In this document: piece after piece, positions 1-64,000 of the stretch
Layout: every line of letters begins with the position of its first letter
Position numbering within the stretch: the first letter of the stretch is position 1
DNA from: Sarcomyxa edulis
Taxonomy: Eukaryota; Basidiomycota; Agaricomycetes; Agaricales; Mycenaceae
Direction of reading: 5' to 3'
Length of the DNA: 64,000 nt
Assembly (NCBI GenBank): GCA_009761415.1
Contig: QUOL01000023.1
Location: forward strand, 186,001-250,000
The notes under the pieces: generated by a model
Seen by the model: the letters and a program-made list of their open reading frames with translations, nothing else
What the model was told of the DNA's origin: nothing
Databases searched by the model: none
Program-made: the position numbers and the translations under genes

Positions 1-657
1 GACTTAGGAACAAAAACAAGGGTGCGAGCCAGACGCATATACCGAAGAATGTGGCGATCTCCGGGAAGCCAAGTACATTTGGAGTCGGTGTTCCATGATA
101 TGTCCTCTGGGCAGTATGTCGTGCCTCTTGCGATACGCGTGCAAAGTAGAAGAACCAGAGGAAATGATCTGCGATGACGAGAATGCATGATGACATGAAA
201 GAGAGTGATGTCAATGAGATGAGAGGCCAAGTGCTGGAGAAGTTTTGCAGATATACGATGTGGCAAATGGAAGAAAAGGCAATTTGAGGAAAGGGTAGCG
301 ATTCTGAGAAATACAGTACTGCATGCAGTGCTATTATGGCCTAAATTCATGATGATCACCCAAGTTTAGTTAGTGACGATGGTGCTCATTGAAGGGACTG
401 ACACATATCCCTCTCTGGCCAACCATCTTTGCGATACGAGAGTGCTCCTCTATGAGTTCCGAGACGTACAGCAAGCCGCTGGCTGGAATCGCAAATGACG
501 GTCAGTACTTCGACTGCCAGGAAATGGAAAAGATCAACCGAGCGAAAGAGTAACGAATGCAAAAGCAGCGAGAATGGCGGCATAACTAGATGCAACATTC
601 AGAACAAATAAGAGGAAAAAGGGAGAAAACAAACCTGAGGTAGTGCAACAGCGACAT
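1..657 (-). CDS. SVP26: SVP26/TEX261-family ER-Golgi cargo adaptor (3' end cut by window edge)
   Basis: Spliced minus-strand gene with first exons 657..635, 585..539 and 482 to about 390, and a further exon from 340 off the window edge. The N-terminus reads MSLLHYLSYAAILAAFAF, followed by ASGLLYVSELIEEHS and, after the third intron, SSICHIVYLQNFSS, LTSLSFMSSC and FPEIATFFGICVWLAPLF. These match the Svp26/Erv26 (TEX261) family segment by segment, including the four hydrophobic segments. The family packs type II membrane proteins such as mannosyltransferases and phosphatases into COPII vesicles and keeps them in the early Golgi. The start is the first ATG in frame with the first helix. The C-terminal tail lies outside the window. 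It is transcribed divergently from DID2, with about 120 nt between the start codons. The family call is confident; the exact third donor is not. Confidence 0.88.
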
Positions 658-779
658 ATCTTGAGGAGAAGATGGAATTTGAAGTCGACCAGCGCGTCGA
701 AGCGCGTCACGGTATAGCTTCCACGTGGACAGCCATTTACTATGGCACAGCCGATACTACCTCTCTTCATCCGACCATC

Positions 780-1610
780 ATGAGCAATCTCGAGAGTAAG
801 TATCCTCTCAGATCATTCTATGGATACTAATTAAAGTGTCTGATAGAAACCCTCTTCCAACTCAAGGTCTTGAACCTCATCACTGACGTGCTCCTGCGGA
901 AACTAATCGCAACTCCGTAGTTCACCGCAAAGACTCTAAATCGACAGGCAAAGAAAGCACAGAAGGACGAGAACTCTGAGAAATCTCGTCTGAAGAAGGT
1001 GCTCGATACCTTATTCAGGCATACTTGTCATAAATTAATCTGATTCCTCAGGCCCTGCAACAAGGGAACAACGACGGCGCACGGATATACGCCTCAAATG
1101 CCATCCGGAAGAAGAGCGAAGCTCTTAACCTCCTCAGATTGTCTAGTCGAATCGATGCTGTCGCAAGTAGGGTTGAAACAGCAGTGACTATGCGACAAGT
1201 GACCGGAAACATGACTTCGGTTGTAAGAGGGATGGACAAAGCTATGGAGGGCATGAACCTTGAACGAGTACGTTTCACGCTATACATCCTTCTTCATAAT
1301 TTGTCGTTTCAGCTAAACATCTGATCAGATCTCCCTCGTCATGGACAAATTCGAGTCCCAATTCTCCGACCTGGATGTGCAAACGTCGTACATGGAAGAT
1401 GCCATGTCATCTACCACGGCTACCTCCACACCACAAGACCAGATCGATCAGCTTCTACGGCAAACAGCAGAAGAAGCTAATATTGAACTTCAACACGACC
1501 TCTCTGCGAAAAGTTTGGACGTTGTAGCAGATCTTGGTCCACGAGAGAAGATCGGCGAAGAGGATGCAAAGCTCGCGGAGAGACTAAGAGCACTCCGACC
1601 CGCGACATAG
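780..1610 (+). CDS. DID2: ESCRT-III associated protein Did2/CHMP1
   Basis: Five exons: 780..795, 847..866, 921..998, 1052..1267, 1329..1610. The product is about 203 aa, the usual length of CHMP1/Did2 (Vps46). The basic N-terminal half ([19 protein letters not shown]) is the ESCRT-III helical hairpin. The acidic C-terminus ends in a MIM1-like helix ([13 protein letters not shown]), which in the family binds the MIT domains of Vps4 and Ist1. The family works late in multivesicular-body sorting, recruiting Vps4 to disassemble ESCRT-III on endosomes. All splice sites are GT-AG and introns are about 51-61 nt. A second ESCRT-III subunit, VPS60, lies 9.7 kb downstream on the same strand. Confidence 0.93.
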
Positions 1611-2124
1611 ATGAGAGAACACCAGAGTTTTGGATGGATGTAGGATGTAAATGGCTTAATTATTGTAGGTTTGTGTATACGATATAGCTCATAAGAAGGC
1701 TTTTGACTAACATTGGAGGGAGGGTGGCTGGTAAGTCATCATCGTTATTCCGTAACATTGAACATGAACATGAAAGGGTCATCTACAAAACATGGGCCAA
1801 AAGCCGAAGGAGCATACGAACATTATGGGAACATGAACAAGCGTAGAACGTGTCGGGGGAAATAACGATCATGGATAGCACAAGACATCGAAGAAAGTGG
1901 TAAGAAATACAAAGTGATGCAGGGAAGGTACAAGGAAGAATTGTATGTAGTACGAATGGAATCTGCGAATTAAAACCAGATGTGGGTAAATAAAAGAAAT
2001 AATATAGGATAGTGAGTAAATGCGTTAGCCCTGGAAGAAAATAGGAGCAAGAAACACGAAGAAGTAGAACATGCATATGGATTAGAGATATAAAGAATGC
2101 TTGAAGGCCTCGAGCTTCAAGATA
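1611..2124. other. Convergent intergenic region
   Basis: Space between the 3' ends of DID2 (plus) and the Ser/Pro-rich gene (minus). It is AT-rich and holds no frame with coding character; it probably contains both 3' UTRs. Confidence 0.6.
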
Positions 2125-5100
2125 TTATGCGTTTTGGAGGATGATTCGGACGAAGTTATCCAGGAGGTTTCGTTTACCATCGTCGCCGAGATCAGGTGCA
2201 GAAGCCAAGAGTCGTTCTACTCGGGCGACGATACCCGTTGGCCCATCGAACGGTATATCGTGTGCATCGAATCGATGAACGTCTATCCGTGAAGATCCGC
2301 GAAATCATCAAATCGACCGAGAGGAGAAGGACCAGGGCCAAACTCACATTTTTTGAACGAGGCATAACCAGCGTCATCCAAAGCATTCCGGAAGACCTCC
2401 GCAACTTCCCTTCCAACTTTTGACTTGTCTTTACCGTCCATCCCCAACTCCAAATCCGCCCGATCGACTCCCCTTCTGCCACCCCACGTGTTATCCCCCT
2501 TCCTGGACATAGACAACGACCTTCCGAACGAGGATGGTAACAAGGCCTCTTCTCTCACTTTCGAAGGTGCCCACGCCAATCCAAGCCCCAGATCCAAGGA
2601 ACGTCCCTTCGTCCCCGATCGATATCCAGCGTTAGGAACTGGGACTGGGACAGGAACGGGGGTTTTGTCGTCGCGACGTCGTTCTTTCTCTCTCTCCCTT
2701 TCCCCTGGCCACTCCTTCTCTTTAGAATGCTCACGCTGGATCGCACCCAGATGTTCTCCACGACGACTCGCGTTTGAAAGCGATGCGGGATCGCTCTGTT
2801 CAAAGCCAGTACTCTGCGTAGGCGAAGGTACAGCTGGCTCGAACGCGAACGGTCCATGCGACAGACCGATATGAACGAGACGTGTCTTTTTACCAGTGGC
2901 CCGCCCTAGACTGGACGACATCCCCGTTCCACCAGTACCCGTTGTCGATCGAGTCTGGGTTGTAGAATGGGAATGAGCGTGTGATGAACCTGATGCTCCT
3001 GTGTGATCTGGCTGGAGGGGCGTTATAGCAGCGGGTAATGGACGCAAACCTGTCTGTGGGGGGGTGGGCTGAAGGGCAGATTTATCCTTGACATGCCCGT
3101 TGACATACTCTCGTGCCCTTCTCAATGAAGAGCTCCTCTGAGTCCCAATTCCAGCCATCCCAGAGTCAACTTCTTTACTCGGTTTGACGCCTCTCGATTT
3201 CGAGGACGTGGAACGACTACCTCCACCTCCCCAACTAGGTCTCTCAAAATCAAAACTTCCATGTTTCGTTCGCCCAGTGACACCTACGGTGCTTCCCACT
3301 TTCTTCGCAGGTCCAAGAGTATAGCCATGGCCGTGACCGCTCGTGCTCGTGCTCGTGCTATTCATTCTCATGACTGGGGAACCTACCGTACCAGGCACTA
3401 CCACGACCTTCTTCCTCTCCACATCTCTCTGTCGATCCTTTCCTTTGTCCCTACTATCTTTACTTCCACCTCGTTCCAACCCTTTCATACTTCCAGATCC
3501 GGACGGCCTCTCTTCATCCACCATAGACACCGTATGATACCGATGTTGAGACTCCATCGAATCCTGCCTATGACTCAATCGTGGAGGAGAAGTAGTAGAC
3601 CGTTGCGGCGTCGGAGGGGTATGCGTTATCAGTGGTATAGTCGCTGCACGAGGCAACGGAGCTATTATAGTTTGCTGCGAGGTCCTCACTGGGATGATCC
3701 CCGCGTCACCTGATATATCTGTGCTTCGCGAATTTTTCCTACTATGCGAAGCTCTGGACATGGAGCTCGGACCGGAAACGATGGCGCAAGGGGCTGTTGA
3801 GGATGCTGTAGAGAACGAGGATTGCCCTGGATCGGACATTTGGTTGTTGTGATGATGAGGGACATTCCTGGATGAGAATAGTTTAGCTAATCTTGATTGT
3901 GAAATGCCAGCGGAGGGTTTGGGTTTTGGACGTGTTGGCGGTGATGGTGCGGGGCTTTGAGGACGCGACGGAGGTGGTCGATGGAGGAGGCTTGGTGTCG
4001 TACCGTCAATTACTCCGTCATTGCTATTAGGAGGTGGGTTTTGGGAATGACCAGCATCGGAGGATACCCTTACTGGGCTAGCAGGACGTGATCGAGAGCT
4101 AATGGATTTTCGAGAACTGCTATGACCAGACAAGGGGATCCCAAATAGATTATGAAGCTTTTTACGAGTTGCAGATGATTTTGACGCTGTTGGGGTTGAA
4201 GGTCTTGAAACTGAGGTTGGCTTGTTCTCGTATGTGGGGGCGGGAACGGGTATAGGTAGCGGGTCTGGGGGATGTTTCTTCGGCCGTCGCGTCTGTATCG
4301 GTTTGATAGTAGTATTCGTAGCTGTTGTCGTGGAAGATAGAGGCCGGGATTGCACTCTGGTAGAAGGTTTGGCACCCGGTGTAGGTGAAACGCCGCGAAA
4401 CTCCACTTGACCCATACTCGAGTGACGCGAATGACCGTGCATGAAACCGTTGGGCAGTTCTGGTACTGGAGTGGAGTCAATGTCTACCAAAGCCGGCTGG
4501 TCAGACTTGGAGCGGGAGTGAGAACGGGTACGGGAACGGGATCGAGAGCGGTGCAGAAAGTTGTACAACTGAGATGGTAGAAGATCAGCGTGTTACATCT
4601 TGCCATGTGGTGGGATGATACGCACCCTACTCTCTGATTTGCGTGATGGCCTTGCGGTGTCGCGTTCTGCTTCGACTGAAGAAAACATATCGACGGATTG
4701 TACAAGTTGCATGTCAGGTTTGAACGCCTGTACGTCCGCATAACCCGGCAAGAGGACTTTGGCCGCCTGAGAGTCTTCCAAGTCGGACTATTAGTAGTCA
4801 TTAGATGAGCAACACGACACCAGCAAGGTAAGTAGAGACGCACCTCAGCAAAGGCAGTTTGACGACGAGAAGAGCTGTGAGAACGAAAAATAGTAGAGAA
4901 CTGGTTGAAAAGGACATACACGTGTTAGGCACGGTATTGATAGATATATCGGCACAGCAGCAGGTATAGAGCTCACGTCTTTTCCCAATAAACTTAAACT
5001 ACGACGAGCAGCGTGTTTCTGCTTCGAGGAAAGACTGGACTGGGGATCGGTGTTAATAGCAATTGCCTCCGAAGCCGAAGTTGAAGGGGTACTTGGTGCA

Positions 5101-5177
5101 AAGGAAGAGAAAGATTCAGAGGCTGAGTATTGAAGACTGGCGAGAGGACTACTCCTGTGGGACGCGTGAGATGCCAT
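2125..5177 (-). CDS. Large Ser/Pro-rich low-complexity protein with a conserved-looking C-terminus
   Basis: Five exons: 5177..4977, 4900..4844, 4766..4626, 4568..2348, 2282..2125; about 925 aa. Exon 4 encodes a long disordered Ser/Pro/Arg-rich stretch (for example SRSRSRTRSHSRS near its start) with many basic and proline-rich patches. The last exon is different: it is folded-looking (ARVERLLASAPDLG, LLDNFVRIILQNA) and is reached only by splicing at a GTGAGT donor at 2347. Without that splice the frame stops at 2283. I do not recognise the family. The composition suggests a scaffold, cytoskeletal or nuclear regulatory protein, but no catalytic motif is visible. A small basic-protein gene lies upstream on the same strand. 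Exon joins are phase-consistent; the function is unknown. Confidence 0.75.
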
Positions 5178-5354
5178 AGTCGTTGAGCAAGGCACGCTCG
5201 CCGTTGTCCTGAACGACGACCAGTCTTATGGTTGAAATTATCTGGCGCGGGATTTGCTTCCGGTCAAGCATCTCCCATGCATGGTCTCGGCAGGCTCCGT
5301 CCCAATTATTTTTTCATTTATTTTATACATGCAGACGGGAAGTCACAAATGACT

Positions 5355-6027
5355 CTACGGAGACTGTCCGTGGAAGGAGGCCAACATAACACTCCGTTCC
5401 TGCTCTGGGATCATATGCCAAAGCGCATAGGCAACGACATCGACGTCTATCTGCTTTTCAAACTGTTTCGCCAGCTGTGCATAGTGCGCTTTTCTCATAT
5501 CGTCCAGGGAAAGGAACGATGGGTCTTTCAAGGGTGTCCTGAGCGAGTCATGAGCAAAGGACCAGACTGTCAAAAGATGCGGCACTGTAGTGTATGACGA
5601 TTAGTGTAAGAATTGACAGACAATGAATGGAAACGAACAGTTCGTGTAACCGCTCCTCCGGAGTATTCTTTGCTGAGATGGTGATAGTCTTTGGATATAT
5701 ATATCATATTCATCTGAGCCTGTCATCGCTGAGCGCTGTAGCTGTACTGCGCATTGAGCATATTGGCGATGGAGGCACTTACCTTTGACCTCTTCACTCT
5801 TCCGTGGACGCTTCTTCGAGAGCCTCTCTACCTTCCTGCTCGCCGTTTCCCCAGAGTTCATCTGCATCTTTTTGGCGGCGCGATGTATGGATAAGCGTTG
5901 CGTTCGCTCCTTGTCTGTCAACGCCCTCTGCCTCTTCTTGGTTTTCTTATCGTGAGATCTGCGTGAAAGTCATTGAAGTAGGTCAAGTTGCGAGAGATGA
6001 AATGACAAACGAGTGCTTCGACGTCAT
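5355..6027 (-). CDS. Small basic hypothetical protein (~151 aa)
   Basis: Four-exon model: 6027..6011, 5958..5783, 5667..5635, 5584..5355. It starts MTSKHSSHDKKTKKRQRALT and has a strongly basic helical region (KKMQMNSGETASRKVERLSK), then a mixed helical C-terminal half containing VWSFAHDSL and VAYALWHMIPEQER. The basic Lys/Arg-rich N-terminus suggests a nuclear or nucleolar protein; I do not recognise the family. The third exon is uncertain. Two AG acceptors lie 8 nt apart, and only the downstream one keeps canonical splicing in frame with the last exon. It shares a 222-bp divergent promoter with the O-acetyltransferase gene. Confidence 0.55.
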
Positions 6028-6249
6028 GACCTAGTCTCAGTGCGCCGACAACGAGGAGGTTTTTAGCAGACGTACGCGTCCAGACGTCGCTTAAAGTAAG
6101 GTTGAGCGTCGCGTCGGCTCGTTATAGTAGCGAGTCCCGGTCATAAATGTGTCACGTGCACGCACGCCATCCTTTCCTCATCGTCTTTCAAAGTGTCAAA
6201 AATAATCTGGAAATGCATCCTCGAACTCTCTTCCTCCTAAGTTTCTGCG

Positions 6250-7994
6250 ATGAATCTATCGTTTCTGGCCCCAAGGACTCTCCAATCTGCTCGTATCGCT
6301 AGCATCCCACGATCCCTCAAAAGAGCTATTTCCAGTAATTGCGCACCTTCTACATCTGCAAATGGTCCACATTTCCCCTGCGTGGATGCACACGCAAATC
6401 GAGAATCACGTCTCAGAGCTGCATCATCATCTGCTATTCCTTACACGTCTCAGTTTTCTCAAGGCTCAGGTCCAGAACCTCTATACTGTCGTCCCAGTCC
6501 GACCTCATATCACACATATCATCATGACGGACCACTTGAAATGACTTACTCTTCCACCCCGCTTCCATCAGTCGACATTGCATACGAAACATGGGGAACC
6601 CTCTCTCCCAGAAAAGACAACGTCATCCTCCTCCACACAGGCTTGTCCGCATCCTCCCATGCAGCCTCCACACCTCACAATCCAACAGAAGGCTGGTGGG
6701 AGAAATTCATCGGTCCAGGGAAAGCTCTCGATACCAACCAGTTCTACATCATCTGCACCAACGCCCTCGGTGGATGCTACGGTACCACCGGTCCTTCATC
6801 CATAGACCCGACTACAGGTGTGCCTTACGCCACGAATTTCCCTATCATATCTCTATTCGATATGGTGAGGGCACAGTTCTGTCTATTGGATCACCTAGGA
6901 ATCGATAAATTATACGCGAGCGTGGGTTGCTCTATGGGTGGGATGACCAGCTTGGCTGCTGGGTGGTTGCATCCAGAACGTGTAGGCAAAATCGTTAGCA
7001 TAAGCGGAACAGCTCGCAGTAGCCCGAGCAGTGTCGCCATGCGGTACGCGCAACGAAGTGGTGCGCTCTTTATGTCTCTTCGTATCACGTCTTCTTGGGT
7101 GCTTAATTTTTTTTTGTTATTATGAAACAGTGTTAATGGCTGATCCGAACTGGAATAAAGGCTTTTATTACGATGGCCTCCCCCCACATACAGGAATGAA
7201 ATTAGCTCGTCGTAAGTATATCACAAGTACCCTTCATATATTTGACTAGCTGAGCGTCCCACTTGTAGAAATCGCAACAATTACCTATCGCTCAGGACCA
7301 GAATGGGATCTTCGTTTTGGACGTAAAGTCCGTGAACAGCCACAATCATCCTTGCCTGTACTATCATCCATCTCCGACCGCACTCTTCCTCGGATACCAG
7401 CTCTCTGCCCAGATTTTCTTATTGAGACGTACCTCGATCATCAGGTTAGTTTTCACCTACTCATCCTTTGTTCCGCTCAATAACACCAATCCCAAGGGCG
7501 AACAATTCTGCCTCAAGTACGACGCCAACTCCCTCATCTACATCTCAAAAGCAATGGACCTCTTCGACATGACGCTTCCAGCTCTCCAAGAACTCAACCT
7601 CATTCCTTCCTCACCCTCTACTCCATCTTCCACCGACGCCTCCTTCACCCCAACACATACCACGCACTCGAAATCCCACCCGCCACCCGTCAACCCCCCA
7701 GCGCACCTCACAGACCTCGCAGAAGGTCTTGCACCTCTCAAAAATATCCCGACCTTGGTGCTAGGCGTACAAAGCGATATATTGTTTACTGTGGAACAGC
7801 AACGGGAACTCGCGGATGCACTGCGGATGGCAGGCAACGAAAGGGTGAGTTATTATGAATTGGGAGGTGTATGGGGCCATGATACGTTTTTGTAAGTCGT
7901 TTCGCCCGATTGGCCGGGAGACAACTAACCGATGATCCTTTATAGGTTGGATGTACTCAACGTCGGAGGCGCGATTAGAGGGTTTTTATCATGA
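6250..7994 (+). CDS. Serine/homoserine O-acetyltransferase, alpha/beta-hydrolase type (Cys2/Met2 family)
   Basis: Five exons: 6250..7060, 7131..7211, 7269..7444, 7497..7891, 7946..7994. The protein is a MetX/Cys2-type acetyltransferase that moves acetyl from acetyl-CoA to the hydroxyl of homoserine or serine in sulfur amino-acid synthesis. The nucleophile elbow [10 protein letters not shown] gives the catalytic Ser. The acid is probably in [12 protein letters not shown] and the catalytic His in [10 protein letters not shown] near the C-terminus. Family blocks include [23 protein letters not shown] and [12 protein letters not shown]. The sequence between [13 protein letters not shown] and SASSHA, with a long N-terminal extension that could be a mitochondrial presequence, resembles fungal serine O-acetyltransferases (Cys2-like) more than Met2. 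That choice is inference. Confidence 0.88.
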
Positions 7995-8180
7995 TTGTAG
8001 CCTTTGGCATAATTGGAGTGTAATTGTAAGACTATATTCGACTTGAAACAGTCAACCTGATTGATACAACGCAATTGCACACAGTGCTCATAAGAAAACG
8101 ACATGAGGGGAGGATAACTTGGCGTATACGTGTGATGGTGAAGCCACAGACCTATAATCATCAAGCGAGAGCCATCCTGA
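7995..8180. other. Convergent intergenic spacer
   Basis: About 186 bp between the 3' ends of the O-acetyltransferase and kinase-like genes; no coding signal. Confidence 0.6.
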
Positions 8181-9821
8181 TCACGAGGGTAGTCCATCTG
8201 AGTAACGATAATCTGCCCCTACAGGCACCGGAAACGGAATATCAGGCCTCCTCTCCTCCCAAAACGGTTTCAGCGCCTCCAAACATATCTCCAACTTATC
8301 CCGAGCCGACCAATGTGCGCTCAAACACGCTTCGAACCAGCGTTCGGGCTTGCCGAATACATACGCCACGATCCATTCCCATGTCGTAGGAACCATCTCT
8401 GGGTGGAACATCATGGATAATATCAGAGTTTGGAGTTTTTGCTGTTTGGCTAGGGGAACGGGTGGGTGCATTATTGGCGTGTTTAGGAAGAGCCAGGGTG
8501 GGAGTTGAGCGCATAACCAGAGCTGATCACGATGTTAGAAACGAGGAAGTCAGAGTCACTATATAGCTGGGCAGGGAGGAAAAATTAGCGCACCGGTGCA
8601 CGATGAGCGTGTTCCCAACCCGTGAGCGTCAATGCGACTTGTTCTTCTTGTCTTTCTGCAGTCTTATCAAACGACACAATGAAGCGTGACATCTTCATAT
8701 CACTATGGAATATCCCGAACATATCACTCTGCAACACACTATACGCAGTGTTCCGGGCTGAAAATGGAAGACTATCAGGCAAGTAGAACCCTCCGGAGTG
8801 GTGAGGGATGAGCTGCTCATAACGATGCCAAGTGTCTTTTATCCGAGCCACATCGATGTTGGTAAGTGGTGGCTTGACACCGTGTTGTGCTGATTCTGAT
8901 TCCTTTTTAGCGGCACGGATAACTATTGGGTCTTTGAAAACTCGGTCGATCCGGTTCACCAGTGCTCTGAGGTATCCGTCCGTCGAGGATAAAGCCTCCT
9001 GAGGTTCCATATGGATCAATGGACCTTGGTCGAATGCAGGCGCTAGGAGAACCTGGTCCTGAGTCGACCTGAACTGCGAGTCTCGTAGCCCTGCAGGCGT
9101 AGTATTCACGCCCGTTCCTACCAGGTCGGTGCATATTCTGTTGCCGCGATGATTAAACAATCCCAACAGAAGCTCGACGAGTTTGACTATGATTTTGTGT
9201 TCTCGTTCTGGAGTCAAGGTCGGCCATATTGTATCAAGGGAGTGGCCAGGGATCTTTTGGAGGAATAAGTACAGGTCAGTCGAACGTCGTGCGAAAGGAG
9301 GGGAAATATGCTACCTTCTCTAGTAGGACTACCTCGGCGCCTATCTTATTTGGGAGAACGTCCCTGTAGGCATATACCTTTGGGGCTCTAATTCTTAGTT
9401 CAGGGTAAACGAGAACAGTTTGGGACATTCCAACCTAGATTGTGTCAATACATAGGAAATATCCACAAAAATATCGACTTACGAGCGCCTGGGTCGTGAG
9501 ACGTACACGACCTTTGGGGAAATGGGCCAACATCTCGCGTGGACCGAGTGGCATGGAGATGCTTGCAAAGGTAATGAGAACCATCTACATCGATGTTACT
9601 TTGGTATTTTCTCGGTAGGTCGATGTAGAAAGGTCAGATACCTGTTCGCCAGCCCAAATCACATCTTCACATTTGACCACTATCGGCTTTACAACTTGAG
9701 GTCGAGACAGTTTTTTGCCACGACGAGCAGGAGCCACTGGGGGACGTAGTAGACCTATTGCAGTGGATATAGCAAACGCCTTGAGAGCAGGGAGATCGAC
9801 GTGAGGGAAAAACACGGACAT
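8181..9821 (-). CDS. Aminoglycoside-phosphotransferase-like (protein-kinase-fold) fungal protein
   Basis: Exons begin at 9821..9642 and 9584..9483; a third exon runs to EVVLLEK, and two more carry the C-terminal half to 8181. The order of motifs is that of fungal APH/choline-kinase-like proteins: LPNKIGAEVVLLEKIPGHSL (hinge region), then TLTPEREHKIIVKLVELLLG, then a C-terminal helical lobe with GGFYLPDSLPFS, GIFHSDMKMSRFIVSFD and GWEHAHRAP. In GIFHSDMKMSRF the residues where a catalytic HxD...N loop is expected read HSDMKMS, so the Asp is present but the Asn is not in its usual place. The substrate is unknown. The coding-like frame continues upstream of the chosen ATG (GKSYFTWTIPQFQKATSG) until a TAG at 9911..9909, so the true start may be further upstream. 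Confidence 0.7.
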
Positions 9822-10457
9822 GGTTTGTAGTATGATTGTACGAATGCCACTCGTCGCCTTTTGAAACTGAGGAATTGTCCAAGTGAAATAGGATTTCCCG
9901 TTACACTGCTATTGGTAGTGATATTCCGAGAGGACGTCCCATTGTTGGTGATCTTGAGAAATACAAATAGTTACAAGATCCCGTAAAGTGATAGTGATAA
10001 ATACCGATGGAAGATAACGAGATTGAGAACATGTATACGTACGTAGAATCGGTATTCCTGCAATCATAGACCTTGGAGCTTGAGCGCTTGAGCTTTCCGG
10101 GATAATTCATGAACGACTCGGAGGTCGTTGAATCAATAGCGAAAAAGGCCAGTTCCGGAATCCGCACTTTCTCTCTGGTAAAGCTCTCCTCGGGCCCCAT
10201 GTCACTGGGAATCTCTTTCCTCCCGGTCGGACACGGCGTTAAAGGTAAGCTGAGTGCGGGCGCTTGCAACGATTAGCGGGGCTATGCGCCATATTTTTGA
10301 AAGTTCATGATGAAGCGAAAGGTCCCGCCTGGTCCCGCTCAGCGGCGCTGTGGTCATGAGTGCCTACATCCAAATCGGGACACTACATCTTCAACTGCGC
10401 CCTAGTGTACCATCTCCCGCTACACCTCGTATCATCTTGAACGTCGAACACTGAACA
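9822..10457. other. Intergenic region with possible upstream exon(s) of the kinase-like gene
   Basis: On the minus strand two stretches look coding: one beginning MGPEESFTREKVRIPELAFF (about 10200 down to 10050) and one just before the chosen start (GKSYFTWTIPQFQKATSG). No intron model I tried joins them cleanly to the kinase-like frame, because a TAG at 9911..9909 intervenes. The right side must also hold the VPS60 promoter. Confidence 0.4.
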
Positions 10458-11408
10458 ATGAACCGTATCTTTGGATCATCTTCTAGTCGAAAACCCAAAC
10501 CCACCTTGCAAGATGCGATTGCAGCGGTTAGTCGAACTCTGCTGGGACAGCTTTGCTTGTGGTCGATTGATGTTCATGGCCTCTTGCATAGACCGATGCT
10601 AGAATGTCCACTATTGAGGTCAAGATTAGAAAGCTCGATGGTGAACTTTCCCGCTACAAAGAACAAATGGGCAAGCTCAGAAATGGTCCAGGCAAGGTGA
10701 AGTTCCGTCTATATCTATATTATCCAAATGAACTTTTCGCGTACTCACCCGTGCTGTCATCAATCACAACAATAGGATGCTATCCAACAGAGAGCGCTTC
10801 GGACTCTAAAGCAAAAGCGGATGTACGAATCCCAGCTAGCGCAACTCACCCAACAAACTTTCAATATGGAATCTGCCGCTCTTACTACGGAGAACCTCCG
10901 AAATACGATGGCCACAGTGGATGCTATGCAAATAGCCAACAAGGAGATGCGGAAACAGTATGGGAAGATTGACATTGATAAGATTGAGGTGTGTGTTTCT
11001 TATGACGCTTGATGGAATGATTGACAGATTTTGTTATTTGACAGAATATACATTATGATATGGAGGATCTACTGGAGCAGTCCAACGAGATTCAAGAGTC
11101 GCTAGGGCGATCATACGCTGTTCCGGATGAGATCGACGAAGCAGATTTGGAAGCTGGTACGTTGATGGTGTTTCTCTTGAAGGGAAGCATCGGTTCTGAC
11201 CGTTCATCTCATGTAGAATTGGACGCGCTACAATTCGAGGAGGAAGAGGAAGGGACGTCGTATCTGGCCGATATCAACAAAGCACCTGATTTCATCGACG
11301 AGCCCCCAGTTGAAGAAGTGAGTCTGTCTTTCAAATCAATTCGACGGGGCACTGATCAAGGAATTACAGTCTCCAGCGCAGCATGAAGCCATCAAAGCTA
11401 CAAGTTAA
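10458..11408 (+). CDS. VPS60: ESCRT-III protein Vps60/CHMP5 (Mos10)
   Basis: Six exons: 10458..10526, 10592..10696, 10776..10988, 11045..11156, 11217..11317, 11370..11408; about 212 aa, normal for the family. The N-terminus MNRIFGSSSSRKPKP, the block STIEVKIRKLDGELSRY, the RALRTLKQKRMYE segment and NLRNTMATVDAMQIANKEM are diagnostic of CHMP5/Vps60. The acidic end (EADLEAELDALQFEEEEE) contains the region that binds Vta1 in the family. Vps60 activates Vps4 through Vta1 during ESCRT-III turnover on endosomes. All introns are GT-AG and phase-consistent. Together with DID2 this makes two Vps4-regulating ESCRT-III proteins within 11 kb. Confidence 0.93.
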
Positions 11409-11650
11409 TCCAGATTATTCGGAGATCAGCCTATGCCGCACCGCTTGGGGGTTGGATATTTGTATCATCTACTTGTATATGTGTATATTAGATTTGGGTA
11501 GAACGAGGAAAGAATTTTGGGATCCAAGCTCATCCGTATCGCGCCCCGATATCATCTTCAGCAAACCAGTCATCCGTTCGCCTTGTATCTTCGGCGGTGC
11601 TCAGATTAATGATGGTTGATTTGCTTTGTGAATCTATGAAACGGAAGATT

Positions 11651-13873
11651 TTAATATGAGACATAGTACTTTTTATCAGAATCGAGGAACCAACAGGACT
11701 CAAAGGCCTCTAGGCCGTTCTCTCGCCCGATACCGCTCTCCTTCATGCCACCCCTATGAGATGAACAGTCAGATTGATCGACTGCCTTGTCTACAAGAAA
11801 GGACGTGAAAATTGTCAGATTTTACGTACCAAGGAGAGCTTGGAGAATTCCTATGATGCGTGTTGACCCAACATAGTCCTGCTTGTATCTCAGCAGCCAC
11901 ACGGTGTGCTCTGGACAGATTGGATGTCCAGATGCCAGCTCCTAGTCCGTATTTACAATCATTAGCGAGGACGATGCCTTCTGTTTCGCTCTAAACCCGG
12001 AGGGGGAGGAAGACGTATGATGTTAGGGTTTATGTTGAGCGCTTGAAAAAGAACAAGAAATAACTCACCAAGAATCGTTTCACAACGATGACAGGTCCGA
12101 AGATTTCTTCTCTCCAGAGTGTACTGCTGACATCGACGTCTGAGATGACTGTTGGCGGGAAGAAACTCCCTTGAGAGAAATCGAATCCGTCCAGTTCAGA
12201 TGTCCCAAGCATGCGTTGTCCTCCTGTCAGGATATCACCGCCAGTGCGACGTTTTATCATTTGTTCGATCCTTTCCAGATGTTTCATGGAAATGACTGTG
12301 CCCATCGTAGACTTCGGATTCATGGCTGATACATAAGGGTGAGATCAAATCGATCACTGCTTGAAGGCAGACGCACGATTCCCCATACGGCGTCTGATGC
12401 TTTCGATTTTCTGAAGAAGCCTCTCCATGAATTCATCGTAAATTTTATCTTGAATGATAATCCGAGTTCCTGAAACACAAGTCTGACCAGACGCAATGAA
12501 CGAGGCAAATGCTGCACCGTTGACGGCTGATATGAGATCTGCGTCGTCGAAAATCACGATGGGCGCCTTGAAGGGAAGAGTTGAGTGAAGGTCTTTGTTC
12601 CCAACATGTATAATCGAGCGCTTGACTTACCTTCCCTCCTAGTTCCGCCGTAAAGGCAGCGAGATTGGAACCCACAATGCTTCCCAGAGCACGACCTGTT
12701 TGCGTTCCAGCCTAATTTATACTTGGTGTTGGCTTGAAGATTGCTTGGATCGATGCTTATCTGTACTCACAGTAATGTCAACCTTCCGTACCAAAGGGTT
12801 TTTGACTATTTCAGTCCCTGTCGTGATACCGAATCCCGGAAGGACAGATAAGACGCCCGAAGGGACTATAAGCAAATTCTCAGCTAAAAACAGTACCGAC
12901 AAATATAGCACTGACGTCCAACTTCTTCAGCCATTTTAGCAAATTCGAGAACGCTAATTGGTGCTAACTGTGAGGATTCAGGTAAGAGCAGAACCTACAT
13001 AGCATAGATGTACATACCTCCGAAGGCTTTACAACAACGCAATTACCTGCAGCAAGAGCGGGAGCAATCTTTTTCACCGCAATCAACAAGGGGTGATTGA
13101 ATGGCTGTTCAATATATAGAGGTCTGAGCTAGACGTCTACAATTCGAGCGGAAAAGCTTACAGTAATTTGGGCAACGACCCCGAGAGGGACGCGTTGAAC
13201 GTAGGTTAATAGATTACCTTCTCCCGGAGTCACAAAAGCTTGATCTTTCGTCAATAGCAGGGCTGAAAAGTAGTCTCTAAAAAGAAGCATGATGAATTGG
13301 GTCTTCAGTAAAACGAGCGGTCGCAACTCACAACCACTTGGACAAGCGGCCCAATTGTGTCGTCATCTCCCTTATGGTTCTACCTGTCTGTAGGGTTTCT
13401 ATTTTCGCCATCTCCGGTATGCGCTCATCTAGGGCTCTCGCCATTTTGGATAGAACACTTGAACGAAATGACGCCGATTTCGACCATGCTCCGGAGTCGA
13501 ACACGGTCTGTGCGTTATCTATCGCTTTTTTGACGTCCTCTGTTGAGGCGGATATTACTCTATTCCAAGAACACACGTCAGATAAGGAGGGTGAGCTCTG
13601 ATAATGATACTACTACGAACCGGCAAATATCCTGACCTGTAGCGGGATTGGTCACTGGAATCCTGGGTCACAGAACTTCAGAAACCTCTGGTGCAAGATA
13701 GGTGCACAGACGCACTCTTCAGAGTTTGAGGATATTGTCGTAGAATTCTTCATTATATGGGCTGCGTGGGGAACATATCTGTCACTATGAAAAGACCTCT
13801 GAACGATATTGCGAGGTGTGAGCTGAAATGACAGTCCTGCTGAAAGACATCGTGAGGTAATCAGGCTTGACAT
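11651..13873 (-). CDS. NAD(P)-dependent aldehyde dehydrogenase, mitochondrial type
   Basis: Multi-exon minus-strand gene of about ten exons. The first begins [20 protein letters not shown], an amphipathic Arg/Ser-rich leader typical of mitochondrial import, followed by [18 protein letters not shown] hallmarks follow in order: [45 protein letters not shown], the Glu of the AELGGK motif, the catalytic Cys in [12 protein letters not shown], then [20 protein letters not shown], and the C-terminal [14 protein letters not shown]. The enzyme oxidises aldehydes to acids. The substrate cannot be told from sequence. The end SDKKYYVSY differs from the usual tail but is in frame. Start and end are well supported; some middle splice sites are approximate. 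Confidence 0.88.
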
Positions 13874-14649
13874 GCTGCCTTGGTCAAGGGAGAACCAATA
13901 TGAGCCTTTGCGATCTCAGCAGTGAAGAAAAGACATGAGATGTCTGCGAAGTTCTCGATCAATTCTCGGAGTCTAAGCCGGAAGGGAAACCCATCACGTG
14001 ACACACGCGACGCGGCATGAGGACGTGGTTGAGAGTTGGCTGAAACCTCGAACTAGCATGCCTCTGGAAACAATGAGTGAAGTTCACATTAGAAATGTCA
14101 TGAATAAATCTTCAAAACTCGCACTGAATTTACCGACCGTCACAATAGCTTCGAATTGTTGGATTGAGCTCAACGAGCTGCAGCACACTGAACGGTCTCA
14201 ACTACGTATGAGTTGATAAAATCATAGACGCAGCTCATGCAGAGGCTTTAATGTCTCAATCACCCTGAACCGTGTTATGAGTTCATATATGTGGGTCCAT
14301 ACTCAAATAATTCTACATCCTGCCAAGTGAGAAGCGCGAGGTACAGATAAGACTCTTTGCTGGAGGCGTCTAGGATAAGATATACGTCTCATAAGCATCA
14401 TGTCCAACAACAATATACAGGAATTTTTTGCTCTCCCAAAAGCTTCTAAAGACTTGAACAAGGAGGATTGTTTAGTTATCGCGTCTTGACGCGATGGTCA
14501 CGTGTGTGACTGAGACTTTTTCAACGATCTTGTCAATTGAACTCCGGTCAAACTCTTGTTTCCGAACTGCCACCATCTCATTTTGTCTCTCCTCAAATCA
14601 TTCTCAAAGTCTAACACTTCGGTGATTCGCATTCAGATATCCATCCACC
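13874..14649. other. Divergent promoter region (ALDH / RCC1)
   Basis: About 780 bp between divergent start codons. The only open frame is a short run of about 70 codons at 13998-14216, with no family resemblance. It is likely regulatory DNA and 5' UTRs. A pyrimidine-rich tract at about 14560-14600 precedes RCC1. Confidence 0.55.
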
Positions 14650-16450
14650 ATGCCGCCTAGACGGTCTACTCGCGCTACGTCCACAAAACCCGAACCAAAG
14701 CCTGTCACCAAACTCGCAACGATAAACGCTAACCCCGTTCCTAAATCGCGCACAAATCCTCCCAGAAAACGTGCAGCATCTCCTGAACGTTCCCCTTCTC
14801 CACCTCCGAAACGTGCCAGGGCCAACGCTAAAAAATCAGAAAACACAGTCGCCACTTCCGAACCGAAATCTAAACCAAGATCGAAATCTGCACCTGCGAA
14901 GAAGGCTGCACCTGCGCCTGCCCCGGCCACCGTCAAGAAACCTCGACAGCCTCGTACGGAAGCTACTCCTAATGTACAAGTCAGACCGTACTTCAACCCT
15001 CTGCCACAATTTCCCGAAAAACTCCGACCTGGCCTACAACTCTTTGCCTGGGGTGCTGGAAACTTCGGTCAGTTTGGAATGGGTCCGGATGTCTTAGGAG
15101 AGATCCAGAAGCCCAGGAAAAATCCTTGGGTCGAAGAGAAAATGGAAGACGGTGAATTTGGAGAAGAAGGCGCTGGTTTGGTGGCAATCGCTGCAGGTGG
15201 CCTTCACTCTGTTTTCGTTGACGAAAAAGGGACTGTGAGTTTCCGGTGCATCTCTAATCATATAACTCTCCTCTGACAATCTTCATAACAGGTATGGTCG
15301 TGCGGTGTCAACGATGACGCTGCTCTAGGGAGAATCACGAAGGATGTCCCCGATCCTGACAATCCCGGCGCGTTCTTGGATCCTGACGATCTTATGTCGG
15401 TTCCCCACCCTTTGCAGTCACTTATCGATGAGAATTTTCGTGCCGTCAAGGTCGTTGCCGGAGATACCATATCCGCAGCTATCAGCACAGACGGAGAACT
15501 CAGAGTTTGGGGGTCATTCCGAGTAAGCATTGCCTTGTATTCCACCTTGGTCGATATATTAAGCTATTATTATCCGTTTCGTTTAGGCCAATGAAGGCTC
15601 TCTCGGCTTCTCTAGCGGACTCAAACATCAGTTCCTTCCCGCACCCATCCTAGACCTCCCACACAAACCCGGAGATATGGAAAAAGTGGTCAACATTGCC
15701 TCGGGCAGTAATCATCTTCTTGTTCTCACCACCCACGGACATTTGTATACATGGGGTGCAGGAGAGCAATCTCAGCTCGGTCGCAAAGTTCTCGAACGGC
15801 GCAAGATTCATGGAACTGTGCCCGAAAAAATCACGCTGGGTACTCGGAGTCGTAAAGCCGTCGTCATTGGTGCTGGGATCTATCACTCATTCGCCGTGGA
15901 CGACAAAGGGGATGTTTGGGGCTGGGGCTTGAATAACATGGGACAAACGGGCACTGGGTACAATCATGTGGCCGACGGCGAAGTTCAACTCCCCAAGAAA
16001 GTTCAGGGCCTGAGCAAAGCCGACCTAGATGGCGACACTGTGATAGAAATCACGGGAGGAGATCACCACAGTCTATTCCTAACATCGAGCGGAAAGGTTT
16101 ACGCGTGTGGTCGATCTAATGCTGGGCAGCTCGGTTTAGCAGATGACGATGTAGCGTTCAAAGACCGCGCTAATCCAGATTTCATCTCTGAACCAGCATT
16201 GGTGACATTCCCGGATGCTGATGATCCTGTCATGCATATATCTGTTGGAACGCATAACAACATGGCGGTCACTCAGGGCGGTGCTCTATATGCCTGGGGC
16301 CAGGGTACGCAAAGCGAACTTGGGGCGGGGGATGAATCTGAGATCCGCACACCCCGAATGATTGTGCGCAAGGAAGGTGGTTCTTGGAAGGCGGTACAGG
16401 TGGCTTGTGGTGGCCAGCATACCCTGGGTCTTTTCAGAAAGAAAAATTGA
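14650..16450 (+). CDS. RCC1: RCC1 family Ran guanine-nucleotide exchange factor
   Basis: Three exons: 14650..15234, 15292..15522, 15587..16450; about 559 aa. An N-terminal basic, Pro/Ala/Lys-rich tail (about residues 1-115, including PPRKRAASPERSPSPPPKRA) is a probable nuclear-localisation and DNA-binding segment. A seven-bladed RCC1 propeller follows. Blade signatures seen are LFAWGAGNFGQFG, VWSCGVNDDAALG, LYTWGAGEQSQLG, VWGWGLNNMGQTG, VYACGRSNAGQLG and LYAWGQGTQSELG, with repeated GGxHS-type ends (GGLHSVF, GDHHSLF). RCC1 charges Ran with GTP on chromatin for nuclear transport and spindle assembly. Introns are 57 and 64 nt. Confidence 0.95.
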
Positions 16451-17255
16451 CCCACTTGCGGACCCACTTGGCTGGCGGGAAGGAAGGACGACCGGCGAGC
16501 ATAGGTATATTTTTGCATACACATACTAGACTTTTCTTTCTTACTTTTCACTTCATTCTAAATTTATCCGCTCTGCATTTCATGCTTACTTATAAATTTA
16601 CGGTCTCAACTCATCATGTTCTATTCTATCACTTACCGTTCATACATATACATTTTGCTACATCCAATTCGTGTCGAAATCTGTAGTTATTGTATCGATT
16701 TAAACCCTTCCAGTCTCTACCGAACGCATGAGACTCCTAGAGAACGGCTAACGGGGATAGAAACAGTGCCGGAGGATTCGCCACCAAAGACCAAGAAGAC
16801 AGGTCTCGTAAATTCGAATGTTCTGTTCGCATAACCGCAGGGCAGACGGCGCACTTTCCATTGGGTGAAGCTTACGGTGAGAGCTAGCTATAGGTGAGAG
16901 CCAGCGGATAAGGTGTTCTACGGCCTCTCCTCTGACGCACAGTACAACGGCGACCTTTTTCAGCCTGTAAAAGAAGCTTCGGGTTCAAAGGGCCTTGTTC
17001 TTGTCTGGGTAAGAGCCAATGGATATAGAACTGTCGAATGTTACCGGTACCGATCCTCGTGGTATCGGCGAATGCATCGGTACCGGGATAACGACATTGG
17101 CGTTCAAGATTCAAGAATAACATAGCTCTATTCACCGGGGTATCTTCTAAATAAATATAGAATATAGATATGCACGAATGCATGCGACCGCATGAGATAT
17201 ATAGTCCTCCTTATGCCACGATGGTGAGATTCCATAACGTATACGTGTAGCGTGA
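16451..17255. other. Convergent intergenic region with an inverted repeat
   Basis: AT-rich stretch after RCC1, then DNA up to the 3' end of the repeat-precursor gene. I see no convincing coding frame. It holds an 11-bp perfect inverted repeat at 17044-17054 and 17076-17086. Confidence 0.5.
17044..17086. repeat. Inverted repeat, 11-bp arms
   Basis: The arm CCGGTACCGAT (17044-17054) pairs with ATCGGTACCGG (17076-17086) around a 21-nt loop that holds a third, partial copy (GGTATCGG). It lies about 170 bp beyond the 3' end of the precursor gene. It could be a hairpin in a transcript or a protein-binding site; the role is unknown. Confidence 0.6.
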
Positions 17256-18307
17256 TTACGGAGTAGCAGTGGCTGCAGATGCTGGGCAATGTGTCAATAC
17301 GTTCCAGTTATACAGCACGGTGAACTCACCTGTTTCATGGACATGGTGCTTCATCAAGATGCCCCCTGAGGTCGTGGCAGTTGGGCCTATGATAACAGAT
17401 AGTCGTCAATAAAAACAATATATGTCTAGTAGCAATCACTAACCAGCATCTCGGGTTTGACTGGAGATCTCTTCGTGGACGTGATGCATTAATAGGAGAG
17501 AGGGATCTCGAGCTTAGTGTTGAGGGCCCCGGTCAGCTGACGCGTTGAGAAAGAATGACATCGGGATCACCGACCTGCCAGTTCAGCACGGCTAGAGGTG
17601 ACCTCTTGATGGACATGATGTTTTATCAAGCGACCGTCGGAGACACTGCTGTCCCGGGCTACACGGTGATAATAACAAGGACATGATTAGGAGGTTAGCT
17701 GTCCAGGATATACCAACTTTACGGACCTGAAATCACTGGGGAGGGGGAAATCTCTTCATGGACATGGTGTTTAATCAGCGAGCCACTTGAGGGGAGGGTC
17801 TGGGCTAGATAATGTTTGGGATAGATGTCAGAGATTGGCGGCATTGACCGTCTGTATCACTGACCTGTCACTGTAGAAAAGGGGGAGACCTCTTGATGGA
17901 CGTGGTGTTTTATGAGCACGCCACTCGAACCATCACCATCGGCCCGGGCTACACAAAGATCATGGCTGTAGGTAAGCATCTACGACTATAATAATACGCA
18001 ATAACGATTTACCCGCTAGTAAAACTGGAGACGGGGCCACTTCTTCATGGACGTGGTGCTTTATGAGGACGCCAATAGAGCCACTTTCATAGTTATCTGC
18101 CGTAGTGCACGTCAACAATCGTTGGACAAGATGCATTGGAAGTACTGACTTGCTGCCTGTCCGCGAGAAGGACCGCCTATATGAAAGACATTAGGGTCAG
18201 GTTCCTCACAAGAATGCGCGGAGCTTGCACTGACCTTCGTTATTCACTGGGCTTGCGCAAACCAGAGCGACAGTGAGCATGAGACTGCAGAGCAATGAAG
18301 CATGCAT
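17256..18307 (-). CDS. Secreted tandem-repeat precursor with six His-rich modules, one per exon (candidate RiPP precursor)
   Basis: Nine exons: 18307..18235, 18176..18150, 18096..18013, 17948..17865, 17804..17727, 17658..17575, 17506..17444, 17386..17330, 17281..17256; about 191 aa. Exon 1 encodes a classic signal peptide (MHASLLCSLMLTVALVCA, then SPVNNE). Exons 3-8 each encode one repeat with the core GVLIKHHVHEEVSPS or close variants (LIKHHVHQEV, LIKHHVHEEI, LLMHHVHEEI, LMKHHVHET). The last exon adds ASAATATP and stops. All eight introns are phase 1, so any repeat exon can be duplicated or lost without frame change. Each repeat holds three His and no Cys. Tyr occurs only before the first repeat. 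No KR dibasic site is present. With UstYa-like genes next door this fits a ribosomal-peptide precursor. A secreted metal-binding protein is the main alternative. I know no named family. Confidence 0.85.
17330..18096 (-). repeat. Six tandem exon-intron modules of the precursor
   Basis: Repeat exons start at 18096, 17948, 17804, 17658, 17506 and 17386, with spacings of 148, 144, 146, 152 and 120 bp. The best-conserved DNA is the stretch encoding KHHVHEE (on the plus strand a recurring motif like CTTCATGGACGTGGTGTTT). Introns have diverged more than the core codons. This suggests old duplications kept by selection on the core. Confidence 0.9.
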
Positions 18308-18510
18308 CTTGGGATGACTTTGGCGAGACAATGGAATCTTTCTTGTATAAATAAGAAACGGGCCAGAGGGGCAAGCAGTTATGAAGTCGCCGGAGCACTG
18401 GGACTCAAAACGATCCGGTCCTCGAAAAGGAGTGGGAGTTTCTTTTTTTGCGATGCTGAGAGAATGATAGTATCACACAAGATCTGATTCACCGGGTCAA
18501 GTCTCAGATT

Positions 18511-18524
18511 TGAATATATAAAAC
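18511..18524 (-). promoter_or_regulatory. Possible TATA element of the precursor gene
   Basis: An AT-rich TATATA/TTTTATATATT run lies about 208 bp upstream of the precursor start, and a second TATTTATA lies at about 18346-18353. Either could be the core promoter; the second would leave only a short leader. Confidence 0.3.
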
Positions 18525-18556
18525 AGGCAAGTCCTGCCATACAGTGCCTCCGTTGT

Positions 18557-18838
18557 CTACTTGCGAAGCACTGCGCCTAGCCCATCGTACGGATCCGGAC
18601 GCGGAAGATCGCGAGTGTCACGCAAGTATTCCAAGTGTGGGTGTAGCGTGTCGGACACGAGTTTGACTTGATGAGTTGTGAACGCGAGACAAAAGATGTT
18701 CACGAGGACCAACGAGACGATGAGGGCGACAAAAACACGCGGATTGCTGAATGGGATGGGTTTCGAAGTGTCTTGGGAAGATGAGACATGCCCATTTCCG
18801 GACTCGTCCTGACTGAGCGGAACGTAATTCGAGGGCAT
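18557..18838 (-). CDS. Short single-helix membrane protein resembling the N-terminus of UstYa proteins
   Basis: An uninterrupted frame of 93 aa from the ATG at 18838. A short cytosolic N-terminus (MPSNYVPLSQDESGN) is followed by one hydrophobic helix (VFVALIVSLVLVNIFCLAF) and a lumenal tail with DTRDLPRPDPYDGLG. This layout (NYxPL start, one helix, then an acidic Pro-rich stretch) is that of the membrane-anchor half of fungal DUF3328/UstYa proteins, but both HxxHC motifs are absent. It could be a deliberately short family member acting with the full UstYa gene that starts about 710 bp away on the other strand, or a truncated copy. It lies 250 bp upstream of the precursor on the same strand. 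Confidence 0.65.
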   Translation of the reverse strand: MPSNYVPLSQDESGNGHVSSSQDTSKPIPFSNPRVFVALIVSLVLVNIFCLAFTTHQVKLVSDTLHPHLEYLRDTRDLPRPDPYDGLGAVLRK

Positions 18839-19548
18839 CAATGCAGTATCCAAGTACTGGGGTCTTTCGAATCACGGCATGCGTCAGTTTGAGAACTTGA
18901 CAAATGAGATATGTGGACTCACTTTTGTCCGGGCAAGATAGAACTATGTAGATGCAATCAAGTTCTGGCATGGATGTTATATGGTCGATTCCAAGAAGCA
19001 ACTGAAACAGCAGCCGGCGCAACGATGTGACAATGAGCCACGAGAGGTTCCTGATGAGAACAAAGGGCGATGCATTTAGGAACGATAAGGAAGCTTCAAG
19101 CTCCCGAGTTCCCTATCGAAACTCTGTGAAGCAATAGAAAGAACCAATTTGGCAGACAAGGCGACGGGCAGTTCACCGCGGTGATGGAAGACGTATGTAA
19201 GTTGAAGAAGCTGTAAAGACGCAGCTGGCAGGCAGATGTGGCGCGAAGTTTGGATTTTGTTTGCTTTGGGGTTCCTTCCTTGTCTCAACTTTGTCTATTT
19301 CCATTTCGTGTCTTTCTACCTTATTCTTATCATTCGGTTCCACACTCCTGTGATTCCAGATTCCGAGATGAGATCCTTACGGACATCGAGTCAGGAATCT
19401 GACTCTAGTTCCTACCCGATCTCGGTGAAACAAATCAAGATAACCCTTCGATTCAACGCTCTCAATTTCCAGCGTCGGCGCTATTAACTATAAGCCAGCT
19501 CGGGCCAGAGCTCTAGATAAGGTCCTCTTTGTATCCCGTGTATTCCAA
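18839..19548. other. Divergent promoter between the short UstYa-like gene and UstYa
   Basis: About 710 bp of DNA between divergent starts; the short frames here have no coding character. It probably drives both UstYa-type genes together. Confidence 0.5.
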
Positions 19549-20202
19549 ATGCCTCAACCTCAACTCCCCCGGTATCGTCTCTCATCCGGTCTCGCCTTGG
19601 TCTGCTTCTTCATCCTCCTTGGAACTACCGCGTTCAATGTTGCTTTCACACTCTACAATGTCAGGTTGCTTGCGCAGCTGCTCCCTCCCCAAAAGCAATA
19701 TTGTGTGTCTGTTCTCCAAAACACAAAAATTCCTTGTTACTGACTGTCCAGTCAAGCGTACATCGGCGATGATTACCCTGCGCAACTGCCGATCCCCCTG
19801 GCGCCCGTAGGACTCGCTCTTGAGAACGGAAACCCTCACTTCTCTCTCTACGATGATGCAGAATGGGGCACGTTATTCCCTTCCGACGGATTCACCACCC
19901 TCGGCCCCAACAATCGCACGTTCTTATTGTCGATGATTCATCAGCTTCACTGCCTTGACATTATTCGGGTTGGATTCGTCGTGAACGGTACTAAGGCGGC
20001 GCACCATATCGAGCATTGCCTTCGATATCTACGACAAGTAGTGCTGTGTTATGCGGATACTACATTAGAGGTGGACACGCCGGTCCTGGTGGATGGTAAG
20101 CTTGAGCATGCCGCAGGTGGAGAGGGAATGGTGCACCGATGTAAGGATTGGACGGCGGTGAGGAGTTACTTGGAAGAGAATCCGGCCTCAGATTATGCAT
20201 AG
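19549..20202 (+). CDS. UstYa-like (DUF3328) oxidative cyclisation protein
   Basis: Two exons: 19549..19702 and 19757..20202; about 199 aa. One N-terminal hydrophobic helix (SSGLALVCFFILLGTTAF) anchors it, and a lumenal domain follows. The two HxxHC motifs that define UstYa proteins are intact: MIHQLHCLDIIR and HHIEHCLRYLRQ, followed by VVLCYADTTLE. In known dikaritin pathways (ustiloxin, phomopsin, asperipin) UstYa-type proteins carry out oxidative ring closure of the repeated core peptide in the secretory pathway. The spacing of the HxxHC motifs (about 25 residues) and the conserved Cys and D/T residues after them look complete, so it is probably active. The neighbouring repeat precursor is the obvious candidate substrate; that link is inference. 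Confidence 0.88.
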
Positions 20203-20778
20203 ATGTATTGGGAACTGTCTGCTTGCTCATTGGTGTCAGCCTAAGCCAGGACCTTGAACATCAGAGACTCGAAGACAAATCAAAAGACACCTTGACTGAT
20301 GATCCCTACTCACCCCTGTAGGTCTACTGCTGCACTACAAACGTCGAAACTTGACGTTGCGTTGACGCGCTCAGTACTTACGCGGCCAGGGCCAGGGTCC
20401 ATTCCAGGCTTCATAGCCTTTCAATCCAAACAACGCCAACCTCTTACCACAGCCACACACCGTGCATCTCTGAGTAGCGGCAAGCTGAAGTCAATTGCAA
20501 AGTAAGGTGAAGTGAGACTGTAGTTCTTAAGCACTAGAACGTAGAAGTCAAGGCGAGCAAAACCAATCCTGACCAATGTCGAATTGTCTCGAAGTCTGAT
20601 GATTTCTAAGCACTGCGTTACCGTCTCAAAGTATCAATCATTTTTGTTTATCATTCGCTTTCGATTTGCTCGAAGGCCAACATACAACTATGCATCGTCC
20701 GTCAGTTTCGGAGCGATCTCGAAGCAGACGAAGGGTTCTGATGATCCAAGAAGTATGTGATACAATGATGTTTGAAGA
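20203..20778. other. Convergent intergenic region
   Basis: About 575 bp between the 3' ends of the UstYa-like and seven-helix genes; no coding frame is supported. Confidence 0.5.
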
Positions 20779-22043
20779 TTACACGGCGAGACTCGGAGTA
20801 CTACTACCTTCCATACTCTTTCGCTCCTCCAAGCTGATTTCATTGGCTAGTGCCCGGCCCATGCTGGCAGTATCCTCCGTATAATGTGTGGTAGTGCCGG
20901 TATGTTTGCTAGACGGGTGGCTCCATGAGATGTGTGTCGCATCATTTGGGCCTTTAGATGTTTGTTCTGAAGAGATACCGAGACCGACACGAATGATGAT
21001 CATGGTCGGAGCAATTCCCTAGAAACAAAAATATCTTAGAAACATCTTGATTAAACTGCTCAGACACAAGATCACGCACATATATTTGCACCGCTACTAC
21101 CGCCATGATCGCCTGTGCAGGGTGCTGCATGGCAAATAACACTACGAAAATGAGCTGGGTTACGAGGTAGAGCACTCCACTCTCAATGATGATGCTCATA
21201 GCTCGCCGGGCGGTGTCGGAGGCGCTCCGGAATCCCTTCAGAGATCCCACGAGCGCTTTGGCACCGCGCGAAACATACCATATGCGGCCCACTATGAGGA
21301 CTGTGATCATAACGTTGGTACCAAGTGGCAAGGCATAGCCAGCGATTCCGAGTGGCACGATAGCATCTGGAGCTACTGGAGCAGATGGATTGATACCGAG
21401 GAGAAGGTGAAGAACTTCCATTAAGCTCGCTGACATAGACGGTTAACTTCAGTCACAGAACGACCGAAAAGGCATAATATGATGGTGCGCACCAAAGCCG
21501 GCTAGTGCCGTCAAAAAAGGTAGGATGATGATGTAATAGTTTTTGCCCCAGACAAGCCAGCAGCGATAGAGCAAGACCATGTCGCCCACGAAGTCTGTGA
21601 GCGATATGAGAATGTCGGCTCCAAACAACGTCTTTGTCTCATTTGCATAGTTCAGAACGCCCGTGGTTTGCTAGTAGATGCATTGTGAATTCGGAATCTT
21701 GATAACACGCAGAAACGCAGAAACAGACTTACGAGTGTAGTGTAGAAATGATTGAATTCGAGAGCAAAATGGGCTGTACACAGGGAGAAAAGAAAGCAGT
21801 TGGCTCCCAGCATGGGTATATTGAGATCGCGAGTCCCACGAAGCGACACGAGGCTGAGCAAACTGACGAGAAATATGATGCAGTAGGCTCCTGTTGAGGT
21901 TGTAGACGTCGAGTCGAAATCAGATGGGGTTTGGACAGTTGATAATTGGACATGATTTTCGCGAACATGAAGTTGTGTTACATACCGTACATCACTGCTT
22001 CACAGCCGAACCCAATCAGGGCTGCCATATCGTTGGAGAGCAT
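20779..22043 (-). CDS. Fungal seven-helix membrane protein (agaricomycete family)
   Basis: Five exons starting at 22043. Segments in order: MLSNDMAALIGFGCEAVMYG, GAYCIIFLVSLLSLVSLRG, CLFS/AHFALEFNHFYTTL, LVLLYRCWLVWGKNYYIII, the GYALPLGTNVMITVLIVGRIW helix region, AMSIIIESGVLYLVTQLIF, and GIAPTMIIIRVGLGIS before a cytosolic Ser/Thr-rich tail of about 60 aa. The RCWLVWGKNYY and IIESGxLY blocks are typical of a large mushroom-expanded family of unknown function that resembles seven-helix receptors. It could be a sensor, or serve the adjacent peptide cluster as a membrane partner; nothing in the sequence decides. The start is the first ATG before helix 1. Confidence 0.78.
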
Positions 22044-22782
22044 TATCGCAGACGTGGAAAGTGGGGCGCTGTGAAGACGATTGACGAGGAATGCCCTGTG
22101 GTGGAGGTAGAGGCTAAAGGGCGAACCCTTCACTGTGGCGAACAATTAAACTTTAGCTGCTCGCTGAAAGGGTATGAGGCAATTCTGATAAGAATTCGTT
22201 TGCTTCTCTATCAGCAGGCCAGGGAATTACCGAACTAAGTGCGCCTGGTCTGGCGGGCGTGGGTAGTTATTTAGAGAGGCAGCATGCAATACGCCTATAT
22301 TTGGGTTCCGGCGAGGTATTCAAGCCCGCAAGGCGGCTTGGAAGATCATGTGGATACGTGAGCGCCCGCGATAGGTGGGAACAGAGTGCCAGGAGTGGAT
22401 GCAACGTTGCAGATAGTCCGACGGAGCTTCGAGAATCCACTCGTCATTGATCCAGACAGCTCGGAATAATTGTTTTTTAAGGTCCAGAGAAGATGTTGTA
22501 CGACGAGGATGTATAGTCTGGAGATGCAGACGATCGTGAGCTGCTAGAGCATCCGCCGCTCGTGGTGGATGAGCCTGAGACTCCGATCGAAATCACACCC
22601 GGCGGCGCGTCGACGTTCGATGAGTACCAACCGTGACTGATTTTGTGGGCTTCTCACCCGGCCATACTTGATGCTATCAACACGTATACCCGCTGTCTTC
22701 GGTGCCAATTAAAGATGGAAATCCAGAGGAAGGCCAGGTCCGAGCTGTGGGTCACTCCGATTCTACGCGTTCGGGAGCATCC
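22044..22782. other. Divergent intergenic region with a degenerate small frame
   Basis: Promoter space between the seven-helix gene and the P450. At 22493-22636 a plus-strand frame reads as acidic peptide (DDRELLEHPPLVVDEPETP) but has an internal TAG at 22514; it may be a gene remnant or chance. Confidence 0.4.
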
Positions 22783-25260
22783 ATGTCTTTTCTTCGCGTC
22801 CTTGGCTCTGCTTTCCTAGCCTTTGTTCTATGGAGAATATTCAAGAAACTCACAGCGCCCAAGTCTCCTCTCGCGGATGTTGCTGGGCCGACAAAGGAAC
22901 ATTGGCTCAAAGGTCTCTGTCATAGCTTGGTCTTATGCGGTGCCATACTGATACTGTTAGGGCGCTGCAGGAAATTATCATAGAATCTTCCAAGATGGGT
23001 TAGAATATAATCTCGGACTGGCAGAAAGATACGGAGGAGCAGTCAAGATTCATGCATTGCTTGGAGTCAGCTTTCTTGCTAGATAACCCATGATGGTCCG
23101 TTGAATGTTCTACTCCAGGATGAACAGCTCTATGTATCGGACCCTCGCGCCCTCCATCACATTGTTGTGAAAGAGCAACATGTCTACGAGGAAACTGACA
23201 TGTTTATAATGGGCAACCGTTTGATTTTTGGTGAAGGGCTTATTGCAACGCTGGGTGAATATTTTCTCCTCTTCACGTCGTTATAATCTGACTCACCGAA
23301 CGAACGAACTGCTCGAAAAATAGGTGATCAACACAAGAAACAGCGCAAAATGCTGAACCCTGTCTTCTCCCTCGCTAATATGAGAGATCTACTACCCATC
23401 ATCCAGCCCATTGCGAACCAACTACGTGATATATTTCTCTCTCAAATTTCGTCTGATGGTCGTAAGTTACATGATTGCAACTTGATGAAGTTTGCGGCCT
23501 TGACGATAAATTCCTAGGGTCGCAAGAAATCAATGTCTTGCCTTGGTTGTCTCGCGGGGCTCTTGAATATATCTGTCAAGCCGGTTTAGGATATTCGTTC
23601 GATGCCTTGGATGTCACCAAGACAAACGAGTATGTGGAAGCTCTCAAAATGCTAGCGTAAGTATCATATCTTACTCTATGGAAACAATCTAACGTCATTG
23701 GGCGGCTAGTCCGACCGGGCTACGCATAATCCTTCTCCGGCCTTTTGTACCCCTCGTTATGCGCAATCTCTCCCTTTATTGGAGAAATAAACTGGTAGAC
23801 TGGTTGCCCATCAAGCCATTGAAAGAGCTGCAACGAATAGTTGGTGTCATGGATACTGCAGGCAGGAGAATCTTCGCCGAAAAGAAGTCTGCGATGGACC
23901 AGACAAACGGCCACGATTCGAGGTTAGCAGGAAACTTGCGTGAGCGCATGAAGGGAAAGGATATCATGAGTATCATGCGTAAGTGGCCTACCTCGATACG
24001 GAAGTGGTAACAAGCTCAAGGGACTTGTAGTCCGAGCAAACGCGTCCTCGGATGTCTCCGATAGACTGACAGAATCAGAACTACTTGGACAAATGAAGTA
24101 GGTGCATTGGACACTCTCGGCTGCCTTCATTCTGGAACCCATTCGTTTGCAGCACCATTATTTTTGCAGGCTTCGAGACCACAACCACCGCGATCTGCAG
24201 AATTCTCTATATCCTTGCTAGTCGCCCAGAGGTACAAGCTCGACTTCGAAGCGAAGTTCGCAAGGCGAAGTGCGATTACGGTGGTTCCAAGGATGGCTGG
24301 GAAGATGTAAACCTTCCTTACGACACCTTGGTAGGTCTACCATATCTTGACGCAGTTGTCCGGGAGACCTTGCGGGTGCACCCTCCTACCTCTCTCCTCA
24401 GCCGGACGTAAGTTTATATCTGAATCATTCAGATGCGGGTTTCTCAATCTTGTCTGTAGAACTCGAGCAGCAACGACACTCCCTCTGCAGTACCCTGTTC
24501 ACTCGGTCTCTGGAGCCGAGGTGTCTTCGATTCCACTGCCTGCGAACACTACTGTCATTATCTCAATTCTTGCGTCGAATCACAACAAGAAGATATGGGG
24601 TGAAGACGCGTCTGTTTGGCGGCCCGAGAGATGGCTTACTGCTTCGGGCGAGCGAATCCAACTGGGGAAAGACACGGATGGAACACTTGTAGATAACGAG
24701 GGGACCTCATTAGAGGGCGCTGCTGAAGGCGCTCCCGGTAATAGGGACGGTGTAAAATATCCAGGTGTCTATGCGTCAATGTGAGTCCAGCCATGGAGTC
24801 TCATTGCATATCTGTTACTGATAGCGATTCACAGGAGTACGTGATTTGCCTATAGTGCTTGACAAGTTTACTGAATCTCGGCTCTAGTGACATTCCTTGG
24901 AGGTGGCCGAGCCTGCATGTAAGTTTCTAGACGACGATCTCATAATCCATGGTGTTGATGGTCTCTTTTGTGAAGTGGTTTCAAATTTGCAGAGATGGAG
25001 ATGAGTGCGTCATGTTAGGCTTGACTATCATCATGCGTATTTTGACACCTTGATTTTCAGAACAAGTTCTCAGTACTCTCTTGTCTACCATGCAATTCTC
25101 TCTCCCATCGACGCCAGACGAACACGGCAACATTAAAGAAATATACTGGAAGATGAACGGCCTACAAGTTCCCGTTGTGCGTCCCCCTTCAGGAGACAAT
25201 CAGACTGCACAAGTGCCTTTGCAGGTTCGGTTAGTGCGCGAGGAGGACTTTCTGGCGTAA
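22783..25260 (+). CDS. Cytochrome P450 monooxygenase, ER-anchored
   Basis: About 12 exons. The start is chosen at MSFLRVLGSAFLAFVLWRIF, an N-terminal ER anchor. Order of hallmarks: the N-terminal block DEQLYVSDPRALHHIVVKEQ; helix C region QHKKQRKMLNPVFS; I-helix IIFAGFETTTTA (oxygen activation); K-helix ExxR in VVRETLRVHPPT; PERW region VWRPERWLTA; and the heme loop FLGGGRACIGFKF with the Cys ligand. The frame stays open through canonical introns only if a 2-nt exon (24835-24836) is included just before the heme loop. It could modify the adjacent peptide or an unrelated substrate. The CYP family is not assigned; the fold and motifs are those of long-chain or secondary-metabolite fungal P450s. 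Confidence 0.85.
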
Positions 25261-25428
25261 TGGAACACGATCTGTGTATTTCGTTGTAGCATAGTCACAA
25301 TTACGCGTGACGTCACATACACGCGACCGGAGGCCCTTTCCGGCGTTTCAGAGTTCTTGTGTCACACTGCCTTGAACCTTTCCAAATTCCACAACGAGTT
25401 GAACTCTGGAATTTTGATTTCGCAAGCT

Positions 25429-26471
25429 ATGGCATCTACAACCGCAGCAACTGTGCGTGTAATTTTGTATGCTACATCTGTCGCACTAAATGACTCTTCC
25501 TAGTCTCTCATGCCTACAGGCTACACCTTCATGAACGAGGATCTTTTCATTTCGGTCAAGGCCGAACGGATAACTGAAGACCTACTCACGAAAGCAGAGA
25601 ATCGCAATCCGGATAACTTTGGCATGTACATCTACAATGGTATCTCTTTTCATCATTGCTTCGCCGACTGTCTTCCGATTCAATCTATATGGCAGACTTC
25701 TATGCATATGGTCTTCTTGATCTCGTCGACAAGACTCTCAGCTCTCTTCATTCTAAGATTCTCAAGAAGAAATGGGACGAGTGTATGGTTACCGTTGAGG
25801 CGCTGACGGTCTTCAATGACTTGGAGTCATCGTGGCCCAGTGAGTCCCTTTCTTTGTCTGTGTCATCTTTTCGAGCAAAAGGACTGAAGCAATGGGTGTT
25901 CCTAGTGTGCGATGACGGTGACCGGACCGAACGCATAAATAAAGCGTACGGCGCGTGTCTGGTGAACATTTTGCGCGCTCTCAAGAAAGAAGATCGTCTG
26001 GACGTCACCAATTTCCCCAGCCTGGAGACCATTCTCAAAAAAGCAGCCGATTGGGGTCACGCGATGTCGAAAATGGGGGGCGTTGGATCCGATTATCGCC
26101 TCGTATGCAAAGCTATCGGATGGCGCTTATTCCATGACAAGTCGGAACAGGTCGTCGCGGCAGAAACCGCTCGTTTGGAGGAGTGGATCCACAGCCAAAA
26201 CCCCGAGACTCAGGCAATAATCAGGGATAACCTCAAAGAGGCAGAAGAAGAATCAGATGGAAAACCCTGGTATGACGGCGGTGACAAGTATGACGAAGAT
26301 GATAAGGACCCAGACTTCACCCTCTCTCGCGTTTGGAAGGAGTATAAGGAGTATCTACAAGGATGTCCTACGAAACCACAGCGTGGACCGTCGAATTGGG
26401 ATATCAGCAAGTGGACCGCTGCCCAGAAAAAGGAGTTCAGTTTCAGTGCAGGAGACGACGACTCTGACTGA
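25429..26471 (+). CDS. Unknown basidiomycete protein with acidic C-terminus
   Basis: Three exons: about 25429..25454, one from about 25504 to about 25640, and one ending at 26471; about 330 aa. It starts MASTTAATSLMPTGYTFMNE. The body is mixed helical with no Cys-rich or catalytic motif I recognise (DFYAYGLLDLVDKTL, NKAYGACLVNILRALK). The C-terminus turns strongly acidic (EAEEESDGKPW, DEDDKDPDF) and ends FSFSAGDDDSD. No signal peptide or membrane helix is seen, so it is probably cytosolic or nuclear. It begins about 170 bp after the P450 stop on the same strand and converges on the dioxygenase. A role in the candidate peptide cluster is possible but only positional. Confidence 0.68.
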
Positions 26472-26559
26472 CGTTGAATTTCTCAATCTCCTTCATAGTG
26501 CATAATAACCCTCATACCATACTGAAAAGTGATAGCTTCATTGTAATATATTCATAACC

Positions 26560-28002
26560 CTACTTATAGGTCGCTGCTAGCCGTCCGACAATATAGTTCT
26601 CCGTCACAACAGTGGGATACTTTGGTTTCTGTCCGTCCTCTACGCAAGTCGGCAGGCATGATATAGTTGCGTCGAAATTGGGATTGCAGAAAAAGGCGAT
26701 AGATTGCCGCGCAGGACTTATGCTCTCAGTCTCGTTGATCTTTTTGGCGGGAGGAGCAACGACGCGGTGCAAAGTGGAACGTAAAACATCATTACTCCAT
26801 CGCGCGAGCAGGTCTCCAACGTTCACCACAATTGTGCCAGGCTAGGAAAATGAGCATGTATACCATATGATAAGACCGAAAACAAGATGCACATACAATG
26901 GGTGTCGCAGGGTGGTATTCTTTGGTATGGGGATTTTGTACTTCAAGGCCGCCAACCTGAGCGATGTCAAGACATAAGCCTTGAAAGAAAATTGGCAAAA
27001 AACGGCTTACAGAGTCTTGAAACAACAGGGTCAATGTACCATAGTCTGTTCCCGCATTTTGTATGAGTGAGGATACATATAGATCAAACCATGACGTCTC
27101 GCACCGGAGTGGGCACCAGCGCGGGCTTTCCCGTTTCCTTGCACTAATTCCCGCTTCACAGCAGGATACGACAACAGTCGAAGGTTGTGACACTGTTTGT
27201 CAATTCTGTAGTCAAAATAGTCCTCGTTGAGCTCTAGCCCTAGAGCGATCGATCGCATTACTTGAACATGTAGGTCGTGACATCTCTATATGATACGGTC
27301 AGTGATTTTATAACAAAGAGAGTAGCGTGTAAAGAAATTCACCTTGTAGAACTGGAGCATAGTGTGCTTAAAAAGCGGGGCGTGCTTTTCAGTGGGCCAC
27401 ATGTTTGGATATGGCGAATCCCAGTCACGACCTATTTCCATGGTTTCTTTGAAGTCAGGAGCTTCTGCTCGCAGTCTTGCGATTTCTTGGGGATCCAATG
27501 ACTGCGTCACTCGTTCACGACCGGGAATGACGTATCCTCTGTTTGACTCGGGGGTTGCCCATTGCAGTTTGTTCTTGGTAGATCGGGTCAGGAGGGTAAG
27601 CTGGGAAAGTAAGGCTTGAACCCACTTTGATGTCCGGATCCAAAGCGAAGAAGGCAGCACTCTGTATTATGACTTTAGCCTTCTACGACATAGTCTGACT
27701 ATGCAGGAACACCGTCACCTTCTCAAAAGTATTCTGGATCGCGGTTGATGGGATCCCATGATTTTCGAGATAGATAAATCCGCTGTCCTTGAAAGCGGAT
27801 ACGATTTCGTCGGCGGCACTTCGTTTATCATGACGCGAGGTCGCGCCTTGGAACTTTTGAAAGTCAATCACAGGTATCTGGAAGGAGCTAGTGCTCTAAC
27901 GAGAGTAGTATGAGTATAGTCTCCATAATGAGACTGGACAAATTTCCATACCTGAGTAGCAAATCCTCTGGCCTTCAAACGTAAAGCGGCTCGAGACAAC
28001 AT
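26560..28002 (-). CDS. 2-oxoglutarate/Fe(II)-dependent dioxygenase (isopenicillin N synthase-like)
   Basis: Multi-exon gene. The N-terminal DIOX_N block (IPVIDFQKFQ, VSAFKDSGFIYLENHGIP) is followed by the double-stranded beta-helix domain. The iron ligands are the His and Asp of AGAHSDYGTLTLL and the distal His of STLHRVVAPP. The 2-oxoglutarate-binding Arg and Ser are in ARQSIAFF. Such enzymes hydroxylate, desaturate or close rings on small molecules or peptides. The first exon gives MLSRAALRLKARGFATQ, which looks like a mitochondrial presequence, unusual for the family. It may instead be an odd start, but splicing to IPVIDF is phase-0 and clean. Position at the right edge of the accessory block suggests, without proving, a tailoring role. 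Confidence 0.87.
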
Positions 28003-28465
28003 GGTTGAGGAAAACAAGACTGGGGCTAGCTACAGTTATCGCGATAAGGAAGACGGAGGCGTGCTCGGTGCTGGGAACATGATGAAGCTTGAAATTGCCC
28101 CGGGCTAGATTCGATCGAATTTTTCAGAGTCAGCGGCGCCTACACCACTGTGACCGTGACAGTGGGTGCTTGTGGGCGCTGGCCATGGCCTCTAAAACGT
28201 GGCGCTTCGTCCAAGCTACGTCAAGCTAGTAACTCGAGCACAACGTATGTCACTCGTAACCGGGAAAAGGGTCAGATACAAAACGCGGCTCCGCGACAAA
28301 CATCTTCAGCCTCCCTCGGTAGGTGCCATGTACCAGCATGTACCATGTGTATATTACAGTGAAGAGTGCACGTGTGGTCACGTATATATGCGGCGGGGGG
28401 TAAAGGTATGCGGGTTAACAAACCCGAGAAAGCGACACAGGATTAGAATATTATGTAGTAGAAAA
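28003..28465. other. Intergenic promoter region of the dioxygenase
   Basis: About 460 bp between the dioxygenase start and the BTB gene stop (both minus strand). No coding signal; it should hold the dioxygenase promoter. Confidence 0.5.
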
Positions 28466-30925
28466 TCATACCCTGGGATACACCATAGTGCTCGGAGACC
28501 TGAGACGTCTAAATAGCGCCATCATTGTCTTACCACCGTCCGAGCCCCATCTAGAGCGCAGGTCAATAAGATCTCAAGAATAGTATAGGATAGCTGCACG
28601 TACTCTCCGGCGGCGACCTCCTCACAGCAGAGTTCAAATTCTTGGGTAAGAGAGACTTCATCCCATCTCTCAACAATGTAGTCCTATGAATGTTCGTGAG
28701 ATAGGCGTCAGGAAGGCTACAAGTCTGATTATGATCCAGAACACACCTCTATAAGAGAACGCAACTCGTCCCACACGGATGTAGCTAGAAGAAGGGCGAA
28801 GCTAGCCTGAGGCGTTATAGTATTCATGATATGCTCTAGAGCAAGCGTCGCTAAACCTGGTATATCATAGCGATGCGCGACCTGGTAGATAGAAAGTGCA
28901 GATGCTGGAGATGGTGCAGGTGTAGGATGCGGATGTGGATCGGGCACTGGTATAACAGGTGCATGATGCTGCCTTTGTGACCGGGGAGAAGCAGAGTAAC
29001 GCGTTGACGGATAGCCTGCAGTAGGAATAGAGAGTGGAACAGGAACAGATTTCGTTCGAGGCACGGACGGGCCTGGAATGTTGATTGGCACAGCAGTTGA
29101 GGAACCTACGACGGAACGGCGCGGTACTACGGGATTACTTTGACGTGATGACGCTGCAGGGTTTCCTGACTTGGACGGTGTTCTGAGTGTTGGAGATGGA
29201 CGAACTGTAGGTGCAGAGGGTGGTATTACAGCTTGGTAAGATTTTGATTTACCGCTGGTCTGACTTCCTTCTCCATTCGACCGCATGCTTTCTCCGCTTG
29301 TTATACTCATGGCATCTCCTATATTGTCATCCTCACTATTACTTACCTTGCGAAATGTCTTCCAGTCCCACTCTCCACCACGTACATTCAGCCAACGTGC
29401 ACTCCACCCAGCACCGATACCACGAACAGCAGCTCTGGGGTCGTCTTCTTCTTTGAATAATAACCAGTTGGCATAACAGAATTTCAGCAACCAGTAGGTC
29501 GTTTCGAAATCGGCTTCTTCGACAACGACTGTATACAATTTCCTGTCCCCTGGAATTACGCTAGAAGGGTTCTCAGAGAATGAGGATGCAAACATGGTAG
29601 CGAAATATTCTGATCTTCGAGTGAGGATGTCAGAATGAGCGTAAATCACTCGTTTCCGAGCAGTCGTTTGACTCGGGAAAGGAGAACGAGAGGAAGACGA
29701 CGACGACGAGTTGGGTGTAGGGGCAGACTCTGACGTGGTCAGCCTGGGAGAAGCCTGGGAGTCTGGGTTCAGTCTCTCAAGACAGATAAATCTCACGTCA
29801 CCAGTGTCTGGATAGCGAAGTTTCAGTGAACATGTAACGACTTGAGAACAGCACACTCACTGGCATTATCGAGAGACGCCTCGAGCCCATCAAGAAGATC
29901 TTTCGGCACGTAATACGCAGAGGGATGCTGAGGGAAAAAAGGACCGACAGGGCAATGTATCTGAATGCATATGACGAAAGAATCTGTTTGCCTAATCCTT
30001 TCATTCTCCAATAGGACTGAAATAGGTGGTAATGGGCATTCTACGGGGCCTCATAAGTTGAGTCTTTGGAAAGGATGAATATGCTTACCCCAGACTTCGC
30101 TTTCTTGCCTGAAGACCCAATCAGTCTGCCAGTATTCCCAGACCCATTCAGGACGAGCACCGCGTTCTCCAGCGCGGTCATCTTGACACTTGATGGAGGT
30201 CATCATGGATGCGGACATCTCGTAGTCGCCTTGACCACAGTCCACCAGTAATGAGGTTATGAAGAGCCCAAGAGTCTGCGGTTTCTGCACAATCTCTGAA
30301 TCATTTGATTGGGTACAAGCTAGTGGACAAATATCGTTGTATAAAGCGGGGATAATAACAATGGCATCGGACGTACCTATCTCTAACTTGAATTTATTGT
30401 CGCCTATGACAGGTGACTCTTTGAGGATTTCGAAGTCACTGAGCTGCGGTGTCCTAGCGGCTCCCTCTATAGATTCCTCAACTTCAGTGATTTCTTGTCC
30501 CTCTAAGAATTCCTTCAATTTTTGAACATCGCGTATGACCCATTCGAAGCCCTGCTTGGAAGGTCAGACAGAGCACCAGCATGTGAAAAGACACATACCG
30601 TGAAAGACCATTGTCTTGTAGATTCTTGTGTTTGGATTGGATACGCCATTGTAGTTGAGCCTGTATTATGCCTAGCAGGTGGAATTGGTTGCCAAGGAAT
30701 GGATCCAGATATTACACCAGGACTGTTTGAGCTGCTAGATGAAAGCCTAGGCTCCCAGGACGTCTGAGGAGTAGACACAGAGGAATGTACAGACGATTGC
30801 GATGAACGATGAGTACTGGTGTACGTAGACCAAGGCCAGTGAGGGCGAGGAAACGAGGATGAACGACCAGGAGATGAGGACAAAGGTGTGGATCCTCCGC
30901 CGACTCGACGATGGTCAGAATGCAT
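28466..30925 (-). CDS. BTB/POZ domain protein
   Basis: Multi-exon gene starting MHSDHRRVGGGSTPLSSSPG. After a Ser-rich leader, a MATH-like region covers WSFTGFEWVIRDVQKLKEF through SASMMTSIKCQD and EYWQTDWVFRQESEVW. The BTB domain follows (RKRVIYAHSDILTRRSEYFA, MFASSFSE, ETTYWLLKFCYANWL), interrupted by a long Ser/Pro-rich insert. It ends with SIYQVAHRYDIPGLATLALE and the C-terminal VWDELRSLIEDYIVER. The last exon gives GEWGSDGGKTMMALFRRLRS, a tail seen in mushroom BTB proteins. Such proteins are often substrate adaptors of cullin-3 ubiquitin ligases. The low-complexity insert inside the BTB fold is typical of this fungal group. The final acceptor was chosen because it restores a long frame. 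Confidence 0.8.
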
Positions 30926-31177
30926 GAGGTTCGCGTACCCTACTTTATAATTACGCGAGCTACCGTCGCGTGAACTTTGGACTTGTACGTTCAACAACGA
31001 CCGCCGGCACTGCTGGCAGTCGATAAGGATAGGATAGGATCTCCTACAATTGATAGATTTTGGCTCCTATGGTGGCTCCGGAAGGAACAGACCTCGAAAG
31101 GGTATCGCGTTGACGCGACTGGGTCAACGAATGATCAACGACTCGATTTCTATCAACAGACTAGTATACTACCAGCA

Positions 31178-32853
31178 TCACTCTTCAGCAACCAGAATCA
31201 CTGCTTTCCCTGTGTTCGTTCCAGTCAAAACAGACAGAAGAGCCTCGCAAGCTTTGTCCAAACCCCTGGTAACGTCCTCTCTATATTTCAATTCCCCACT
31301 GGCAAGCAGAGGAGGAATGAGTGTGTAAAACTCTTCTTCGTATTTCTCCTGCAAGTCGACCACCAAGAAACCTGCAAAGCAATAGAATTAGCTAGTAGAA
31401 GGGATCAGGTCCCATATGTGCTTACCATGGATAGCGATACTCTTTCCGATGAGATTGAATAGATTCTGTCGAGGGGGTTTTTGGACAGCCAGTCCAGGAA
31501 AAGGCGTCAACAACGTACCTTGATTGGGTGCTTCTCTCCGTTATACTCACAGATCATGCCACAGGACTAGGGGAACATCCGAAATCAGCTACGTTTCTTC
31601 TTCTCTACGAAAGACTCACGATGAATGTAGCTCCACGCACAGCTGCGTCAAGGGCTGCTTCCAGCATCTCTCCTCCGACATTGTCCCAACACCTAAAATT
31701 GTAAGATACTTACGGAGAAACGCAAACAGCTGCTTACAAATTGATGGGTCCTTCCTTAGCCAGGATCTCGCGGGTGTCAGTGGTCTTGTAGTTGAATGCG
31801 ACGTCAGCTCCAATTTCCTTCATGAATTCTACCTTGCTGTCTGTGCTTGCTGAGGCAATTACCCGAAGCTCGTCCCGCTTGGCAAGTTGGACAACCATTC
31901 TGTGAGACATTCAGTCGATATGTGTCAGATCGACCAAGGGCACAAGCTTACGACCCGACACCGCCAGCTCCAGTCGTGATGAATATCACGTCTCCCTAAA
32001 AGACAGGGGCCCGTTAGCCTGAAAAGAACGGCATGGCGAACTTTGGAATTGCACCTTTTTGGGTCTGGCATATTCTTTCCAGGCGAAGTAAGCCGTCTGT
32101 CCTGGAAAATTGTATAAGCACATCAAGGTAAATGACAGATTCAGATTATTGGATCATTCTTACCTATCATTCCACCAGCTCCAGCGAGGACAGTCCAAGG
32201 TAGCTTCTCTTCATTTTTGAGAAGGCGCAGCTCTTCGAGCTTGCCCATAGGACTGTACTCTTTGAGATCCTTCTTGATGTGGTATTCCTGGAAAGCTGTC
32301 ATAAATGAGAAGAGCATCATTCAGGACCACATCATTACAAGTAAGCAGCCAGACAACACTCACAGTATACGCCGTACAAGTGGTCTCCCACCTTGACATT
32401 TGGGTTCTCAGAGCGTATGACTACAGCCACACCGTAGTTCATCAATCTTTAGCGTTGAACGCATGCCAGTGAGACGCCTTCATCTATACAAGATGATGAG
32501 GAAGAACTGACGGTTGCCCAATTCGGAACGATGCCTGAGAGGAGACAGTCAGTAGTCATTCGACGCGTTATGAACATGCCTGCTCAGTCACCAAATATGC
32601 TTCTTCCCGCATGCGTACCCTCATATATGGATCGAGGGAGAGCGTCAAAGTCTTCAAAAGGAAGCCCCCATTCAAGGGTACATTGTCTAGGTCAATGGTC
32701 TCGCTGGTATCATATATGGTACTTTTGCCCGGTTCAGGATATCCTGGGGAGGTCATCAATTTTCAGAGTACATCGACAACTTTGCGCGCTTGTAGAAAGC
32801 ATACCTTGAGGAACTGCGTTGAAGAGGTGACGACCATTGACGACGGGGGCCAT
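31178..32853 (-). CDS. NADP-dependent MDR oxidoreductase (zinc-independent, LTB4-dehydrogenase-like)
   Basis: Several small exons. It starts MAPVVNGRHLFNAVPQGYPE. The N-terminal catalytic domain includes LKTLTLSLDPYMRVRM. The cofactor domain has FITTGAGGVGSMVVQLAKR, the AxxGxxG nucleotide motif, followed by NLCWDNVGGEMLEAALDAA and FISCGMICEYNGE. It lacks the zinc-binding Cys/His set, so it belongs to the PTGR/quinone-reductase-like enoyl reductases that reduce alpha,beta-unsaturated carbonyls with NADPH. It ends SVLTGTNTGKAVILVAEE. No special neighbour relation is seen. Confidence 0.9.
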
Positions 32854-33233
32854 GACTTATAACGTCCAACTCTGTAATCGCTCGAGGATTATATATTCAT
32901 TTCGACCGGGTTGTGTTCCATCAGATCCTTTGTCGCCAAATGGGTGAGACAAAAGATAGAGCGCGTGAGTGTACTGAAAGAGTCCGAGCCCGATCGCATT
33001 CAATCCGCACGCGTCGACTCGGACAAAGTTGAGAACATGTAAGAAAACGAGAGAAAATCACGGAAGGCCTATGATGAGCAAGGGGCATGCATATTATTCA
33101 AATATACTGATAAGAAAGCGATATGGGTTTAACCCCGACAAATACGAGACACTTCTCTAGGAGAAACGGAATATCCAGCAGGCCTCAAGGGCTGTAAACG
33201 AATCATCGATAATCGACAATCCTGGATGACTCT
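32854..33233. other. Intergenic promoter region of the MDR gene
   Basis: About 380 bp between the MDR start and the Tom20-SET stop (both minus strand). No further gene seen. Confidence 0.55.
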
Positions 33234-35626
33234 CTACTCCACTGAGTTGGCAGGGTCCTCGCCTTCTTCCGACCTGACCACCACCGCCTCAACTCTCGAC
33301 TCGTCCTTTTGTAGTGGCATGTCATTGTCCGTCCCTCCGGCTTGCGCACCCTCCTCTTCACATCTGGAACACATACACGCAAACCGCCATCCTCGTGCCA
33401 ATTCCGTGCGTCGGCGTCTCCTACATGCGACAGGCGTCTCGCCGCCGTGCCGTGTAACGTCAACGTACGCGACGGTGATCTCGTCCCCTTTTTTGATAGG
33501 TTGGGTAGCAATCAAGTGAAGTTCAGAGGTTCCCGTCGAGAAAGAGGGTCGTGCGGAAGGTACACATGAGTGCGAGAGGTATGCGGAGACGAGATAAAAG
33601 CCACGACCTATTTGACGCGACGTTCCGTACGGTGTTCGTGATTTTTCCACTTGCTCGGGACGAACAGTGGGTGCGGGCTGTACACAGGAACAGTCAGACA
33701 AGATGAAAGGATGAGGAAATATGAAATGTGACAGACCTTGTCATCTCTCCCACCACCATAGCAGACACCATATGAGTTATACGACATCTTCCCTAGTAGA
33801 ATCGCATGCCGTTCCTCCGTGATGAACTGTTCCAGCCCAGGTAGCGCACTCTTCAATACCTCAACGAGCATTTTGTATTCCATTACCGATGGAACCACTT
33901 CCAAGTACCTCAACCGTTCAACGTGATCATACAATCCATAATCACCACCATCAGCTTCGGGGAAGTCACCGACAGAGGGGGTTTTAGCAGGCAGCATTTT
34001 GGCTGTCTCTATTGCCACCTGTCTAGATACGAATTTGGCGACGAGCAAGAGAGCGGCATGCTCTGTGTTTCCTTTTATGTAGCTGACAAAGTCGGCTTGA
34101 GCCTTCTTTCGGGCAGCATTTTCAGCAGGAGTGGTGGGATTTTGGGCAGCTACGTCGGGTGGGAGAGCCGATTCGAGGGTGAAGAGAAGGTTATTGTATT
34201 GGATTCCAGCTTTGATATGACATTCTTTCGAGCAATATATGGACCTGAAGGGGTCGTTGGCAGGCTTGATTCCCATGCCTTTTTCGATGACGCGCAGACA
34301 ATGAGTGCAGTGGGTACCTTTGCCTTCTAGATCGAAATCCAAGACGGTCACTACTGGTGATTCCTACAAAGCATGGAATTTACGTTAAATTTCAAGGTGA
34401 CGTAGGGGGAATAGACAGGGAAACGACCTTGTATATGACATCTCCAGAGGCGAAGTCTTTGGTGGCGACCAGGACTTTTCTTGCACCTAGAGTTCCAACT
34501 GCATCTCGAGCTTCTACAGTAACGTTCATTGACTTGGGCGGGAAATACTTTGGATATCCTGATAGCCATGACTCAGTCTCAATGGGATAAAAACAATCCT
34601 TGGGTTTTGGAGCTCACCTTCGACGCGTTCTTTCACCTGCACATCGAGAAGCAGGGACGCGCATGGGGAAAAGGGCAAGTTTATTAGAACACGGCCAGAG
34701 AAATTCGAGTAAATCAGACATTTGATGAAATATAGCGCCTCCAGGATATGGTAATATCCCCAAAGAAAATGACAAATACAACAGTTTCGCCACTGTCCCC
34801 CCACCCACTCCTTTACCAGAAAAAAATAGTAGGGGAGGTAGGAGATCTAAGAGACTGGTCGATTATGACGCGAGTTGAGAACCCGGATCAGTCACTTTGT
34901 CCCACTCCTGAGAAGACGCCTCCGAAGGAGGTCCTCGAGTTGGACTTTCAAGCTCGTCTTCGAGACTCTCTGCGCCTGGCTGACCTGGCAAGGAAGGTAA
35001 ACTCACGTCCAAGTTGGTCAATTCCATCACAAGCTAAGGCGGGGTAGACGTCAAAATCTAGACCGAAAAAGACGACATATGTACACACTTTGAACACAGG
35101 TTCTGGAACTGTCTTCTGATATATCACGATGAGTTCGACAGGCGAGGGGTATACCCGGAGGGCACGGAAGAAGGCAAGCGCGGCTTCAAGATAGTGTGGA
35201 GGGCCTGAACGATTTGTGTTGGTAGGGACGGCGAGGTGTGACAAGGAAAGGACGTACCTTTTGAAGCAAGCTGCTCCCCAAGACCGACTTGTTCCATGAA
35301 ATAATGCTCTTTCTCCTCTATAGACTGTGGCACCTCCTCGTTGCGTAACTTCTCCATGGCTGCGCGTAAGTCATCAATGCCGAGAGCGTCTGAGCTAGAT
35401 GCCACTGTTGCTTGTGATTTCACAGTTTTATCCACGATTTTTTTCTCCTTGCCTTGGATAGGATCTAAGTTGACGCCAAATGAGCAGAAAAAAGAATGAA
35501 CATACGTAGTTTCTTGCGGAAAGCGCCGTCTGTTCTACGTCTATAGTCGAAATAGACTGCATAGGCAACGAGACCAGCAAGTGTGATGCCCGCGATTGCA
35601 ACGATGCTCGTTGATCGTGAACTCAT
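33234..35626 (-). CDS. TOM20: Tom20 mitochondrial import receptor fused to a SET domain
   Basis: Multi-exon gene. The start MSSRSTSIVAIAGITLAGLV is an N-terminal membrane anchor, followed by a basic YRRRTDGAFRKKLR stretch. The Tom20 core follows: EEKEHYFMEQVGLGEQLAS, PHYLEAALAFFRALRVYPSP, QKTVPEPVFKLVMELTNLD, then VKERVEGYPKYFPPKSMNV. The chain then continues into a SET/MYND-like part: Cys pairs in HCTHCLRVIEKG and YCSKECHIKAG, then the SET core YLSHSCVPSARPSFSTGTSE, GDEITVAYVDV and a Cys-rich post-SET CMCSRCEEE. Tom20 binds presequences at the outer membrane. A SET domain would methylate lysines if active; key motifs (NHSC-like SHSC, AYVD) are only partly canonical. One intron joining TNLD to VKERVEGYP is long (about 370 nt). 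Confidence 0.82.
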
Positions 35627-35878
35627 GGCGTTAACGTCGAAGAGTGAAAGCAGCGAGACGCGTTGCCTCGTGGAGGTCTTTTGGCGGTTTTTTTCGGAGG
35701 TCAAAGATGCCGAGGCCGCATCCGAAATCCGACCCTCCGGATTCAACACGCGCTCACAAGTCACAATAGAGTCACATGTCACACTTCCTGAAGCAAGCAG
35801 GCTAAACGCGTTTTCACTTCTATTCCACTTTTTCTGTTTTTTATACGGGAAGGTGCCCATATTTTCTCTCTTCTGGTC

Positions 35879-38800
35879 ATGAACGGCGCCCAGCCCGTAT
35901 CCCCATCGACGTCTGGATCAACATCACACTCTCCGATTTCCATTAATCTCGCTTCTCCGACCCTCATATCAATACCAGAATCAACCGACTCAAATTCACT
36001 CGTTCAGGACCCATCGACACCCACAGCATTACCATCTACAGATGTCTCAGAAATTTCTCTCTCGGAGGACCTATTGGCGTCAAGCTCAGAAGACAAAGAC
36101 CTGGGTTCACACGACGACACTGTGGCAACCGCAGATCCAGATGGCAGTAGCCTGAAGCAAGACGAGCCACCGATAGTGGTACAACTGGAGGAAGCCACAA
36201 TAGATGAGGCAACGGCAACAGGAACGCATATCAGCGAGGACCTACTGACCGATGGCGATCACGAACTCAAACGCGTCAAGGTATGTCCCGATTTTCGTTC
36301 ATACGGAAGCATTTTTGGACTTTACCGCGTCTGCTGTTGACTTCGTGCTCTCATAGGTGTATGAACTGATAGGCTCTCGTTGGATCGATCAAGGGACTGC
36401 GTTCTGCTTCGGTCAATTTCAGGACGAAACCAGTGATGCCTTGCTCATCGCTCGGTCGGAAAGCAATTACCAAGAAGTCATTCTTTCTACGGCTATTCGA
36501 GGGAATGATGTCTACCAGAGGCAACAAGGTCTGTGTCTACTTCATCTTCACACAGACAACTTCCTGATCTTGGGCTACCCAGATACCTTGATTGTGTGGA
36601 CGGAGCCCGATGGCGTAGACTATGCTCTCAGTTTCCAAGACCCAGATGGCTGTTCAGAAGTGTGGAATTTTATCTTGGAGGTGCAGAGACATATGAACGG
36701 TGGAGGTACGTCAATGTGATCCCATCTTTCAGAACACTCTCATCATAGCCTTGCCCAACAGAAGATCAGTTAGTTGGATCCTCTTCGCCTCTCATCGGCC
36801 CCGAACCCTTAGCTACATCCACGTCAGTAACGACAGCAAGCATCATTCGCTCTGGTCACCTCCCGCGTCCTCAACTTGGTATAATTGCGGAGATTGAACG
36901 TGCTATCAAGGGTCTGGCAAGAACACTTGCAGTCAAAGAGAAGATATGCGAATATATTCAGCAAGAGGTAAGGATCAAAGTCCCCCTTTTCCTGCGTGCC
37001 GTATCGTACACTCGCGCAGAACACCCTCGTCTGCCTGTCCTTGTGTTGCTCATCTTATCCAGACTAAATATCAATTCGTCGTTGTCAATAGGATTACATC
37101 AAATCTCTGATCGATGTTTTCAATCAAGCGGAAGACCTGGAGAGCTTGGAGAATCTGCATGCATTGTGTAGTCTTATGCAGACCATTTGTAGGTCACCAT
37201 CTGCTAGAGATCTCCCTAGCCCGATCATAGACTACGGCTGACATCACGCGAATTTCAGTAACATTGAACGATCACGGCATGTACGAACACATTCTCGAGG
37301 ACGACTTATTCTTTGGTGTTGTCGGAATCCTTGAATGTGCGTCTTCTACAGGGTTCACGCGTCATTTGTCATCTAAGATTGCCTTCATCGCTTCCAGACG
37401 ACCCCGAATTTCCCACTCACAAAGCAAACTACCGTGAATTCTTACATGACATTACCCACTTCCATCAACCCATCCCCATCAGCGATATCGGTATCAAACG
37501 CAAGATACACCACACTTATCGGCTCCAATTCTTGAAGGACGTTGTTCTTGCACGAACGCTGGACGACGCGACATTTAATGTCCTTAATTCTTGTATCATC
37601 TTCAACCAGATCGATATCATCACACATGTTCAGCAAGACCACGGGTTTTTGAGAGACGTGGTTCGGCTTTATGTAGATGAGGATATGTTGAGTGGTGGTG
37701 GAAATAGAGCACCCCCGCAACCCCCGCAGGTACCACGCATTGGTTCTCAGCCCCCTCTGACGATCCTTGGAAAGGAGGGAGAGAAGAACGGGAGTGATGC
37801 GATGGATGTTGACCCCAAGATACCTCTAGAGAATGGCGCTCCTGTTCTCCCAAACCAGCCAATCCCAAGTACATCTATATCACGATCAAGTTCAGGAACT
37901 TACGCCTTTGCACCACCTGACGAGCTTTCCCCAGGAGAGATCGCATTACGGAAGGAGGTCGTTCTACTCATTCAACAACTCTGTGTCATGGGCAAGAACG
38001 TGCAGGTGCCGGCACGGATGGCTCTATTTCGAAGTCTTGTCGATCGTGGCGTTCTATTTGGTGTTCAGTGGGCTCTTTCGTTACCAGAGAAGGATGACTC
38101 CTCGAGGCCTATGATCAGCGCTGGAGGGGAGATCCTGGCAGCCCTATTGGACCATGATCTGAATGGTGTAAGAGGGCATGTGTTAAAGCAAGTGCTCGCG
38201 ATCGACAAGGAACGGGAGGCCGGGAAGAAGGGTGCCGATAAGGCCGTCACCCTCCTGGCATTGCTGTGTAGGATGTTGGCGCAGAGTCGGGATTTAGCTA
38301 TACAAAGTCAGGTTGGAGATGCGCTGAAGGTCTGGTTAGATGTCCCTGTGACGGATGGAGTGGATCCACATGTGCGTGCATCCAATTGCTCTTGGTCGAT
38401 CCGATGGATTGATGTCCATCTAGCCTTCAGTTAACTTAAAGATGCTCGGTCGTCCCAAGGATGATCCTGGAACCGAGAAATTCATGGAATACTTTTATAA
38501 AAATTGTATCGATACACTGTTCAAGCCGTTCAGCGATATACCGGAATTCAAGACATATGCAGGTGAGTGTCCCGAGCATATACTATATCCAAACTTCTGA
38601 TTTAGTCGTTTCAAGAGCGTATCCTACCTCTGACTCGAGAAAGAACGAACCTATACCTGTACCTATGCGACTTGTTGTGCAATTTTGCTTTGCAACATTC
38701 ATTTCGGAGTCACTTCTATATGCTTTCTTCGAATGTTTCCGTCCGGGTGGCGACCTTGCTGAAAGTCAGAGATAAGCATCTACGACATGGTTTGTCCAGT

Positions 38801-40065
38801 TCTAGTGCCGACTCTTCTCCTCATACTTATTCCTTGTCAAAAATTTAGCTGCCTTCCGCTACTTCCGAATATGTCTAAAATTGAACAACCGTAACCTTCA
38901 AAATCATCTGATAAAAAATGACGTCCTCAAGCCGATCCTTGACCTCACCCTCCAAGAATCGCGGCGAGATAACCTTCTTAGTTCCTCGTGCCAGGAATTT
39001 TTCGAACACATGCGCCGGGTACGGTCGATTTCATCGTGTTCTACGATCTCAATTGAATGTTTTTCATCTAGGAAAACATAAAGGATCTCATCAAGCAATG
39101 TATGACCCAACATGAGGCCATCATCCGCAAATTAGCAACCTCACCGCTTGGTGGCCCACGATTCCAGCTCTTCATTCGCCGATGGGAAATGAATAGCGAG
39201 CCTTTGCCCGAGGAGAAACCCGACAAGTACGTACACTCACTTTGCGTCAACGGATTTCCTACTGATTACATCACCCTGAAGGCCTGTCGATACTCGTCTA
39301 TGGCCAGGGCAAGGCAGAGCAATGGAAGCCGAAGAGGAAGACTATTTCAATGGCGACGATGACGAGGACGAGTTCGTCCCTTCCATTAGCGCCCATTGGA
39401 CACGTGGCGGACTCCCAGGTCAATCATCTCCCATGACCGGGAATCATTTGAAACGCAAACGACGTCCTTCACCGGGCGGTGGCACGTCCAAAGGATTCCG
39501 GCCGCAAGGGATGAACACTCTGCATGCACCCATCCTGAAGCTCGTGGATTATGGTGATGATGATGACGAGGACACTTTCTTCAAGGCCTTACAGAATGTA
39601 CGGAAACCCTTTTCTTTGACATCCTCGACGGACCCACCACCATCTAGTCCCAAAGTGACACATCAGCAGATATCGATACCCCCGGCTCCGCTAGGCGAGC
39701 CACCAAAGCGTGTGACCACTGACGACGATGAGGAGGATAATCTATTAGAAGCATTGGTGCGAGGAAAGTCTGGTTCGCTAGGACAGTCACTACCTTCGGC
39801 TGACTCCGTTGGCCCTTTGCGACCGACGGAGAAGCGCCGGAGAGACGATGAGGATGACGAGTTGTTGGAACGTCTGAGCAAGGCCAAAAAGGTTGACTTG
39901 GGCCCACGGAACGAAACTGGAATAAGTGGTCGATCAAAACTTGGAGATGATCCACCGAAGAAGATCAAAGTCAAATTCGGTACTACAATTTTCAATGTTG
40001 CGTCCGCCTCTTCCACTGCCTCGGGATCTTCAGATACGGGTGCGAAAGATGGAGATACTGGTTAG
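35879..40065 (+). CDS. PSY2: PP4 phosphatase regulatory subunit 3 (PSY2/SMEK)
   Basis: Many exons. An acidic Ser-rich N-terminus (about residues 1-130) is followed by the EVH1/PH-like domain (VYELIGSRWIDQGTAFCFGQ, YALSFQDPDGCSEVWNF), then the helical SMK-1/DUF625 repeats (NYREFLHDITHFHQPIPISD, IHHTYRLQFLKDVVLARTL, CVMGKNVQVPARMALFRSL). The acidic and basic C-terminal tail holds multiple DDDED clusters and an NLS-like KRRRDDEDD, ending KIKVKFGTTIFNVASASS. It is the PP4R3 subunit that targets PP4 to DNA-damage and cell-cycle substrates. Exon joins were followed by frame; total length is near 900-1000 aa. Confidence 0.9.
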
Positions 40066-40457
40066 ATGTCTCATGAACGCTGTCATATTGCTTTCGACTC
40101 GCTTCCTTTCACTTTTCCAAGGATTACTTTATTTCACTCTTTGCCTCATGCTTGTTGTTTAGGTGTATCCATTTGTAGAGCTTATGTATCGAAAGCCTAT
40201 GATACATACCATTCGGTACTTCCTGCCACGAGTTATATACATATGCTGCATGACATCGATGATCGCTACGTAGATTTGGAACCGCGTTATTTGGAACGTT
40301 ACGCGAGGAAAGGGTATCAAATGATTCTTGAGTACATTATTAACAAAGCTATCAAACTACAGACATACAGCAACATATGTACGAGTTCAGAGCTACGGCG
40401 CTGAGGGTAATTATGACATTGTAACATACAAATATATATATCTCCGTAATCCATCCA
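40066..40457. other. Convergent intergenic region
   Basis: About 390 bp between the convergent 3' ends of PSY2 and the Cys-motif gene; AT-rich with TA-repeat stretches, no gene seen. Confidence 0.55.
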
Positions 40458-43402
40458 TCATGCCAAACTTCTCCACATTCCAGCAGCAGGAATTTTACTA
40501 CGTTTCTGCAATATCCGAAGAGCCTTCTTCTGTCCCCTGCCCACGGGTATATCGTTGGTCTCGTCTTCGGTGTCTTCACCAACATCATCATCCTCTTCCG
40601 CCGCGAAATCAAGTGCGCCTGGATCCATGGACCGCAATCGATCACGTTCTGCATATATAGCCTTTCGAATGGTAGTTGAGGATGCGAGCGGTGAACCAAT
40701 GCCGCCCGGCCTGCGAAGTGCCGGGACAATGATACCAGGACGGTCAGCGAGAGACGTCTTAGGCTGGTAGGAGGCAAGACTGAGTTTTTCGTGGACTCGC
40801 GGCATCCTCGGATGCATCGCGATAGGGATGGGGAGAGATCCGGCCATTCCTGGTAAGTGTGGGCTCGGTGCTATAAATTTACATGAGTGAGTGAACAAAG
40901 TTTGAGCTTATCGTGACTCTCACCTTCTTCATTGCCATCTGAGAGACTTTCATCATCTTCATCTCCATGGATAGTGTCTAGACTGTCGTCATATTCACCT
41001 TCTTCGGGAATGGGGCCATCGGAATGGGTATAATCTTTTTGACGGATGAACGAATTCCAAGCTTTGCTGTCGCGTTTCCACGCGCCGCGATGACTAGGCG
41101 TATCTGCTGCTACCAACTTGAGGATTTCCTGTTCGCGATCAGTCGGTAGTTCTGGCTCTGCGGGGTTTGACAGAGATTTTGACGGCCTTTGATCATCCAG
41201 AGGCGGACTATATCTGGGAGCAGATTGCGAGAGACCCGACACACGCATATGCGAAGGACCAGGAGGAGGTATTGGTTGCAACACAGAGAATGACTGTGAG
41301 ATGCCCATGGAATGCGTGTCCGTGCGCGATCTTGGAGGACGGAGAGGGGTGTTGTGTTCGATCAGCGGTAATACAAGTCTGGATGGCATTTCTGATACAG
41401 ATCGTTCGCTATCTTCATCTTCAAGATCAAACACCATCTCTAAAGGGAGACATCAATCATGTCAATATACTTCTCCTCAAATCGAGATGCAACGAAAATA
41501 AAAACCTCCGATCTCATGGCTCGCTAATGCCTCTTCCTCTGCCTTTTCTGCATCAACTTCTCTCTTAATGGTTACGATGTCAGGATTAACATCAAAAGTA
41601 ACCTTTCTCTTGCCCTTGGTATTGTTGCGCCCACGTGAGCCCGAGGCTTCTTGGGCAACAGTCTCCGCTTTGGCCGCTTTGAGGCTTGTGGGGCCCTCGA
41701 CAGTTATTTGGGATTCCGAGAACGACTTCTTATGATGCTTGTTGTGTCCGTTTGTGATAGGAGCGGTACGTTCCAGAGACCCGTTATTTTGGCGAGGGAG
41801 TTCAGAGGAAGTAGGTCGGGCTTCGGGCTTCTTGCTGGCATCCTTCTGCTGTTCTCTCGCATTCCTAGCCATTTCCGCTTCGATGTTCACGAAGTACCTA
41901 AAGCTAGCGGCCGTATTTATAGCATCGTTTGTATTCCGTCTAAATTGTAGGACGCTGCTAGTACCTTCGGCAGGAGGATAGCCAGGGAGCGACATCGATG
42001 ACGTGAGGGAGTGGGAAGACAGAGTCCGATTAGAACTAGAACCATGCGACGATGCCTCGGTGCTGACGGAAGGCACTTTGGGGCGATTATTTCTGGGTGG
42101 TGATGACTGAGCTTGTCGTTCTTTGGGATGATGAAACGAGGATGTTGCAAGGGAAGCTGAAAGGGAAGATAGTCGATGGTTTGTAGAAACGGGAGATACC
42201 GCTCGCGCAGAGGAGATATGCTGTGGCACGAAATCGCGAATTTTGACTGGAGTACCATATCCAGTAGGGCTTGTTGGGCCAGACCAGTTTTCCCGATCTC
42301 TATACTTCGTGGAAGTGGTGGGTTGGGTGACAGGATGATGTTGAACCGCTTCTATCTTGCTGATGCCAGTCTTGAATTTCTTCCACAGGGTTTCGACTTC
42401 CTCGCGAAGCTCATCCTCAACTTGTTCAACTTCGGCAGTTTTCTGTCTGACAATCTCGGCCAGATACAGTTCTGCTTGTACTCGGATCTCCTGTGAACGT
42501 TTGGATGCAACAGATGAAAGGTGGACAAAAACGGAATGAGAGGGTGTAAATGGTGGTGGGGGGAATAGTTGTCGCTGCTCAGGAAGATAGTGAGGAGGGG
42601 TAGATGGTGGTACAGATGTTTCGGGAATGGGAGGTATCGATGGAGTCCAAAGTAAAGATTCATGGTTAGCTCGTGGAGGGATCTGACGAGGTATTGCGGT
42701 AGTGGATTGGGGAGGTAGAACGAGAGAAAATGTAGTCGAATATGCAGGAGAAGATTGGGCACGTATGATATATTCGCCTGTCTGCAAGTCACAATAAAGT
42801 GTTTAGTTTTTTTTTTTCTTTCTGGTTTTCGTAGTCCGGGAGAGCACGGACACGATAAGATGAGATACGAGACTGGATCAGACAGACAGGGAGAAGAGTC
42901 CATCTAACCCAGGAGTCGATCGGCGATAAAAATGACTCACCAGACAATCTTTGTGTATCTGTACCCAGCCACTCGCGCTTTTCATAATCTCGTCTTCTAC
43001 CCACTCTTCTGTCGGCAGAATAGGCCCGCCATCGCTCTCGGAATCAATCGGAATGACCTGGTAGACGCGATACACAGGGGTTTCACATATGAGACAATGC
43101 AAGGAGATGTATCGTGAACACTGGGATGTCCCAGCAATGGGAGCTCCTTGCGTCCGGATCCTCAGTGTTATTTGGGGGTTAGCCTAGTGAAAAAAGTTGG
43201 CATCATCACCGTAGATATATTCCGGGGTTTTGTGCGAACTTACAATGGTGATACTTTCATCGCGGACGTAGACTGGGCTGTACTGTGAATTCGGGGCCAG
43301 CTCCGGTGGTGGCGTCTTGTCATTCGGAAAGGCTTTGATACGGACGTTCAGACAATGGCAAGCATAGTCAGTGTGCTCTTCAAGGTCGCCAGTCTTGTTC
43401 AT
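40458..43402 (-). CDS. Unknown protein with N-terminal Cys motifs and long disordered tail
   Basis: Multi-exon. It starts MNKTGDLEEHTDYACHCLNV, with a CxC (ACHCLNVRI) and a second cluster in ISLHCLICETPVYRVYQ; these might form a zinc fold like the GFA or Yippee type, but I cannot confirm it. After WVQIHKDCLTGEYIIRAQ comes a long Pro/Ser-rich region with a predicted coiled coil (LYLAEIVRQKTAEVEQVEDE, LREEVETLWKKFKTGIS), further basic patches (SRGRNNTKGKRKVTFDVNPD) and an acidic segment (DEDDESLSDGNEEGESH). It ends KIPAAGMWRSLA. Probably nuclear; function not recognised. Confidence 0.65.
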
Positions 43403-43877
43403 GGCGACGATGTAGTCCGAGCAGCGCCTGGAGATAGTGGATGAGTGGAGGAACTGCAGTTCCGCGGCGCGTGACCGGTGCAACTACTATCGCTAGACCA
43501 GTGTTGGACAATTTCGACGAAATAAGATCCTGAGCTTGATTAACACACTCGTTTCCCTTTGGTTTTTTTGCATTCAGTGCATTTGTATGATCCTTAAGTG
43601 CTCCAGATTTTAGTAGGGCAAAAAGTGCCCATAATTCGTTTCTACAGCGTTGCCGGAGCTACTTAGAAGCCCACAACGTAACTCGTGAGCCAGAAACGCA
43701 GATTACATTCACACCTCCAAGTACATCTGATACACACATCCACGCTGGGGAGGAAACAGGATTACTTCACCTCCGTGTGTTCTGGAGCGGGAAGGCGGAG
43801 ACACCCGATGCACTTTCCTTTGATCCTTTATGAATTTGACCGCTCCAACGTTATCTGACCATGAAACCCATGGGAGC
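43403..43877. other. Intergenic region
   Basis: About 475 bp between the Cys-motif gene start and the CLPTM1 gene stop (both minus). It should hold the promoter of the former; no further gene supported. Confidence 0.55.
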
Positions 43878-46704
43878 CTATTGGTTCTTCTTGGTTTCTC
43901 CGGTAGTTCCGTCCGCGGCATCTGAGCCCTCTGCTAGAACCTGACCATACTCGTTGATTCGCTTAGGGTCGATGCGGTATATCCAGCGCTGCACGAGCAT
44001 TGGTGTTTACAGCGCATATGACAGACGATAACGGCAGCATTGCTCACCTGATAGAGAAAGATTAGGAACACGAGATCATCTCTGAAGCAAGCCAGGCGAT
44101 GTAAAAATGGCATCTTGATGCAAAAGCTGAACGACAGAGATTCATTTTATTTTAGTGTGATGGTGCAAAGATGACGGACAAAAAGCGTACGCAAAGAAGT
44201 CATCAACGACAGTCGATAGAGTCTTGTAAATCATAGCTTTCATTGGCATATGGGCCACGCTCTGTTTGACAGTGGTGAATTCATGGACGGGGCTGAAGTG
44301 GAGCAGGAACGGACCTTGAGCTTATAATTTATAATGAGCTGGGGGACGAGTTGCGCCTGAAGAAAGATCTCAGCAAAAGGAAGGACAACAAACCTAGGCC
44401 ACCTACGAATCCAAACATATAGACGAAAGAAGTGAGAGTTGAGATAACGAAACTGTACCATCCTCTGTGGGTCTCGTAAATGAGAGAATATACTGTGTAC
44501 GCGGCGAGCAGAGGAATGGCAACGTAGGACACGTAGCGGAAGGCGAGCTTGTCGTATCTGATCATGTTTGGTCAGCAAATGAAGTTGAACACGGTCGAAG
44601 AGACTTACTCTTGAGTCTTCTTTTCGTCCTCGCTGAGTACGTGTTTATCTTTAACGATACATTTAGATGGCGGCCTAAACTGAGGTAGATGATGTTTATA
44701 CCTTTGATGTCAAGCTTGTACGGTAACAGCGCACCCGCGGGAGAAGGTACCAGGCTAATATCCACGGCTTTCGTGATCTATGCAGCGGTCAGTAAACGAA
44801 GAGAAGAATGGTCGTGATGGAGAACTTGCCTTCCACGCTTCGATAAGAACACCAGTCCCCGAACCAAAGAGGATCATCCAGCTTGTATCATTGTTGTTGT
44901 CGATGAGATACAGAAGAATGACGAGTTGAACGAAGACATTCGTGACGATCTAAAGATATAGTTCAGTCCGACCTGTGATGAACACGAACTGGATGATGAT
45001 ACATACAGTTCTAAAGATATATCATGTCAGGGAGAGAAGGACATTTGAAGGATGAGGTTACTTACCGGACAGATACTCCAACCATCTCCTTCTTCTGCCG
45101 CCAGTGGGAAACATCCGACTTGAAGGCCAACATCTCAAATCTGTGAATCACGATCAGGTTCGAACCATAACAAAGAAACTAGAGATGAGATGCCACTCAC
45201 ACGACGTGGAGAATACTGACAAAAGCAGTTATACCCAAGAACCAAGGATTAGTCTCTGTAAGCATCCTCTTGACCTCATCTAACTCTGCACCACCCGAAG
45301 CACCTTGCTTGGCTGCCTCGTTGAATCCATAGGTCATTGATGCGAAGAGCTGGAATTTCATGTACGACATGGGCTGGAACGTGATTTGGAGGGGAAGGGA
45401 CGGTGTGGTACTGTTGACCTCCACATAATGGGATCGAAGGTGCCAAAATTCATTAGGGAAGATTATAGGTCTGTAAAGCCCCTTTGTGCCGGTCTCGTCG
45501 CGTGAATTAGGAACGAGATGTACATCTACAGGAGGAGTTAACGTCAATAGTCATAGAATTGATGATGATAATGAGACTGACGTTCTATCACAGGAGGGGG
45601 GAGTTGATTATAAGGAATAACTGGTGTATCGGAAATAAGCGTCAGAGTGACATTCTAGAATATCAAGGGTTAAATTTGAGACTGTGGACTGGAAGCAGGA
45701 CGACATACACTATGCCAGTGGGGTACGATAACATCCGGGGAAACCTGTTACGAATATCAGAACGTCAGAAGTTCAAAACATTACGAGGGTCATGATAATG
45801 ACCTCTTCATCATCTTCCTTTGTATCATCGGATCCACTGAGGAGATTCTTCTCCTTCCTGGCCTTCGCCCTTGGAAGGTATGGAGTCAATACTTGAGACC
45901 GTAGAAGTTAAAACAGCGAGCTCGGGGGATAATGTTCAGAGACGAAGCTCACGTTTCCGGACGTGGTGGATATGTTCTGGTTCAAAGGCTGCATCCTGGG
46001 GATCAGGATTTGCACCCTTCTTGGCCAAGAAAATGTCTGCCCACAATGAACCATTGTTAAGAACAGGCTACAAAGAATATACTCATTGAGAGACAAATGC
46101 AGAGGAGTAGGGACGAGACTGACCTCGGGAAACTTGACATCAAATTCAACCGTCCGACTGTCCTTCCAATCTCCATACGTGATGTTTTCCCAAACAAAGT
46201 TCGGTAAGCCTTCATCTTGATCCTTCCTCCAGGCCGAGGTCCATTTGCGAGAGAAGACGTCGCCATTGGGCGATGTCGAGAGATATACATGCATAGAGAG
46301 CTTCTCGCCAAGAGGCCATGCTGGCAAAGCGGTAACAGGTGGTACAGACCATGGGTCAATTACAGCGATCGATGGGCTCCCTGGAGTATTTACAGAGGGT
46401 GTAGTAGTAGTAGTACTTGGTGAAGATCCTTGGAAGAATTTGGTAGCTGATGATGCAGATTTAGTTCAGGAGAGAAAGAGAGAATGGCTACAAGAGGATG
46501 CTATCGAGGCGTACCAAGTTGCGTTACAGCCCATACGAGGAATATATTCTAAAGAAAGTATTGCATCATGTATTCAGTCTAAGGCTTTCTGCAGTACAAA
46601 TGACTTACCTGTGCAATACCGACGACCTTTTTGAAGGTAGATTCTTCATTAGGATTGGCTCGAGGAGCTGGAGCTGGAACTACAGCTTGAGCTGGGGCAG
46701 ACAT
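43878..46704 (-). CDS. CLPTM1-family multi-pass membrane protein
   Basis: Many small exons. It starts MSAPAQAVVPAPAPRANPNE. A large N-terminal extracytoplasmic domain (LPAWPLGEKLSMHVYLSTSP, RTVEFDVKFPE, FPNEFWHLRSHYVEV, QPMSYMKFQLFASMTYGFNE) is followed by hydrophobic segments (FVQLVILLYLIDNNND, SYVAIPLLAAYTVYSLIYET, the FVISTLTSFVYMFGF helix, DLVFLIFLYQRWIYRIDPKR). It ends DGTTGETKKNQ. The signatures WMILFGSGTGVLIEAWK and YQRWIYRIDPKRINEYG are characteristic of CLPTM1/CLPTM1L proteins. Members act in the ER membrane; proposed roles include receptor trafficking and lipid scrambling. All exons join in one frame. Confidence 0.88.
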
Positions 46705-46994
46705 TGCTGCACTGATCTGTCTGAGGAAGACCGTCTGAGTCTCGAAAATGCAAAGCCAGCAGACACACGTGGGTCATCGTCGCGTGCTTTGCGCGTCTGG
46801 TCGCGCGTCAAAGGGAAGATTGCCCGCTAAGTACTTCAAACTCAAGGGAGCGGTTTAAAAATATGTGTATATGTAGTAGAAAATCAGTAGGAAGCTAGGT
46901 AAGAAACATTATAGACAGGGGAGCGATGTAGCAAGAAATTATAAGGCAGTAGCAGGTTGGTAGTGACCAAGTAGCTAGTATTAGTAACGATTTA

Positions 46995-47701
46995 TTAAGC
47001 TCGCCCACTGCCAGGCACACCGTAAGATCCACTGAATTTGAAGGTACCTTCATCAGCCTTCCAATGGATGTTGACATCGCTGGTGATGTAGAGGCTCGAG
47101 TATCTGGGTAACATCATCTCAGTACATGGTTACAAGTTCAGATGAGTTCCATAGTGCACGTACCGAACGGAACCCTCAACCTGCCCGACATTGTTTTGGA
47201 ACTCGTCGCTCGTCATCTTCTTCGTTTTGAACGTAGGAGGTCCACCAAGCCCAAGCATTGCTCCAAAGACTTCTGCGTCGGCACACACTCCATCGTAAAC
47301 CCATCTGGCAGATCCGGTTTTGCAACTTGGTTTCCACTTCACAGTCATACGCGTCAGAACGCGTGAAAAAACATGTTGAGAACAAAGAAAAAGCAACTCA
47401 CGCCCATCTGCTTCTTGATACCGCTCACAGCGGCACTCCTGAGTTTCTCGACCGCGGCAGCGATCTCTCCAGCGGACTTTGCCTTAGGTTTCGACGCGTC
47501 GATCTCCTCCTCCAGTCCACGCGCATAAGTAGCGAGATCGACCAGAGCTTTGCGAATTTCGTTGTCGTCGTCCGGAATAGGGTATTCCTTAGGGTCTGCG
47601 AGGATAGAAGCAACTAATGCTTGGGTGACTAACGTAGTAGTGGATCGGGCTTTTTTGGAAGTGGAGGTCGACGCGCTGTCTGCCTTGCGTTTAGGAGGCA
47701 T
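46995..47701 (-). CDS. Small conserved-looking hypothetical protein
   Basis: Three exons or so. It starts MPPKRKADSASTSTSKKARS (basic, NLS-like), then an Ala/Glu-rich helix (LVDLATYARGLEEEIDASKP). A short globular C-terminal part contains WKPSCKTGSARWVYDGVCAD, FGAMLGLGGPPTFKTKK, IHWKADEGTFKFSGSYG and a final VPGSGRA. The C-terminal half resembles a small beta-rich ligand-binding fold, but I recognise no family. A nuclear location is suggested by the leader. Confidence 0.65.
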
Positions 47702-48091
47702 TGTAGATAAGATGATTTCAAAGAGAGTCGGCGAGCTCCTAAGCGTGTTACGGTTCCAGTCGGTGGTAGTGAAGAGCAAAGGATGAAGGTCAAATTTACA
47801 TAAAATTCGAGATAAAGCCTAGATCATCTGACTGTGACTTTACGTGTACATCGACGCGTTTTCGACGCGACGCACCTTCAAACTTGAACCTTCATCTTCA
47901 ACTACGGAATAGTAGCAGACTCAACAATGAAAAAAAGCAGGGAATCCAGACTACAGTCTATAAATAATGCGTGTTTGAGGTATCATCAGAAAGAAAAGTA
48001 CAAACGTACAACTACACTCAGCCACAGGAAAGGAGCGACGACCAGGAAATTTCGAATCGCCTGGATCCCTCGTGTATAACTGATTTCCAGC
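47702..48091. other. Intergenic promoter region
   Basis: About 390 bp upstream of the small hypothetical gene and downstream of the DUF6593-like gene (both minus). No gene seen. Confidence 0.55.
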
Positions 48092-49048
48092 TCACATCAT
48101 CATAGAGGCAATGATGCCACCCAAGATGCCCCCACGGACAGCAGGGTCGGTTCCTGCGTGAACGTCACCGAATGGGTGCCCGCTGTTCATCAAGAATGCA
48201 CCGAGCAAGCATTCCTCAAGTAAACCATCTCGTAGGGCTTCTTGAGAGATATCAACCTCAATGACGTGATTGGGATCGCGCCACGCTGCAAGGCTTCGAG
48301 CGGGATTCGAGACAGGAGCGAGCTGTGACGTCCTGATAAGTGATTGTTCTAAAATGAAAAAAAATAGGATCCCACGAACCGCGACATCGCCGTTAGGCTG
48401 CTCGCACCAGCCGTATGCAAATCCATTATGCTGCATTACTCTTGATCTACAAGAGATCACACGTTAGTATCCAAGTCTACAAGGCAAGTGACGGCAACAT
48501 ACTTAGACTTCTTGTCGTAGGGCATGAAATCCTTGAGCTTGACGTCTGATCCACGAAACTGCATCCTAGGGCTTGAATGATCCCAGTCGATGGTCGCGAT
48601 GACGCGATTCTCTCCATTCCGAAGAATTGTCTCCTTCTTCGTGCTTACCGCTGACATCACAGTCTTTCCCCAAGGATCGACAGCGGTAGAGTTGAGGATG
48701 GTTTTCTTATCGCCAGAGAAATGGAAACAAATAGAAGACGGCTGAGCTTGTTGTTGTTGTGGAGGAGGAGCAGTGGGATAGCCCTGCTGATAGCTGTTCT
48801 GGGGCGCACCGTACGGTGGTTGGCCATACGGGGCTTGCTGCTGCTGACTATATTGGCCTTGGCCGGGTGCATAATTGGTAGGAGGCTGCTGGTAGCCGCC
48901 CTGGGGCTGCCCGTAAGGCGCGCCTGAATATTGCTGAGGGGGCGCCGAGCCTGATATATCATATCAATATACCATCACCGAATCGATTGTAGGTTTTAGG
49001 CTCACCATATCCGTACGCGGGGGCATTTTGTTGTTGTTGGCCGTACAT
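48092..49048 (-). CDS. DUF6593-like protein with Gln/Pro/Tyr-rich N-terminus
   Basis: About six exons. The N-terminus is a prion-like low-complexity region (MYGQQQQNAPAYGYG, YGQPPYGAPQNSYQQGYPT). Then a folded domain has CFHFSGDKKTILNSTAVDPW, a conserved RVIATIDWDHSSPRM segment, and LAAWRDPNHVIEVDISQEAL. The C-terminal helix LLEECLLGAFLMN is followed by a Gly/Ile-rich end (GGILGGIIASMMM). These match the agaricomycete-expanded DUF6593 proteins of unknown function. The naming is from memory of that family and is tentative. The Gln-rich leader could drive condensation. Confidence 0.72.
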
Positions 49049-50662
49049 GTTGGGATCGATTGGGGAGTGCGAGAGGATGAAGCTTGAGGAAAAAAATCTG
49101 AATGTGTGGGGACTTGAAGGTCAGAATATAACTAAGAATTCAGCATGTCTACTGGGTAAGAATAGCAGTGTTACGTTGTTCGGGCACGCACCGCCTTGAG
49201 AAGGCATCAGAGATGTATCGATGATCGATAGCCCGAGAGAGCCGACAACTAAAGACTTGTACTTGTTCTCGACTCGGGTTTCAGAAGAAACACAAAAAAA
49301 AATCTTCACCTTGTACATCAATGACCTGAAAGGCCTAACCTCGTTCCTCATCCTCGCCGGGTCCTCAAGGCCTCATGATCACCGATCGCGATGATGGATC
49401 CTGTAACGTTCAGCGGTTGCGTCAATCAGCGTAAGTTCCGTTCTGGATGGGCTCAAGCAAAAATCATACCTCAATCATAATGAAAACACGGTGGTCTCTG
49501 CGAGCAAACCTCGAAGGAGATCATTACCGATGCGAGGCCGCCGGTACTGATAAGGGATCAAAGTGATCGATCGGCATCGGTGTTCCGTTACACTGGCATT
49601 GCCCGCACCAAAAATATTTTTCTACTCTCCTCCCATCACCTACGCGTATACGTACGCGCACAGACGCGTGCAGACTTGTACGGTATTCGCGCGTTTTCTC
49701 GCTCTTTTCTGTCTTGCGGTCCATTCTTTGCGGAGTGTACCTAGGTGTGTACCATATGGTGACTTCCGTTTGCCGAATGTTCTAGTGACAATTAGCTCTT
49801 GCAAATGATCTTGGATTGTGATGCTCCATGTTGGTATGTGATCCTCCTGATGTCTCAGTGTTTCGCATTGGTGCCGTTCTAAAGGCTATGCCATTTCTCT
49901 CCTCCCAGGTCCCAGCTGATGAGAGGAATGATGGTTGTAGAATTACTACATTCTCGATTTGGTCTAACCTCCACCACAACTTGAAAGTCCGTCCAGAGTC
50001 CAGTCCATGAGATCGCGTGATCTTTATCGCGTCTGTCGGATTCTGCAGACGCTCATTGGTGCCCATGCCCATGTCCTCGCATCGGACTCTTTGTTATTGA
50101 AGCTGGTGAGTCCGGGATCGCATCATTTTGCAGTAAAGCATTACCAATACCTACTCGCCAGTGGAACCCAAGCCCAAAAAACAGTTGGCCTTGATGTTTT
50201 TTGGGCGATAGCAACGTGATACATCCCTTCTTGGCGGCCGTGATCTTTGATGGGAATGCGGTCTCGCCTCCGGTAAATCTCTTTGGTTTTGACTTGACTG
50301 TATAGAGCGCTGCAGGGGAAACATGTGTGGGTCTACGATCTCAATCGGAATATCACATCGCGCAAGTTTCCAAAGCAATGGTACAGCCCCGGGGCCTACG
50401 GTCCAGTCCTTTTGGCAGTATAAAGGCAAGAGGGACGCGTCGAATATTCTTCAGCCAGTCTCTCCTTCGCTTCTTTTCAAGTACTGTGTAGTGAGTTCTA
50501 CTCTTCATACCAGTTACACAATGGATGCTAACAAACATTACTTACTCTCCTAGCTTTCTTCTTCTTTGAGCATCCTTCTTCGTATTTTAACTTCGTTCAC
50601 TTCCTTTTCTAATACTTCTTTCAACCCCGAAACTCTTTACATTTTCATCACCTTTTTTCAAA
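49049..50662. other. Long intergenic region upstream of the Kex2-repeat gene
   Basis: About 1.6 kb between the divergent DUF6593-like and Kex2-repeat genes. It has no supported gene. It holds the TATA element at 50419 and a pyrimidine-rich stretch before the start codon. Confidence 0.55.
50419..50424 (+). promoter_or_regulatory. TATA box of the Kex2-repeat secreted gene
   Basis: TATAAA, about 240 nt before the ATG and followed by CT-rich DNA. It is well placed as a core promoter with a moderate 5' leader, and suggests a regulated, strongly expressed gene. Confidence 0.5.
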
Positions 50663-52084
50663 ATGTACTCCACGTCCGTTATCGTCTCTTTGGCCATCCT
50701 CTCGGCCGCCGCACCCTCTTTTGCCGCCCCATTGGCGTAGGTTATATCTATCCACTTAGTTTTCCATCTCACTGACCGTTTTTCGATACAGTACTCGTTT
50801 CTCCCTTCCCGTCTCGACTATCGCAAAGGAACTCGGTGGAGGCCTCCTCACAGGTGGTGCCTTTGCCGGATTGGAGGCCCTTTTAGATAAGGAAACCTCC
50901 CCTGCGTATGTCTCACTCATTCCATTTTTCTATATCTCCGTCTAACTTCCATCTTCAGTGCCCGGGAACTCGCGGCCCGCGATCTCGAAGCCCGTCTCAA
51001 ACTTCCTATTGGTACCATCATCAAGTCCCTTGGAGGTGGTCTCCTCACTGGCGGTGCTTTCGCCGGCCTCGAGAGTCTCTTGGAAGGAAACACGTGAGTA
51101 ATCATTATGTAAGACTCTATTCTTTGTGCTCATGTTTCGTTCTCAGTAAACGCGAACTCTCCCTTGAGGCTCGTGCCGGTTTTGCCGGACTTTTGGACAG
51201 TCTCATTGGTGTCGGCGAGAAGGAGCTCCCCGCTGTCATCAAGAACGCTATCATCGGAGGCGCTGCTTCTGGTGCCACCAACGGTATCGCCAGCAGCATC
51301 TTCGGCAGCCGCGCCGTCGGTGGAAAGGTTGTTGGAGAGGTCATTGAAGACACTCTTGGCACCACAATTGCTAAGGGTGCCCTCAGTGGTCTCGGCAGTG
51401 CTATCGGTGGAACTGCTATTGGAGCTATCTTCGACAAGCTCTTCAAGTACGTTTTTGTCTATCATTGATGCATTTGCTTCCAATTGACTGACTTGCCTCT
51501 CATTTATAGCAAACGTTCCTTCGAAGACCTCACCGAGGACGAGATCAACACTCTCGCTACCTTCCTCGAGTCTTCCGACGTCAGCAAGCGTGCTCTCAGC
51601 GACCTTACCGATGATGAGATCGACACCCTTACTACTTTCCTCCAATCCGTTGACGTCACCAAGCGTGCTGTTGGTGGAAAGGTCGTCGGAGAGGTCATCG
51701 AGGACACTCTCGGAACCACCGTTGCCAAGGGTGTTCTCAGCGGTCTTGGCAGTGCTATCGGTGGAACCGCCGTAGGCGCTGCTTTCGACAAGCTCTTCAA
51801 GTATGTTTCGATTTTCTCCGATAGCTGTCCTTATCGCTGACCAGTACTTCCCATTCTACAGCAAACGTGCTTTGGAAGACCTGACCGAAGACGAGCTCAC
51901 CGCCCTCGCTACTTTCCTCCAGTCCGCCGACGTCAGCAAGCGTGAGCCCGAGCCTCTCGGTTCCATCGGCAAAGGCGCCATCGGACTTGTTGCCAGTCTC
52001 GGTGCCTCAGAACTCGCAGGTGGCCTTGTCGACAAGATCGAGAGCCTGTTCAAGCGGGAGATGTCCCTCGACGAGCTCGATTAA
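50663..52084 (+). CDS. Secreted Kex2-processed repeat protein (KEP-type) with Gly-rich repeats
   Basis: Six exons, all introns phase 2: 50663..50736, 50792..50905, 50959..51093, 51147..51446, 51510..51800, 51862..52084; about 378 aa. A signal peptide (MYSTSVIVSLAILSAAA) leads into tandem segments. Two copies carry LGGGLLTGGAFAGLE; two carry GGKVVGEVIEDTLGTT; three carry the acidic helix DLTEDEINTLATFL, each ended by a KR dibasic (VSKR, VTKR, NKR). There are at least seven KR sites. This is the layout of fungal KEP proteins, which Kex2 cuts into secreted peptides; U. maydis Rep1 is a known example. The Gly-zipper units (for example SGLGSAIGGTA) may be membrane-active or self-assembling. No Cys is present. 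Its biological role is unknown. Confidence 0.88.
51310..51943 (+). repeat. Tandem exon-encoded repeats within the Kex2-repeat gene
   Basis: The Gly-rich unit at about 51310-51446 recurs nearly unchanged at 51668-51800. The acidic-helix unit occurs at about 51511-51591, 51592-51665 and 51863-51943. Copies end on or near intron borders of equal phase, pointing to segmental duplication. Confidence 0.8.
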
Positions 52085-53473
52085 ATATTTACGACGTGAT
52101 GGTTATGATGGGGATGTATTTATCTTTTTATTTTTCGGGTCTGGCTCATGAAGTATTATATAAATCTACTATTACTTAGTTCGATACGAATGCCACAGTT
52201 TTTGGATGCTCTGATGTTGTGCTTCTTGAGTCTGAGCCAAGTTAGAGCAGCTATTTAGCTGCCTTCGACGCGTCGCGTCCCTAAAGCATCACGTGCATTG
52301 ACTCTCACCCTATATTTACTTTTGCCTTTCCTTCACTTTTAGCTCATGGCACAAAGGTGCATCGAAGCTATCAGTCACAAAGCTTAAGCAGTGTGTCCGC
52401 GGCGAGCCTTGCTTGAAAACCAACGCGAATCATCCCGCAGAGGTCTCTGAAAGGTCATCGATCCCCGACAAGGCCCACCATGACGAAAGGACACATAAGT
52501 CATAGCTATTTTCGATTCCGGATGGATTCGGACAGTGATGTGGCGAACTCCAAGTGGAGTTCGGTTCAAAGATACATGTCCAAGTGTCGTAAGATGTCGG
52601 TTCGTGTCATCGGGGACGTGCTCGGCGACGAAGTCGAAAATATAGCGCGCTAAAGTAAATCGTTCGGCTGAGATAGCCACTATTCGACATGTATCATGGA
52701 TTGGAAAGAAAGGAACGCGTGTATTCAGGTTGACAGCAAAGCATGATAACCAGCGTATATGCATCTATAAGTATTACATCGTTTGAAAGCCTGAAGGCTA
52801 CCGCTGGAGCCTAGAGCTGTACAGGCCAACATTATCAGTGTTCGAAAGGATGATCTCTCCGGTTGAGCGGAACAAAGCAGTGGATGTCCTGCCTCGAACG
52901 CAACTCGAACGAGGTTTAACATCAACTACTTATAGGATGGACTGCAAGCAAACCAGTGATTGCGCGCTGCGGTAGACTCGCCCAATTGGGAAAGCCGAAC
53001 CAAGTGAACGTGGCAGCGATGGCCCTCCTTCTCCTCCTCCTTCTCCAGTAACAACTGGCACAATTACTAGCCATGGCATGAGTATATGCGCATATGCATG
53101 ACTAGTAGCAGTGACTTGGTGTGCTGTCGAGGATGTGTGGGTGGTGACCCGGTTGTGGCTGATGTTGGTGTGGCTACGCACGCGTTGTTTGTTTCGGCTT
53201 TGCCCTTCGCCCTGGTTCGGCTTCGGCTTCAAAACCCTTCGCCCAGGTCTGCTCAATTTATAGCCTCTTTTCCTTTCTCTTCATCATCAACTACCATCTC
53301 CACAACAACTCTCTTCTCCCTCAATCTCTCCCCAAGTAAGTCATATCTTATCCCTTCATCCTCAACTACATCGTCCTAATCGTATCTTATAGTCCAATCA
53401 ATCCAATTACCGTTCGTCTTCATTCCAATCCTACGCGTGTCTGCCGTTTTTCCTGACACGGTGACGATCACAG
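52085..53473. other. Long intergenic region upstream of 14-3-3
   Basis: About 1.4 kb. A minus-strand frame of 126 codons at 52384-52764 has a real ATG but no relatives I recognise; I leave it uncalled. The right part has a CT-rich tract (about 53264-53330) and a 5'-UTR intron. Confidence 0.5.
53336..53392 (+). other. Probable 5'-UTR intron of the 14-3-3 gene
   Basis: GTAAGT donor at 53336 and TTATAG acceptor ending 53392, 57 nt long, directly after a pyrimidine-rich putative transcription-start zone and before the ATG at 53474. Typical size for this genome. Confidence 0.5.
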
Positions 53474-54410
53474 ATGCCTGAATCCCGCGAAGACTCTGTA
53501 TACCTCGCCAAGCTCGCTGAGCAAGCTGAGCGTTATGAGGGTAAGCTCTTGTCTATTTTCTAGAAAAGCGGCTCTCCCTGATCCTTCACATCAACAGAGA
53601 TGGTCGAGAACATGAAACGCGTCGCCTCGTCAGACCAGGAACTCACCGTCGAAGAGCGTAATCTCCTTTCCGTCGCATACAAGAACGTTATTGGTGCCCG
53701 TCGCGCGTCTTGGAGAATAGTCTCTTCGATCGAGCAGAAAGAGGAGTCAAAGGGAAATGAAGCCCAGGTCTCCATGATCAAGGGCTACAGAGAAAAAATC
53801 GAGAGCGAGCTTGCCAAGATCTGCGAGGACATCCTCGAGGTCCTCGACAAACACCTCATTCCTTCCGCTGCATCTGGCGAATCCAAGGTCTTCTACCACA
53901 AGATGTGAGTCACGTGTATTATACTTCAGGCCCTCAAAACTGACTCTCCTCAAGGATGGGCGACTACCACCGTTATCTCGCCGAGTTTGCCACTGGCGAT
54001 AAGCGAAAGGACAGTGCCGACAAGTCCCTCGAGGCCTACAAGGCTGCTTCCGATGTTGCTGTCACCGAGCTTCCTCCCACGCACCCCATCCGTCTCGGCC
54101 TTGCCCTGAACTTCTCCGTCTTCTACTACGAAATTCTCAACAGCCCCGACCGTGCATGTCATCTTGCCAAGCAGGCGTTCGACGATGCCATCGCAGAACT
54201 CGACACGCTATCAGAGGAGAGCTACAAAGACTCTACCCTCATCATGCAACTGTTGAGAGATAACTTGACCCTATGGACTTCTGACATGCAGGATTCGGGT
54301 ACGTCTAGGCTTCCGTTGTTCAATGGATAATTTACTCACCAACTTACTTCGTAGCAGACAAACCCGCAGATGCCAAAGAGGAGACCGCTGAGGCACCGGC
54401 TGACGAGTAG
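53474..54410 (+). CDS. 14-3-3 protein
   Basis: Four exons: 53474..53540, 53598..53904, 53955..54298, 54355..54410; about 257 aa. The family is recognised by [51 protein letters not shown], the [20 protein letters not shown] block and [12 protein letters not shown]. Phosphopeptide-binding residues (K in VAYKNV, R in ARRASWR, R and Y in DYHRYLAEF) are present. The short acidic end has several Glu/Ala. 14-3-3 proteins bind phosphoserine motifs on many partners in signalling. A CT-rich tract and 5'-UTR intron upstream fit high expression. Confidence 0.97.
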
Positions 54411-54738
54411 AGGTCCGGTTCTGACGTTTATTTTTTTGTTATTCCCTCCCTTGTCCTACGTCCGCCTCTTCTCTAAAGCGCGTCGTAGGCTGTCTTGCTC
54501 CTTCATCATCTTCTGCATTGTCGACCTCAAATCCCCCCTCTACATCACTGTCATCAATCCGTCTCTAGTCGTACCTTTCTTCTTATCATGTCCACATACC
54601 ACTTGAATGTGGAAGTAATGTTTATTCCTCAATACGAGTTTGTGGAACGTAAATAAAGGGTTCTCCGGGTATCCATATCTATGACTGAACTTGAATAACT
54701 GCAACTGAGGGCGCTACGCCTTGTTCCGTAACTCTCTT
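54411..54738. other. Intergenic region between 14-3-3 and BST1
   Basis: About 330 bp holding the 14-3-3 3' UTR and the short BST1 promoter; both genes are on the plus strand. No additional gene seen. Confidence 0.55.
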
Positions 54739-57700
54739 ATGTTTCGATTGGTCCCTGTTTTCACTGCTTTGCTATCCCTTGCTATCCTCCTCGTCTCTTA
54801 TTTCGCCACATTAGATATCTCCACCAACCTCTCACCCCAAGGATGTCGCATGTCATGGATGTCACCCTCTTATGTTCTTCAGTCCGACTTCGATACCTCA
54901 TGGTCACCACTAGCGCGTAGATATTCGTTATGGCTATATCGCGAGGTAGGATGGGAGTCTAGCCAGGTAAGTCGTAATTTACACGAAAAGAAGTGCAACA
55001 CCTGACTGGCGTGTTCTTGATCCTTGAAGATACGTGAAAAAGAGGGTGGTAGCCTCCCAGTTCTGTTCATCCCAGGGAATGCCGGTTCCTCTCACCAAGT
55101 CCGTTCGATAGCATCTTCAGCGACGAGACAGTATTATTCGTCTCCTTATGTCGTCGCCTCCGACTTTGCTTCCAGTTCGCTGAAGCCTCTTGACTTCTTT
55201 ACAGGTGGGTGTGTTCATCTATGCCCTTTGCTTGCGTGGATGTGTCACTGTCATTTCTCATGGACGCTTTATCTGCGCTGGTTCTGCTTGTCTCCCCATG
55301 TAGAAAGGTTGCATGTAGAGGACGTTGATGACGTGAATAATCATGTTGTTCTTTGCTTCTTAGGGTCTCCCATCCATGGCATTGACTTCCATTGCTAATG
55401 TCCTATCATCCCAGTGGAATTCAATGAAGACCTCTCAGCATTCCACGGCCCTACACTAGACTCCCAAATCGCCTATACCTCACGTGCCATATCCTACATC
55501 CTCTCCCTCTATCCCCACAACACCCAGATCATAATAATGGGACATTCCATGGGCGGTATAGTCGCCACATCTCTCCTCCCGATATCGAACGGTAGTATCT
55601 CTGCTGTCATCACGATGTCGACACCACACACACTCCCTCCGGTGCGCTTCGATTCTCGGATTGAGACGTTGTACGATGCGAATCGAGGTGTGATGGGGTC
55701 TGATACGACGCCTATTTTGTCGCTTTGTGGTGGTGCGACTGATATGATGATTCCTTCTGAGTCGTGTATTCTTCCTGCGTCCGTGGAGCGGAATGTGGAT
55801 GGAGGCGTTTATAGAAGGACTGTGTTTACTTCGGCTTTGGAAGGTGCTTGGACTGGTGTTGGGCATCAAGAGATGGTTTGGTGTCATCAAGTGCGTTGGC
55901 GGGTCGCTAGAGCTGCTCTCGAACTTGGGGCTTCGAGCTCCATCGAAGACAAGGCCCGTGTACTTGATAAATGGCTAAGAGATGGCCACACGCCTCCTCA
56001 AGTGCCATTCGAGACACCTAATTTCTTGTTAACGGATCCGACAACTTACGAGACTCTTCCCCCGGATATGCATCTCGTCCTGAAGAGCCCCAAGGGTTCT
56101 CGAACTTACCTTCTACCTGTCCCAGCTCCATCGACAACACATCTACCCGTCAAGTTCATCCTTTTGGTCTCCCAAGGATCCATTCCTCCCGTATCACCTC
56201 AGAGCCCATTCCCACTCACGATATCTGTCAACCTTTGCGTTAGATCGTCTTCTTTGGCAACACCTTTTGATTGCGAACTGGTACAGCCTACTGTTCACAA
56301 ACTTATACCCAACCCAGTTTCGGATATAATGTTCCCTGTACCGGATGAGGGATCTGACGAGTCGGAAGGTGTCGTTCTTTTTGAGGCTGAGATCCCTCTT
56401 GGTGATGATACTGGAGGGCTACCGCGGTGGATCGCCGTTCGGATGGATGACGCAGATGGAAGAGGCTGGGTTGTTGGTGGGATCTCGACGGAAGCTGTCA
56501 TCACAAATACAGTTAGTACTTTCGGTGAGTGTGATTGCATTTCCAGGCGGTATGCGGTGGCCTGATTGTTTTTTCGGTAGGTCAGTTGTTCGGCAGCACG
56601 TCGATCAAGATACCTAGTCTGAGCGCGTTGAAAATCGGTATTTCTTTGCCAAACCTGTTATCGAGTGCACTGGTAGTCTATAGGCTGACGCCAAAATTTA
56701 CTCTGGAGAAGGCGTCTGCTCAGACATGTTCTGGTATCATTTTTGATAGTTTTTTGGTCATATTCAAGTCTAACCGTATTATCCACAGATGCACTCTTGC
56801 CCCCACTCATCGTGCATACATCACATCCTGCTGAAACGCATTACTTCCCGCTCCATAGTCTACCGCAGCACCACATCCTCTTGCATACCCACAGCTCTGC
56901 TCCATTCACTCCTACATCCATCGGTGCACACCGTGGACTAAGCTTCGATATCTATTCTTCTGGGTCTACGGGATGTAAAGATCTAGCGGAATTTGAAGTT
57001 CGAATTGATTTCTACGCCACCCTGGGAAGATGGGCTTCGCGATATTATACGACGTTGGCTAGTTGGGCCGTTGGAGCTGTCGCCTTGTTGGTTTTTGGGG
57101 CTTGGACCGAGTGCGATAAGACTGGTGAGCACGGATCGTGTATCGTGCTTGGGATTTGGATTGACTCATAGATCTCCTTTAGATCATATGCCAACGATCG
57201 AGCAGTCTCTCTCGATTTTTGGCCGTCAGAAGCTCCCGAAACTACTCATTGGCTCATTCCTTCTTTCGTTCGTACCACTATCTGAAGGCCTGTATCTGGG
57301 AAATCGAGGAGAACCTCTATTGTCTTTGATTGCACCGCTCATTCTCCTTGTGGCCACCGGTTTAGTCTTCATTAGTTGGTGGGCCCTTGTAATATTAATG
57401 TGGCCCCTCGGTAGAGTTAGCAGGATACTATTCGGCCGGTTCGTTCCATTTCAATCAAGTCATTTTCATTTTCGGCTTTGCTGATGTGGCCGTTGTGTCA
57501 GGCGCAAGCAAGAACTCAGTGTTCGTAGGAGCACGATGGTCTCGATGGTCCTCATTTTCTTGCTTGTGTTCCTTTTCATACCATGGCAAGTCGCCTTTCT
57601 AGGCTGTTGGTTGATCCATCTATACACTTGCGCTTCCACATCTGTCAATCCATTCTCACAATCCTCGCCAACTCCTCCGATCACTGCGATCCCGCTCCTG

Positions 57701-58256
57701 CGTCAGCGTGACAATGATGATGAGTCTGAAAACGAACAACCTTCGCGGGACATTCCAGAGGGTCTCGAAAAATCTGTGACGAACCGATACAAGATCAACA
57801 ATCACCATCATAATCTTCATCTTTTGTTGTTGATGACGTGGCTCTTACCACTGGTGGCGCCTGTTTTAGCTGTGTGGGTGCGCACGCTCATCACCGCAGG
57901 GTTTACCGCTCCGTTCGATGGGGATCATTTCTTCCCGAACGTCGCCCCGTTTCTCGTTATCGTGGATTTTGCGTCGTGGACTACGGGGCCGTTATTCGAG
58001 AGGCAGAAGTAGGTTTCTATATTCTTTGATGTTGCTTGACCTGATGTTTCTTCTCGATCGTAGATTCGAGGATAAGTTATCGGTCAGATGGGTGATACTT
58101 GTTGTTACAGGCGTGGCCTTTCTTGTTGGTTCTCGACGGACGTACATGGTATTTGATGCCGCGAAAATTGTCCTAGGCCTGATATTCGTCGTCCGAGTAG
58201 GACCAAGATATTGGGGTAGTTCTTCCCCTTCCTATACTACTAGAGTAATTCAATGA
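54739..58256 (+). CDS. BST1: GPI inositol-deacylase BST1/PGAP1
   Basis: Many exons. An N-terminal signal anchor (FRLVPVFTALLSLAILLVSY) leads into the lipase domain: VLFIPGNAGSSHQVRSIAS, DFNEDL-like VEFNEDLSAFHG, the nucleophile elbow MGHSMGGIVATSL, and ITMSTPHTLPPVRFD. The C-terminal half has multiple hydrophobic segments (LLIGSFLLSFVPLSEGLYL, LVATGLVFISWWALVILM, VSMVLIFLLVFLFIPW), as in the family. The enzyme removes the acyl chain from the inositol of GPI anchors in the ER, needed for ER exit of GPI proteins. Length (about 1000 aa) fits. The final exon ends at 58256 without further frame. Confidence 0.88.
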
Positions 58257-59412
58257 TAAGTATCATCGTAAATCGCTTTGTGCAGAGGTGTGCAGTTTTT
58301 CTGGCACGGTCAGTCGCCTACTTCCTTTATGTCCTCTCCGCTGTTGTGTCACTACGGTCCAACATACCTCTCAGCTTCAAGGTGCTCGTTGATCCTGAAC
58401 ACTGCGTTGTGCGCCACAATGCCAATGCATATCACATGACTAGAATTTGATGCCGAGATCAATCAATTTATAGATCAGTTCCCAACGAAAGGTTCTTTGT
58501 TTTAACTTTAGAACTCCCTCAACTCTGAGTCTCTCCCTGTATCTGGACCTGATCATGCACTGATGGATGCAGTCGACGCATGTACCACGTAAGTCTAGGT
58601 CTTTGAGCGGTACAATAGCAAGTAAAAAAAGTTAGGAGCAATGTGCCAAGTTCATTTAATCATTTCAGGATCGATATCTAGATTATTTGATAGCGTACCT
58701 GTTATATTAATTGCGTCCGAATTGTATACTCCTTTGAACCCCTTCACCTTGAGCGTGCATTGTACACTCAGTTCACCCCAGGTAGCAATTTATAAGGCCT
58801 TGGAGGTAAAGTTGTGGCGCCCTCGAGTTGCCTTCCAGAGATCTTATAGGCAATCGCCACAAAGATAGGGCGCCGGGAGATAATTACGGAACGATCGGCT
58901 TCTCATGTCATATGGACTGCACCACTGTGGGCTGGGACGAACATCATGGACAGAAGCCGGACATGAACAAAGGGAAACGATTCGTTGCTCGAGTGTAGTC
59001 TCTCTTTTTCGAGTTTCTAACATGACTCGTAGGTAGAGAACGGAGGATGCCGATAAACGATCGCGCATCGGTGGCTTGCTTCCCAACTTCTTGCTAATAC
59101 TGTAACGGCGCTTCTCGCTGTTGCCATGTTTCCACCATGCGGCGTCAGCGACTTTTGGGAGGGAAAATACTCATAGAAAGGCGCAAATAGGATAGGTTGG
59201 GAAATAGCTAGTAGCATTGAATTGAAAGACAGACATGAACGGACGATCAAAGTTCTTTTTCACAGAGGGTATGACCTAAAATGGACAATTTCCCACGTCG
59301 AAGGTACGCCTCTGTGTGCGGACCTTGAATTGTCTCTCACTGCTGCACTTCGTTGGACGCTAAAGGGTCTTCTCAAAACATCTCTGTAAAATCCTTTCTC
59401 ACTCCCGAGGTT
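58257..59412. other. Intergenic region upstream of the KDM5-type gene
   Basis: About 1.15 kb holding the BST1 3' UTR and the KDM5 promoter. Small frames here show no coding character. An upstream first exon for KDM5 (ATG at about 59281) is possible but does not splice in frame with what follows. Confidence 0.5.

Positions 59413-64000
<4,588 letters not shown>

Follow-up and report, generated by a model that had tools for sequence, protein, structure and literature searches.

The gene at positions 18307-17256 (minus strand) of the window, the 64,000-nucleotide stretch of Sarcomyxa edulis DNA analysed here (C16:186001-250000), encodes a predicted secreted-type protein with six copies of a short histidine-centred peptide, each on its own exon, and is transcribed divergently from a UstYa/DUF3328 gene lying about 1.2 kb away. 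The gene is real, well formed and unusual. The reading to which we lean, with moderate confidence, is that of a UstYa-linked secreted peptide precursor with six cores, working in a dikaritin-like manner while falling outside the Kex2 definition. This reading is supported by the nine-exon model with its phase-1 introns and six cores, the conservation of the core as protein, the intact PF11807 gene, the activity reported for DUF3328 enzymes, the conservation of a neighbouring membrane protein, the pairing of UstYa genes with repeat precursors at three other loci (C36, C13 and C9) and the layout of the C36 precursor. It is weakened by the lack of a dibasic site, of an aromatic residue in the core and of any precursor relative in one large protein search, by the difference between the window UstYa and the copies at those three loci, by five of nine UstYa neighbourhoods in which no precursor was recognised, and by the absence of a tyrosinase or methyltransferase among the 30 ORFs given to Pfam.

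The script-checked model of the precursor gene has nine exons and a coding sequence of 582 nt including the stop codon, which yields a protein of 193 aa. All eight introns are of the GT...AG type, 48-68 nt long and in phase 1. Exon 1 (18235..18307) provides the start codon and a putative signal peptide, MHASLLCSLMLTVALVCASPVNNE, and ends in phase 1, while exon 2 (18150..18176) is a 27-nt phase 1/1 linker coding for GPSRGQAA. The gene model and the alignment of the copies place core copies 1 to 6 on exon 3 (18013..18096; VLIKHHVHEEVAPSP), exon 4 (17865..17948; VLIKHHVHQEVSPFS), exon 5 (17727..17804; SLIKHHVHEEISPSP), exon 6 (17575..17658; RLIKHHVHQEVTSSR), exon 7 (17444..17512; LLLMHHVHEEISSQT) and exon 8 (17330..17386; ILMKHHVHET), all on the minus strand, and exon 9 (17256..17281) codes for the C-terminus ASAATATP and the stop. 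The 14 residues LLCSLMLTVALVCA have a mean hydropathy of 2.6, and it is from hydropathy alone that an N-terminal signal peptide, and thus a secreted-type protein, is predicted. A TATA-like stretch is visible by eye upstream of the gene.

Splicing of the predicted exons appears nearly forced. The open frame around each core spans only 24-76 codons, so that nothing but splicing can join the copies. Donors of the GTNNGT, GTRAG or GTAAA kind downstream of the cores number one in five of the six cases and two in the sixth. The donor chosen in the model gives an identical phase for all six core exons. The last intron, of 48 nt and preceding exon 9, is in frame and stop-free; its retention is possible, and the gene would then have eight instead of nine exons.

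Aligned on HHVH, the six copies (VLIKHHVHEEVAPSPV, VLIKHHVHQEVSPFST, SLIKHHVHEEISPSPV, RLIKHHVHQEVTSSRA, LLLMHHVHEEISSQTR and ILMKHHVHETASAATA) define the consensus L-[ILM]-[KM]-H-H-V-H-[EQ]-[ET], with L, H, H, V and H unchanged in all six. A single Lys precedes the histidine pair in five copies, and copy 5 has Met instead. Translated in all six frames, the window contains HHVH eight times, six of them in the precursor gene, against a mean of 0.37 and a maximum of 2 in 60 order-2 Markov simulations. The longer pattern [LM][ILM]xHHVH occurs six times in the window, always in the precursor gene, and never in 60 further simulations. A second repeat scan of the window returned the HHVH array as the sole cluster with at least four copies.

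The core is conserved as protein, more so than its flanks. The pN/pS ratio among the six copies, pooled over 15 non-independent copy pairs, is 0.147 for the core and 0.109 for HHVH[EQ]E but about 0.76 for the six codons that follow, with synonymous sites in the core near saturation (pS 0.72-0.77); a third-codon-position test on the core gave a Fisher p of 0.037, which is weak by itself. When compared to shuffles, the repeat exons are mutually similar (mean score 10.5 versus -6.1) and the introns less so (1.45 versus -5.6). Together, exon similarity and core conservation fit an old exon duplication with selection acting on the peptide. An earlier note on this DNA had proposed a signal peptide exon followed by six symmetric phase-1 repeat exons, nine exons in all, and a core more conserved than the linkers; the scripted model and the pN/pS values bear out both points. 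For the repeat spacing the note gave 120-152 bp; core starts lie 134-151 bp apart.

The same data bear on the possibility that the gene is a decaying precursor that formerly carried Kex2 sites. Such decay would account for the Lys lost in copy 5, the divergence of copy 6 after HHVHE and a protein devoid of dibasic sites, but it is very improbable for a gene with nine open exons, intact splice sites, a core strongly conserved as protein and no remnant dibasic codon in any of its six copies.

Two hallmarks of related systems are missing from the precursor: none of the dibasic sites KR, RR, KK or RK is present across its 193 aa, and the core (columns -3 to +5 of the six copies) holds no Tyr, Phe or Trp. 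A signal peptide followed by repeats, with a single Lys before HH in five of six copies, is also what a precursor of linear signalling peptides of the KEP or pheromone type might look like, its products being released by a monobasic or dipeptidyl protease and left unmodified by UstYa. This is quite unlikely, since copy 5 carries Met where Lys is expected and the KEP definition, as excerpted from PMC7329392, requires KR, KK, RK or RR between the repeats.

The neighbouring UstYa/DUF3328 gene (19549..20202, plus strand) has two exons and codes for 199 aa. Pfam places PF11807 at 19744-20199 (E 6.9e-18), and the manually read intron (19703-19756) gives a two-exon model that matches relatives across the junction. 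Both HxxHC motifs are intact, as HQLHC (H113/H116/C117) and HIEHC (H135/H138/C139). The protein has 88 relatives at E<=1e-3, 87 of them with a precomputed PF11807 annotation, the best named ones being from Taiwanofungus camphoratus (71% identity), Gelatoporia subvermispora (69%) and Grifola frondosa (68%). From the organism names, we take many of these relatives to belong to the Polyporales, Boletales, Russulales and Gloeophyllales. A PDB sequence search with the protein gave no match at E<=1, and its exon found no relative in two contig collections, one genomic and one viral, neither meant for fungi. The AlphaFold model of the relative P0001, with 37 of the 88 matches as rows, was poor (mean pLDDT 58.9, pTM 0.33).

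Between the precursor and UstYa genes lies a gene for a small single-span membrane protein of 93 aa (18557..18838, minus strand), present as a single copy in the genome. Two of four candidates proved to be relatives, P0089 with 78% and P0090 with 41-42% identity, and the 12-residue C-terminal motif RDLPRPDPYDGL is identical in all three proteins. No Pfam family was found above the cut-off for the membrane protein or for P0089. Its similarity to the UstYa N-terminus is weak (31% over 49 residues, E 3e-4 in a single comparison), and the protein may be a non-catalytic relative of UstYa. Fusion of the precursor and the membrane protein into one spliced gene was considered and rejected, as P0089 keeps the C-terminus GAVLRK and the precursor has its own upstream TATA-like stretch, judged by eye.

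Farther out, downstream of the UstYa gene, are P450 exons (24097-24781, plus strand) and a weak, sub-cut-off match to the N-terminal part of a 2-oxoglutarate dioxygenase (27289-27666, minus strand), both possibly tailoring enzymes. Among the 30 window ORFs of about 100 aa or longer given to Pfam, none coded for a tyrosinase, methyltransferase, transporter or peptidase. Elsewhere in the window (about 50660-52090, plus strand), a candidate KEP is suggested by frames that encode a secreted-type protein, MYSTSVIVSLAILSAAAPSFAAPLA, in which KR sites occur and repeated peptides such as SFEDLTEDEINTLATFLESSDVSKR and AVGGKVVGEVIEDTLGTTVAKG alternate; a 100-aa piece of it matched no Pfam family above the cut-off.

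The genome as a whole (35.6 Mb, 40 contigs) has 18 stretches matching PF11807, which we grouped into 10 genes in nine neighbourhoods. In three of the eight neighbourhoods outside the window, on C36, C13 and C9, the UstYa gene has a divergently oriented neighbour coding for a secreted repeat precursor, which combines Tyr cores with dibasic sites; the precursor start and the first PF11807 stretch are separated by 1.1-1.3 kb at these loci, compared to 1.6 kb at the window locus. The C36 precursor (L021:6956-8059), beside two UstYa genes, has 15 cores of the DIQSNYGKR kind on seven exons separated by introns that are all in phase 1, several cores being carried by one exon. Its signal exon measures 76 nt against 73 nt in the window gene and its tiny second exon 15 nt against 27. 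The C13 precursor (L023:7405-8228) carries eight DATDVDAYNYPVRK cores on eight exons and the C9 precursor (L025:8249-8821) four such cores and a diverged fifth on five exons; the two are related, sharing the core DATDVDAYNYPVRK and placing each copy on its own exon between phase-0 introns. The HHVH gene is therefore not alone in having one core per exon, an arrangement that occurs with two intron phases. The conventional cores EFTDDIQSNYGKR and DATDVDAYNYPVRK contain Tyr and dibasic sites, the latter numbering 15 (overlapping) in C36, eight in C13 and three in C9, against none in the window precursor. By eye, the window UstYa itself is unlike the copies beside these three precursors and does not have their FNG stretch.

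In five of the nine neighbourhoods (C36:1519k, C12:615k, C12:654k, C37:1776k and C37:1787k) the repeat scan led to no recognised precursor; abundant minisatellite-like repeats weaken the scan on C12, and C37 holds WD40 repeats. On C12 (606001-665000; L029, L030, L036, L037, L031, L032), repeat blocks near two UstYa genes lie on the plus strand at local positions of about 16.5-17.2 kb and again on the minus strand at about 42.1-42.9 kb, and these inverted copies suggest an inverted duplication.

No relative of the window precursor was found at E<=1 among 1119 candidates in one large protein search, its candidates being proteins of 106-338 aa chosen by shared 5-residue words, so that shorter or strongly diverged relatives could escape it. 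Protein and pattern searches of the Sarcomyxa genome located the core at the precursor locus only, the five pattern matches being two at that locus and three two-mismatch DNA matches elsewhere. Pfam gave no family at E<=1, and the one match in a PDB sequence search (E 0.59) was taken as chance. The strongest counter-argument to a partnership follows from this result: the UstYa protein is 55-71% conserved across many Agaricomycetes, and if the two cooperate, relatives of the precursor ought likewise to be traceable. That none appeared may be due to poor annotation of short exons.

Conservation of the UstYa family in the face of an apparently solitary precursor would also suit an unmodified, secreted His-rich protein that chelates copper or zinc through its HHVH units and has no relation to its UstYa neighbour. 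Its core is mainly HHxH with acidic neighbours, and cleavage sites are missing. We nevertheless find this explanation rather unlikely: a secreted repeat gene divergent from a UstYa gene recurs at three other loci, and the L, I/L/M and K/M positions beside the histidines are as conserved as the histidines themselves.

Under the UstYa-linked reading, the secreted precursor would deliver six copies of one short peptide to the ER/Golgi, where the UstYa-type oxidase would modify the LIKHHVHEE-like core, probably with participation of the small membrane protein. The reaction might join Leu, Ile or Val to the imidazole of a His, or oxidise side chains. The peptides would then be released by proteolysis other than that of dibasic Kex2, for instance at the single Lys that precedes HH or within the linkers; alternatively, the modified chain might be used whole. 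Because every core has a phase-1/phase-1 exon to itself, copies could be gained, lost or skipped with the frame kept. Splicing in vivo, secretion, modification by UstYa, cleavage with release, the product and its bioactivity are steps that we infer. It is unlikely, as a generalisation, that an Agaricomycete branch of UstYa proteins acts on His-centred, aromatic-free cores maintained as exchangeable phase-1 exon cassettes, with Kex2-free release, a new class of His-oxidised or His-cross-linked metal-binding peptides as products and the membrane protein as obligate partner.

The precursors of the dikaritins (ustiloxin, phomopsin, asperipin-2a and victorin) have in common with the window gene a signal peptide, repeated cores and a nearby UstYa/DUF3328 gene. 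They differ by Kex2 dibasic sites and aromatic core residues, and the window gene by its single core per symmetric phase-1 exon. The likeness to dikaritin RiPPs drawn in the earlier note thus holds for the setting, with UstYa about 1.2 kb off and three similar loci in the genome, but not in detail. KEPs are defined in PMC7329392 by three or more tandem repeats, each 8 aa or longer, separated by KR, KK, RK or RR, sites that the window precursor does not have. Having been tested for dibasic sites and found without them, it is filed neither as a dikaritin nor as a KEP. Among the S. edulis precursors, all secreted, multi-exon and divergent from UstYa, that of C36 has the same layout of signal exon, tiny exon and phase-1 repeat exons but several cores per exon, whereas those of C13 and C9 differ by phase-0 introns. 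The epichloecyclin precursor GigA likewise consists of secreted imperfect repeats that yield short peptides, but it is likely processed by Kex2 and its cores contain Tyr, as reported in part of PMC9233826.

Published work describes DUF3328 enzymes as dicopper oxidases whose substrates are secreted repeat precursors (excerpts of PMC12186524 and PMC7329392). According to the same excerpt of PMC7329392, a survey of 1461 fungal strains found 22% of 7878 KEPs near DUF3328 genes, with Tyr in 65.6% of the repeats so linked, and such genes near 103 of 1680 Basidiomycota KEPs. The di-histidine types G-3 (57/64) and G-8 (45/49) are also near DUF3328, and are listed there from Ascomycota only; His pairs beside DUF3328 are thus not wholly new. 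Compared by description, they share secreted HH repeats near DUF3328 with the window precursor but have dibasic sites by definition. The protein, Pfam and PDB searches, none of which gave a match accepted as genuine, are consistent with the view of the earlier note that no described family has this core. Di-histidine repeats beside DUF3328 genes have, however, been described in Ascomycota. In our literature search we recognised no description of an HHVH core or of cores on separate symmetric exons, and the words "intron" and "exon" are absent from the main texts of PMC7329392 and PMC6339444.

Nearly all earlier precursors are said to carry KEX2 sites (excerpt of PMC6339444), and published mining for fungal repeat peptides relies on dibasic sites, often near DUF3328 genes (excerpts of PMC7329392 and PMC9632046). 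A precursor on tiny exons that has no dibasic site evades both this filter and ordinary gene prediction, and overlooked precursors of the HHVH kind could partly explain the few Basidiomycota KEPs near DUF3328 genes. Relative to known precursors, the novelty that we infer is the oxidation of an aromatic-free core combined with Kex2-free release; if UstYa acts on such a core, the chemistry of this enzyme family would be wider than in the cases considered here.
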